A DNA stretch of 64,000 nt from Liolophura sinensis (Eukaryota; Mollusca; Polyplacophora; Chitonida; Chitonidae), in the NCBI RefSeq assembly GCF_032854445.1, contig NC_088302.1, positions 39,686,191 to 39,750,190 of the forward strand. The letters run 5' to 3'. The notes under the pieces were generated by a model. It was given only the letters and a program-made list of their open reading frames with translations. It had not been told where the DNA came from and ran no database searches. Below, one piece after another: positions 1 through 64,000 of this stretch. Numbering within the stretch: the stretch's first letter is position 1; each line of letters opens with the position of its first letter. The translations under genes were made by a program, and so were the position numbers.

Positions 1-59
<59 letters not shown>
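1..59. repeat. (TA)n microsatellite
   Basis: Uninterrupted AT dinucleotide run opening the window. Confidence 0.97.
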
Positions 60-61
<2 letters not shown>

Positions 62-791
62 CCCCTGCACACAAATTTAAAATGCGCCAACCATTCCTCG
101 TTATATAATGGAAATTGAAGATATGGGGAAATCTGCCAATAAAACTTTTCTTCATGGGTGTGTGGCAAACATATTGTATAATGTATATTGTCACGTTCTA
201 AATCTTCTCATAATTTTGATCATCTACCCGCAACATGTACGTGCATAATCACACTAAAGATTTCGACTCAAAAGACACCCAGAAGAATTCAGCGAGCCAC
301 TTTCAACATTACAACATTACTGCTTTGCTACCTATATGTAGAAAGAAGAACTTCATCGTCTGTTTGTTATTGTCCTAATGACGAATACGATCAAAGTGGT
401 TTTGCTTGTCATAGCAACGATGAGTGTATGCAGAACAGAAACACCATACAGCAAGACCTCAGCGGCCAGACGGAAGAGCTTGCAATTTTCGTTGAGTAGA
501 CTGTAAAACTTATTCGAGTAGAATTGCTATATACGCGGCCTTCATTCATCATGGTAGAGCTACTGACTACTTCACTGGAACTAGATTTCGGCATGTCGAT
601 TTTGTTTTCTCGCGATATCTCTGCTATTCTACATCATAAATTTAAAAAATGACCACTTTAAACTTCATGTGGGATACTTCATCCATGCATGTGTGCATTT
701 GGTCTATCGTTGTCTTTTCTTTTAATTTTGCGGAAATCATATTCTTGTGCGGGCGATGTACTTTTACAAACATGTGTACACAGAATGACTG

Positions 792-1676
792 GTGGACCAC
801 CGGGTATGATGAGCACCAGGCAAGATGATCAATAGGCATGATGTGTACTAGGCATGATGAACACCAGGCACGTTAGCACCTGCTAAGATGATCACCAGGC
901 ATTATGTGCACCGGGCATTATGAGCACCAGGCGTGATGAGCACCATGCATGATGACCACCGGGCATGATGACCACCGGGCGTGATGTGCACCAGGCGTGA
1001 TGACCACCGGGCATGATGACCACTGGGCATGATGACCACCGGGCATGATGAGCACCAGGCGTGATAAGCATGATGAGCACCAGGAATAATGATCACCGGG
1101 CATGATGAGTACAGGCATAACGAGCAACAGGCATGATGAGCACCAGGCGTGATTAGCACCGAGCGTGATGAGCACCGGGCATGATGAGCACCGGGCATGA
1201 TGAGCACCGGGCGTGATGACCACCGGGCATGATGACCACCGGGCATGATGACCAATGGGCATGATGAGCACCGGGCATGATGACCACCAGGAATAATGAT
1301 CACCGGGCACGATGAGTACAGGCATAACGAGCAACAGGCATGATGAGCACCAGGCGTGATGAGCACCGGGCATGATGAGCACCGGGCGTGATGAGCACAG
1401 GGCATGATGAGAACCGGGCATGGTGTGCACCGGGCATAATGAGCACCCGGCAAGATGAGTACAGGCATAACGAGCAACAGACATGATGAGCACCAGGCGT
1501 GATTAGCACCGGGCGTGATGAGCACCGGGCGTGATGAGCACCGGGCATGATGAAAACCAGGCATGGTGTGCACCGGGCATAATGAGCACCGGGCATAATG
1601 AGCACCGGGCAAGATGAGCACAAGGCATGATGAGCACCAGGCATGGTGAACATCAGGCATGATGAGTACCGGACAT
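792..1676. repeat. 16-bp minisatellite
   Basis: About 55 tandem copies of 'gatgagcaccgggcat' with common variants (gaccacc, ccaggcg, and a longer 'gtacaggcataacgagcaacagg' insert three times). The unit lacks stops on the minus strand and its length is not a multiple of three, so all three minus frames stay open and read as H-H-A-R-C-S-S-C-P-V-L-I type repeats. These are not genes. Confidence 0.95.
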
Positions 1677-2564
1677 GTTAAGGTCATGGAATATCACCAA
1701 CATGTCAACATCAGGACTGGCACGCAAAACACAGTATTGGAGACACATTCAAGATACGACAGAAATAAAGCGGAAAAAAGACAAACAAGAATATACATAA
1801 AACAATGAGGGACACGACTGTAATGCCAAAGTTAGTATGACTGGATCAGTTTGTCATTTCTGTCGGTTCAACTCTAACTCAATTGCCAAGTATATAGCTC
1901 TGTCTGAGAAATCGATTATCTGCCATTCGGTATATTACTACCAAGACATCGTCGTGATATGACCCCAATAATGTTAAACCCCAAACAAAACAAACTCTGC
2001 TCCAATCAAGTAACATGGCCAAGTCTATACTGATACACATTTCAATTATTAATACGGCTTGCAGTATTCAGCCTTCGGAGAACAATAACTGAGTACTATA
2101 CCACACTTTTTATTAACCCAACATTAAAAATTAACTATCCGACAAAGTCATTAGCAACCAAAAGACCGCACGACGGTTATACCGAGAAAGGCTAGCTATT
2201 GACAAATGCTTCAAAGTGTCATGTTCTTACTATAATATCAATGTTATCGCTTGGAATAAAGAATGAATTATCAAATTCTACTGATAGAAACATCGTTTTC
2301 CCCATCCAATTCATTCTGACTTTATGCAGTCTACATCCATGTCGTCTGCTCAGCAGCACGTGAGCCAAAGTCTAAGAGCACCATGGCGATCTATTAATAT
2401 ACAGTGCAGTTCATTAGCGGCCAGCCGCCAGGCAATAGCCGCAACTTCCTGGGCATTGTAGACTGTTATTACACTTCATTTACGGCTCTTTTAGAAACTT
2501 ATGCAACGAACGTTAGACTTCACAGAAATAAGGCGCGACCAACAGTGTGAGCGTGAGTATAACA

Positions 2565-2625
2565 CCATGCCCAATGCAGGGATCGAACCTGCACCTCATG
2601 TAAGACAAGCATCAATTTTTGGTGT
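2565..2625 (-). repeat. tRNA-like 3' half (T-arm), probable SINE or tRNA pseudogene
   Basis: On the minus strand, GCAGGTTCGATCCCTGC forms a perfect 5-bp T stem with a TTCGATC loop (box B). The D-arm and acceptor stem cannot be completed, so it is not called as a functional tRNA. Confidence 0.4.
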
Positions 2626-2904
2626 TGAGAATATATTTATTCACCAGAGTTCATGGCATATAATGGATTACTGCATCGTTTACATGTTAAAATGAGAAAA
2701 AGACCAGATGCAAACTATATTATATTCACAGAATAACACATTGTTCCAATATAACTCTTAAATTATCGTTGTTATTTACATTGACAAAAGGATTAAACTT
2801 GACATCGTCCAAAGAACAGATCCCGGAACAATGTTAATGTGTTTTCCATGGTACATACAATGTTTATAAAAAAAAAACCCCAGTTAATATTGTCTTTCTT
2901 ATAA

Positions 2905-2962
2905 GCTAGTCCAAACTCGTCTAAGTGCTTCTTAACCATTCGGCCACAACCCTTCCTCCTGC
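2905..2962 (-). repeat. tRNA-Ser/Leu-like 5' half fragment
   Basis: On the minus strand, GTTGTGGCCGAATGGTTAAG resembles the acceptor end and box A of a class-II tRNA. No matching T-arm follows at the right distance. A decayed tRNA or SINE head. Confidence 0.35.
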
Positions 2963-3159
2963 TTCTGTACACATTGTATGTCTATGGCGTGTCAGTTATA
3001 ATTATATCCTGTTCTGAAAAGAATGTATTCAGACTCTAATCTGAAACGAAAATCATGTCGGATATTCAGGTTAATTATCTCAACACCATTTCTGTTTTGC
3101 GGTCATCATCACTTCACAACATGCATCTGTGAGGTGTCTGTTATTTGTAACTTTTTAGG

Positions 3160-3900
3160 GAAACATGCTGATGTGAGGCGCACAGGAAAGTGCTGACGAA
3201 TGGAACGTTTGCATTGTCCCACCTGTTTAGGGTGGATATATAAGGCAGATCATGTTAAGGAAAACATGCTGATGTAAGGCGCAGACAGGAAAGTGCTGAC
3301 GAATGGAACGTTTGCATTGTCCCACCGCTCTGTTTAGGGTGGATATATAAGGCAGATCATGTTAAGGAAAACATGCTGATGTAAAGTGCTGACGAATGGA
3401 ACGTTTGCATTGTCCCACCGCCCTGTTTAGGGTGGATATATAAAGCATACCATGTTAAGGAAAACATGCTAATGTAAGGCGCAGACAGGAAAGTGCTGAC
3501 GAATGGAACGTTTGCATTGTCCCACCGCTCTGTTTAGGGTGGATATATAAGGCAGATCATGTTAAGGAAAACATGCTGATGTAAGGCGCAGACAGGAAAG
3601 TGCTGACGAATGGAACGTTTGCATTGTCCCACCGTCATGTTTAGGGTGGATATATAAGGCAGATCATGTTAAGGAAAACATGCTGATGTAAGGCGCAGAC
3701 AGGAAAGTGCTGACGAATGGAACGTTTGCATTGTCCCACCGCTCTGTTTAGGGTGGATATATAAGGCAGATCATGTTAAGGAAAACATGCTGATGTAAAG
3801 TGCTGACGAATAGAACGTTTGCATTGTCCCACCGCCCTGTTTAGGGTGGATATATAAGGCAGATAATGTTAAGGAAAACATGCTGATGTAAGGCAGATCT
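3160..3900. repeat. ~107-bp tandem array with TATA-like motif in each unit
   Basis: Seven units: five of ~100-107 bp and two of ~90 bp lacking the 'aggcgcagacagg' segment. Each carries 'gacgaatggaacgtttgcat', 'tgtcccacc', 'gtttagggtggatatataag' and 'catgttaagg'. The TATATAA core is intact in all seven. Units are nearly identical, so the expansion is recent. Confidence 0.93.
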
Positions 3901-4934
3901 TGCCGTCGTATACATATATTAGTATCTGACGAGTCAGTTGTATTTATACAACTTCTTATCCTGTTCCGGGTTAACTCAACACAGATGTTACGCGTATGCG
4001 AGATACGAAAATGTTTTTCAGCTGTTTATTCCATATTTTCAAACACTTTAAAAACATCTTCAAGGCTTTCAAAATAGTGCTTGCTTTCAACTTTTTAATA
4101 CATATAGTGGGCATTTTAAAGGATTTGAAATGATTAGTCATTTTTAAGACAATATTTTCAAAGCCTTTAAAATGTATTACAACCAGGGTGAACTTAAACG
4201 ATACAAAGAATGGCGCCTATAGCTGGTACTTATCTCCATTTTGCATAAAGATTTTCTACCAAACTCTTTCTTGCATTCGGGTTTAGCCACATGGTATAAC
4301 AATAGCGTGTGTAAAACCGGATGAGAGCATCTCGTTCCACCCGCCTTGCGCACAATTTGCAGTGTTCTCGAGTCGCGGGGCGCAAGACGAGATGTCCTTT
4401 TCCGGCTTCCATAATAACGCCCACTTCCGTATATACTACATTTGTAGATAAAACACCTGCTGAGGTAACGTTAGACCACTGTGTCATCACACTGCGCGTG
4501 TACGCATGTTTTAAGTGGTAATCATTGATGTCGTGTCCCTGTAGGCCTTATTGATCAGAGATGGGATGGTAGTAATGGCGCTCAACAGGTGAATTCCTAT
4601 TGTTGACTAGAATACATCAGTCTGCATGTCGTGATCTAAGTTATGTGATCGTGCTGGTCTTTGTAGAAACCTTGTACCAGTTGTGAATGCGATTCATACA
4701 AAACATACACACAAGAACAACAGAGCTTACCAAGTTGAGATATACATTCCGTAAATCCTGTCATCTTTACAGAGCTGTATTGTGGGCTGTGTTGGAGAAA
4801 ATGTTGGAGAACACGCAGTGTTTTGAATGGCTTGATGGACATTAGTTTGCAACCAATAGATCATATTATTCAAACCCTACACAATAAATACTATGAAAAA
4901 TTGTACCTTATATAGTACACGACAGAAAACACTT

Positions 4935-5186
4935 CACTCAAAAAAGTAATGTTAAATTTAACAAAGTCTGCTGTCAGAGTGATGCTAGAACATATTCTGT
5001 TTTTATAACACAATATTGCGTTATGTTCAACCTAATATCCTGTTAGCAAAATGAAATGGTTGTGCTGAATTAATAGAATATGTGTGTTATATTTAACAGA
5101 ATAGCCTGCCGCAATAACAAAATACATTTTAGCATCACTCAGATAAGGGACTTTCTGTTAAATTTAACAGATTAAGTTTCTGAGTG
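4935..5186. mobile_element. Foldback/MITE-like element with long terminal inverted repeats
   Basis: The left end 'cactcaaaaaagtaatg', then 'ttaaatttaacaaagt' and 'gagtgatgcta', is mirrored by the right end, whose reverse complement reads 'cactcagaaacttaatctg', then 'ttaaatttaacagaaagt' and 'gagtgatgcta'. The inverted repeats cover about 100 bp each of a ~252-bp element, with no coding capacity. Target-site duplication is not clear. Confidence 0.75.
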
Positions 5187-6370
5187 TTCAAACAATACTA
5201 TACGGTCTTCCTCCAACAGAACACAAAATTTTGCCTGATGGGCAAGGGCAGACAACTGACCAAGGAATACTACTGCCTACCTCACGAACAAAGACTGATG
5301 AATACTGTATGGTGTTCCTTATTGGATGTCAAGCGAATAGTCAGTACTGTACAATCCACCTCCACCTAATGGACGATGACAGACGGCTATAGAACGAGTA
5401 CTATGTTCTACATTGAACAGAAGACAAAATCTTGCCTGATGGACAAAGGCAGACGAATAGCATGGTGTACATCAACGGCTGTCAAACGAAAAGGCCTAGT
5501 ACGGTCTACCTCCAACGAAAGACATTCTTGCATGATGGACAATAACAGACAGCTATGAAACGAATACTATACGATCCACCACCATTGGAGAACAAAAGTC
5601 TTGCGTGGTGGACGATGACAAACGGATATACAACGAATACTACCATCTACCTTCAACAGAAGACAAAGTTTTAGCTGATGGACAAAGGCAAAATTCTGTA
5701 CAACGAATATTACGTCTGCCTCCAACAGAAGACAAAATCTTGCGTGATGGACGATGGCAGACGGCTATAGAACGAATACTATGTTCTATATTGAACAGAA
5801 GACAAAATCTTGCCTGATGGACACAGGCAGACAAATAGCATGGTGTACATCAACAGCTGTCAAGCGAAAAGGCCTAGTACGGTCTACCTCCAACGGAAGA
5901 CATTCTTGCGTTATGTACGATAACAGACGGCTATAAAACGAATACTATACGATCTACCGTCAACAGAAGATCAAAAGTTGTCTTATGGAAGAATACAGAG
6001 AGCTGTTCAATGAATTCTACGGTCTACCTTGAACAGAACACAACATATTATCTGATGGACAAGTACAGAATTCATTACAACGAATATTATGTCTACCTTC
6101 AACAGAAGACAAAATCTAGCGCAGTGGACGATAACAGACAGCTATGGAACGAATGTTATACGGTACGCGGTGGACGATGACAGACAGCTGTAAAATGAAT
6201 ACTATGAACTACCGTCAACGGAAGATCAAAACTTGTCTGATGGACGAAGATAGCCGCCCAACGAATACCATAGTCTACCTTGAACAGAAAATGGAATGTT
6301 AGCTGATGGACACAGACAGAATTCTTGCAACGAATAATACGCCTGCCTCAACAGCAGATAAAATCTAGCC
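5186..6370. repeat. Degenerate ~63-bp tandem array with higher-order duplication
   Basis: Diverged units contain 'caacagaagacaaaatcttg', 'cctgatggacaaaggcagac' and 'ggctatagaacgaatacta'. A ~165-bp block at 5390-5555 recurs almost unchanged at 5768-5935, a higher-order period of ~378 bp. Short reading frames seen here arise from the repeat. Confidence 0.85.
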
Positions 6371-6637
6371 TGAAGCAAAAGAAAAAGACAGATATAGTGT
6401 TGACCAACAAATACATCACGTTACTGAGTACGCTATAAAGCTAATGGAAATTCTTGTCTATCTCCCACAGACAACGTTAAACAAAGTGCTCAAAGAAAAT
6501 CTGCCGAACGATGATAGAAACCTTAGTGCTGACAAATAACTATAACGAATGATGATGGTAGAAAACATATTTTGTTATGGAATGCGCTATAATATAAGCT
6601 GACTTCATGAAAATTACAATACCGGTACTTCATATAC

Positions 6638-6802
6638 TTTCTTAGTTCTTTTGCTGTTTGAGTTAAACGTCGTTTTGGGAACTGGCCTTGCGATTGTTGA
6701 CATGCAACATCGGACCACTTTGGTTGGCGGCTGGTATACGAATGTATGTTTCGACGCAAAGATTCCTCCAACACACTATCGTCTGGAATTGGGTTAAATT
6801 GC
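6638..6802 (-). CDS. Weak candidate exon, unknown protein
   Basis: A 165-nt open stretch on the minus strand between an acceptor-like ACGTATAG and a donor-like AAA|GTATATG. It encodes QFNPIPDDSVLEESLRRN, then QPKWSDVACQQ and FPKRRLTQTAKELRK. The charged, proline- and glutamine-containing composition looks more protein-like than neighbouring frames. No neighbouring exons or recognised domain were found, so this may be chance. Confidence 0.2.
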
Positions 6803-7788
6803 CTATACGTATAATTACTATGTATACTCCTTGTCTGACAACGCGTGTCCACGGGATCAAGTATATTTGTATTTTTAGCTCATACCGCAATCTGGCAATA
6901 CCTCTGTAATGTCAACTGGTGGTTTACCTCACGTGAAATCCTCGCTGATACAGTTCTATCTGCATCAAGATCAGAAATTATACAGTATACATATTATAAT
7001 ACACATCCCAGCGGATTACAGTCATTCGTGACTGTGTGGAGAGGTCATATTACTGGAAAAGACACTGGTCAAGAGCATATTGGAAAGGCGTAGTGATGTG
7101 AACTGTAAATGTCAATCGTAAGGCCATCCACAATCCACGCTCCACACGACTCATGCATAATATACGTATGAGTATTTATCTGCATCATCCACTTTTCCTC
7201 TTTGTGGTGTATTAGGGTACAAAGTCCCTGATATACGCGCCTATTACCTACTTTCGGACGTTACACTTAAGGCTGTTGTATTATACAGAAGAAAAAGATA
7301 GTCACGAAAATCTGTGGATTAATCTTTCCTTAAATATTGGCTATACTGGAGACATCTGGCAAAAATTCCATATTTGCTAATCAAATCAAGTTTGCTCCAT
7401 TTGACAAGAATGGCTCAAATTACTCTCTTTTGGAAAATATAAGATTCGTACCTGTACTATTTATAGTTGTAAAACGATTCTAAATTTTGAAGTTTTAAGA
7501 CGATTTAAGGTGATATAAATTTTGCAGACTTTAGTAACGATTTTGAACCGTAACGGGGAACAAAAGAGGCCAAAAAGTAATTATTTCGCTTATTTCAAAA
7601 TAATAGAAAAAAATCAATTAGATTTGTGCTGATCGATGTTTCGCCAAAACACTCCCGAATAAATACTTTAAAGCTGGACATTCCCGAATAAATACTTTAA
7701 AGCGGAACACTAAGATGATATTACAGACAATTAATGTACACATACGCCTAACCACGGAGTTGATCAATTTTGCCTTCCGGAATTAAAG

Positions 7789-8022
7789 ATCTGCAGGCAA
7801 AATGTTCTTAGAGTACAAGCAGGAAATTTAAGCCATTTGTAGACATACTCTTCTTGAAGCACAGGCAGGAAATTTAAGCCATTTGCAGGCATAATGTGCT
7901 TGGAGTACAAGCAGGGAATTTCAGCCATTTGCAGACATAATGTTCTTGATGCACAAACAGGAAATTTCAGCCATCTGCAGGCATAATGTTTTTGGAGCAC
8001 AACCAGGAAATTTCAGCTACCA
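7789..8022. repeat. 46-bp tandem repeat, ~5 copies
   Basis: Unit 'caggaaatttaagccatttg', then 'caggcataatgttcttggag', then 'cacaag'. Copies are about 85-90% alike. Confidence 0.9.
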
Positions 8023-8199
8023 AGTAATTACATGTGGTGCCATATAATTTATAAGACAATAGAGACATTCCAGTGATCTCTTGTATAATGTTGAACAACA
8101 AGGGCTTTATGTCCGACTCTCCCAAATATTGCTCAATTCCAGCTGGAATGTGGTATCCCCAGAGCAAAGAAAGAGATACATAAAACATAGTTCAAAAGT

Positions 8200-8205
8200 T
8201 TTATT
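8200..8205 (-). promoter_or_regulatory. Alternative distal poly(A) signal for PGM2
   Basis: AATAAA on the minus strand in the context CAATAAAACTTTTGAAC. Everything between it and the PGM2 stop is gene-free AT-rich sequence that could be a long 3' UTR. No transcript evidence is available here. Confidence 0.22.
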
Positions 8206-9079
8206 GTAACAGATAATAATAGCTTTAAAAGTAAATTGCCGGTATGTTAAAACAATCAAACAAGATGCAGTAAAAACAGCTGATGTATATATTTTGGTAA
8301 CTTATATACTTCTTGTGCATGGGACTTTAACATGTAAGACTATATGGTGGCTGACCGGCCCCGATAGCACAGCTGGTACATGCACTCTAAAAACTCTGTC
8401 ATCATATGACTGAAAAATTGTTAAGTATGACCATAAACCCCAAGCACTCACTACAGGCTTGTAAACAGGAAAAATTTTTGTCACCCAAGAACACTATAGA
8501 ACTTTCTTGTCTAAAATGTAGACAGAAGCCCACTTAACAATGTTTATTGCATCAAACACAACAATGTCGCACATTTTTCCGTATAACAGGAATGCGCAAC
8601 ACTGAAGTTCACAACTGCATGAATCTTAACAGACTACACAGGCACAAAACTATTTTCATATATTAAGCGTTAACTTTAACAATATACCACAACATAAAGT
8701 CATTAGCAAATTTTAATAGAATATCCTGCAAATGCCTTTTGCATATTAAACAGAAGTAAAACATTCAACTAGCACTTGGACTTACAATATCAACAGAGGC
8801 AAGAGGAGATTCTCTAACTGATACAGCACATGATAAAAACAAGGTCAAAAGAGTTCTGGCTAATGACGGGCCACTTTCATTTTTATAAAATTTCACAATA
8901 TCACAGAACAAGAAAACCTGCATCAGTACACGTGTTGTTCCTTCACTCACTGATACTGTTGAGAAAAATGCTTAGCATAAAGCAAAACTCAGAAAACCAT
9001 GGAATGACCAATAAGCAAAACTCTACAGTATACAACCCTGGTATCACTCATTAAAAGCAGGGAATTTGATAAAAGCTGG

Positions 9080-9267
9080 TACGTGTAGGTATTTCAGTGT
9101 ATCTTTGTAAAAGTCAAACATTTTGCTTGATTCTGAGTTATACTTCCACTTGATAGGGCCAACTAGACATTTTTTTACAAAGTTTGATCAATTCCTTTTC
9201 ATATAAACATCAAAAGACTTTCATGTGCTTCTGAAAATGAAAAATTTTTAAACTTCAGGTGAAATAA
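9080..9267. mobile_element. Diverged member of an inverted-repeat element family
   Basis: Internal sequence (gcttgattctgagttatac, cacttgatagggccaacta, tcatgtgcttctgaaaatg, aaacttcaggtgaaata) matches the elements at 21512 and 33022. The left end is eroded. Confidence 0.5.
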
Positions 9268-10011
9268 AATACAATAATTTACATACTTATTTGATTGATG
9301 CCCGGTGGTTAAGTAAATGTCATTGGGAGAAACAGGTTTAGGGGATTAAAGAAATTTAGATCAGCTGTGAAGAAACCTGATCACCTTCCTATATAACACT
9401 AATTAAACTTCCTATAGCAAACCTGAGCTGACAATGCCAGAAACCCCCATGTTAGGTCAAAGTGCTAGTCAACCTGGTGTTGGTATATTATAACTGGACG
9501 GGCTTGCGGTTATCATATCTGATACCAACTTGATTTGCAGTTTCTAAGAGTCTCATGGAAGGTCCTCCAGCTTGGTTTCAGAAGAAGAAGAAGAGGAAGA
9601 GCACAAATTAATTGCTAAGGGTCCCGTTGTTTGAAAGTGTAATAGCTAATACTGGCATTAAGTCATTTTATATATTCCAAATTTTAGCCGAAATCAGCAC
9701 ACACTACAGTTTTCTAATGTCAAAGTATAACAGATTATTTTTATTATTTTTATTTTAATTATTTTTGGGCTGAGTACATAATTGAAAACTTGGCTTGAAA
9801 TTCAATATGGCAAAAAGTTTTAAAACAGTTTTGAACAACAGGTCATATATTGTGGAAGAAGAGGAGCTCAAATCTTGTCGGCCTGTGATGTCTGTGGCAT
9901 AGTGTTCCAGATCAGTAAAGCAACACCATTCACATATACATACGCTTATTTCTGAACTGGGGCAATATTGTGAAAAGTAGGTCAATGTAAGTGCCCCACT
10001 CCAAACTCCCC

Positions 10012-10031
10012 CTCCCTCCCCCCCCCCCCAC
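10012..10031. repeat. Poly-C tract
   Basis: Cytosine-rich run in the possible PGM2 3' flank. Confidence 0.9.
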
Positions 10032-10951
10032 CAAATGTAAATACTCTTAATATTGAGTACATGTGGAAGCTGATGAAATTCAAAGATATATGTAATGACA
10101 TTCACCCTCACTAAAATCCATGTAATACCAAGAATATATTAATTGTTTGAAATACGAATTATCTCCAATTCAGCATTTTACCCTGACAGAGAATAGTCCC
10201 AGTGATAATAGTGTTGGTACCCTTAATGTCCTCTCTTCTCAAGTGAAAACAATAAATGTTTTGTTTGGGTAGGAGGTTCCAATACTTTGGGTATTACTGA
10301 CAAATGCCTCTAAATACCATTACATGATCATCATTGTATATCCAACAGATTTCCAGCGAGGATGACACGTACACCCAATACACACAATGTATGCCAGTAC
10401 AGAGTAGCACTTGAGCATTCAAACTTCCTGAATGAGGCAATGTATTTTCAGTTTTATATAGGGAATGATCTCATCCATTCCTTGAAGTATATATACATGT
10501 AAATATTTCTTGAATCCCTTCAACACAGAGATACTTGTACATGTTCCATTAATACACATATTACTCTGGCCAGGTGAATCAACGCAATCACATACTTATT
10601 GCAAAATCTCTATTAAATATTATAATCGAATGTACTGTAGCACCTTTTATGTAAGCACTCTTTCTTACACCATTGTTGCTGCTGCGGATTAGGCTAAAAT
10701 TTTACCATGAGTTCATAGATATCAGACGTTTCCACTCAAAAAAGTCCCGTACACGTACTTCAAATCAACTGGCTTGTATTTTAATATTCTGGAAAATTTA
10801 TTCCACGTATATATGCATGCCACTCTATCGAAATCAACACAAACATGTAAACACACAACAACGAAGCATGATTCTTTTCTCTTTCTGGAATACCATGTTC
10901 TGGGTTTCTAAGACTAACAGGGATGACTTGGATTTCAAACTGCTCTGAGTA

Positions 10952-10974
10952 CAAAAAAAAAAAAAAAAAAAAAA
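10952..10974. repeat. Poly-A tract
   Basis: Run of about 22 A, downstream of PGM2 on the minus strand (poly-T in sense). Confidence 0.95.
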
Positions 10975-11162
10975 TCCATCCAAATACATTAGATAATAAT
11001 AATACTTTGACTGGCCATACAGGAGGTGAACCAAATGACTAACAAGCTGGGCTATGGTACAACTCTGACAAACAATAATTACTGTGGCACTTTCAGATTA
11101 ACTCAACATGGAAATGTTCGTCATAATACTTTGAGCATAGAGATATGTACCTTCCCACGTAA

Positions 11163-11168
11163 TTTATT
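11163..11168 (-). promoter_or_regulatory. Candidate poly(A) signal of PGM2
   Basis: AATAAA on the minus strand, 11 nt after the stop codon. It would give a very short 3' UTR, so it may not be the main site. Another AATAAA at 8200-8205 would give a UTR of about 3 kb. Confidence 0.3.
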
Positions 11169-11179
11169 ACACTTCTCCT

Positions 11180-11285
11180 TCAACCAGATTGAGGTATCAG
11201 GCCGTATTTATCCGGCTGGAAGAAGTGGGTGCGAATGTTGTTAACAACGTCTTTTAACTCTTCCTCAGCCTCATGGCGTTCCAGT
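11180..11285 (-). CDS. PGM2: PGM2 coding exon 19 (stop codon)
   Basis: Residues 566-600: [17 protein letters not shown], then [15 protein letters not shown] and TGA. Human PGM2 ends in a similar HFFQPQKYNL. Acceptor TTATTTGCAG. Confidence 0.94.
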
Positions 11286-14200
11286 CTGCAAATAAAATCA
11301 AGTTATTCCATATCATTCCACTTGATTTTACATGGACTACAGTAGAAAAAAGTTGCCAAACAGAATGAAATTTATCATCATCATAAAAAAAAATATAATG
11401 AGTCACAAAATAATCAAAATGATCTGTCACACTTTTCAAAGTAGCATTAATGACAAGGTACATAAACATGCTTTGGGTTTTCCCTTGTGCTAACAATTTT
11501 TAGGTCATATGACGGCATTAGTGACAATGTTCTTTATAACACTTAAGCTTTTACCAAAAACATATGGACAATGTTCTTAACCTGCTGTGGGATCTACACA
11601 ATATTCTCAGTTATACTTGACCTTTTACCTCTATTATCAGGGGAAACATCAGCTTACCCTGCTGTGAGATCTACACAATATTCTGTGTTATACTTGACCT
11701 TTTACCACTATTATCAGGGGACACATCAGCTTACCCTGCTGTGGGATCTACACAATATTCTGTGTTATACTTGACCTTTTACCACTATGATCAGGGGACA
11801 CATCAGCTTACTCTGCTGTGGGATCTACACAATATTCTGTGTTATACTTGACCTTTAACGCCTTTCATCAGAGTTCATATCAGCTTACTCTGCTGTGGGA
11901 TCTACACAATATTCTCTGTTATACTTGACCTTTAACGCCTTTCATCAGAGTTCATATCAGCTTACTCTGCTGTGGGATCTACACAATATTCTGTGTTATA
12001 CTTGACCTTTTACCACTATGATCAGGGGACACATCAGCTTACCATGCTGTGGGATCTACACAATATTCTGTGTTATACTTGACCTTTTACCACTATGATC
12101 AGGGACACATCAGCTTACCCTCCTGTGAGATCTACACAATATTCTCTGTTATACTTGACCTTTTACCACTATGATCAGAGACACATCAGCTTACCATGCT
12201 GTGGGATCTACACAATATTCTGTGTTATACTTGACCTTTTACCACTATGATCAGGGACACATCAGCTTACCATGCTGTGAGATCCACACAATATTCTGTG
12301 TTATACTTGACCTTTTACCTCTATTATCAGGGGACACATCAGCTTACTCTGCTGTGGGATCTACACAATATTCTGTGTTATACTTGACCTTTTACCACTA
12401 TGATCAGGGGACACATCAGCTTACCATGCTGTGGGATCTACACAATATTCTGTGTTATACTTGACCTTTTACCACTATGATCAGGGACACATCAGCTTAC
12501 CCTCCTGTGAGATCTACACAATATTCTCTGTTATACTTGACCTTTTACCACTATGATCAGGGGACACATCAGCTTACCCTGCTGTGAGATCTACACAATA
12601 TTCTGTGTTATACTTGACCTTTTACCTCTATTATCAGGGGACACATCAGCTTACTCTGCTGTGGGATCTACACAATATTCTGTGTTATTGACCTTTTACC
12701 ACTATGATCAGGGGACACATCAGCTTACCCTGCTGTGGGATCTACACAATATTCTGTGTTATACTTGACCTTTTACCACTATGATCAGGGGACACATCAG
12801 CTTACCCTGCTGTGGGATCTACACAATATTCTCTGTTATACTTGACCTTTTACCACTATGATCAGGGGACACATCAGCTTACCCTGCTGTGGGATCTACA
12901 CAATATTCTGTGTTATACTTGACCTTTTACCTCTATTATCAGGGGACACATCAGCTTACCCTGCTGTGGGATCTACACAATATTCTGTGTTATACTTGAC
13001 CTTTTACCACTATGATCAGGGGACACATCAGCTTACCCTGCTGTGGGATCTACACAATATTCTGTGTTATACTTGACCTTTTACCACTATGATCAGAGAC
13101 ACATCAGCTTACCATGCTGTGGGATCTACACAATATTCTGTGTTATACTTGACCTTTAACGCCTTTCATCAGAGTTCATATCAGCTTACTCTGCTGTGGG
13201 ATCTACACAATATTCTCTGTTATACTTGACCTTTAACGCCTTTCATCAGAGTTCATATCAGCTTACTCTGCTGTGGGATCTACACAATATTCTGTGTTAT
13301 ACTTGACCTTTACCACTATGATCAGGGGACACATCAGCTTACCCTGCTGTGGGATCTACACAATATTCTGTGTTATACTTGACCTTTACCACTATGATCA
13401 GGGGACACATCAGCTTACCCTGCTGTGGGATCTACACAATATTCTGTGTTATACTTGACCTTTTACCACTATGATCAGGGGACACATCAGCTTACCATGC
13501 TGTGGGATCTACACAATATTCTGTGTTATACTTGACCTTTTACCACTATGATCAGGGGACACATCAGCTTACCCTCCTGTGAGATCTACACAATATTCTC
13601 TGTTATACTTGACCTTTTACCACTATGACCAGGGGACACATCAGCTTACCCTGCTGTGGGATCTACACAATATTCTGTGTTATACTTGACCTTTTACCAC
13701 TATGATCAGAGACACATCAGCTTACCATGCTATGGGATCTACACAATATTCTGTGTTATACTTGACCTTTAACGCCTTTCATCAGAGTTCATATCAGCTT
13801 ACTCTGCTGTGGGATCTACACAATATTCTCTGTTATACTTGACCTTTAACGCCTTTCATCAGAGTTCATATCAGCTTACTCTGCTGTGGGATCTACACAA
13901 TATTCTGTGTTATACTTGACCTTTTACCACTATGATCAGGGGACACATCAGCTTACCATGCTGTGGGATCTACACAATATTCTGTGTTATACTTGACCTT
14001 TTACCACTATGATCAGGGACACATCAGCTTACCCTCCTGTGAGATCTACACAATATTCTCTGTTATACTTGACCTTTTACCACTATGATCAGAGACACAT
14101 CAGCTTACCCTGCTGTGGGATCTACACAATATTCTGTGTTATACTTGACCTTTACCACTATGATCAGGGGACACATCAGCTTACCATGCTGTGGGATCTA

Positions 14201-17200
14201 CACAATATTCTGTGTTATACTTGACCTTTTACCACTATGATCAGGGGACACATCAGCTTACCATACTGTGGGATCTACACGATATTCTGTGTTATACTTG
14301 ACCTTTTACCACTATGATCAGGGACACATCAGCTTACCCTGCTGTGGGATCTACACAATATTCTGTGTTATACTTGACCTTTTACCACTATGATCAGGGG
14401 ACACATCAGCTTACCCTGCTGTGGGATCTACACAATATTCTGTGTTATACTTGACCTTTTACCACTATGATCAAGGGACACATCAGCTTACCCTGCTGTG
14501 GGATCTACACAATACTCCGTGTAATATTTGATCTTGGGCTCAGTACCACTGGTTCTCAGTGTGGCCACACAACCATTCTTAAAAGTGAACGTGATCATCT
14601 GACTTGAACTCACAGGTAATCTCTTGAAAATAAAATGAAAACATTATCATTGAGCATTATATATAGATAATGCTGTGTTAGAATCTGATAACAGCAAGTG
14701 ACAGATGATTGTGAAGCTACAGTGACTCTGGAATGAGCCATTTACTTCTGTTGGAGCTGAACTTGGAACTGTCACATTACAGAAAAAATTGTTGGCAAAG
14801 TGAGGCAAACCAGATCAGCAAAAACCATGTGGTGTCTGATAATGTGCACTATATATGTGCAGCAGGTATATGTAATGATGTATGTTCACTTGACGTAATA
14901 AAAAAAGCGTTATAACTGAGAATAAAAAAAACTGTTGAGAAAGATTGAGAAAAAGAGCCAATTCTTTGTGTAAAAGTGCATAACAGTGAAGTTAAACTTA
15001 CTGGCTTGCAGTCTGAAAAGCTGTTGTCATAACCTGTTGTCAAGTCTCTCACATACTTGATCTCATAAGGGCCACAAGATGATGGATACTGGAAATACAA
15101 TTCCATACAGAATTACATGTACTAGTAACATCAACAGATCATTTAAATTTTTTTTTTCAAAAACAATATATCATTGCATGAGAATTGTGTATTAAAATGT
15201 TCCTGCCTCTGCAGTGCAGAATTAGACATGAAGGTAAAAACCTTGTTGCCCGAGTCTGACAAGTGGAATCATGAAAGTTAGAAATGTCGACAAATTCATT
15301 TCAAATTTTCACTTTCAGTCTAGTTAAATCTGGTAATTACCTCCTGTTTTTAGGAATGCAAGCATTTGAAAGTATGTGTGAAAAATATAACTATCACAAA
15401 GCTGGGAGCGAAAATACAAATTTATTGAAAAAGTTTAAAATTCCATGAATTTAATTTTTTGAATGTCTTGGCATGAATGGCATTTATCTGCCTTGGCAAC
15501 TGAACTTTTCATATGTACATGTATAATTAATATATATCAACACAATATGAATGATGTTGAAATCTCGAATGACAGTGAAACAGATAAATTACCTCTTTAG
15601 AGTCTTTGTAGTTGCGAAGATTGTCAAACAGCTGCTTTATTGTCTCTTGCTCGTGGCAAATAAAGTAGGAGTTACTCGACAAATGGAAACCGTACCTGAT
15701 GGAAGAATAAAAACATGTTATTCATGAATATAACTCAACATTATTTGAAGAGTGGGGCCTCCATGGATGAAGTGGTTAGCACGCCAGAGCCGCGCAATGA
15801 CCCAGGAGCCTCTCACCAAAGCAGTCGCAGCTCCTGTTGGCTTCCTCTCGGCCCGTACGTGGGAAGGTTTGGCAGCAACCCGCAGATCGTCGTGAGTTTC
15901 CCCCGGGCTGTGCCCGATTTCCTTCCGCCATAATTCTGTGGTATAAGTGAAATATTCTTGAGTACGGCATAAAACACCAATAAAATAAATAAATAAATAT
16001 TTCAAGAGGTAAGGCAAACAGAAAATTACATGTACCTGCTGCAAAGGGAATCAGACAGCTATATGCTGTACAAGCAATCAGCCAGTTCTCTGTTCTAAGG
16101 GCAATCAAACAGCTATGTGTTTTACAGGCAATCAAACAGCTATGTGCTGTACAGGCAATCAGACAGGTATATGCTGTACAAGCAATCAGCCAGTTCTCTG
16201 TTCTAAGGGCAATCAAACAGCTATGTGCTTTACAGGCAATCAAACAGCTATGTGCTGTACAGGCAATCAGACAGCTATGTGCTGTACTAGCAATCAGACA
16301 GCTATGTGCTGTACAGGCACCAGACAGTTCTCTGTTGTAATGTAATCAGACAGCTATGTGCTGTACAGGCAATCAGACAGCTATGTGCTGTACATGCAAT
16401 CAGCCCGTTTCCTGTTGTAAGGGCAATCAGACAGCTATGTGCTGTACAAGTAAACAGCCAGTCTCTACTGTAAAGGCAATCAAACAGCTATGTGCTGTAC
16501 AGGCAATCAGGCAGCTCTCTCTTGTCGGGGCAATCAGACAACTATGTGCTGTACACGCAAACAACCAGGTCTCTATTGTAAAGGCAATCAGACAGGTGTG
16601 TGCTGTACAGGCAATCCGCCAGGTCTATGTTGTAAGGGCAATCAGACAGCTACATGTATGCACTGTACAATAAATAAGCCATGTCTCTGTTGTAAGGGCA
16701 ATCAGGTAGCTATGTGACATACAGGCAATCAGCCAATTCTCCATTGTAAAGGTAATCACATAGCTATGCACCATCTCCTTTGTAAGGGCAATCAGACACC
16801 TATGTGCTGTACAGGCTACAGCCAGTTCTCTGTTGTAACGGCAATCAGACAGCTATGTGCTGTACAAGCAAACAGCCAGGCCTCTATTATAAAGGCAATC
16901 AGACAGCTATGTGCCGTACAGGCAATCAGCCAGCTACGTGCTGTACAGGCCATCAGCCAGTTCTCTGTTGTAAGGGCAATCAGACAGCTATGTGCTGTAC
17001 AGGCAATCAGGCAGTTCTCTCTTGTCAAGACAATCAGACGGCTATGTGCTATACATGCATTCAGACAATTCTCTGTTGTAAAGGCAATCAGACACCTCTC
17101 TGCTGTAAATCATGAATATCTAGCCAGTTCCTTGAAAGGTTCAACATGTGATGTACATGTACAGATTTACTCGCCACCCTGTTGTTTCTTTACCAACTTA

Positions 17201-17991
17201 AACTGAACAAATGACCCTCATGAAACGCGCAGACTGCTCCCTGACCAAGGCCGGATTTGAACCCCATCCCTGTGTGTCGTGGATGGTAGTCACATACATA
17301 TTCCTTACCACTGAACCTCCTATGCCTATGAAATCAAGATGCTGTGGATAAGCTTACCACTTACTTCTGATAGACATTGTCTAGTTGTTTGGTGAGAGTT
17401 ATCTTCTCTTTAGCATAGAGATACGAGGCCATTTCAGCCATAGCACACAATGCGCTCACTCCGTCTTTGTCCAGGACCTTTGTACCACACATAAAACCTG
17501 AAATATCAAATAGCACAGGTATGACCAGGTGGACCTTTTTTCAAAAGCAGAAATGAAAAGAATGATTTGGTCTAAATTTGAACACTGTTCAAATATGAAA
17601 CAACAAAGGAAAAAAAATCGTTAGAAAGTGCAAAACCATCTCCCTCAGATGAAACCATATAAATAACAGCATTTTGCGTACCAAAATTTGCACTTTTTCA
17701 GAATAGAATTCAGTCACTTATATTTATTTAAGTTCTGAATGGGTTTTATGGAGTATATTGGGAGGTTTTGGTCTGATGAAATCATAACTTTTTTCTTGCC
17801 AGAACCAAGCACTTCGGTTTATCCTAGAAAATCACCCTCTATTGTATGTGACGGTGAAGGTAACATGTATGGTGTGGAAGTACATGTATTCTGTTAACAC
17901 ATGTAGGTGGTCTTTAGATCTAATACTATTTGTATGGTCAGTGTAGATTAGTATTAAATTCAAATACTTGATTTCCTCTGATGAAGAACAA

Positions 17992-18046
<55 letters not shown>

Positions 18047-21000
18047 TAGAAATAAATGGAAAGATATTCACATGTTGTAAGGTTCCTAACTATCCATCTG
18101 ATTATGAATACTTAAAGAAAACAAAAATTCTCACCAATAGCTTCCTCGAAGGCGAACAAAACAGTTTTCTTTGACTCTTCTAACTCATCTGCCCTGTTTC
18201 CCATCCATTTAAAACCTGTCAGCGTTTCCTGAATAAAGAAAGGATTTCATTTTTATTTCAGATTTATGGTGAATCCAAGATTTTGTACCCTTGATATAAT
18301 GGCGTGACTAAATTACTAAAGAATCACCTGTTACCTGTTGAGCTAGTGTAGTGTGATTGGAAGTATCAGGAAAATTGCTTTAGTATTGCACTTGGCCATT
18401 TAAAACAAAAGTCTGGCTAAAAATGAACTGAAATTATGCCGGGTGTAGTATCTACTGTATTAATATGTTTTAAGTGTTTTATGCTTACAGACTCTTCCCA
18501 TCTTAAAATGATTCAGATGAAATGCTTAAGTAAACATTTAGGATTTGGCAAAATACTACCTGATGCAAAACACAACAGCCTTTTCTTTAAGTATTCATAA
18601 TCAGACTTGAGTGAACAGTGTACATGGTTAAATCAACAGGGACGAACTCCTTCAAACTTGAACAGCTTACTTCAAAGTTGAAGCCTTCCTTTTTGGCTAT
18701 TGCCCCTAATATCTTGGAAGAGACAGTGCTCGCCAACATGTACACATCAGAACCTGTAAAAAGATGCAAAGATATACATGTACAATGTAAAGAATGAATG
18801 AATATCGAAATACAGCTGTCTTCCAGATCCTACACTAGCACAATCTTGATGAAAATTCACCGGAGTTGTTTCTACCCAAATCTGAAATAACAAAAACTGG
18901 CAACAAATTGTGCTGGGTTTGCAGATTATTTACTTGGCAACAGTCCAAGCTGGGTTTGCACATCATTTTACCTATTTATTTCATAACTCGATCTACACTT
19001 AGAATATTTTAGAAGTGGAGGAAATTTGAGTACAAATTTGCACACAACAGGGTTGAATAGTGAATGCGTGGGAATCAGTGAAAAGTCTAGGACTTGAACT
19101 CGCATAGACAAGTTTCTTAACAACCCAGCCATAAAACATTCCCCAGTTTGCGTGTTATATTCCTTGGAAAGTAGGGTTACATGGAAAAAGCAGATGTGCC
19201 TGAAATATTGACAAACAGTTACAGAAAATTTTTTAAGAGACTTGATAAAGCAAATGCACCACAAAGGTACACACTACACACAATACCTGTTGTATTGGGA
19301 TTCTTGTGTTTGAATGAAAACCAGGCCCACCAACCAAACAAGGCTCCAAGCTCATTGCCAGTGAAGATTTTCCACTCCCCACTAAAAAGTAAAAACAGTA
19401 TACATACGAATAAACAAGAAATATACAATATTTCATCACACACAATCATATTTCAACAAATTTAAAATTTACTCCTATTGTCTTGAAACATGGGTAAGCT
19501 TTGGTTTGTCCTTTCATACCTCTCTTTTAATACAAAATGCCAAAACATTAACTGTCATCATTCTGCTTTGCATAAGGAATGAATGAATGATTATGGCTTA
19601 ATAATGCATTGGTAATATTTCACCTAAGCTTTGCGCAGGGTTTCCTTTCTCTGTAAAAGCTTCTGAGTAAAACACTAATCAAATAAATAATAAAAACCTC
19701 TGACACAGAACAGGAATGGTTCTCCCTTTTATCACAACATAATGGTTCATACTTGACTTTCTCAGCCACAGCAAGTCTGTCGGCATCTGGGTCGTTAGCA
19801 AGTATAACAGGGCTGCCTGCTTCATCAGCTGTTTTCATCGCCAGTAACTATAACAACAAAGAAAACTTGTGTATTTAACTCGCAGTCCCACAGTTTCATT
19901 CACCACAGAAAAACAGTTCACACATATCTATTTTTCAAACAATTCTTCACTGCACTTATTGATGTGAAAAAAACAAAAAAGCAAAAAATAGATCTGAACT
20001 ATTTAAAGAGCCCGGGGAAAGCCCACAGCTATCTGCAGGTTGTTGCCAGACCTTCCCACGTATGGCCGGAGAGGAAGCCAGCATTTGCTGGACTTGAACT
20101 CATAGCAACCGCATTGGTGAGAGGCTCCTGGGTCATTACGCTGCGCTAGTGCGCTAACCAACTGAGCCACGGAGGCCCGCATAAAGTTTTGAAAATGTAA
20201 TTTTTGTTGTCCTGGGCTCTGCCCAGTTACCTCCCATAGTAATACTGGCCGTCGTCGTATAAGGGAAATATTCTTAAGTACAGCGTAAAACGCAAATCAA
20301 ATAAATAAATAAATACATAATTTTTATGTTTTAATGCTGTATTTTAGAACTTAATTGTGAATACACACAAAATGTTACAATATATGTTAGAACAAATGCG
20401 TCACTGTTATACAGTGATGAGACTAAATCTAGAACATTTTCCAGAAACTTTTTGGATCAAAAGATTATAAATTATAAATTTCACATTTACATGTTGACTT
20501 TATTAGCCAGAAATCTGGCTGATGAATTGAAAAGCAGACACTAACCAGAGCTCCTTTACCCTCCTCTGGGTTGGGATACTTCACTGTGGGAAATTCAGGG
20601 TCCGGTTCCACCTGGGTGTGAAGAGAGAAAACAATCAATCAATCGCAAAAGTTTTGTTATATTCACAAAGACATACATGTACACCTCTAGCTCTTTACGT
20701 CCATACTAGCTTCATTACAGTATGTGATTCAACATAACATAAATGAAACACAGGGGGCCTCCATGGTTTGGTTGGTTAGCATGCTAGCGCAGCGTAATGA
20801 CCTCTCCCCAATGCGGTCGCTCTGTGAGTTCAAGTCTAGCACATGTTGGCTTCCTGTCCAGCCGTACGTGGGAAGGTCTGTCAGCAGCCTGCAGATGGTC
20901 GTGGGTTTCCCCTGGGCGCTGCCTGGTTCCCACCCACCACAATGTTGGCTGCCGTTGTATGAGTGAAATATTCTTGGGTATGGTGTAAAACATTAATCAA

Positions 21001-24000
21001 ATAAATAAATAAATATATGAAACATGAAAATAAATTTGTCATCAAGTTGTTTTTGCAGACGTCTGTAAATACTTTACATCATCTTAAAAGATTCTGAAAG
21101 TTATGATATTGTGTTAATCGGTTTACAATTAATAACCCTCTTACCTATGCCACACTTTTTCTATCAATGGCAAATGATCTTCATAAAAGTTATAAGTTAC
21201 AATATGCTAAGCAGATATGACTTGTAATGAGGGAATGGCGTTCATAAATTCTACATTTCTCAATTCAGCTGATATGTGAGTATTTCGCCAAAGTAAAACA
21301 AAAAAACTGACATGGATGGTCAAGGTAATTATCTCTCTTAGAGCTTGTACCGATTCATTTCCTGCGAAGCACGTTGCTTAAACTCTGCTCAGAGGCCAGT
21401 GAGGGATGGGTTGAGATTTCTGGCCCTTATCAACAGGAGGATTTGAACAATTGGCCAGCACAGATAATCTTTACAGTAAGTGCAGAAAATACCACTCAGA
21501 ACTACTGTTTTTCACCTAAAGTTTAGCATTTTCAAGTGATGCAATTTGTTTGATTCTGATAGACACATTTACCTTATCGGGCTACTTACATGTAATAGGT
21601 TTTTGTGAAGACTGATTAATTTCTTACGAGAAAATCGTCTGACAGTGTTGGCATGAAAAGTATCATTTTAAAACTTTATGTGCTTCTGAAAGAACATTTT
21701 TACATGCTAAACTTTAGGTGAAATACTGAATTCAGTTTCATTACCTGTTCTTTCACAGGTACAGGCTCAGAGAAGCTGAATGCTTTCATCGCCACTTTGA
21801 CGTATTCGTATCCCACACCGTGCATGGCTGTGTAGGTGAATTTGATTGGGCAGTCACTCCCCGAAGAGCTGTGAAATAGATAAACCAAGTAATCAAAGGA
21901 GTTTGAAATGCCTGAAATGAACATAAGTCTGCCATTATATTATACGTACACTGAACCAAAAAAGTAAGTCACATGCAAATAAAAATATTTTAAAAATTCC
22001 ATTGTTTCAAAAGCCAACAATATGGAATTCAACACTGAGGCTATGGCCCTAACGAATAATTCACTCTGAGTAACAACGTTGTAGAAGCTCTACAGGTTAG
22101 ACATGCGCAATTCAGGCAATGATTTATACCTAAAGCAAATGAGCTCTTTGACATCTTTGTTGTAAGAAACGAGGGTCTCTTGGAGAGGATCAGATCTGAG
22201 AGGAGAGGTATCCACAATGTCAGTATTCCAGGATGACGCCCAGGGCTCCAGGTTGGCTAGGATTTGATCAGAGATATGCTGGTCTACAGGGGAGATAATC
22301 TGGAACAATATGCATTAGCAGGTTTTTCAGACTTCGAGGTTTGTCACTAATTCAACAAGCACTTTTAATTCATGTATAAAAATGTAAAAACTAAATTTTT
22401 ATTTAACTTGACATTTTTAAATCTTAATTCTGACTTTTTAATCTCATAATCAAATTTCATAATGTTAAATTAAAATGTAAATTTCATTTTAAATTTTGGT
22501 ATGATTTTGAATTTTGTCTTAATTTAATTTTAGCGTTAATTTTTATTTCGCTTTCAATGTTCACAATCAACCTTCTTTAGCTATCTGTTACAGTACATAT
22601 GTATGATGTTCCGTCAATTTTAGTTGCTAAAATGACCACCAGCATACCTGTGCGCCATTTCTCCCATACACCTGAAATGGAAAACACAAAAATTAGTTTA
22701 GGCCATGGAAAAAGTAGCAAAATACTTATCAACAAAATCGACAAAATAACAGATTGAAAGAACCTACATTCGGCAAATACCAAATATGACTGGTACATGA
22801 TCCAACAGTTTTAGAAATATGTCCAAGTTTCAACCTGAATCCAAAGATATTGAAAAAAAAAAGCATAAACCAGTTCTTTTAAACTTGGGATCTTGAATTA
22901 TACACCAAGATTGTTTCTTTGAGTTGGGCATAGATACTTGAATTATAATTTCAATATACATGACTCGAGATCCATTTTTTTTCAGTAAAAAAAATCTCTG
23001 TATCCCAATATCTGAAAGCAGCTTTTAGCTCATAGATCATTAAACTGTTATGTGTAAACATGTGTATATGACTGCCAACGCGTGTGTGACAAAATCGTGA
23101 TTGTGTTGTGTTGTGGGAGGAAGTCGGCTGAATGCTTGCAAATCAGTATAGTATCACTGTGTAAGCCTGTAAATAAATAAATAAATATGTTTGACTAGAA
23201 AACACCATTTCTAAGTAATTGTTGGCTGTGAGAAGCGGCGTTGGGTAGTAGCACATGTTGTTCATTCGTTGTTGTTGTTCATTCATGGTGCAGTCGTGGT
23301 GCCCATTAAGGTGCCACGGTGTGCTCTTGTAGGGCTATTGACAGTCAAAAAAGCAAAAAATATACAGCTGTCTAAAATAAATAGCGTATCCCTTTGGCAC
23401 CAGGTTTGATTCATTTTTAAAATATCGGAAGGCAGTTGTATGTGGGCTAAAACAGTTCTTGCAACAACCAGAGAATTTATGGAAGATATTAAGAGCTGTA
23501 ATTGCAAACGATAAGGTGTGCAGATCTATAAATATGTGGCAAAGTTATCCACATGTAATCATTCAGTTTGTTGCTCGTACCCACCGCCGATTTGCTCATG
23601 TCCGTATACAAGTGATTGCATGAACATTTTTCAGGTCAATTTTGTGGGATAAAGACGTAAGTATAAATAAACAGGAGACTTTTTCATGTACCATATGGAA
23701 CTCTGATAAAGAATAATTTCACCTTGACATATCACCTTCATTGAGAACTTTGATCACCTCTGCAGGTATCTGAATGTGAAACTCCATGCAGTAATGAGCT
23801 AATTTTCTAGTCAAACAATTTGAAATGATTCCGTTTGGTTCGGGTTGCATGATTCCATGCCGCATTTAGACCCACCTATACATAATTCTATGTAAAATTC
23901 GAGATAAGCCTATATTGGTGTTTTCTTCACTTATTGATTTTAGACCTATATTACAACACAGGCAGCTACATATAGCTACACGCACACAATTTGCCTTGGG

Positions 24001-27000
24001 TGTTTAATTGAATTTGTCCCATATACATATATAGAAGTGAATTATTATCACCGGTTTGTCAGCATGCATAAATTTGGCCTACATCATGTATTTCCCCTAA
24101 CCCATTATGTTTACATGTTTGCGTTTTCCCATAGTTGGACAACCCCTTTTGGAACCTCAACTCATAAAGTCCCTGGATTGCTATAGTATCTATACTTGAT
24201 GAAAGGATAAGGGGCGTCGCCACCTGTTTAGGTGTAGTTCAACTTGGAACAGTGACACCACCATACCACAAGCTACACATATGCACAAGACAACTGATGA
24301 TACATCAGAAATGAAGAGAATATGTTTGAGCAATCAATTCTTCAGTATCTTAAGGCAGTAAGCCGACTGCTGTTTGAAACAACAACAACAACATGACAAA
24401 CATACCACACGGGTATTATTTATTTATTAATTTGACTGGCGTTTTACGCCGTACTCCAGAATATTTCACTTATAAAACGACAGCCAGCATTTTGGTGGAA
24501 GGAAACCGGGGACATATATTCTTATATCTATAATATTTTTATTACACAGATATACCTTGTAACCATTGTCCTCTTTAGGGTTGTGTGATGCTGTCACCAT
24601 CACTCCACATACACCCTGGAATTTCCTAACTCCATAAGCCTGCAGAGAGACAAACAGAGAGATATAGAAATCTTACAGCTAAAAACTGTGTATTCTGTAT
24701 TGTATTCATTATGTTAGGTAGGGTAAGTCTCTAAAGTAAACACAACAACTCACACTGTATACACATTTGTGATAGAATCAAATTAAAACAATGTGACCCA
24801 TGTGGATTAAGGGAGATCACTCCATCTGACAAGCACTAGGATTAAGCTACCATTGCTTCTTACTTACATCAAGTCACAATGAACGAACATAACTTATTTG
24901 TTTGTTTATTTAATTCTTTTTGTTTCTGAAGATAATAATCAAATACAGCATTTATATGTAATTTTTCTTGCTTCTTGGAATGTAGAAAACTGGGCCCAGT
25001 TATCATACATTTGTCGTTCGATATTTTGTGTGTCACTACCACCATATCATTGTCCTATATGTGTGATTTTTGTACACGTACGACACCTTTGTGAAACAGG
25101 TCCCAGGGTCCAAGATGATATGGATTTGTGAGATGGATTTGTGAGATAAATAGTGAAATATGAGCGACAAACACCATCTTTCTTATGCTTGAAGCACTTA
25201 TTAGCAGAGAACAGTGCACTAAACATTGTTGTAGTTCTCAGTCCTTTGGCTTAGTGGCTCACATGACCGAAATCCTTACAACATCGAACTAGAACGAGAA
25301 TGTCCTTATAGCACTAGCTGCGCATTTATAATGACGTCGGTAAAACCTTACCACATATGGTGTGGGACAGAGGTTTGAGAACAGGTACACCTTCACTCCA
25401 GCATGCATAAATATTGCTGCTGTCAACCAGGCAAATCTGGAAACAAAAACCACAAAGAAAACATAACCTTTAAGTCTGACACAACAATATTTAACATTCA
25501 GGTATCAAAGTGCATATCTGACCTCAATTCAAATGTGCTTCTGCAAAAAATGGCGAGAATTTTTAACATGAATACAGCTTTACCTTCTGCTGCTATGTCA
25601 TCAACAAGAATACAGCTTTATGTTCTGCTGTTGTGTCATCAACAAGAATACAGCTTTATCTTCTGCTGTTGTCATCAACAAGAATACAGTTTTACCTTCT
25701 GCTATTGTGTCATCAACAAGAATACAGTTTTACCTTCTGCTGTTGTGTCATCAACAAGAATACAGCTTTACCTCCTGCTGTTGTGTCATTAACAAGAATA
25801 CAGTTTTACCTTCTGCTGTTGTGTCATCAACAAGAATACAGCTTTACCTTCTGCTATTGTGTCATCAACAAGAATACAGCTTTACCTTCTGCTGTTGTGT
25901 CATCAACAAGAATACAGTTTTACCTTCTGCTGTTGTCATCAACAATACAGCTTTACCTTCTGCTGTTGTCATCAACAAGAATACAGTTTTACCTTCTGCT
26001 GATGTGTCATCAACAAGAATACAGCTTTACCTTCTGCTGATGTGTCATCAACAAGAATACAGCTTTATCTTCTGCTATTGTGTCATCAACAAGAACACAG
26101 CTATACCTTCTGCTATTGTGTCATCAACAAGAAAACAGCTTTACCTTCTGCTAATGTGTCATCAACAAGAATACAGCTTTACCTTCTGTTATTATGTCAT
26201 TAACAAGAATACAGTTTTACCTTCTGCTGTTGTGTCATCAACAAGAATACAGCTTTACCTTCTGCTGTTGTCGTCAACAAGAATACAGTTTTACCTTCTG
26301 CTGTTGTGTCATCAACAAGAATACAGCTTTACCTTCTGCTGTTGTGTCATCAACAAGAATACAGCTTTATCTTCTGCTATTGTGTCATCAACAAGAATAC
26401 AGCTTTACCTTCTGCTGTTGTCATCAACAAAAATACAGTTTTACCTTCTGCTGTTGTGTCATCAACAAGAATACAGCTTTATCTTCTGCTATTGTGTCAT
26501 CAACAAGAATACAGCTTTACCTTCTGCTATTGTGTCATCAACAAGAATACAGCTTCACCTTCTGCTGTTGTGTCATCAACAAGAATACAGTTTTACCTTC
26601 TGCTGTTGTCATCAACAAGAATACAGCTTTATCTTCTGCTGTTGTGTCATCAACAAGAATACAGTTTTACCTTCTGCTGTTGTGTCATCAACAAGAATAC
26701 AGTTTTACCTTCTGCTGTTGTGTCATCAACAAGAATACAGCTTTACCTTCTGCTGTTGTCATCAACAAGAATACAGTTTTACCTTCTGCTGTTGTGTCAT
26801 CAACAAGAATACAGTTTTACCTTCTGCTATTGTCTCATCAACAAGAATACAGCTATACCTTCTGCTATTGTGTCATCAACAAGAATACAGCTTTACCTTC
26901 TGCTGTTGTCATCAACAAGAATACAGCTTTTCCTTCTGCTGTTGTATCATCAACAAGAATACAGCTTTACCTTCTGCTATTGTGCCATCAACAAGAATAC

Positions 27001-29085
27001 AGCTTTACCTTCTGCTGTTGTCATCAACAAGAATACAATTTAACTTTCTGCTGTTGTGTCATCAACAAGAATACAGCTTTACCTTCTGCTATTGTGTCAT
27101 CAACAAGAATACAGCTTTATCTTCTGCTGTTGTGTCATCAACAAGAGTACAGCTTTACCTTCTGCTGTTGTGTCTGCCATCAAAGCCAACGACCACCCCA
27201 CGTTCTTTTAGGTCTGAGCAAGCTGACTCTAGGTATTTCAACAATCCCTGAGGATGAAGACATCAAACAGAAATTGAAAAAATATCCTCACCCATCACAA
27301 CATATATTTATTATCTATTTATCTGATTGTTGCTGGAAGCTGTGCTCATGAATATTTTACTTATGCGACAGTGGCCAGCATTATGGTGCAGGGGCCAACA
27401 CATGACACAATTCACACGTATGACAGGACAGAAAGCCAGAATAAGCTGGATCTCAATTTATGAGCAGATAGTTAATTCATGATTTGCCAGGATCTGAGAA
27501 GACATTTAACTGCATTATGCTTGACAGAAAATTCCAGAAATTTCATACTTCTTAACTGAACCTTGAGGGTAATATGAACCAAAACTTATTGGTGTGTCTC
27601 TCAGAGAATCATCAATGAACACTGTAAATTCTTGACTTCAATACCTGGGTGGTCTGTATAATGGTTAGGTCATTCATCATGGAAAAACCGGTACCCATTC
27701 GAGCCCTCAAACCTGAGAACAGAGGAAAAACTTTGGCATGCACCATAACTTGGGCTTGTCATTTGCTACGACCATGGAAATATTAAAACATAAAAACAAA
27801 ATAAAAAATCCTTGAGTTTACATAGTTTACTTATTTGACAGTTTTTTTAATGCTATATTGAAGACTTTTTTTGACTGATGACATCCAGTTTCATGGGAGA
27901 AGCAACATTTGGCAAGTTATAAACCATCCCACAGCTGATGTACAGACATGCACAACATACTGGAGAAAGATGTGGTCTTCAGGTGTCGATCCACCGCTTA
28001 TTGCCACCCAGGCCTTATGAACTGTGAGAGTGGGTTGAATCTGCACACTGTTTGAGCGTGTCCTGGTTGACAAACCACATCTCTTGCTGGTCCGATTGAA
28101 ACCATCTTAACCAACTGGTCAAGGTCCGCTCCCAAGCACATCATTTAATCAGGGTGGTTAGTGTGCCAGTGCGACGCAATGACCATGAGCCTCTCACCAA
28201 TGCGGTCGATGTGAATTCAAGTCCATCTCATGCTGGCTTCCTCTCCAGCTGTACAAGGAAAGGTCTGCCAGCAATCTGCAGATGGTTGTGGGTTTCCCAC
28301 GGGCTATGTCTGGTTTACTGATGCTGATGTATAAGTGAAATATTCTGGGGTACAGCATAAAACACCAATCAATGAAATCATCAATTAATAACAATTCTCA
28401 AGAAAGATTTCAGTTTGACCTGCTCTTCTGTACCTGCTGTTCCAAACTCCATTCTTGCTGATAACCTTTTCTTTAGCTCTTCTTTATTCCCTGATGCTTT
28501 CAAGTTAGATATTTCCTCTCTACTTTTTTCATTCTGTAACGAGAAAATTCAAGAATCAGTCAAAAGTACTATCGTAATATGAGTAACAAGCAACATGTAA
28601 AGTTGCATTACAATCATATTTTAATACCTCAAGATCACTGATGCCAGACATATGTCAACACGTTTGAGTTGGTAACGCTAGTCATATATGTAGCTTTTCT
28701 GATATGGACTTAAAATAATAATTCTGATATTTTCTGACAGGAAATTGACCAAAGTCCGCCTTGAAGGTGGATGGCATCAAGATCAAGCACAGTGTCAGTT
28801 CAAAGAAGCTAAACTTTATGCCTTGTTAATTATGACAAGAGAACACAGTATCCTTTCATTTTATGTCTGAAGTGTCAGGTTCTTTTCTACCATATCCATT
28901 CAACTTGACAAACTGACTACAAGACACAATGTCAGGAAAATAAAATTGGGAAATCGTTGGTTATCATGTTTTGTTGTTGTTGTTATAGGTGGCGATGCCG
29001 TCCCTCGATCTCAACTCACTTTATCCCAGTCCAGCCAATTTTTGACTTTGCTTTCAAGGTCTTTATCTTCTTGAGGGGATCCCAT
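11180..29085 (-). CDS. PGM2: PGM2-family phosphopentomutase/phosphoglucomutase, complete gene, 19 coding exons
   Basis: Cytosolic alpha-D-phosphohexomutase-family enzyme. Vertebrate PGM2 interconverts ribose/deoxyribose-1-P and -5-P and, less well, glucose-1-P and -6-P. I traced coding exons by splice sites and protein similarity: 29020-29085, 28434-28533, 27645-27712, 27159-27247, 25352-25436, 24556-24639, 22648-22671, 22130-22299, 21745-21868, 20546-20611, 19753-19847, 19287-19381, 18671-18753, 18135-18228, 17365-17497, 15593-15695, 15002-15088, 14492-14622, 11180-11285. They sum to 1803 nt, all phases close, giving 600 residues (human PGM2 612). Landmarks: FDGRHNSRR near 100-108, catalytic loop TASHNP with Ser154, metal loop DPDADR at 311-316, sugar loop [11 protein letters not shown] from 332, EEAIG at 411-415, phosphate-binding RTSGTEPK at 545-552. 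All catalytic motifs are intact. Invertebrates often have one gene for the PGM2/PGM2L1 pair, so glucose-1,6-bisphosphate synthase activity cannot be excluded. Introns 4 and 18 are filled with donor-site minisatellites. Confidence 0.95.
11535..14535 (-). repeat. 77-bp minisatellite A: amplified exon-18/5' splice-site junction
   Basis: About 39 tandem copies of a ~75-77-bp unit fill nearly all of PGM2 intron 18. On the minus strand each unit reads as a diverged copy of the last ~44 bases of exon 18 ([15 protein letters not shown] region), then GTAAGCTGATGTG and ~20 bases of intron. The last unit (14492-14535) is the real exon end, so the array begins at the exon/intron junction. The GTAAGCTGAT donor core is kept in essentially all copies. 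Two subtypes occur: the common 'accactatgatcagggg' form, and an 'aacgcctttcatcagagtt' form found as pairs near 11860-11960, 13155-13250 and 13770-13870. About 250 bp separate the array from the exon 19 acceptor. Confidence 0.95.
14492..14622 (-). CDS. PGM2: PGM2 coding exon 18 (phosphate-binding loop)
   Basis: Residues 523-566. Holds [14 protein letters not shown] and [12 protein letters not shown], the phosphate-binding loop of domain 4. Acceptor TTTTCAAG, donor GG|GTAAGC, phase 2. Its last ~44 coding bases, together with the donor, are the parent of the 77-bp minisatellite filling intron 18 (11535-14535). Confidence 0.94.
15002..15088 (-). CDS. PGM2: PGM2 coding exon 17
   Basis: Residues 494-522: [20 protein letters not shown] followed by [17 protein letters not shown] is the family hallmark opening domain 4. 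Acceptor TTTCCAG, donor CCA|GTAAGT. Confidence 0.94.
15593..15695 (-). CDS. PGM2: PGM2 coding exon 16
   Basis: Residues 459-493: [20 protein letters not shown] and LFDNLRNY. Acceptor CATCAG, donor AAAGAG|GTAATT. Confidence 0.93.
15754..15999 (+). mobile_element. tRNA-derived SINE, near full length
   Basis: Head 'ggggcctccatggatgaagt', 'ggttagcacg' (box A) and box-B region, a conserved centre 'cgtacgtgggaaggtttggc', then 'ataagtgaaatattcttgag', 'cggcataaaacacc' and an (AAAT)n tail. It lies in PGM2 intron 15. The centre resembles the conserved-domain SINEs of molluscs; the exact named family was not determined. Confidence 0.85.
16040..17112. repeat. 27-bp minisatellite in PGM2 intron 15
   Basis: About 39 copies of two alternating flavours, 'caatcagacagctatgtgct' + 'gtacagg' and 'caatcagccagttctctgtt' + 'gtaaggg'. 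As 27 is a multiple of three, plus-strand frames read a nine-residue C-T-G-N-Q-T-A-M-C motif. This is intronic, antisense to PGM2, and not a gene. Confidence 0.93.
17228..17335 (-). mobile_element. tRNA-like SINE head
   Basis: On the minus strand, 'aggaggttcagtggtaag' (box A) and 'ggggttcaaatccggc' (box B) are ~55 bp apart, as in tRNA-derived promoters. No intact cloverleaf or tail was found. It lies 30 bp from PGM2 exon 15. Confidence 0.45.
17365..17497 (-). CDS. PGM2: PGM2 coding exon 15
   Basis: Residues 415-459: [20 protein letters not shown], then an alpha-helical stretch ending NVYQ. Acceptor ATATTTCAG, donor CAGAA|GTAAGT, ends phase 2. Confidence 0.93.
17991..18050. repeat. Compound (TA)n(GATA)n microsatellite
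   Basis: (AT)n followed by about six GATA repeats, in PGM2 intron 14. Confidence 0.95.
18135..18228 (-). CDS. PGM2: PGM2 coding exon 14
   Basis: Residues 384-415: [16 protein letters not shown] and LFAFEEAIG, which holds the conserved glutamate pair of the sugar loop. Acceptor TTATTCAG, donor ATTG|GTGAGA, ends phase 1. Confidence 0.94.
18671..18753 (-). CDS. PGM2: PGM2 coding exon 13
   Basis: Residues 356-383: [20 protein letters not shown] then EGFNFE. Acceptor TTTTACAG, donor TTTGAA|GTAAGC. Confidence 0.93.
19287..19381 (-). CDS. PGM2: PGM2 coding exon 12 (sugar-binding loop)
   Basis: Residues 324-356: [18 protein letters not shown], the substrate-specificity loop. Acceptor CTTTTTAG, donor ACAACAG|GTATTG, ends phase 1. 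Confidence 0.93.
19753..19847 (-). CDS. PGM2: PGM2 coding exon 11 (metal-binding loop)
   Basis: Residues 293-324. Contains [17 protein letters not shown]; Asp311, Asp313 and Asp315 bind the catalytic Mg2+. The donor is taken as GTCAA|GTATGA because it joins exon 12 to give AEKVNGEW (human AEKQDSGEW). Confidence 0.93.
20011..20180 (-). mobile_element. SINE, head and centre, minus orientation
   Basis: On the minus strand it starts 'gcgggcctccgtggctcagt', with tRNA-like 'ttggttagcgcac' and 'gagttcaagtcc', then the conserved centre. The 3' tail is absent; a plus-oriented tail from the same family begins 31 bp away at 20211. Intron 10 of PGM2. Confidence 0.8.
20211..20316 (+). mobile_element. SINE 3' half, plus orientation
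   Basis: 'cctgggctctgcccagttac' followed by 'gtataagggaaatattctta', 'gcgtaaaacgc' and an (AAAT)n tail. Head missing. Paired head-to-head with the minus copy at 20011-20180. Confidence 0.8.
20546..20611 (-). CDS. PGM2: PGM2 coding exon 10
   Basis: Residues 271-292: [20 protein letters not shown], almost identical to the human segment. Acceptor ACACCCAG, donor CTG|GTTAGT, phase 0 at both ends. Confidence 0.94.
20755..21015 (+). mobile_element. tRNA-derived SINE, full length
   Basis: Complete head, centre ('cgtacgtgggaaggtctgtc'), 'gagtgaaatattcttgggta' and (AAAT)n tail, in PGM2 intron 9. Confidence 0.88.
21512..21728. mobile_element. Short inverted-repeat (MITE-like) element, best copy
   Basis: Left end 'tttcacctaaagtttagcat' and right end 'atgctaaactttaggtgaaa' are near-perfect inverted repeats around ~170 bp of non-coding DNA. 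It sits just downstream of PGM2 exon 9, in intron 9. Two diverged relatives are at 33022 and 9080. Confidence 0.7.
21745..21868 (-). CDS. PGM2: PGM2 coding exon 9
   Basis: Residues 229-270 with [15 protein letters not shown], the conserved T-x-x-HGVG motif opening the second domain. Acceptor TTTCACAG, donor GAACAG|GTAATG. Confidence 0.93.
22130..22299 (-). CDS. PGM2: PGM2 coding exon 8
   Basis: Residues 173-229, starting IISPVDQHI and containing NLEPWASSW. Acceptor TTGTTCCAG, donor TTTAG|GTATAA, ends phase 2. Largest exon of the gene (170 nt). Confidence 0.92.
22648..22671 (-). CDS. PGM2: PGM2 coding exon 7, 24-nt microexon
   Basis: Eight codons (VYGRNGAQ) bounded by CATTTCAG and CAG|GTATGC, phase 0 at both ends. 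They fill exactly the gap between NGYK of exon 6 and IISP of exon 8 (human NGYK-VYWDNGAQ-IISP). Without it the loop after the active-site serine would be missing. Confidence 0.9.
24417..24514 (-). mobile_element. SINE 3' fragment
   Basis: Minus-strand tail and 'gtataagtgaaatattct'-like motif plus 'ggcgtaaaacgcc', truncated at the 5' side. PGM2 intron 6. Confidence 0.7.
24556..24639 (-). CDS. PGM2: PGM2 coding exon 6 (catalytic phosphoserine loop)
   Basis: Residues 137-164. Contains [16 protein letters not shown]. Ser154 in TASHNP is the phosphoserine of the mutase reaction. Acceptor CTCTGCAG, donor AAG|GTATAT, phase 0 at both ends. Confidence 0.95.
25352..25436 (-). CDS. PGM2: PGM2 coding exon 5
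   Basis: Residues 108-136: [19 protein letters not shown] then CPTPYV, matching the family's strand before the catalytic loop. Acceptor GTTTCCAG, donor GTG|GTAAGG. Confidence 0.92.
25570..27180 (-). repeat. 36-38-bp minisatellite B: amplified exon-4/5' splice-site junction
   Basis: About 43 tandem copies fill PGM2 intron 4. On the minus strand each unit is GACACAACAGCAGAAG, the 3' end of exon 4, followed by GTAAAGCTGTATTCTTGTTGAT. The copy at 27159-27180 is the genuine exon end, encoding RHNSRR plus donor. Units of 38 and 36 bp differ by 'gt' in ttgtgtcat/ttgtcat. The array ends about 130 bp before the exon 5 acceptor. The unit has no stop in any plus-strand frame, which creates long spurious antisense reading frames (up to 543 codons) that are not genes. 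Confidence 0.95.
27159..27247 (-). CDS. PGM2: PGM2 coding exon 4
   Basis: Residues 79-108, ending [10 protein letters not shown]. Donor AGAAG|GTAAAG, ending phase 2. The final ~24 coding bases and this donor are the sequence amplified in the adjoining intronic minisatellite (25570-27180). The ancestral donor is therefore the first of a long series. Confidence 0.93.
27305..27410 (-). mobile_element. SINE 3' fragment, diverged
   Basis: Minus-strand 'cataagtaaaatattcatga' and 'taatgctggccactgtcg' with an AAAT-type tail. PGM2 intron 3. Confidence 0.55.
27645..27712 (-). CDS. PGM2: PGM2 coding exon 3
   Basis: Residues 56-78. Encodes [18 protein letters not shown]-type sequence, the substrate-facing segment after FGTAG. 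Acceptor TTCTCAG, donor CCCAG|GTATTG, ends phase 0. Confidence 0.92.
28152..28389 (+). mobile_element. tRNA-derived SINE, 5'-shortened
   Basis: 'ggttagtgtgccagtgcgac', 'gcctctcaccaatgcggtcg', 'ataagtgaaatattctgggg', 'cagcataaaacaccaatcaa'. In PGM2 intron 2. Confidence 0.8.
28434..28533 (-). CDS. PGM2: PGM2 coding exon 2
   Basis: Residues 23-56. Contains GNKEEL and ARMEFGTAG, the family signature leading into the first alpha/beta domain. Acceptor GTTACAG, donor GCAG|GTACAG. Starts phase 0, ends phase 1. Confidence 0.92.
29020..29085 (-). CDS. PGM2: PGM2 coding exon 1 (start codon)
   Basis: Encodes residues 1-22, beginning MGSPQEDKD and ending NWLDWDK, which matches the family's W-x-x-WDK N-terminal motif. 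The ATG at 29085 is the first in frame. The donor AAA|GTGAGT is clear, phase 0. Confidence 0.88.
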
Positions 29086-29575
29086 TTTTCTTCTAAATGA
29101 GCCACACGTGTGTCTGTTGACTGAAGAGCGACTATCGTCTTTCTGGTGTGTCACCTCTCCGTCAACGTGCAGACGTCTGCGGTTTGTGACAACGTGAATG
29201 TGATGTCCCTGGGCTTGCCAGTCGTAATCGGAAACCAGCCATTCCAGCTAAATACTTTATATCGAAACGTTTCCGAAATGGTTTCACAAATGTCGCAAAT
29301 ATGTCACAGTTTTTAAAATCAAACTTTGAAGCATTATAACTTACGTCTCTAGGTCGTATGAATCAATTTTACCAAATCGGTCTTAATAGGCTGATTATCG
29401 AGAAAACGTTTGAACAAATTCCGGTTTACGACAATGCGTAAGTTTCCGGTAGCAGAGTACACAAGTTCATTTTCACCGTCACTAAAATCAGCCGTGTGGA
29501 ACGTGTGTCTGTCAGTTTTGGTCTTGTAACGTACATTTGTTGATTTCGTGTTTATTGGACGTATTTCACAGAATC
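29086..29575. promoter_or_regulatory. Putative bidirectional promoter between PGM2 and the STARD10-like gene
   Basis: Only 490 bp lie between the two divergent start codons. The segment is richer in CG dinucleotides than its surroundings (for example ccgtcaacgtgcagacgtctgcgg split over 29160-29182) and has a CACACGTGTG palindrome near 29104. No TATA box is obvious. The sequence TTTCACAG just before the plus-strand ATG (29564-29571) could be an acceptor for an untranslated first exon. Confidence 0.55.
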
Positions 29576-29731
29576 ATGCAGTTGGGAGAGGTAAGAGTGG
29601 CAGAGGATGCTGATTTCCAACAGTTTAGAAGTCTCTGTGAAGAACAGGATGGCTGGAAAAGTGAAGTAAATAGGAGCACAGTTCAAGTATGGACGAAAAA
29701 CAACGACAAATGCGCCTTCAAAATGGTCAAG
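29576..29731 (+). CDS. STARD10: STARD10-like coding exon 1 (start codon)
   Basis: Residues 1-52, [20 protein letters not shown] at the start, ending CAFKMVK, donor AAG|GTAAAT, phase 0. ATG 29576 is the first in-frame ATG. An upstream TTG at 29537 lies in the same open frame, but nothing supports its use. Confidence 0.88.
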
Positions 29732-32700
29732 GTAAATTTACCCTCACGTGTCGAGCCGGTCGACAAAATGGCACAGTGAGATTTTCATTTAATCTTTTAA
29801 GAATGTTGTATGTGGATGGGTGTTGTTGTGTCTATGTAGTCAGTAACAGGTTTACAATGATTTCTTTCAGCTGTTCATGGGTGGAGAGCCTGAACATGGG
29901 AATTGGGATGGGCTTGTCCATAGGTCCTTGTATTGATCCTACAAGCCGGACCTATCAGGCTATGTGTACTGTATATATAACAAGCTATGTGTACTGTATA
30001 TATAAAAAAAACATGGTCAGAAACAAAGTTTCACCAATTTTAGAAATAAAGCTTTTCTCTGTTAGCTTTACACTCATCTGTACTTTTTTTGTAATGCGAG
30101 TCTCGTGCCACCAAGAGTTTGTGGGAAACATCCACAATGTGGACAGAATCCATCAAAACACCAGCAAGGAGATTAGTGAATGCTATGGACACAGTCACAC
30201 AGTGCCATTTTTTTCTGACTATTCTGCCCCATAATTTGATGTATGTGCTGTGAAGAGTGTGCAGTTGCATTGTTGTCTTTAGGATTCAGTATGATTTATG
30301 TGCTGATGTTGTGATAAATTGTGTCCTAATTGTCGATAAATCTGACAGACTATTTGCGGCATAAAACTGGCATAACACCACAAAGTACCGATCAGTGTGA
30401 AACTAACGGAGAAATGCTTTATTTCTCAATTGGATTGAACTTTGTTTCTGATCTTGTCCTTTCAAATATCTGTACTATACATACAGTAGTATGACTTGTT
30501 GGATTGATATGAGGACCTGTGTCATACTCACTGTCATCTTATTGCCCTTGGGACAGCCTTCACAGCTCTACTCGCTGTGGAATTTCTAGCGGACCTCATA
30601 CTGCTCGCTGTATGATGGTGCTAAAGCAATTGTTGTAGGGTTGTAAGCAGTCATGATTTAATAATAACCATATTAATTCACTCTACATTCAGAAAGGATT
30701 CAAACTTCTCCTATTATCTGTTATTTATTTGTCCTGACTAAATGTTACTGACTGCTGTAGCATTGAGATTGTAATTACGTGTATCAAAATGATGTTTGCC
30801 TATGTCCATATGACATATATTTAGCTGTCGAATTCTTAAGCATTCATTCTTTTTCATTTAGACAAATATGCATGTAAGACAAACGAGTAATAGAAAGTAT
30901 AAGATAAATTATGTTGAGAAAGATTTATTGAGTTATCTCTCTCTTTTTTTCTCTCATATAAAACTATAACATAAGTGAAGGTCTCTGTAAGTCATTTTAG
31001 TCCTGGTACTATCACTGTTTCTTATCATCGCAAGGCGAGCAGTAAAAAATATGTTTCTGAGGTGTAACCAGCTGATTCTACAAACAGGTCCCTGACAGTT
31101 TTTACTAAGATTTTGATGAAAGTTTTTATTTTGATTTTTGTCTCAATGTTAATTTTTTTTCAAATCCCTATCTTTTTCATCACGCATATTGAAAAAATAA
31201 TTCCCTGTCAACCTACCCTATTTTTTTTTATGATAGGGTCAGGTTTCACCATTTAAATACTTTGGTTATAATGATGGCCCGATGGACAGTGCAAATGACA
31301 TTAATCCTTGTTTGATTGACGCATAATTTTCTTTGATCTCATCCACCTTTCATAGAAGAATGGTGAATTTAATTAACTCACATTCGCGCTGTATGATGCA
31401 CTCATATGTATTGCTTCCTGATCAGTACATGTATTTCAAGCCTGCTTTTAAAGGCCACATTTTATAATTACGCGTTATCGATATAGCCATTTTGAGCTGA
31501 TTTTATACATGGTCTTCATGATATTTTTGCTGGTGGACTGATCATGGATACGTAGGTACATTTAGAGAACGTTGAGGAAGTACAGTCTACTTAATGTACA
31601 TCATCATCAGGTATATCTGTATTTAATGTGGACATGAAATAAGTTACATTCTGTCTTGTAATAAGCAAAAAAAGAACCTGTGACATGGCTGTGCTTCATC
31701 CTGTGTAATGTCATAAAACCGTAAAAATCATGAAAACTACATTTGAAATTTGCATATCTTTCATACATATATATGGTACATACTTTATTTACATGTGTAC
31801 TGCTCTTTCATGATTTAATGATAAATATGTAACAGGTAATGGCAGACCTACAGGTAGATGTGATGATTTTCACTTCAGCAGGCCAGCTAAAATTTGTGAC
31901 ATTACCAAGTGACTTGTTTGAAAATCTTGAATGAAACATCATACTGCATGTGAACTTATGACACCATTGTGTAAATGCCGGCAGATATGGTGAAGAGAAA
32001 GCTAGTTTTAAAAAGCTGTTGTGGATTTATTGTAATAGAAACATTTGACAGGTCCTGGATATATGGTTTGTTTACACAGCCTTGGAAATAGTATGACTAT
32101 GGGTATAGTGCTTTGCAGAGAGCAGACTTCCAGTAGAGCCTGGCTATGATGTTAAGTCAGGGTCTCTGTTCATCACAATAAAATGAAGAATGACACCACA
32201 GAAGATGCTGAAACATTTACTAACTAGAACATTTCATAACAATACATAGTTGACACAACAGTCTCCCTTGACCCTGCATTTCACAAACACCATCATGTGG
32301 GATAAAATGAAATTCAGGATCCTCATGGAAATATGGCACACAAACACGTGTATGTAGCCATTATGGGACAGCAAAATTTTGAGATTTCCACCAGAGCCTT
32401 CACTGTTCTGAGGTCACAAAGCACTGGGAATATGAAGCGATCTTAGACTAAAGCCAAAATTTCAGTTATTAAACTTGGTATATTTCCTTTCCTTTAGTTT
32501 AGCAGAAATTTGTTTTACACTGACTTACCTGGAATTTACATTGTCAACCAATACTGTGATCTTGTTACGTAAGAAAGAACAATTTTACGGTGAGTTGAAG
32601 TTTTAACTGATCGCTAAGATCGCTTTTAACACGTGTATGGCTCAGGTGATCTTACATGAAGTTCATTGTACTCCATCCATAGAATAAGCATCTTTAGCTC

Positions 32701-35700
32701 AGTCTTCAGATGAAACTGTGGATATCAGACTCACATTTGGGAAGGATGGTCAGTTACTAGCCAAAGGTCAGCTGGCACGTGTCTGTTTCCCACTAAAACT
32801 GGCCACCTGTTTGTTGGTGAAACATTTTTATGTACAGCATTATTGAATAAATAAATAATAATGATGAAAAAACAGTGGTGTGTATCCAAAATCTCACGCG
32901 TTCCTTCACGTATACATGTTTTTATCGAAAGTTCATATTTTGTGGTCTCTGTTTTGCATAACTAAGGTCAGAATATTGTAATCATGGTAAATATCTCACA
33001 TGTTAGACATACCCACTTCCTGTGTTTCCCCTAAAGTTTAGCATTTTTCGAGCAACAAATTTTGCATGGTTCTGGTTGATTCATCCACCTGATAGGGATA
33101 GTTAAGAGATTTTTATGAAGTTTGATTAACATCTTATCAGAAAAACTTGTGTAGATTCAAAAGTATGATTTTAAAGCCCTTATGTGCTCTGAAAGTGCAT
33201 TTTTACATAGCAGAGTTGAGGTGGAGTACACTAGGCCTGTTGAACTCTTCCTGTTTTGAAAGGTTTTAAAAAGAATCAGTGATGCATGAAATGTTCCCAG
33301 TAACAAACTGAGTCTGTCATATTCAGTGTAAAAGTACAGTCTGCGTGTACTTTTTGCAGTTTGGCACAATCTTTCATTGACATTTCTGTCCAGATGCTAC
33401 TTAATTGTCCCGTGCTCCAACAGTGCTTTATATCAATAATGAACTGGTTCTTTAATACAATCTGTAAAGGATACCCATGTATTTAAGTCAGGCAATAAAT
33501 TTATTATCTCTTAGTGCACTATATGAACCACCATCTCAGTGGACTGTGTTCTACACCTTTGTTTACAAACTGATTTCTGTCACTTGGGACAACCACAGTA
33601 TACACAGTGTGCCACAACTGTTAAAGAAACAATGTCACTAAATGTCTGACTGACCTTAATCAATGCCTGTGAAAATGTGCATAATAGAGAGCTCAGTGTT
33701 TCCACACCACCTTTGTATAAGGGAAACATTCTTAAGCATGGAGTTAACAGTTAATCAATACCTTCTCAGTGCACCTGGTATGCATGAAGCTGAGCTATAC
33801 TTAACTACAACAAAATCTATCATAAGGTTAGATATTAGAATTAGTAGATCACAAGGTCAGTTGATATGTTGACACTTATTACAGAACGCACATCTGGGAA
33901 GGGACAGAACACAGGGGCAATGTCTGGGGTAGTGCATAGGGACAGAGCACAAAGACTGTCCAGGAGAGGTGGTGAGGAGATGAGTACCAGGGCTATGTCT
34001 GGGGAAATGATTAGGGAGGGAGCACAAGGACAGTGTCTGGGGAGGTGATGAGGGACAGATCTCAAGGACATTGTCCTAGGGAGGTGATGAGGGACAGAAA
34101 TCTTTCACCTAATATCAGACAATCCACAAATAACTACAACTTCCACTTTCAAGGAGAAAGTGATCAATCACTTTCAGACATCTGTTAATAATAAATGGTG
34201 GGAGCCAGCTGAAATTGTGCAGACAACAGTTTCACATGACCATGACATGTTAATAATAAATGGTGGGAGCCAGCTGAAATTGTGCAGACAACAGTTTTGC
34301 ATGACCATGACATGTTGATAATAAATGGTGGGAGCCAGCTGAAATTGTGCAGACAACAGTTTTGCATGACCATGACATGTTAAAAATTAATGCCGGGTGC
34401 CAGCTGAAATTGTGCAGACAACAGTTTTGCATGACCATGACGTGTTAATAATAAATGGCGGGAGCCAGCTGAAATTGTGCAGACAACAGTTTCGCATGAC
34501 CATGACATGTTAATAATAAATGGCAGGAGCCAGCTGAAATTGTGCAGACAACAGTTTTGCATGACCATGACATGTTAGTAATAAATGGTGGGAGCCAGCT
34601 GAAATTGTGCAGACAACAGTTTCGCATGACCATGACATGTTAATAATAAATGGCGGGAGCCAGCTGAAATTGTGCAGACAACAGTTTTGCATGACCATGA
34701 CATGTTAGTAATAAATAGCGGGAGCCAGCTGAAATTGTGCAGACAACAGTTTTGCATGACCATGAGATGTTAATAATAAATGGTGGGAGCCAGCTGAAAT
34801 TGTGCAGACAACAGTTTCGCATGACCATGACGTGTTAATAATAAATGGTGGGAGCCAGCTGAAATTGTGCAGACAACAGTTTCGCATGACCATGAGATGT
34901 TAATAATAAATGGTGGGAGCCAGCTGAAATTGTGCAGACAACAGTTTTGCATGACCATGACATGTTAATAATAAATGGTGGGAGCCAGCTGAAATTGTGC
35001 AGACAACAGTTTCGCATGACCATGACGTGTCAGCGATGCCTGTATTGGACATACAGCTAGTTTGATGTCTGTCTTTGCAGATATACATTAAAAAGAGAAT
35101 GTATTGCACAATATTTAGTTGTACAGTGTATAGTAAATCATGTTATCAACTCCACCTTTGGTATATTGATCTTATAATGTCTGTGGTTTGATCTTTGTTG
35201 CAGGTTTCACGTACTTTTGATATGATAATATAAATTTACATCATTAATTCAAATACATCTATGTTACAGTACCAAAATGCTGGCAGACGTCCTATAAGTG
35301 AAATACTATTTGAGTAAGGCATAAAACACCAGTCAGTTAAATAAATAAATTGGTATTATGACAATTATTGGTTCAGCGGATCTGCATAGATTCTACATAC
35401 CCTCAACTTATTAAAACATGCTAAAGTAAGCCAAACAACATGTACCAGCACACATCGTATGATGCCATAGGGAATGTGAGATGTTACAAAACGGAATATT
35501 TTACTGTCACATGTTACATTGCATGTAAGCGAGTGATGTGCATCTGTAGATACATTGCACTAGAGACATGCAATGTACAAGTATATAGCACAAGTTTAGA
35601 CAGCATGAAGCAATGCACGGTTGTATGTTGCATGACATACCATTCTCTCTCAGTCATTGGAACGGTCATGTTTAACATTTACTGTGATATAGCTGGAAAT

Positions 35701-38700
35701 CATGTATAACATCCAGCAGCTATGTGTATGTGTAGCTTATGATATGTGCAGGAAATGAGGCATAGTATGTGTGTTATGCAGAATGGGAGCATTATTTTAC
35801 GTATATTTAGCCACAAATGGGAAATGTCAGTTGTTTCCTCAACGCTCAAATATCTATGTGACACATTGTCATGTTATTGAATGTCAGCTGAATGTAATGT
35901 TTTTTCAACTTTAATGCCTATTAAATGTCCCATTCAAACTAATGTAGCCAGTGTCTGTGAGATTAAAGAAGCCAGAGTTAAATGCCACTAATCTGACAGC
36001 TTATTTTAACAAACATGATAAAATTAACCCGATTCAGGTGTTTGTATCATGGAAAAGCACAACAGGTACCAATTAGGACTGTGTCATAAAAAGGGCTACC
36101 CCCACAACAGTAAATTATTGAAGCTAATTTAATTACGCTCCACAGAATCAAACAGTGGCCAGTTCAACCATGGAGGACTTAGTAAAAGCCAATCTTCTAT
36201 TATTACATGCATTATTGATAAGGGTGATGGTGGATATAAGTGAAGATTGCTAACAGACAGTGTAGGCCTATGGCCATGACTGTATAAAGAGAGACTGTGT
36301 AACAACATTGTCTGATGTTACAGTGGTACAAAAGGATGGGATGTGAATCAGTACAGGCACACCTCATCCATATCTCTACTAAATATCAACTAGGTAAACA
36401 TTCTGATGAAAGCTATCTGTGATACCGAAAACACTATCTTGATATACATTCACCTGTTTGACCTCAAATTCCGACCGTTACTAAGTTATCATTGTGCCTG
36501 ATTCTGAGAGTTCTGTTGGATTCGTATTGGAAAAGTTTTTGAATTTTGTTTGAAAGGCACATGTACATTCTTTGATGATGTCCTGTAAGAACATGACTCT
36601 TAACAAAAAATATAATATTTTATATAGCTCCAAAAAAAAGTATTGTTTCAGGCGAATTTTTAGGGTGGATACAGTACCTGATGTCTACAGTGACAACTTA
36701 TTCATTCCATTGATGCTTAATATGATTTTAAAACAAATAGTATGGTCATTACCTTGGTCAGAGTTAAGGGTGTACAACACCTTGTCAAACCTCTAGAACA
36801 TGATGTTTTTGTTTTTGATTTGTACTGTAAATGCCCAGTCATGCAAAATGCGTGATGTAGGCTAATAAAGGTCATAAAATATTATGTTTAGAGTAAAACC
36901 TTGAACTGTACCCATAAAATATCATCATACATCTACATTGTATTGTCAAAAGGCATTTGGAAGATGAATTAAGCTGCAAATTATACAGTGTAGATTATAA
37001 TCGTAATGGAGATTAAAATCGTAATTGAGTATTCTAGTACATAATGACACGTGAAAGTTTTAAACTTGTCTGCCATAAGCTACAACTGATGTTTTAAATC
37101 ACCCTGAAAGTTTATTTAAACTTACGACCCTCTTTTGGGTAAGATAAATAATTACTCACTTATTTTCAACTATCTCATGTGCCTGCAAAAGTATATAGAG
37201 GGTATCGACTTTTCTTAAATAATGTATCGTAAATTTTCTGGCTAAGCTGGTGCTTAATAGTTTGCCAATATTAAGAGAAAGCTAATGGTCATTTGGTAGG
37301 AAAGTATAACTGGTGACAAAGCTGTACTACAGCAGTCTTCATTCATTTTATCAACAGACTGCTAGAACAAGGTTTATACTTGTATAAATGAACATAAAGG
37401 TGTGAAAAAATTGAATTGCTCTTTGCCAGAAATTTTCACCATTCTCGGAACTACATGTTCATGTGAATGTATTCCTCAAGAGAAGAGTGAACTTGCCCTT
37501 AATCACAAAAGGCGGGAAATAAAAGAATGTGTTACTCATATACAGCATATTAGTATTTATTTGATTGGTGGTTTACGCTGTACCATGCTCAAGAATACTT
37601 CACTTATACAATAGCAGCTAGCAAAATAGTGGATAGAAGAGGAGCATAGCCCTGTTGAGACCATCCACTAGTTGTTGGCAGACCTTCCCATGTATGACTG
37701 GAGAGGAAGCGAGCATGGGCTGGACTTGAACTCACACCCTCTTCATTGTTGAGAAGCTCCTGAGTTATTGCACTGCATTGGCGTGCTAACCGCTCGTCAC
37801 ACGGATACATACATATGGTATTATAGAAAGGCATACCATATAAAGACAACACTTGCAACAATATCACACATGTCCTAATGCAGTAATTATAAAAGTCACA
37901 TGTTAAATCCTTACCCATCATGCCTTTATTGGAACACTGGAGGTTTTCAAGCATACATTATTATTATACAATGATAAAATGATAAACAGAGTTATTGAAC
38001 TGACACTAGCTGATAAATTTGCATTTTTTAACATGGTCAGCTGATTGTGAATTTAAATTTATTTATATCAGTAGATGGATACCATGCCATTAATGCATTA
38101 ATTTTACACATGTACATGTAAATCATGTTTGTACAATGTACATGTATAGTTCCAGCAGTTGTATGATGCCACAATCGTACATTTAAAATTGGCATACATA
38201 TATATCTGTCATATTGCTGGGGCACAACATGCATGCAATAGGTGACCTACAAATAAAACTGAATTTACTTTCAAGTCTGAATGCATATATTTCCTTGTAG
38301 ACTCCCTTGTAGATCATACTGCATGTTGATGGACTGACTTTGTATTATGTGTTCTGCAAAGGCATGTCATAACTGCTGTATGAACACTCATTGAGGTGAA
38401 GGCGTGTTAGCATCCATACATGAATACCTGTATGTATATATGAGTCATGACACAGCTTTAATGCATCAGGTGATCTTGTAATGTTGTTTGAGTATTGTCA
38501 ATAGCTTGTTGTAATGCACTGGGATACAGGCTCGCTGTGATTCTTCTGAAACTAAAGATTCTTGTGCGCTGTCTACAAACGGACATAGTTGTATTAGGCA
38601 CGGTGGATGTGGGTTTAGAAGACCTCCGCTTCTGCCAATCTGTCTAGCCATGTCTGATCTGATAAGGTTGCTATAAGATGATGGTCTTAATTTTATCTAA

Positions 38701-41700
38701 CCACACTTCACTGTACTAGTACTACATGTGCATGTAAAGCATCTATATCTGCTGTGATCTGCTCTCTTTTCTCAGTCAAAAAGTCGATTTCTGAGAACAT
38801 CTGTTCACCAAGCTCTCAAGATACATGTAAAAGTTATGAGTACATTGTAATTACATGTATACATATTTCAGTGCCTTTCTGTGACATTTGTCACCATACG
38901 ACATTTTGTTGAAGTGCACAATATTGTTTTAATATCAGTCCAGACAATACATGTGTATGCTAAACAGTTTGCTGGTCATTTACATGTTTGTTCAATACTT
39001 TGATATGATATATGTCTAAACTGTGCACTATTGTCATCATGGTATTGGATTAGAGTATTGACAGAAGTTCATGAACTGAAAATGCACTTTTAAAGTGAAA
39101 GTCAGCAACTAAAATTGAATTAATTAATAAATTACTATTACAGAAATGTTCTAGAAATATTTAAAAAATAAATAGCAAATGATCATCAGTACCAAGCCAC
39201 TCCTTTGGTGACGCCATTTTGCCATGTTATAGCTATGTAGAGTCACGTTACGTCACATAACCTAGGAGCTCTCCCCTACTGTTGGCAGTAAGCAATATGC
39301 CAATGAGGAAATACAAACAGAAACACCTGATACCTAACCAAAGAGTATCAGTTCTGTCCGTTTTTCAAAGGGCCAATGCTTCATTCAGCCTGGCGCTCAG
39401 TCTGGACAACATTCGTGGTCGCAAATGTCGTGGACTGGTGTTCGCCTTTGTCTTTGAGCTGCATCAGGCCTAGCTTGCTGTACTGACATAGGGAATTTAC
39501 CAAACAAAGCAGGACATTCTGATTTATAAGAGACTCTTTCATGCAGATTTCGGAAGATATTTTTGCAATAAATCTGTCTTTGCTAATAAAGAATGATGCA
39601 AAATCACAATATTTTTTCTTCATTCTTCTTCTCCTGATGCAGATTTCTTGCCAAGTCTCACCCTGACAAGTTATTGCAGTTTCCTGCCCAACATGTTGGG
39701 GCCTACGCATTGTAACACTGGCAGCCGTTCTCAGTTCCCTCTTCATAAATGTGTGGTCCAAAATGCATCAGTTTACCGCTTAAACTAACAGCATAATCTC
39801 ATTTATTGCACCAGTATTTGTCTATCCACTATAGGAAACCACCCTGACAATCTAACAACAATAGGTTTTTTGACATGACAGCCAGTTTTCACATGCCCCT
39901 TTCAGCCTTAGTGATTGGCAAAGCTCATTAGGGCTTCTACAAGATGGCTACTCGGATTAAATTATCCGCCAGGCCCATATCCCTAATGCTGAACTTCATA
40001 TTCTCGGCTTTCAAAACTTTTTTCCTATGATAACTGTCCTCTATCCCTTTTTCTTGTATATAGAGTGGCAGACTTTATGTTCACTTTAATTTTGTGGCAT
40101 CTGCATGTATTGAAATAGCATTTAGGCCCATAATTACCTCTCAGATATATATTGTATACATTTTACATGTTGCCAGATGCAGATATAATGCACACCTTTT
40201 TTCACGATTAATAAACAAAAATAACCAATTCATGATGGGAAGTTTTTTTGCCCTTTAGCTTTTTGATGAATTGAGCCTTAAAAATATTTCACTGTGAAAT
40301 GCTAAATGTGACCTAAAAGTCATCGTAAAAACTGCCTATTTAGAGATGAATAAAGTTCATAAAGTAATAGTTTTGGTGCTGAATGTTATTTTCTCTATAT
40401 TGTACATCAATGTACCTCCCAAAGATGTTTAGAATGAACAGAATTCTCAGAAACATGGACACTTAATATTTTATGTGTTGAATTTCCATGCACTATCTCT
40501 GAACCCCAAATTCAGAATCATGTGTCGTCTATTTCAGTAATACATTTGGCCGTTAATTATTATTTTGTCATATCCTCCAGTGCAGACCATTTTATAATGA
40601 AAAAAAAAAAAATGGGCTGCTTTGTGACATCATTGGTTTATGCTGCTCCTGAATGTGAATGAAAAAAGTGACAGAAAAAAGTACTACAGAAAAGTACAAA
40701 AGAGCACATACACCGAGAATGCTGTGTTAAAAAGCAGCTTTTAACTGTTTAACAGAGTTTTGCAAGTTCAGCGGTGAAAGTTCTTCATTTGATGGATTTG
40801 CGCGTGCTTACATGAATATGTACTGTACATGGACTTAAGTAATGAGTCTGGCTGGGTTGATCACTTTAAAAGCATTATTTGTATAGATTTGCATAAATTT
40901 ACATCAAAGATATGTACAGGAAGTTCCGTGGAGTTCATTCCTTGCTTATGGTGATATTGATTGTTACAATAGAGCACTTTCATGCATTATTGTACAGTCA
41001 AAGCAGCTAGATGTTCTTATTGCGCTGTGTTGCTGTGGCTGTTGGTCCGTGTCATACCTCTACCACTGAAGTCATTATTCAGATCCAGCTTTTACTGCTT
41101 ACCCTGTGGCTTTATTAAAGTTAGGTCGTGAATGGTCTACTCCGGACACTGTCAGCCATCATGTGAGTGAAAAAATTTTGAGCATGGTATTAAACACTAG
41201 TTATCAATCAGACAAATTTAAAAGCAGCTTTCCGTCCTCTTTGGCCTGAAAGCTACTGTGCACTGCGTGTTATTGTTTTTGTTTTTTTTGTAGAAAAGCC
41301 ATACATACAGTATCTGTAGTGTTATTGAACCTCTGCTATGACGTTGTTGAACCTTTTTCATTATGATGTGGGTCGCAGGGTGTGGGAGGGCTTACAATGA
41401 ACAGTACAGTAGAATTAACGGGACGTGTCCACAGATTCCCGAGGGTAAATCAATAATAACAAGGTAGATGTACCCCTGCTTGTTTACTTGTGTTGACCCT
41501 CCCTGCTTATGTACATATGTGATCACATCTGCTATTAAACATCTGTGAATACCTATGGTCTGATGTATTATAACAATAATATAATAATGGCTTTATTTCA
41601 AGACGGTAAGATACAATGCGTATACTCAGTCAACACTGGGTTGATCTACCCTGAGGCCCTCAGAAGCGAACAGTTTGAAACAATATGTTACATTACATAT

Positions 41701-44700
41701 ACACTAGAAAACATGGTATTTTGGATTGTGTAAAACACTTGAAACAAGATTTTGAAAACAATATAAATATATAGACATACAGTGGCAAATTAAATCAATA
41801 CAAAGTACTTACACAGAGAAATAATAATAAAAGCAAGTTTGAATTTTGAAACCATAACTATCCCAACCAACAGAAGAGATAGGTAAGTGGGAGACTGCCC
41901 ATTACCGACCCCTTCCTATCCCCTCCAGAAGTTGGAACCTTATTATACACACGTGTAAAGCACAGAACGAGTGAATGGGTGATGGCCCTTTCCCATCCCC
42001 TTCTCATCTGCACATGAGCTCTTGAGTGCTATGATGGCATTCTCAAAGTGAATTATCATTTTCACTATATAATCCCTTGAAGATATCGGTTCTGAAAACA
42101 TTGAACCGAGGAAGAACATTGAATTTCTTTACTCAAAGCATTCCATAGAAATGGTCCTGAGTAAGATAATTACACTTTTAATAATTGTCACACAATACCT
42201 GTAATTCTCCATCCTTTTCGCATGTTTGCAAAGGGTTTATTCAAGCATATTCTGAAATATTATTCTTTGTAGACTAATAAAATTATACTTTTGTGAAGCC
42301 ATTGAAACTGGCCAATCCAGCCAATGTAGGTTTGTCTCCAAAGTCAACTTATGAATGTGCACAAATTGCACTGAAAGTTGCTGTTTCATATGCGAAAAGG
42401 TTGAGAAATTAGCAACTGTCAGGTGCCAATAAGGAAGCCAGATCTACAGTAAAACAGCCACAAAGATTGCTACAAGATAATCATCATCGTATCTGCACCT
42501 TGTACAACTTTTTTTCTACTGTAATGGTTTAGCGTCCACACCAAAATCTTCTTTTTGCAGATGCAGCATCCTTCAACAGGCATCATATCATTTGTACGGT
42601 TAATGAAAGGAACTCATACATGTACACGTCCATGTACAGGTTAAAATTACGATTCCATTAAATTGTATTTCAATCTCACAAGTACACCATTGGGGAATAA
42701 TTTGAATTTGTGGCATTAAAAAGACAGAGAAGAAATCATTGGGTCCATGCCGGCTTAAGTCATTCATTCAATGCGTGGACATATTAATATTGTTCTTTTT
42801 CTTATGAGTTTGGCATAAAATAAGATCTTGCTGTTATAGAACTAAGATCTAGCCTTTTACTCACTTCATCATTAAAAACATGGTTCTTGCTTTACCACCT
42901 AAAATAAATGTATAATACTTCTGTTTTCAGATTAGCTCAGTGACACACTTAGTCTTAAAAGTAAGTTGTGTGCAGTTCCAAATTTTCAGACTTCCTGATC
43001 AAAAAATTTGATAATTCTAGCTTTTCTAGCAGTGAGTTAACGATATTGTGTTTGCGAAATTTCGAGCTTTTCATGAACTTTTTTATGAATAACGTAATGT
43101 TTCTACTTCCAACCTTTCACATACTTAGTTAAGGCAGCTCGCTGTTTTTAAGCTCGTGTGGACTCCTAACCATCGAAAACACTTTCTCACTGCAGCCTGT
43201 CACAGACATTGTCATTGACTGAGATGTGGACATGTCCATTTACATGTCTGCTTTCGTTCCTGAAGCATTTTGGAAATACATGAGGTCAAATTGGAACAAA
43301 TGAAGTACATTGGAACATACAGAAAAGTATGATATAAATTTGAAGTATAGATTCTGGCATACATCCAATGGTTTGGGGTGCTATTGAGACCTGTGTACTG
43401 TGATTGACAAGGCACAAAAATATTTAGGATGTTATAGAACTGATGTTTAGTGTGCGGCATTAAACCGCTATCATACTGTACAAGCTGACCTTCCACATGC
43501 GGACCAAAGTCCATGATACAGTAGGTGTAATGGTAAAATTCTCTCATTATGATTATTTAGTCGAAGCAGGTTGCGGTGACACTAGTTCTCCATTGCATGG
43601 AGGATTGTCATTGTATGGTGTGAAGTTTTGTCATAATGTGTACACTGTACGCATTCATGCATTTATGTGTACATATGTATGCCCACTTTAGTGATAAGTG
43701 TTCTCATGTTTAAAACGGAGTGCTTTTTGGTACAGTTGTACTCACCGGTGGATTTGTAGCATTGCTTACACTGTATAATAGGTCGGAGTGATTCATATTG
43801 ATTCAAAATTTATTAATACACACCGACATCAGCGGACAATTGGTTTTATGTAGGCTTTGTGCTCTAGCTGTGGGGCTTATATTTGCTCCAGTTCATATAC
43901 AGCTACCCTTATGAGCAGGGGTCAACCCAAATGTTATTGAATTCTTTGTATTTGTTGAAACTGTTTCATTTCATTGTATTATGGTGTAAAGACATGATCC
44001 CAGCAACTACGATCAGAATTGTAATACTGATAGTAATGACATTAATTTGCATTCTCAAGCCTAGAAATACATGCAAACAGCCGTACAATTCTTCCATCAA
44101 ACTGTATTTTGACATGTGCCAACTAACTGGTACAGGACAAAACTGCCATGTATTAAAATACATGTGACTCTGTAACTGTTTTGATAATGAAAAAAGCTGA
44201 AATATTTGCTTTGATTTGTCCTGAAACCGAGTTAAAAATTATTTCCAGGCTTGATTCCCTTGGAAATTTTTACTTCCATTGTGATAACGTGACAAGGAAA
44301 TGGTTGGGTGTTTGGTTGACCCTATAGGTGTAGCTCTGTAATATACATGTAGTATTTTCTGTGTTTCTACTCTAATTGTTTATAGCCTACATCACTCTGT
44401 GGCATCTGCATTGGTGTATACACATGACACAGGGACATGAGCGTTTCTACTCTTCACCCTAGACATGCTTGAGCTTCTCCAATATTATCACAACCTGAGG
44501 GGGAATACTAATTGTTTGACTTGTGCAGCATGTGTGCATACGTCCAGACTCTGATAAATAGTAAAGTATATGTAAGCACCATCATTTGGTATAGAGTAGT
44601 ATATTGTAGGCACACGTATACAGTATCAGAGTCAGTGTCCATCACAGTAGTGAATATCTGTCATCCAATTTTAATAGCTACATGTGTGTTGGTGCAGGAT

Positions 44701-47700
44701 TTCACGAGTTCTTTAACTATCTATTTTTAAAGTTATTAAGATTATGACCACGTTGATAACTGTTGTACATGTACACGTAGGCTGGGACATCAGTGCATGC
44801 TAGTATATACCCTACTTCTTCAACCTTTTCAGTAGCGTCTGCCACCAGTAATTTAGAGCATTCTCAGAGAACTATGGGGTGTAGAGAAATAATCTGCACA
44901 GTTTTAGGAGCTTGCATCTTTAATGACACAAACAAATCATTTACATAATAACATTTTTATGCATAAATTCCACTGAAAAAAGGACTTTAGTGGTTGAAAA
45001 GGTTGAAGATTTACAGTATGTTTATACCCCACACTGATGAGTACTGCAAAGTTGAGATGGTAAACATTGATGTGTACAAGGATATATGTACACTACAAGC
45101 GCCTGTACATGTACAGTCTGTCAGAACAGATCCCACAGCTAAGGTTCAGCTTGTCGCCATATGGGCTTTTACAACTAAAAGGTTATTGAACTTAATGTAT
45201 GTATATAGGCTGTGTACATTCCAGTTGTTGCTCTAGTTAACAGTTGGGTTTAAAACTGTTATCTGTACATGTGACTCCTAGATCTACACACCTGCACACA
45301 ACATGTTGTGGGGGGGTGGGGGGCGTCTAGGGTCATTGTACGGTGGAGGGTCGGGGATGAGTGTGGAAACTTGTGAAAGCACCTTATAACTGTAGCATGC
45401 CTAGGTATTGCAGGATTGGCTGCAGGAGTAGTCATACTGAGTTGATGATGGCTGGGAAGAATGTTTATGACCTAATAATTCAGTCAATCATCAGTTTGTC
45501 AGACTTGTATGACACTTGAATTCATACATGTCACCTGTGTTAATAGACATGGGGCATGTGAGTGCAGCACAATGAACCAGAAGCCTCTCACCAATGCGAT
45601 TGCTCTGAGTTCAAGCCCAGCTCATGTAGGCTCTCTCTCTGGTCATACATGGGAACGTCTGCCAGCAACCTGTGGATGGTTGTAGGTTTCCCCTGGGCTC
45701 TGTCTATTTTCCTCTTATAATGCTGGTTGCTGTCATATAAATAAACTTTTAATACCTTGTCAAACTCAACCAGATAAATAAATAAGCAAATACTTGACAT
45801 GGGCACTCCTGGACCAAGAGTATTTAGTTATGAAATAAGACTCAGTACTGTCATTACTGGCATCCCAAACTGTATTTGTTGAGGACGGGAGATGTCCGTA
45901 ATCATCCAATATTGTTTGTTAAATCACTTCTCACAAAATATGCTGTCAGCTGATTAAATCATCTGAGTTGGGCTGTTAATATAAGCATAAATTGAAGTTA
46001 TGTATTTGGTCACGTCAGTGTGTAGCTACAAGTTCATTTTTTTTAATGTTATTTCAAAGTGGATAGTACACATTAAATTTCCATGAAAACACATTCCTCT
46101 CAATGTATTGAACTCCATTGTCTAACGTCACAGGGCTGTATCCAGGTGAGGGAATTTCGCCAATGTCGGTCAGGCTGATAGGTGCATGTCATATACTATC
46201 CACATGTGCATACAAGTACATGGAGACCTGACATTTGACCGATAAAGTTTTCTACGTCAGCCCAATTCACAGTTTGTAGAATACCTTTTGTGTCTGACAG
46301 GACTATACACTATTTGATGCTGTACATGTACTACATGAACATGTGTCTGCAATGCCTTTTTTAAAAAAATATATATATACACATACTTGTATAGTAGCAC
46401 TGCTGGCTTAGGCATTGCACTTTGGCAAATTTTCAGTAATCACATGCTTATTTACAGGTACATGTAACTTTGGCACAGTGTTAATAAAATGATGATCTTT
46501 TAACTTCATTTCCTGGTTGTTCAGATGTACCAAGTCACCATGTAATGCAGTTCAAATGCACCAAGTAACACCAGTGTACACCAAGTTAGCCAATACTTGG
46601 ACTGTACTTTCTTTGCTAAGTGAAAAAGTATCTGAAGGAAGATTGTCAGTTTGTTGAATCCATGCCATTCTGTCAATTTGTCGAATCCATGCCATTCTGT
46701 CAGTTTGTTGAAGTCATGCCATTCTGTCAGTTTGTCGAATTCATGCAATTCTGTCAGTTTTTCAAATCCATGCCATTCTGTCAGTTTGTCGAAGTCATGC
46801 CATTCTGTCAGTTTGTCAAATCCATGCCATTCTGTCAGTTTGTCGAAGTCATGTCATTCTGTCAGTTTGTCAAATCCATGCCATTCTGTCAGTTTTGTGG
46901 ATGAATGCTACAGCAGTTACTTTAATCGTAATATAAAAACTTAGTCAGTGTGGTTTCACTGAGATTTTAGTGTAAAATATAACATCTGAAGAACTTCAAT
47001 GCAAGATGTAATGAAATCATGTTTTTTTTTTTCAATACACACATGAAGTCATTAATAAAATGAAACAAATTCTTGTTCCTTTAAGAGATGGGTATCCATC
47101 TAAGAGGAGTTTAAGAATGCGTCTATATATTAAACTCTGAAGGGATAACCTCTGTTTTAACATTTTTATCTTTTCCTTTTTATTTGAGGTATATGTAAAA
47201 TAAAATACTATCCTGCAGACTTCCTGTACATGTATCTATACTTGAATGGGATGTATAGTCTGTTTCATACATAGTGATTGTGTTCCGATCTGTTACGGTT
47301 TAAAATTTAAAAAAAATGTCAAACCTTTTATTAGCATTATTCACTATCTTTCATGTCTGTGTGGTTGACTCACTGCATTACTGTTTTTGTTCTACTTGTA
47401 GGTTCGGTCAGTACTCAAGGATGTGAGTGCAGCGACGATGTATGATGTTCTTCATGACTCTGACTACCGGAAAGCCTGGGACAAGTCAATGGTGGAAGGA
47501 TACGAGATCTGTGCCATCAACCCTAATAATGACATTGGTTACTATGCCTGTGAGTCTACATACTGTATATACACTTTAGTAAACCTTCAGGAGCCTCTCA
47601 CAAATGCGGTTGCAGGGATCGCAGTTCATACTCGCTTCCTATCCATTCTTACGTGGGAAAGTCTGCCAGCAACCTTCGTAGGTTAGTCGTGGGTTTCCCC

Positions 47701-50700
47701 GGGCATCCTCGTATCGTAATGCTGGCTGCCGTTCTATGAGTGAAATATCCTTGAGTATGGCAGGACAGGTTGTGGCTTTTATCAGTTAAAGGTTCCTCGC
47801 TGGCTCGGACATTTAAAAATGCCCAACTAGCCTTGAGCCAACCATCAGGCCATTTACAAGTGAAGTTGCCTGATGAAATCCAGCTCCATATGAGTTGGCT
47901 ACAACTTTTAGTCAGGACTTTTGTCATGTACCTGGCACTGAACACAAATCAAACATACACATGTAAGTGGAATGTAAATGTATCTGAATGTTTTTCTGGG
48001 TACCTCACCAGGTACAGAGTATGTTGTCAATACCTTGACCGGTTTTTATTCTCAGCCCATCATAGTAGTGAAATAGTCTTGAGTAGAGTATAAAGCGAAT
48101 CAAATGAATTGTTCAGATACAAGTATGTGAGAAAGGCTTTTTTTGCAGTGTAATTTTTACATTTTTCTCTCACTAAGATCCCTGTCTCTTTCATTAGACA
48201 GAATAAGAACAAAGATTTCCCTGCCAAACAACCCTAATTTTTCTTACAGGGTCAGGATACCTGCAACAAAGAATTTTTTAATGATGGCCAGTTGTAGCTG
48301 TCCACTGAAAGCTGTGTACATGTATGTGTGCTGGTACTGGTGGCATTTAATCATCCACCTGACGGTGTCACACACCTGCAATCAGTGTCAACAGACTTTG
48401 GCACATAGATGTATTGGTGTTGTCAGCCCTGGTATTATATCACTGATGGTTCATGTAGTACACGCATTCGGTATTATATTTGTAGATGGATAAATGTACA
48501 TACATATTTGTAGGTACAAGTAGATTAATGTACATGTCATATTTGTATGTACAAGTACATGTAGATAAATGTTGCTGTCATATTTGTACGTACAAGTAGA
48601 TAAATGTTCATATGTCATAGCTGTACCTACAAGTAGATAAGTGTTTGTATAGTGTACATCTAATTGTAATGGAGATCTGCTTGGACTAGGTTACTGGACC
48701 TGAAACATTCTGCCAGTGTAATGAGCCATTTTTCCCAGATGTAATACCTGTATTAGCACAGTTATTGTGTTAGCTGACTGCCAATTGACTATAGTATAGC
48801 CAGGCCCCTGTAGTGTTTGTTCACAGGTGATTATCCCAGGCCCCTGGGGGTGCACATTGACTAGAGCTGACAGTAGTGTCTTATCCCATTACCACAATGC
48901 CGGGATCATGATGAAAGCCATGGTACATGAGAGTGCGGACAGAATAGTGGTTATTAAGGGGTGGTGTCTGTTTTGAGAGAGCGTCTGTCCCATTGACGCC
49001 TCAAATAAGTGGGATGGCTAAGTGACTATCTCTTAGCCCAGGTATCTGACCTGGTGTTGGAGATATTGATTTCCCAACTCCAATCTCGCGTATGTGGACG
49101 CCTCGGGCTTCCATCACAGCATTGTCATTATTACATCCTAAATCTTGGGTCAGCGAGCATTGGATACAATCTGGACAGGACGACAGGGTTAAATAAAACA
49201 ATAGCCCTGCTGATGGATCTTTGATAAGTTTGATTTTCCAATGAACCGTCTGGTGTTCAGCATTTCTGCCCGGGGTTGTAGCACTGTATAGAGCTGTAGA
49301 CACTGTAATAAAATGTGAATGAGCCATTATTTGAACCAGGAAACACTGCAGTGAAGTATGAATGAATTTGTTCTTCGGGTATGGACATACCATACATATA
49401 CCATACATACCATACATACCATACATACCATACATATACCATACATATAACAGCGGATGGGAGTAAACTGAGGTTTGATGGCTAAAGCGCTTGCCTTTCT
49501 GTTGCCAGGAAACATGAGGCCTGGTTTATACCTGGTTCATGCCATAGAGTGGTAGCTGTGGCAACATGATTGTTACACAGCATGTACATGACACACAATA
49601 AACTGGTCGCTTTGCAGAGTATAGCATGCATTGAAAACCTATTTTGTCTTCCACTGGTATATTATGCATACATGTACATGTATATGCACATCATATGTGG
49701 GAAAGTTTATCAGTAGCTTGCCAAAGGTCACTGGTTTACTCCAGGGTTTTTGGCATCCTTCACTCATAAAACTGACCACAATCGTTTACAGCGAATGAAA
49801 ATTATTGAGTCTGTCATTAAACAACAGTTAGATATACATACATGAAAGTAAATGAATATAACTACAACTACGTGTACAAAACTCCTTTGTATCCAAGAAA
49901 GCATACAGGTAGCTGACTGTGAAGATGGATGTCTTCCCCTTAGCCTCTGGATGTCTGTGAAATAGACAGTGACCTGTATATGCTATTCCTTCATAATAGG
50001 TGTTAAGTATCCACCATAAGTATATGGAGAAAAGTTAACCGTGGGAACATTGGGTGGCATTTTAATATACATATAGAGTGATAAAAATGGTCATTACTTC
50101 ATACAGTTACATATGTATAAAATTCACCCGTCTCCTTTGTCAATATTTGCCCTGTTTGTATGTTTCAGTAAAGTGTACCCCATTCAAGAACAGAGACTTT
50201 GTCACACAGAGATCATGGTTAGATTTGGGATCAGAGTACATGATTTTCAACCACTCTGTAAATCATGAGGTAAGAATGGTCCTGAAAGTATGTATTGTGG
50301 CCCACAAGGCTGACGGATCTACCTGTGTTTGTACATGTGTCATGTGGTATCCCATTTAGAATTTAACATCTGTCATGAAAAACTTGAAAAGCCTGAAAAT
50401 TGATGGTAAATTTTCTTGAAAAGTAAAGCTTGAAAAAAACTACTGCATTATAGTATGCTGACATTCTCTCGGAGAAATGTGTGTTCAATATGATTGAAAT
50501 TTCTTCTAGAACATTTGTGTATATGTGAATGTTCAGCTGATGAAGCTTGTATAACTCTAGAATATTTACTCCAAGTAACCTGCAAAATGTGTACCAATCT
50601 GTATGCCAAGTGCATTAATTGTCTCAAATCCGCACTCCAAAAAAATAACCCCGGACTGACCGCACATCTGTTGTAGTATTAGACAGGTGATGACTTCATT

Positions 50701-50979
50701 AATGCTTGGCTATAATTTCATGACTTCCATAGATCTGGGTTTCTGGCATCTGTCACTATTGAATATTAAATTAGTTTGTGGCATTGTAATGTGGTATTTT
50801 TCTTTGCCCAGCATGGTACTGATCAGAGAGATGAAAGGAGCATGCAGATCAAAGATTTCCTTGACATCTGTTTCCTTTTAATATTTCAAACCGCATTCAT
50901 CCAGAACATTTAATCTTTTGTGATAATAATTATCTCTGTGATCTATTTGTATGAGTACATTACCAGTACTGTATATATG

Positions 50980-51040
<61 letters not shown>

Positions 51041-53363
51041 TACAGCAACATTTGCTTTCCAATTCCCATACTTTGAAGCAGCTGTGACAAATAAGAAGTC
51101 TACATGTTTTACCTCTTTTGTATAGGATTGCTTGTCTTCCACCATTATGGAAGGGAAATCAGTTCGCCCACGTCAGAAAGTTTGTCATCGACTAGCCAGA
51201 AGTCACAGGTTTAGCCTTGGAAAATAAGCACAATGCTGAACAGTTTTCATATAAATATTAGAGGACCGTTGGGCTGCATTTGTATTTATTGAGTTTGTTT
51301 CTCTGTATCAGAAATGTCCGCCAAAGAAACACATGGTACGAGGTGTATCCCACTTAACGGGTTACTTGATACGGCCAGAAGCGTCGGGAGGCTGTCAGCT
51401 GACTTACCTGTCACAATCTGACCCTAAAGGTAAGGGCACACCAATTGATATTTTTGTTGTATGTGTTGCCTAATACTCAAACTGTGTGTGATAGAGAATA
51501 CAGTATGTCTACTACAACAGGTGTAGACATACATATGTACATGTAAGACCTGTGAACAGGAAACTTTCTTTAATCCTACACTGTAAAATGTAAGCTGAGA
51601 TGTTGTCTTGTCAAAGAATTCCGAAACTGCTCAGGTGACAGTATTGCAATTTGAATCAGATGCCATGATTGGATAATTAGATTCATTCAGTTGAAATTGT
51701 TATTTGAAGAAGAACTTCGTCCTCGAGGAGGTCATCCGATAACTAGATTCATTCAATTAAAACTGTTATTTGAAGAAGTAGCTTCCTCTTTAATAAGAAT
51801 AGATACTGTAGTAACTGTACTTGTAGTTACAGCACAAGTGCCCCTCACTACGCTTGCTTTACATCAGTGTCACCAATACACAGACTTGGAGCCTGTGTGA
51901 CAATTTTAGTCTTGTTTAACCTTAGCCTGGCCACTGGTGTTCTGACATGGAACTATTTAATCAGCATTCAGTAATAAAATTGTTTCACGCATTGGTTATA
52001 ATCATGTTACGCATGATTTGGATCAGAAGAATGCACAAGACAGAGTGTTTGTGTTTTCTGACAACGCATCCTGCCTCATCACCATGACGCCAGTAAACGC
52101 AGATTCGGTACAAATTTCAAAAGTGATGTAAAGCAAAGGTAGAGAGCAGCATATGCGCTGTAAGGAGTAAGACTGTACTAACAGTAGTATATGGTTTGGC
52201 ATGATGTATTAAGGTCACTTGTTCAAACCCATCACTGGTTTTAATTCCAAAAGTTTGTCAGTTACCTGACAGTGGGCAACCTTTCCTGCCTTAAGTAATA
52301 TTAACTCAAGCTGTGTAGTGTGTTTCTCATTCATGCCTTTGTAATGATAATGTACATATAGTACTCATCAGTCAGGCTTGGACCTGAGTTGCCATGACAC
52401 CCTGTGGAAAGGCACCTCATGATTCAGGTCATGGGTTTTACTCCGGGACATAAAATCAGACGGCTGTGGTATGAGTTAAAAGTTTTAGGAAATTTGGCAT
52501 TGAACACCAGTCAGATCAGTAAATTCATGGACTGTTTTCTTGTCTGACAGGTAGACTTCCCTCCTGGGCTGTTAACAAGTTAACTCACATACTAGCTCCA
52601 AAGGTAAGTTGTTAGACACAGTGTACATGTATATATCAGTAACCATTAAACTAAAGGATTGGTGTAAATTATCATTCAAGCATTATCTTTATTTATCATT
52701 TAATTGCTCGTAAAAGGGATAATGTGCTGAAGGTTTCACTTTTCCCTTATTCAACATTCAATTTTTTTTTATAATTCTGGACATAACAGCAGATAATATA
52801 CAATTTGGGCAACATGTACTTTATGAACATGCAGGTTACGTGTGGGGTCATTGGGGTCAGCTAGATAATAGGTTAGTGAGGCAGCACATCCAATAAGATA
52901 GCTTGTGCGACCATTCCACTGTAAACAGACTACCTCGTGCACCGTTATCTGTTGTTATGCTATGTATGTATTGAACTCCTAGTTCATGTATACTGCGAAT
53001 ATTTGAATATATCAATTTTTTGGTCCATCCTTGACAGAAACAGTGTTGACAATTTATCATGAAAAGAAAAGTATCTTGTTGAAAACTGAATTACATGTAA
53101 TAAAGTAATTTTATGTTTTATTCCATAATCAGGTCATATCTAGAATTCACAAAGCAGCCAAGAACTACAACTCTTGGAAAAGTCGAAATAACCCCCACAA
53201 AAAACCGTGGCTTTTCCCGGAGCAGATCAGCTTGCCAAAATTAGACATGCGACAGATAAAGCCAATGACCATTTCAGCATCTGACGATGCGATAGATGAG
53301 AGTTCACTGAAGGAGGGCGAGTTCAAGGAAGAAGACTTTAATCATGCAGCGGACGATATATAA
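29576..53363 (+). CDS. STARD10: START-domain lipid-transfer protein, STARD10-like, complete gene, 6 coding exons
   Basis: Likely cytosolic carrier of phosphatidylcholine/phosphatidylethanolamine, as known for vertebrate STARD10. Coding exons are 29576-29731, 47402-47549, 50169-50269, 51312-51429, 52551-52603 and 53133-53363. They total 807 nt, phases close, giving 268 residues (human STARD10 291). Matching blocks: [12 protein letters not shown] at 11-22, [18 protein letters not shown] in exon 2, [19 protein letters not shown] in exon 3, LTGYLIRP and [10 protein letters not shown] in exon 4, LPSWAVNK and LAPK in exon 5. The START fold covers most of the protein. The C-terminal ~50 residues are acidic and lineage-specific (ends FNHAADDI). 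Vertebrate STARD10 has an acidic tail phosphorylated by CK2; a similar role here is inference. The nearest alternative in the family is STARD2/PCTP, but the DPKG-LPxWxVNK block fits STARD10 best. Intron 1 is 17.7 kb. Confidence 0.92.
32740..32865 (+). mobile_element. Diverged SINE-like fragment
   Basis: 'gatggtcagttactagccaa', 'gtctgtttcccac' and a terminal 'gaataaataaataataat' resemble a second, poorly preserved version of the SINE body. Confidence 0.4.
33022..33232. mobile_element. MITE-like element, diverged copy
   Basis: 'cccctaaagtttagcatttt', 'cacctgatagggatag', 'aaagtatgattttaaagccc', 'ttatgtgctctgaaagtgca' align with 21512-21728. The right inverted repeat is eroded. Confidence 0.55.
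33885..34105. repeat. ~47-bp degenerate tandem repeat
   Basis: About five copies of 'gggacagaacacaggggcaa' + 'tgtctggggaggtgatga'. It lies just upstream of the 65-bp array in intron 1 of the STARD10-like gene. Confidence 0.8.
34185..35035. repeat. 65-bp minisatellite, 13 copies
   Basis: Unit 'gttaataataaatggtggga', 'gccagctgaaattgtgcaga', 'caacagttttgcatgaccat', 'gacat'. Copies are >95% alike. Each unit but one carries a plus-strand AATAAA, and about half carry a CpG (ttcgcatg for tttgcatg). Minus-strand 62-codon frames recur every 65 bp and are repeat artefacts. Confidence 0.95.
35273..35351 (+). mobile_element. SINE 3' fragment
   Basis: 'ataagtgaaatactatttga', 'ggcataaaacaccagtcag' and (AAAT)n tail. 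Confidence 0.7.
37553..37803 (-). mobile_element. tRNA-derived SINE
   Basis: Read on the minus strand: tRNA-like head with 'ggttagcacgccaatgcagt', box B 'gagttcaagtccagcc', centre 'catgggaaggtctgccaaca', tail motif 'tataagtgaagtattcttga'. Intron 1 of the STARD10-like gene. Confidence 0.82.
45551..45790 (+). mobile_element. tRNA-derived SINE
   Basis: 'cagaagcctctcaccaatgc', 'gagttcaagcccagctcatg', 'catacatgggaacgtctgcc', 'gtaggtttcccctgggctct' and AAAT tail. Confidence 0.8.
46645..46895. repeat. 27-bp minisatellite, ~9 copies
   Basis: Unit 'gccattctgtcagtttgtcg' + 'aatccat'/'aagtcat', the two endings partly alternating. It lies ~500 bp upstream of STARD10-like exon 2. The period being a multiple of three gives artefactual open frames. 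Confidence 0.93.
47402..47549 (+). CDS. STARD10: STARD10-like coding exon 2
   Basis: Residues 53-102: [19 protein letters not shown], then YRKAWDKSM and NNDIGYYA. Acceptor CTTGTAG, donor GCCT|GTGAGT, ends phase 1. A SINE starts ~40 bp downstream. Confidence 0.92.
47589..47765 (+). mobile_element. SINE, 5'-truncated, just after exon 2
   Basis: 'caggagcctctcacaaatgc', 'acgtgggaaagtctgccagc', 'gtcgtgggtttccccgggca', 'gagtgaaatatccttgagta'. It begins ~40 bp past the exon 2 donor of the STARD10-like gene. Confidence 0.78.
48484..48650. repeat. ~45-bp tandem repeat, ~4 copies
   Basis: 'gtacaagtagataaatgt' + 'tcatgtcatatttgtacgta' variants, in intron 2 of the STARD10-like gene. Confidence 0.8.
49385..49449. 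repeat. CATAC-type microsatellite
   Basis: Tandem 'catacatacc' / 'catacatata' units. The minus strand reads as repeated MYGMYG-type frames, a repeat artefact. Confidence 0.92.
50169..50269 (+). CDS. STARD10: STARD10-like coding exon 3
   Basis: Residues 102-135: [20 protein letters not shown], then [13 protein letters not shown]. Acceptor TGTTTCAG, donor GAG|GTAAGA, ends phase 0. KNRD and RSW are START-domain hallmarks. Confidence 0.93.
50970..51038. repeat. (TA)n microsatellite
   Basis: Long AT dinucleotide run in intron 3 of the STARD10-like gene. Confidence 0.96.
51312..51429 (+). CDS. STARD10: STARD10-like coding exon 4
   Basis: Residues 136-175: [20 protein letters not shown], then [13 protein letters not shown]. 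Acceptor CTGTATCAG, donor AAAG|GTAAGG, ends phase 1. Confidence 0.93.
52551..52603 (+). CDS. STARD10: STARD10-like coding exon 5
   Basis: Residues 175-192: [17 protein letters not shown], the C-terminal START helix that caps the lipid cavity. Acceptor TCTGACAG, donor AAG|GTAAGT. Confidence 0.92.
53133..53363 (+). CDS. STARD10: STARD10-like coding exon 6 (stop codon)
   Basis: Residues 193-268: [15 protein letters not shown] continues the last helix, then a basic/proline-rich stretch and an acidic tail ([19 protein letters not shown]), TAA at 53361-53363. Acceptor CATAATCAG. Confidence 0.92.
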   Translation, partial: VISRIHKAAKNYNSWKSRNNPHKKPWLFPEQISLPKLDMRQIKPMTISASDDAIDESSLKEGEFKEEDFNHAADDI

Positions 53364-54984
53364 ATGTCGTCTTCTATCAATTTCTGGTTTTTATGGTGCA
53401 CTTTACTTGAGGTTTCATGCCAGATACTGTGTAAGTAGCTACTGTACTACCATCACATACTATCTACACCAGGGGCCATATTCATGCTTATCTCATACTT
53501 GAGGTGAACAAAGAACTTTTGAAGTTAGGATGTCAGTCATATCTGTTTTTCATTGTTTTCATTTCAAATGACCAGTTTGTGCTGACTTGATATCAGCTAT
53601 CTATGATCCTGTAGTACATTATGTAGTGTGGGTGAGTTTACAGTTGAGATCTACAGTTGATCCAGAAGCTTCAGAACAGTCTACACCTATCATTTTTTAT
53701 CTATTTGACAAATTCATTTGAATTTTTTCTCCATAAATGCGCAACCCAAGACAGTTGAAGTGTGTACTTTCAGTTGTCATTTTATTCATCCGTCTCGGAT
53801 TATCTACAATTTGGCCATTTTTAACTGATAAAATTTAATAATGGAAATACAAATTTATACCTGTACAACTAGATAGTAAATTTGGAAGCATGAATAATTT
53901 TTATTCATTTTTTTTTCATGTTGGACTAATTGTTTTTGAACATTGTTTCAGAAAGATACATGGACCCTAAAAATACTGATATTTGATACTAATCTGAACA
54001 TATATGGAAAGTTCGTTGGTTGAATTTTTTTACTTTATTTACTAAATATTGTATTTGCACAAGTGTCTGACTTTGCTTTGGTAACTGCTGGTTGTTCAAC
54101 AGGAGAAGAAATGTATTAATATTAAGATACTTGTATTAGAATATCATTTATAATTGTTTTGATCTCATGTTGTATTCTTTCATAAATGTTAATAGTCTAC
54201 TTAATATATGTTTAAATGCAAATTTCTTCTTATAAACAAGAGTCCAAGTGCATTTATTTACATAAGAGTATACGGTATAAAATGATTAATTCATGTCCAG
54301 AAGAGCCTCAACTTCTGGTTTAAATACTTGCAGATTTTCTCTACCATCCTCGTTGATGTGTTTAAATGATAAGTAGCTATTTAACAAACTTGGTTTCTTG
54401 ATCATTTTGACCAAATCATATATGGTAAAGTTTTATTAGCAAAGAGTTATAGTACAGAACCTGTGACAGGAGAAGGTGACCCCCTCCTGCCCTCCCCCCC
54501 CCCCTCCCCGCCACACACACACACTAGTGACAAGTCCTAGTTACTTACACAGTCTCTGTCCTTGAAGCTGTAGATATGTAAATATGGAGTACAACATTAG
54601 GGGAACCCATCATTTCTCATCAACACCTTAACCACTGTAAATAGCACCATTATAATTATGAGTTTTAAATGACTCAGATTCATTACATGTAGCTGGGCTT
54701 CTGTTTTCTTGTTTTATTTTTTTGGTCGGGGATGGCATAGGGTAGGGAGGGATTTTGGGAATATTTAAACTGTTCAGTTGAAACGCACAAGAACAGTGAA
54801 AAGGATAGGTGATAACCTGTATAAGTATACATGTAAATACATGTACACCTAAACATCTGTAAATACACTTTTATAGGTATGAGGACAAAAACGGAACATT
54901 TTTTTGTGGATACTTAGTGGTGTACATGTGCTGTATAAAATCAGTCTGCTTGAATGTCACAATTTGTGCGTTTATTTTTCGTTT

Positions 54985-55165
54985 TAGAAAAACCTGTTCT
55001 GGAAATTCTTTGGTGCATTTGAAAGTCTGTTGTGGTACTTCTTTGCTAACAGTTGAAAATCTGTTAGGGAAGTTTTTTGGTAGCATCTGAAACTGGAAAT
55101 TCCTTGTTAACATCTGAAAAGTCTGTTCTGGAAACTTTAAGTAGCTTCTGAAAATGTGTTCTATA
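54985..55165. repeat. ~41-bp degenerate tandem repeat, ~4-5 copies
   Basis: 'tctgttctggaaattctttg' + 'gtgcatttgaaag' variants. Copies are strongly diverged. Confidence 0.7.
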
Positions 55166-56440
55166 ATTATTTGGATTCCGTTAATATCAAAAATATGTTT
55201 CTCACATTAATAAGCTGTACATTGTGACAAGTTTCTCACAAATTTTCTCACAGTAACGAAAGTGCAGTTTACACCATAGTAATTAGCCTGGACTATGTAC
55301 CTAAATCAAATAGAAATTACTTTTGAGAAGTTTTTCTTAAGGAAATTGGTCAACAATATCACTGCACATGTATACATGTATGTACCTATTTTCTGTAGAG
55401 GTTCCGTATTTCCTGAAAATGTACATGTAAGTGTTGATGGAAGCATATTTCCTAAGTTAATGTTTATTTTGATTCTGCTTCTTGCTTTGTTGTATTGTGT
55501 TTGAATTGTGTGAAATTTTTAGTGATTGTGACACATAAATTGTGTCAGGTGGATGAAATGTCATCAGTTTTGTCTGAATGTCATTTATGTCCAAAATTGT
55601 TAACTTGTTCAACAATACTTGCCATTGTCATGTTTCTGGTTTTTTTTTCCAAATACTTTGTCAAACTTTTCAGTGTTAACGTATCTGTATGTACTTGTTC
55701 AGTATTGAGAAACTAAAATGCATCAGTTATGAGATTTACTCTTGTTTATTAATTTTTTTTTGGACGATGATGGTGATAGTTGAGTATTATAAATGCTTCC
55801 TGGCATGTCCCATGACGTTCCATCAGAATGCCATCAGCCTTGCTGATGTTTTCATATATCTGCTGGTTGCCATTGTTGAGTTATTTACGTAGATGAAAAC
55901 TATATGGTCCTGTGAACTACTCAATCACCATCATTAATAATCTGACTGTTAGTCCCCAACTTATATCCAGGGGGGGACTACACCCTGTGTGTCAATCCAT
56001 CACAAAATAGTTCTAATAGCATTTTGGTAACGGTTCATCATACGGAACTAAAACTTGATGCAAGGCTTAACCATGACTGATCAAGTTTAAGATTCAGACC
56101 TCTTTGTCAGTGATTTTGTTATGGCTGGTTTTGTCTGTTGAAATATGACCGTTTTCTAAGTGGTTGTTATTCTATTTATACAACTTTATGAACCAAGTTA
56201 TGGGCCATTTTGTCCAATTTCGACCAAATTATGTCGGTCGAAATCCGAAATCAATATACTTATAGAATGCTTATTTATTTAAAAGTACATGTATATCTGA
56301 TATCAACTTGCACAGATTGCCCAAGACTGGAAGGATTGAGCCAGTGTATTTGTCTTTCCCAGAAGCCGAATAATATAAAACCTGGAGTCTATTGCATGTA
56401 TATATAGGTGCTTAAATACAGGAATGTTCAAGAAGGAAAA

Positions 56441-56685
56441 GGGGTTAGCATACAAGCGCTGTGCAATGACACAGGAGCCTCTCACCAATGCCTTACTGTG
56501 AGTTCAAGTCCAGCTCATGCTGGCTTCCTCTCCGGCCATACTTGGGAAGGTCTGGCAGCAACCTGCGATTGGTTGTGGGTTTCGTCTCTCTACCTGGTTT
56601 CTTCCCACCATAATCCTGGCCGCCGCGGTATAAGAGACATATTCTTGAGTGCAGCATAAAACACCAGTCAGATGAATAAATAAAG
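56441..56685 (+). mobile_element. tRNA-derived SINE
   Basis: 'ggggttagcatacaagcgct', 'gagttcaagtccagctcatg', 'tacttgggaaggtctggcag', 'tataagagacatattcttga', 'gcataaaacaccagtcagat' and AAAT-type tail. Confidence 0.82.
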
Positions 56686-57112
56686 GAAGAAAAAAATATT
56701 AAGAATCATTTCATATGAATTAAGAAGCTCATCACAAGATATATGATAGAACATCTATCTTGTTGGTTGAAACAATTCGTTGGTGTGGTCTTTGGTACAA
56801 CTGGTGTCTTTAATGTTAATGTGCTATGCACATATATCCCTGCATATACATGTACATGTAATAGTCCCAGCTAAAAGCAATTTTTTTCCACATCAAAGTG
56901 AATTTTTCTTCCCATTAAGTGAATTCTGAATGTTGAGGTTTCAGTTGCTTGAATCTGTTCCTAGGATGAGTTTGAATGTGACCATTGCATGCACATTATT
57001 AATCATTCTGATGTATTGGTGAAACCCAAAAGATTTAAGCATATGAAGATGTCATTTCTTAGATTGTAACTTTTGTTTCCCATGTTGCTTTGTTTACATT
57101 GCTGGTTTTATA

Positions 57113-57208
57113 CAAATGTTGATGCCATTACAAATGCTGAAGCGGTTATGTGTACAAATGCTGAAGCTGTCACATGTACAAGTGCTGAAGCGGTTACAAA
57201 AGCTGTCA
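57113..57208. repeat. ~27-bp repeat, 3-4 copies
   Basis: 'acaaatgctgaagcggttat' + 'gtgt' variants, low copy number. Confidence 0.7.
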
Positions 57209-60200
57209 TTATCCTGGTGTTTATGCTACTTTGATAACTCTGTTGCCTTTCCTTTCACCAGCATGCATTTTTATTTAAGACAGAGCTTTTTAGGTTTTTT
57301 CGGCTTTTATAATTTGCCTTGTAATATTTATTTTTATTTGCTGCACTTTACTTTTACTTTACTGCAATTTTACTGTACACCAAATTCATTTTGATCGGTT
57401 TGATTGATTTCTGAAAAGTCGATGGGGATGGCCATCGGTTTAGTTGACTAGTACCTATTTCAGGTTGTGACATTATGGACATGCCAGAGGGTATAAAGCA
57501 TGTGTAGCGTGCTAGAGTATAATATTGCTGTATAGCCATGCTGTTTTCATCTAAGGTTGTGAATTGCTAGAAGTCATTGTCTCTGTGTTCTTTATATTTG
57601 TTTTCAGTATTGGTTATAGATTACTGCTTTGTTGTCTTAGCTGGGTTGACTTGGAGCTTTCAGAATGTTTTTGGTTTTGTGTTCACATATACATAAGTGG
57701 GTACTGTAATAAATACAAGACCACACATCTGGAATATAATACATGTACATTGTACTTCCTTGTAGCTACATCAGTTCTTGTGTATAATAGTTGAGGAAGG
57801 TATTTGTGATTGTTAACCGAATGTAATTTTTGTATCATATAAGTGCAATTTGGTATTCACCTTGTTCCTGAAGTCCTGGACCAATTAGATGTTTTCCTGG
57901 ATTTGTAACAATTAGTCTGAATGTGTGCTCGTTATGAATTGGACAGTTAATTGTTATGACATATTTTGGCATTGGTGATTGCTTATTTGTGATTCACGCA
58001 TTAAGCTAGCATTGACTGTCCCACTGTCATTGGCTGCTAAGCTGTGTGCCAGTATTCATATACATGAACACATGATACAGGAAAAGTAAAAGGATCTTCA
58101 CATAGCTTTTATTCAGATGAACTGTTTGAGCTAGCTTTTGATCCTGATCATGAATAACCATCAGGATTGAAAGTGGGCTTACACAGATAAAATTGAAGGA
58201 TGGCGCCTCTACTTTTTCATTCAGATTATTGTTAAACACTTACATGCTTTGAGTTTAAAGCAGTGTATATGTGTGGTTTTAATGGTTTGTAAACTTTGCA
58301 TAAATCTATCCACTCTTGAGAATTCCATCTTTGTTCAACACATTCAGCTCCCAGGATGTTTCCTAGACTTTTCCACAAATCTTTGAATAATAATTTAGGT
58401 TACTTTCTCCTATTTCTATTCCATTGGCATGTATAGTTTAATTGGAGGTGGCCGAAATGTATAGACTGTCCCAGGGCCATTCCACAAAAAAAAAAAAAAT
58501 ATCATAGGCTAATTTTTTGTAACTATCATGACAACATGTGTATTAAATAGCATGTGAAGTCCCAGCAGTTACAATCAACTTGACTATTTGAAAGAATGTC
58601 CAGACCAGATTCCACTATGTCCTTTATGAGGATATTTATCATTGGGTCACCTCAATGCCAAACTTTCATTTATCGTCTAAAGGTGCCATTCTTTAACGCA
58701 TTCACATTGTCAAGTATGAATATCACTTTATCAGTCTGATTTACATGTGAAATTTTTACACAAAGTTCAAACTGGCTTTGTCAAACTGGCCTGTGGAAGA
58801 AACTATTGTGCGCTAACATCTTTCTTTACAAAGATTGCATTACATTCTGTGACTGTGACATTTGTTCACAAAAAGAAACATTTTTGTCATGTGGATTTAA
58901 GTGAGTGGTGAACTGATGTTGAAATGCAGCCAATGACATAAAGAACTTTTGTGTCTGTGATAAGTACGAGGTATTTTTTCTGAGCTGACTAACCTGATCC
59001 ATGTTCTGGTTTATTGCTAACTATATACAGACCTGAAGGAACACCAACTCCCAGCTAGCTCGTCTGTTGTGTACCCAGTCTACTTCTTGCACTCATATTC
59101 AGGGAAATCAAGTTTCACTAATCTGTTTGTTAATGCAATGATGACTATGATTGTTTGTTAGGTTTGATCTCTACGACCCAAAGAGGAGTTCTGTATTGTA
59201 GGAGTTGGTGTTTTTTTTTTTCAGGACTAGTTAGTGACAAATCATTTAGGAAACAGATGTACAAGATCTGATTTGAGTCAGACTGGGTTTTTATCTATAA
59301 ACCTACAGTGAATGTGGTGCATGGCACTGAGAATTGATCAGAAAGTACGTATATGGATGTAATGACAGGAACCTAATCCATCTGCATTTCTCACAATAAA
59401 ATGCTGTTTCCTGATCTGTTTCCATGGTTACATAGTGCTTGTTATTGCACGTGTTGAGGAAATTATTTCTAAAGCAATACATGTGCTTGCTGTTAAAACC
59501 CTGTGCGGAGCAGACAATGCAGTATCACCTCAGAAATCAAATTACAAAGGTGATAAATTACATGGAGTGATTGCTTTTTTTATATGCAACATGGTTGAGG
59601 CATTTGAAAATATATTTCTTGTACCAACCAGTGGCAATTTTAGAATGCCTGTATAGGCTGGAGTTGGTTTAACCGTCGTTTCTAATTGATCACCTTGCTC
59701 ATCACCTTGCTCTACCCAGCTTGCTGCGCTTTCTAGTTTATTACAGCTAGGGGGGTGAATTTCAGTGTGTTTTTTCGTGCAAGAGTCCATTTGCACGGCC
59801 AAAATCTTTTATTTTGATGCTGGCATCATGCAGAAAAGAGATTTCCTCTTGAGAAATAAAAGAATTCTAAAAAAGCTGACTGTTGGTGTGATTATGTGTT
59901 GATTTATAATGTTTTCAGTCAGGTACTTCTTAGTCAGGTGTGAAGGATTCTTCCTTTGTCCCAAGACTGATGATATATTGGACATTTAAGAAAAGTGAAA
60001 AATGCCTCTTTGTGGGGTAAAATACTATTAAATCAAGTAAATTAATTAAAAACGGAGAGTAATGAACAAAGCAAATGAAGGTTAAGTCCCCCCCCCCCCC
60101 CCGCCACCGATTCCTTCGCCACAGGTAGCAACTGAAAGGAAGAGGAAGTCACATTGCTCGTTACATTTTATATTAATCTTTTCACATGTATAAGAGTTAG

Positions 60201-61744
60201 CTGTCCAGTTTGTAAGTGGATTAAACCTTCCCTCCCTTGTCAGGGAGCTTGCAAACCTACTCACTTTTCAAGCCACCACCAAGTCGAAATAAGAGCTTGA
60301 TTCAAGCTAGTGCCCTTATTGCTCATGGTCCAGTGAGGTGCAGCAAGATCTACAATATATGGAAATGAGCTAACAACATGCTTGTACTCCTTAATTTTTT
60401 ATTTTTTTGTCCCATCCTCCAGGGAGATTGATTGATAGTTAGGCCTATTCGCCTGTCACACTCTGGTTTCTGAACAAAATTGACTGTACCAAATATTGTC
60501 AAAAGAAGCTTTTCCGGAACCTTGAATCATGTTTGAAAACTCTCTGATTCACGAATATCATTTGCACATTATGTCAGTTTGGTTATTGACATTAGTTTCC
60601 TGGTAGAAACTGGCTCAAATGTTGTCAGATTTTGAAATGAAATTGTGTTCAGATTCATTTTGTGTACGATCAAGTCAAGTTTGAATCGAGTTTCGATGTG
60701 CAAGTTTTGCACCTTTAAATGTAACAAGGTGATATATAAGCACCATCTGGATGGAATTTCCTTTTAGTATAGTAGTAGAAGCGTGGACCAAGCCCAGAGT
60801 TCGCTGGTTGAAATCCCCATCTGCTTATCCCCGTCACAAAAAGATTTATGTCAGTCACTCTTGGACCAAGGAAAATCACTGGTCTGGGGCATCTAAGATC
60901 CTGGCTCAGATTCAATAGTTTAAGTGCTTGGTTTGTTGTTACTGCCAGGTCCTTGACAAAGGTATGTACGTATGTATGTATGTTTGCTTGGGATGTAACG
61001 CCACTCTTAACAATGTTTTAGTCACATGACGACGAGGAGGTGTGTGGTGTGTGTACGCATGTTGTGTTTTCTTGTGGCAGGGCGGGTCCATGTCCCCAAA
61101 GTGCTGCCCGACTGAAGCATCAAGCTCAAGACACCAGACGTGACACCTCACTCAGTCACATTATTCTGACACCGGACCAACCAATCATACATCAACACCA
61201 AACTTGACAAATGAGCTGACTGATCACATGTTCGAAGAAAACTTACTTTGCTGGCGCTACTGTTGATCTAAATATGGGGGGTTAACTTACAGGTATCTGG
61301 CAAAGAGCTGTTTTAATGACGCTAAGTATACTAAGTATACTAGTTTCCGCCATCCATAAACCTGATCGTCGTTTTGTATTAAGGTGAATAATTTTTTAGT
61401 AAGGCATTACAAATAATGTTGGCTGATTTAGATACGGACAGTGGTCTCATAATAGCCAGAGACATGAGTTTAATTCTAAATAAATTATCCACAATAGGTA
61501 AAGATTACCAACCTTTGAACATGTTCTCATGGAATTCGGAAAAATATGGTTGCATAGTACATCTATGGCTGATGTACTGTATACTGTGACTACAGGTGAA
61601 ACATCACAGGTGGAACATAATGTTTGGAGTCAGTCTGCTATTCCAGTGAGGTAGGTGTAAATACAAATCTGGAGATAGACGTGCTACAATGCCTAAGTTG
61701 ATACATGCTTGATAATGTTAGAACATGAAATGTAGACAGAAACA

Positions 61745-62125
61745 TTAAGAAACATCTGGAGGACAATGGCTTGATAACACAATCTGCTTGAAAACTCCAA
61801 GCGGGCAAATATTAAGCAGAACTTAAGGAGACCATTATGGACTGGCGGTCCAAAGACTTGATAACACAAGTTGCTTGAAAACTCCAAACAAAGACTTGAT
61901 AACGCAAGCTGCTTGAAAACTCTAAACAAAGACTTGATAACGCAAGCTGCTTGAAAACTCCAAACAAAGACTTGATAACACAAGCTGCTTGAAAACTCCA
62001 AACAAAGACTTGATAACGCTAGCTGCTTGAAAACGACGAGCAGACAAAAAATTGGAATCTCAAGCCGCATGAAAACGGCAAGCATTTAAAGACAGATTTG
62101 ACAAAACAAACTGCTTGAAAACTCT
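61745..62125. repeat. 38-bp minisatellite, ~6 good plus degenerate copies
   Basis: Unit 'gacttgataacgcaagctgc' + 'ttgaaaactccaaacaaa'. Edge copies are diverged. A 130-codon minus-strand frame across it is produced by the repeat. Confidence 0.88.
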
Positions 62126-62813
62126 GAAGAGAAAAAGATAAATAGATACGTGCATGTGTGCCTTTGCTGTCCCAATCTTGTTTTAATTTTAAAAACAAAA
62201 CGGATGTTCAGGGCTTGGATACTTAAATGGATGCGGTTGATAACATTAAAATATGACACCTTATGTGTTATAAGGACACAGACTCATGACTGGTTTCCCA
62301 ACATCCGCATACATATACCTTGCTGACAGAAGATAAAATATATGGTCCCTACGTCTAAATAACAGCTACATGTCACTTCGGAAGTGACTTGACATAAAGT
62401 GTATTTTATGGATCAAATTCAGTGTAACTATCAAAACAAGGCATGCCCACAATATTGGTTGTCATGGCAACAAGGTGATAAACTATTAGGTGAGAAGGCT
62501 GCATAAGATTTACCGATACACTTTGTCAGTATAGTTATAGGGGATGTCAATGTGACACCGAGCAAATGAATCGTATGAAGCGTGATGACATAAAGTACTG
62601 TGTAAATTGAGTTCGTGCGAGATTTAGACAGATAAGATTCTGTAGAGATTTAATCGCAGTAACTAGTTCCATAGATACACAGACATTTAAATTGTTAAAT
62701 AAAGGTTAGTGCAAAATGTGATCTGATGAAAATTGCTTTCATATTACATATGTATACATAAAAATAAACTATTGTCCTATCGGTGACCTGTACATGAACA
62801 TATATTGCACTGG

Positions 62814-62924
62814 TTAAGGGTGCGTTAGGTCGAACCGGATGTAGTCCGGGAACCCAGACGGGTCATCATCGCTGGTCTGAGACATAGGATCTTCAAACGG
62901 CCTTTCCCAAGTTAATTTTGTATC
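62814..62924 (-). CDS. Terminal coding exon of an unrecognised minus-strand gene
   Basis: On the minus strand, an acceptor (TTAGTGCAG) opens a 36-codon frame starting DTKLTWERPFEDP, continuing TSDDDPSGFPDYIRFDLTHP and ending in TAA. Length is 111 nt, phase 0. The codons are GC-rich and free of the surrounding AT bias, and the upstream frame closes just before the acceptor, both as expected for a last exon. I do not recognise the protein. Earlier exons should lie to the right, largely beyond the window. Confidence 0.5.
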   Translation of the reverse strand, partial: DTKLTWERPFEDPMSQTSDDDPSGFPDYIRFDLTHP

Positions 62925-63444
62925 CTGCACTAATTAGACTGGGCACTGCTAAAAAAATGACAAAATTAGTAATAATTAACATGGATGAGTACAACTTCCA
63001 AATTAGTGCCAAAATACACTCCAAAGTACCGCGTAGGGTAATTATGATGAGAATTTCTTGAGTATCAATTCGTGTAGTTTGTCCACTAAAGAAGGACCTT
63101 GATTGGTGTAGCTGATTGACTAGTATCAGCTCCTGTACCAAGACTGCTTGAGTTGTGAAACGGCCAAAAGGCTCTATCCAGAAACAGGACAGCGCTGACA
63201 GAGCTCACGAGTGGAGTAAGAAAGTCAATTTGACATATGTTTAATTGTGAGCTGTCGATCTATACGAAGCCGTACACACGCTCTTGTCTGTGTACGCAGT
63301 ACTGTGACATGATATTTACTTCTGCCAAGGCGGTCATTTTTGCTGGACCCCTTAGCAAAAAAAGTGTTTGGCAGGGTTATGGATGACATTTTGTGCACAG
63401 GTCAACCTTGGGCTGTTAAAGGACAAATCCACTATAATTTAAGT

Positions 63445-63503
63445 TTAGTGTAGGTCTGGATCGGAATCCAGGAAATGTTTGAACGATTCTTCAATACTGA
63501 CAT
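63445..63503 (-). pseudogene. Diverged duplicate of the 63575-63672 exon-like segment
   Basis: Minus-strand frame DVSIEESFKHFLDSDPDLH followed by TAA. About 70 bp align with 63575-63645 at the DNA level, ending in both copies just after the stop. A SINE fragment (63509-63573) lies between the two copies. It could be a third alternative 3' exon; an upstream TTGGTTAG acceptor is weak. Confidence 0.3.
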
Positions 63504-63508
63504 CTAAC

Positions 63509-63573
63509 CAATGTGGTCGCTGTGAGTTCAAGTCCGCTCCGGCCGTACGTGGGAGATCTGCCAGCAACAATAT
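63509..63573 (+). mobile_element. SINE internal fragment
   Basis: 'accaatgtggtcgctgtgag', 'ttcaagtccgc', 'tccggccgtacgtgggagat', 'ctgccagcaaca'. It sits exactly between the two copies of the duplicated exon-like segment. Confidence 0.65.
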
Positions 63574-63574
63574 T

Positions 63575-63672
63575 CTAAGTTAAGTGGTGATAGGGATCGG
63601 AATCCAAGAAATACTTCAACGACCCTTCGATCTTCACGGACAGGAGAGAAGAGCAAAGTATGGTCTCTTTGT
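63575..63672 (-). CDS. Possible alternative terminal exon, unrecognised minus-strand gene
   Basis: Minus-strand acceptor CCTCACTGCAG opens a 31-codon frame (KETILCSSLLSVKIEGSL, then KYFLDSDPYHHLT and TAG). The part IEGSLKYFLDSDP is repeated in diverged form at 63445-63503 (IEESFKHFLDSDP). The shared FLDSDP despite base changes hints at coding constraint. It may be a second terminal exon of the gene ending at 62814, or a decayed duplicate. Confidence 0.35.
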
Positions 63673-64000
63673 CTGCAGTGAGGGAAGTAATACATTTAGC
63701 GCTCTCAAAGCACCTTCTAAATTAATTTGAGATGGAGAAAAAGATTTAACTGGTAGGATGTTGTTCAGGTTTATGTAAACAATTTATTGCGATTACTACT
63801 TACATCACTCTTTTGTTTAAACTGCAAAGTACATGTATTTACAGATAGAAAAAGATAGACGTTGCTCAGAGACGTACTCAATAATGTTTCACTCATAACC
63901 AATGTTAGAATCATGGGCGGAGGAAACTGCATGGTGTAATAGTGCAGACATATTCCATAATATTTCACTTGTAAAATGGTACACGTAATGCCAAGGATGG

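What the first reader, a model, noticed from the sequence alone, without database searches (positions are those of the whole stretch)
11535..27180. Recurrent donor-junction minisatellites in one gene: a possible mode of intron growth
Two independent introns of PGM2 expanded by tandem duplication starting in the coding exon and crossing the 5' splice site. Both parent junctions share the form ACAGCAG(AA)G-GTAA(A)GCTG, so a sequence feature (CAGCAG followed by a GTAAGCTG donor) may predispose to slippage or breakage here. Other arrays in the window (27-, 65-, 16-bp) do not touch exons. Tandem duplication of a splice-site-bearing segment is a proposed route for making new introns; here it seems to enlarge existing ones while preserving function because the first donor still works. 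I know of no described class with this name.
Basis: inference. Interest (0 to 1): 0.9.

Follow-up and report, generated by a model that had tools for sequence, protein, structure and literature searches.

The report
Minisatellites spanning exon-intron junctions in chiton
In a chiton, two introns of a sugar-phosphate enzyme gene consist almost wholly of short repeats that begin inside the coding exon and repeat its splice site dozens of times; the same is seen in a number of its other genes, and it is an already described kind of repeat.

Summary
Two introns of a PGM2-like gene (minus strand; + 11286-14491 and 25437-27158) are 91% and 93% tandem array (77- and 38-bp units), and each array starts in the coding exon and crosses the 5' splice site. 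The genome figures match the published assembly of the chiton Liolophura sinensis. A motif scan found the same arrangement at 15 of 33 donor-motif arrays read (RPTOR, POLR3A, GH31, SMAD, annexin, TRPM, diacylglycerol kinase, PHD, pyruvate-carboxylase-like and others; 10 of the 15 with exon homology at E < 0.01). Acceptor-anchored arrays exist but were rarer (3 of 31). The class is not new: amphioxus 'mirages' are the same structure, and the human ABCA7 intron-18 VNTR is close. The proposed CAGCAG|GTAAGCTG hotspot is not supported: GTAAGCTG sites lie in arrays no more often than other donor k-mers, and CAGGTAAGT no more often than its reverse. Best reading: random tandem duplication in a minisatellite-rich genome that sometimes straddles a donor and is tolerated because the first donor still works; duplication over acceptors is probably purged. 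That donor-over-acceptor asymmetry, by-eye and from small samples, is the part worth following up.

The parts
14492..14622 (-). penultimate coding exon of the PGM2-like gene (upstream limit approximate); its last ~44 bp are the first, partial repeat unit
   Evidence: TRF edge at 14535
11286..14491 (-). intron A, 3206 bp, GTAAGC...TTGCAG, 91% array
11576..14535 (-). array 1, 77/76-bp unit, 38.6 copies, crosses the donor; 38 of 38 register-matched donor copies (the first included) keep GTAAG; the last partial copy reads GGTTAAG
11183..11285 (-). last coding exon, downstream of intron A ([34 protein letters not shown])
27159..27249 (-). coding exon ending HNSRR; its last 16-19 bp are part of the repeat unit
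25437..27158 (-). intron B, 1722 bp, GTAAAG...TTCCAG, 93% array
25565..27174 (-). array 2, 38-bp unit, 42.9 copies, crosses the donor; 29 of 37 register-matched units keep the donor GT
25349..25436 (-). next coding exon ([29 protein letters not shown])

Best explanation
Boundary-spanning minisatellites of the kind called mirages. A short tandem duplication (about 20-80 bp, breakpoints roughly at random) happened to include the end of a coding exon and the start of its intron, then grew by slippage or unequal exchange into the intron. The exon-proximal donor is unchanged, so the normal mRNA is still made; the downstream donor copies are passengers. The genome is full of minisatellites, so many such events are expected. 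Duplications over acceptors, where the copy that must be used is the last and not the first, are probably removed by selection. Shown: anatomy, recurrence, exon origin of the units, equal per-site array rate for one donor 9-mer and its reverse. Inferred: random breakpoints, growth mechanism, use of the first donor, selection at acceptors.
For: Anatomy and coordinates. Recurrence at 15 of 33 donor-motif arrays; exon homology at E < 0.01 for 10: RPTOR 5e-11, POLR3A 6e-9, GH31 3.5e-13 and MH2 3.6e-11, annexin 5e-5, PHD 1.7e-3 and CPSase_L_D2 9.5e-13, TRPM5 1.5e-3, deoC 2.3e-3, DAGK_acc 1.5e-6. A further exon of the same family lies beyond the array for GMC 5e-9, carboxylase 2e-9, GH31 8e-21, MH2 3e-3 and PHD 2.6e-9, positions, so joining the first donor to it fits the protein. 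Per-site array matches: CAGGTAAGT 301/9837 = 3.06%, reverse 158/4862 = 3.25%; distinct arrays 15 v 6 over the same 148 Mb, rate ratio 1.24, P 0.82. Exon share of the unit spans 5-53 bp, KS against uniform P 0.31, n = 14 measured by eye, three anchored cases (L007, L010, L015) left out as unclear. In the three cases with 0-3 bp of intron in the unit, the copied exon start regenerates GTAAG (L016, L045, L048). In array 2 internal donors decay about like the rest of the unit (0.079 v 0.049 non-majority; 11 of 38 windows as variable).
Against: AGGTAAG triples run at 3.6% per site against 1.8% for the reverse, though long arrays dominate these counts. Estimated anchored arrays per real CAGGTAAGT donor, 0.8-1.7%, exceed the neutral guess of 0.4-0.6%, and 8 of 14 CAGGTAAGT arrays v 4 clear of 20 isolated CAGGTAAGT sites are real donors (P 0.04; P 0.49 if 4 uncertain sites count), so a modest donor excess is not excluded. 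Array 1 keeps GTAAG in 38 of 38 units, which fits recent homogenisation but also function. No RNA data were available.
Confidence: 0.7

Rival explanations
1. Donor hotspot: the 5' splice site, through its sequence (CAGCAG, GTAAGCTG) or nascent-RNA/U1/R-loop effects, promotes tandem duplication, so donor-anchored arrays arise more often than chance.
For: Donor-motif arrays are anchored more often than acceptor-motif arrays, 15 of 33 v 3 of 31. 8 of 14 CAGGTAAGT arrays v 4 clear of 20 isolated sites are real donors, P 0.04; all donor sets 15 of 33 v 4 of 20, P 0.08. AGGTAAG array rate is twice its reverse.
Against: CAGGTAAGT and its reverse have equal array rates. GTAAGCTG is not elevated, and the three GGGTAAGCTG arrays fetched are anchored in 0 of 3. 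Counting uncertain isolated sites (8 of 20) removes the difference (P 0.49 and 0.78); in C1:0-3.8 Mb, where the control sites lie, arrays (4 of 11) and single sites do not differ (P 0.41-1.0); elsewhere 11 of 22 v 4 or 8 of 20, P 0.06-0.55.
Confidence: 0.19
2. Functional multi-donor intron: the repeated donors are selected, for example to recruit U1 and suppress premature polyadenylation or to regulate isoform choice.
For: Array 1 keeps GTAAG in 38 of 38 units.
Against: In array 2, 8 of 37 register-matched units have lost GT, and its donor window is not better conserved than the rest of the unit. In both PGM2 introns reading through the donor meets TAA at once (from the sequence), so internal donors would give truncated products.
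Confidence: 0.07
3. Assembly artefact: repeats collapsed or expanded wrongly at these introns.
For: Very long, highly similar arrays are hard to assemble.
Against: The assembly is from PacBio HiFi reads (PMC11068029, passages); units carry many distinct variants in ordered blocks; the pattern recurs in many genes. Copy number may still be off.
Confidence: 0.04

Closest known systems
Mirages of amphioxus (Adh3, globins BflGb6/BflGb9, TnC; PGBD5 compared with them)
   Same: Minisatellite-like tandem duplication of an exon-intron boundary; many units with AG/GT signals; regular splicing reported; both 5' and 3' boundaries affected; Adh3 unit length 10-72 bp
   Different: Reported there gene by gene in a cephalochordate; here a mollusc, in many genes, with arrays filling over 90% of two introns
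Human ABCA7 intron 18 VNTR
   Same: 25-bp unit immediately flanking exon 18 and starting at its donor GT; about 12 to 427 copies; canonical splicing plus an isoform that keeps one unit by using the second copy's donor
   Different: The first two bases of the VNTR are the donor GT, so no exon bases are described in it; one disease-associated locus
[quoted passage not shown] potato RdRp case)
   Same: Tandem duplication of splice-signal-bearing DNA
   Different: There a new intron is made; here existing introns grow and no new intron position was shown

Membership tests
Mirage (exon-intron boundary minisatellite) | tandem repeats whose unit spans an exon-intron boundary | tested here: met
Mirage (exon-intron boundary minisatellite) | splice signals repeated within the units | tested here: met
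   GTAAG in 38 of 38 register-matched units of array 1; GT in 29 of 37 of array 2
Mirage (exon-intron boundary minisatellite) | normal splicing preserved | not testable with these tools
   no RNA; protein continuity across the first donor fits
Mirage (exon-intron boundary minisatellite) | copy-number instability between alleles or somatically | not testable with these tools
   one assembly only
Intron gain by tandem duplication | a new intron position absent from relatives | tested here: inconclusive
   further exon lies beyond non-array intron sequence in the cases followed; no relatives held
Donor hotspot with CAGCAG|GTAAGCTG context | context enriched at arrays | tested here: not met
   GTAAGCTG 445/19455 v CAGGTAAGT 301/9837 and AGGTAAG 3092/86121; the full CAGCAG|GTAAGCTG string was not searched genome-wide

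The most novel reading that the evidence does not exclude
In this chiton about one donor in a hundred carries a boundary-spanning minisatellite while acceptors carry some ten times fewer. The genome would then record the polarity of splice-site choice: repeats are tolerated where the first copy is used (donors) and purged where the last copy would have to be used (acceptors), making exon-anchored minisatellites a main, directional route of intron growth in this lineage.
Probability: 0.35. Interest if true: 0.65.

Novelty: new member of a known kind. Interest (0 to 1): 0.45.

Why it matters
It extends a curiosity known from amphioxus and one human disease locus to a mollusc in which it seems common enough to study in bulk. 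With an annotated genome and RNA-seq it would give many natural tests of how the spliceosome picks one of dozens of near-identical donors, and of whether tandem duplication lengthens introns at one end more than the other.

Tried and rejected
1) A shared predisposing motif (CAGCAG + GTAAGCTG): rejected, see above; none of the 15 further anchored donors has CAGCAG directly before the donor (reading).

2) Phase-2 introns with immediate TAA as a precondition: both PGM2 introns have it, but by my reading the other anchored donors fall in all three phases; dropped.

3) Intron birth: the PHD-finger (L045) unit is all exon sequence with a donor copied from exonic GTAAATTG, which looked like AGGT-type intron gain, but about 1.1 kb of non-array sequence lies between array and the next PHD exon; not pursued.

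4) Dispersed repeat: a 501-bp query from the edge of array 1 has one weak match outside its own locus (57 bp, 82%), so the unit looks local; that search skips very common words.

5) Weak points of the scan. Reversed k-mers are an imperfect background (GTCGAATG contains CpG; TTTTACAGG shows no excess over its reverse). Calls of 'anchored' were made by eye, unblinded, on the motif strand. Single-site controls come only from the start of C1. Match lists stop at the first 100 rows, so distinct-array counts cover part of the genome. On the opposite strand I looked for open frames at the edges of 19 donor-motif and 28 acceptor-motif loci: only L124 (array of L046) suggested an exon, acceptor side, without a Pfam match.

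6) Corrections. A repeat-unit alignment of array 1 had end-gap errors; its donor figures were replaced by exact-match counts. Interim Fisher tests used smaller totals (27, 29, 30) before I reached the edges of L003, L022, L046 and L039 and read an overlooked AGGTAAGCTG array at C1:5178192; the totals given are those. L051 and L053, cut, were re-read. With these changes I moved my confidence in the best explanation from 0.72 to 0.70 and in the hotspot from 0.17 to 0.19.

Full report
What is there. The window lies at G000:C8:39686191-39750190. Its assembly has 632 pieces and a longest piece of 96,433,062 bp, the figures given for the chiton assembly published as Liolophura japonica and later corrected to L. 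sinensis (PMC11068029, passages found by term; PMC12441733, text read). On the minus strand a PGM2-like gene (name recalled; Pfam PGM_PMM_IV E 9.2e-5, PGM_PMM_I E 0.039) has two introns that are 91% and 93% tandem array. In both, the array begins in the coding exon. In array 1 the exon reads [15 protein letters not shown] and the unit [15 protein letters not shown] then stop, about 44 exon bp in a 77-bp unit. In array 2 about 16-19 exon bp and 19 intron bp make a 38-bp unit. By eye the two units are unrelated. Splicing from the first donor to the next exon keeps the PGM2 reading frame (from the sequence; comparison with human PGM2 from recall).

Is it more than chance? Taking 11 arrays and 13 PGM2 donors, 0.11 donor-crossing arrays are expected in the window (P of two or more, 0.006), a figure made after the fact. 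At genome scale two in one gene is not odd: at 0.4-1.7% per donor and 13 donors per gene, tens to hundreds of 28,010 genes would have two.

Genome scan. I searched for three exact copies of a splice-like k-mer spaced 20-50 bp apart and read the exon-side edge of arrays in the lists (first 100 rows each). Donor motifs, 33 arrays: all 8 listed with AGGTAAG, 14 of 15 listed with CAGGTAAGT (the fifteenth is L003, already in the first set), and 11 of 31 listed with GTAAGCTG, chosen for AGGTAAGCTG (8) or GGGTAAGCTG (3) in the unit. In 15 the array starts in or at the end of what reads as a coding exon: 2 of 8, 8 of 14 and 5 of 11. Ten have exon homology at E < 0.01: L007, L012, L014, L015, L021, L022 (edge in L123), L042, L043, L045, L048 (for L043 the top PDB row was an unrelated partial match, Crov588, and TRPM5 the best full one). 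The other five are weaker: L044 (PDB GMC oxidoreductases at E 0.16 or worse, but a GMC_oxred_C exon at 5e-9 downstream), L010 (polycystin E 0.06), L016 (no match; ARFGEF-like by recall), L020 (no Pfam match), L006 (too short to search).

Acceptor motifs, 31 arrays: all 19 listed with TTTCAGG and 12 of 15 listed with TTTTACAGG (one taken from a cluster of four related arrays on C2). Three are acceptor-anchored: L029 GH18 E 3e-10, L040 tetraspanin E 3e-3, and L035 without a match. In L063 the array stops about 18 bp before the acceptor of a likely exon and was not counted. Donor 15 of 33 v acceptor 3 of 31: P 0.002; on homology alone 10 of 33 v 2 of 31: P 0.02; for the pair CAGGTAAGT 8 of 14 v TTTCAGG 3 of 19: P 0.02, on homology P 0.11.

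Hotspot or neutral? The per-site frequency of array matches is CAGGTAAGT 301/9837 (3.06%), its reverse 158/4862 (3.25%); AGGTAAG 3092/86121 (3.59%), reverse 1452/80171 (1.81%); GTAAGCTG 445/19455 (2.29%), reverse 19/8691 (CpG-bearing); TTTCAGG 1143/128055 (0.89%), reverse 703/59658 (1.18%); TTTTACAGG 188/12232 (1.54%), reverse 100/12305 (0.81%). Counted as distinct arrays over the same 148 Mb, CAGGTAAGT has 15 and its reverse 6, rate ratio 1.24, P 0.82.

As a case-control I read 20 of 38 isolated CAGGTAAGT sites and 20 isolated TTTCAGG sites from the lists, all in C1:0-3.8 Mb: 4 clear and 4 uncertain real donors, 4 clear and 2 uncertain real acceptors (Pfam support below 0.01 for 3 donors and 2 acceptors). 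Against these, CAGGTAAGT arrays are anchored more often or not, depending on the uncertain sites (P 0.04 or 0.49); TTTCAGG arrays are not (P 1.0 or 0.45); donor arrays of the same region (4 of 11) do not differ (P 0.41 or 1.0). Nine 10-kb stretches elsewhere hold 7 arrays. From that, with 50-bp units, about 0.4-0.6% of junctions should be crossed by chance. My rough rates are 0.8-1.7% for donors and 0.07-0.10% for acceptors. The asymmetry therefore seems to come at least as much from loss at acceptors as from gain at donors. These are rough: motif subsets, by-eye calls, one control region.

Mechanism. The exon part of the unit runs from 5 to 53 bp, roughly evenly (P 0.31, n = 14), as random breakpoints would give. 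The exons are conserved protein, so the array was copied from the exon into the intron. Where the unit holds almost no intron (L016, L045, L048) the copied exon start regenerates GTAAG, as selection for a working first donor would demand. Downstream stretches of 8 anchored introns were fetched: a further exon of the same family was found in 5 (L045, L048, L014, L021, L044) and in L016 by recall only; none was seen for L012 and L015. Human ABCA7 gives an experimental parallel: a 25-bp VNTR beginning at the exon 18 donor, with canonical splicing and an alternative isoform that keeps one unit by using the next copy's donor (PMC5954066, passages).

Known? Yes. [quoted passage not shown] PMC3902484, passage; the first paper, Canestro 2002, doi 10.1093/nar/gkf386, is not held, and was seen only as cited). 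The globin paper notes that both 5' and 3' boundaries are affected and proposes a route to new introns. The potato RdRp case of intron gain by tandem duplication was seen as abstract (PMC4974935). I found no report for molluscs in the listings, which cover open-licence papers only.

Gene names other than those with a database match are my recall.

Noticed in passing
window 1-64000 and L112-L120: Minisatellite density varies strongly: 11 arrays in the 64-kb window, 7 in 90 kb of spread stretches, and more than one array in several 2-kb pieces near the start of C1.
   Followed up: partly
L045 (G000:C1:80154759-80155959): The 48-bp unit is wholly exonic and stays open in frame over several copies (VSCHCGQNEENGLMIQ), so it could be a coding PHD-finger repeat instead of an intronic array.
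   Followed up: partly
L029, L035, L040: Acceptor-anchored arrays in a GH18 chitinase-like gene, an unplaced ORF and a tetraspanin-like gene: how the last acceptor is chosen is an open question.
   Followed up: no
L124 about 1240-1380 (array of L046), opposite strand: The frame FSLDPFIRHTFWTLTFGAITSS..., which recalls SLC5 transporters to me but has no Pfam match, starts at a CAG inside the array edge: a possible further acceptor-anchored array.
   Followed up: partly
L107 about 636-914 and 839-1057: Two closely similar copies of a GH31 exon (GILNFQLFGIPLAGVDICGF / GILNFQLFGIPLVGADICGF) lie in tandem, perhaps mutually exclusive exons.
   Followed up: no
L010 about 420-440: The exon of the polycystin-like gene seems to end at CAG|GCGAGT, a possible GC donor, while the array copies carry CAG|GTAAGT.
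   Followed up: no
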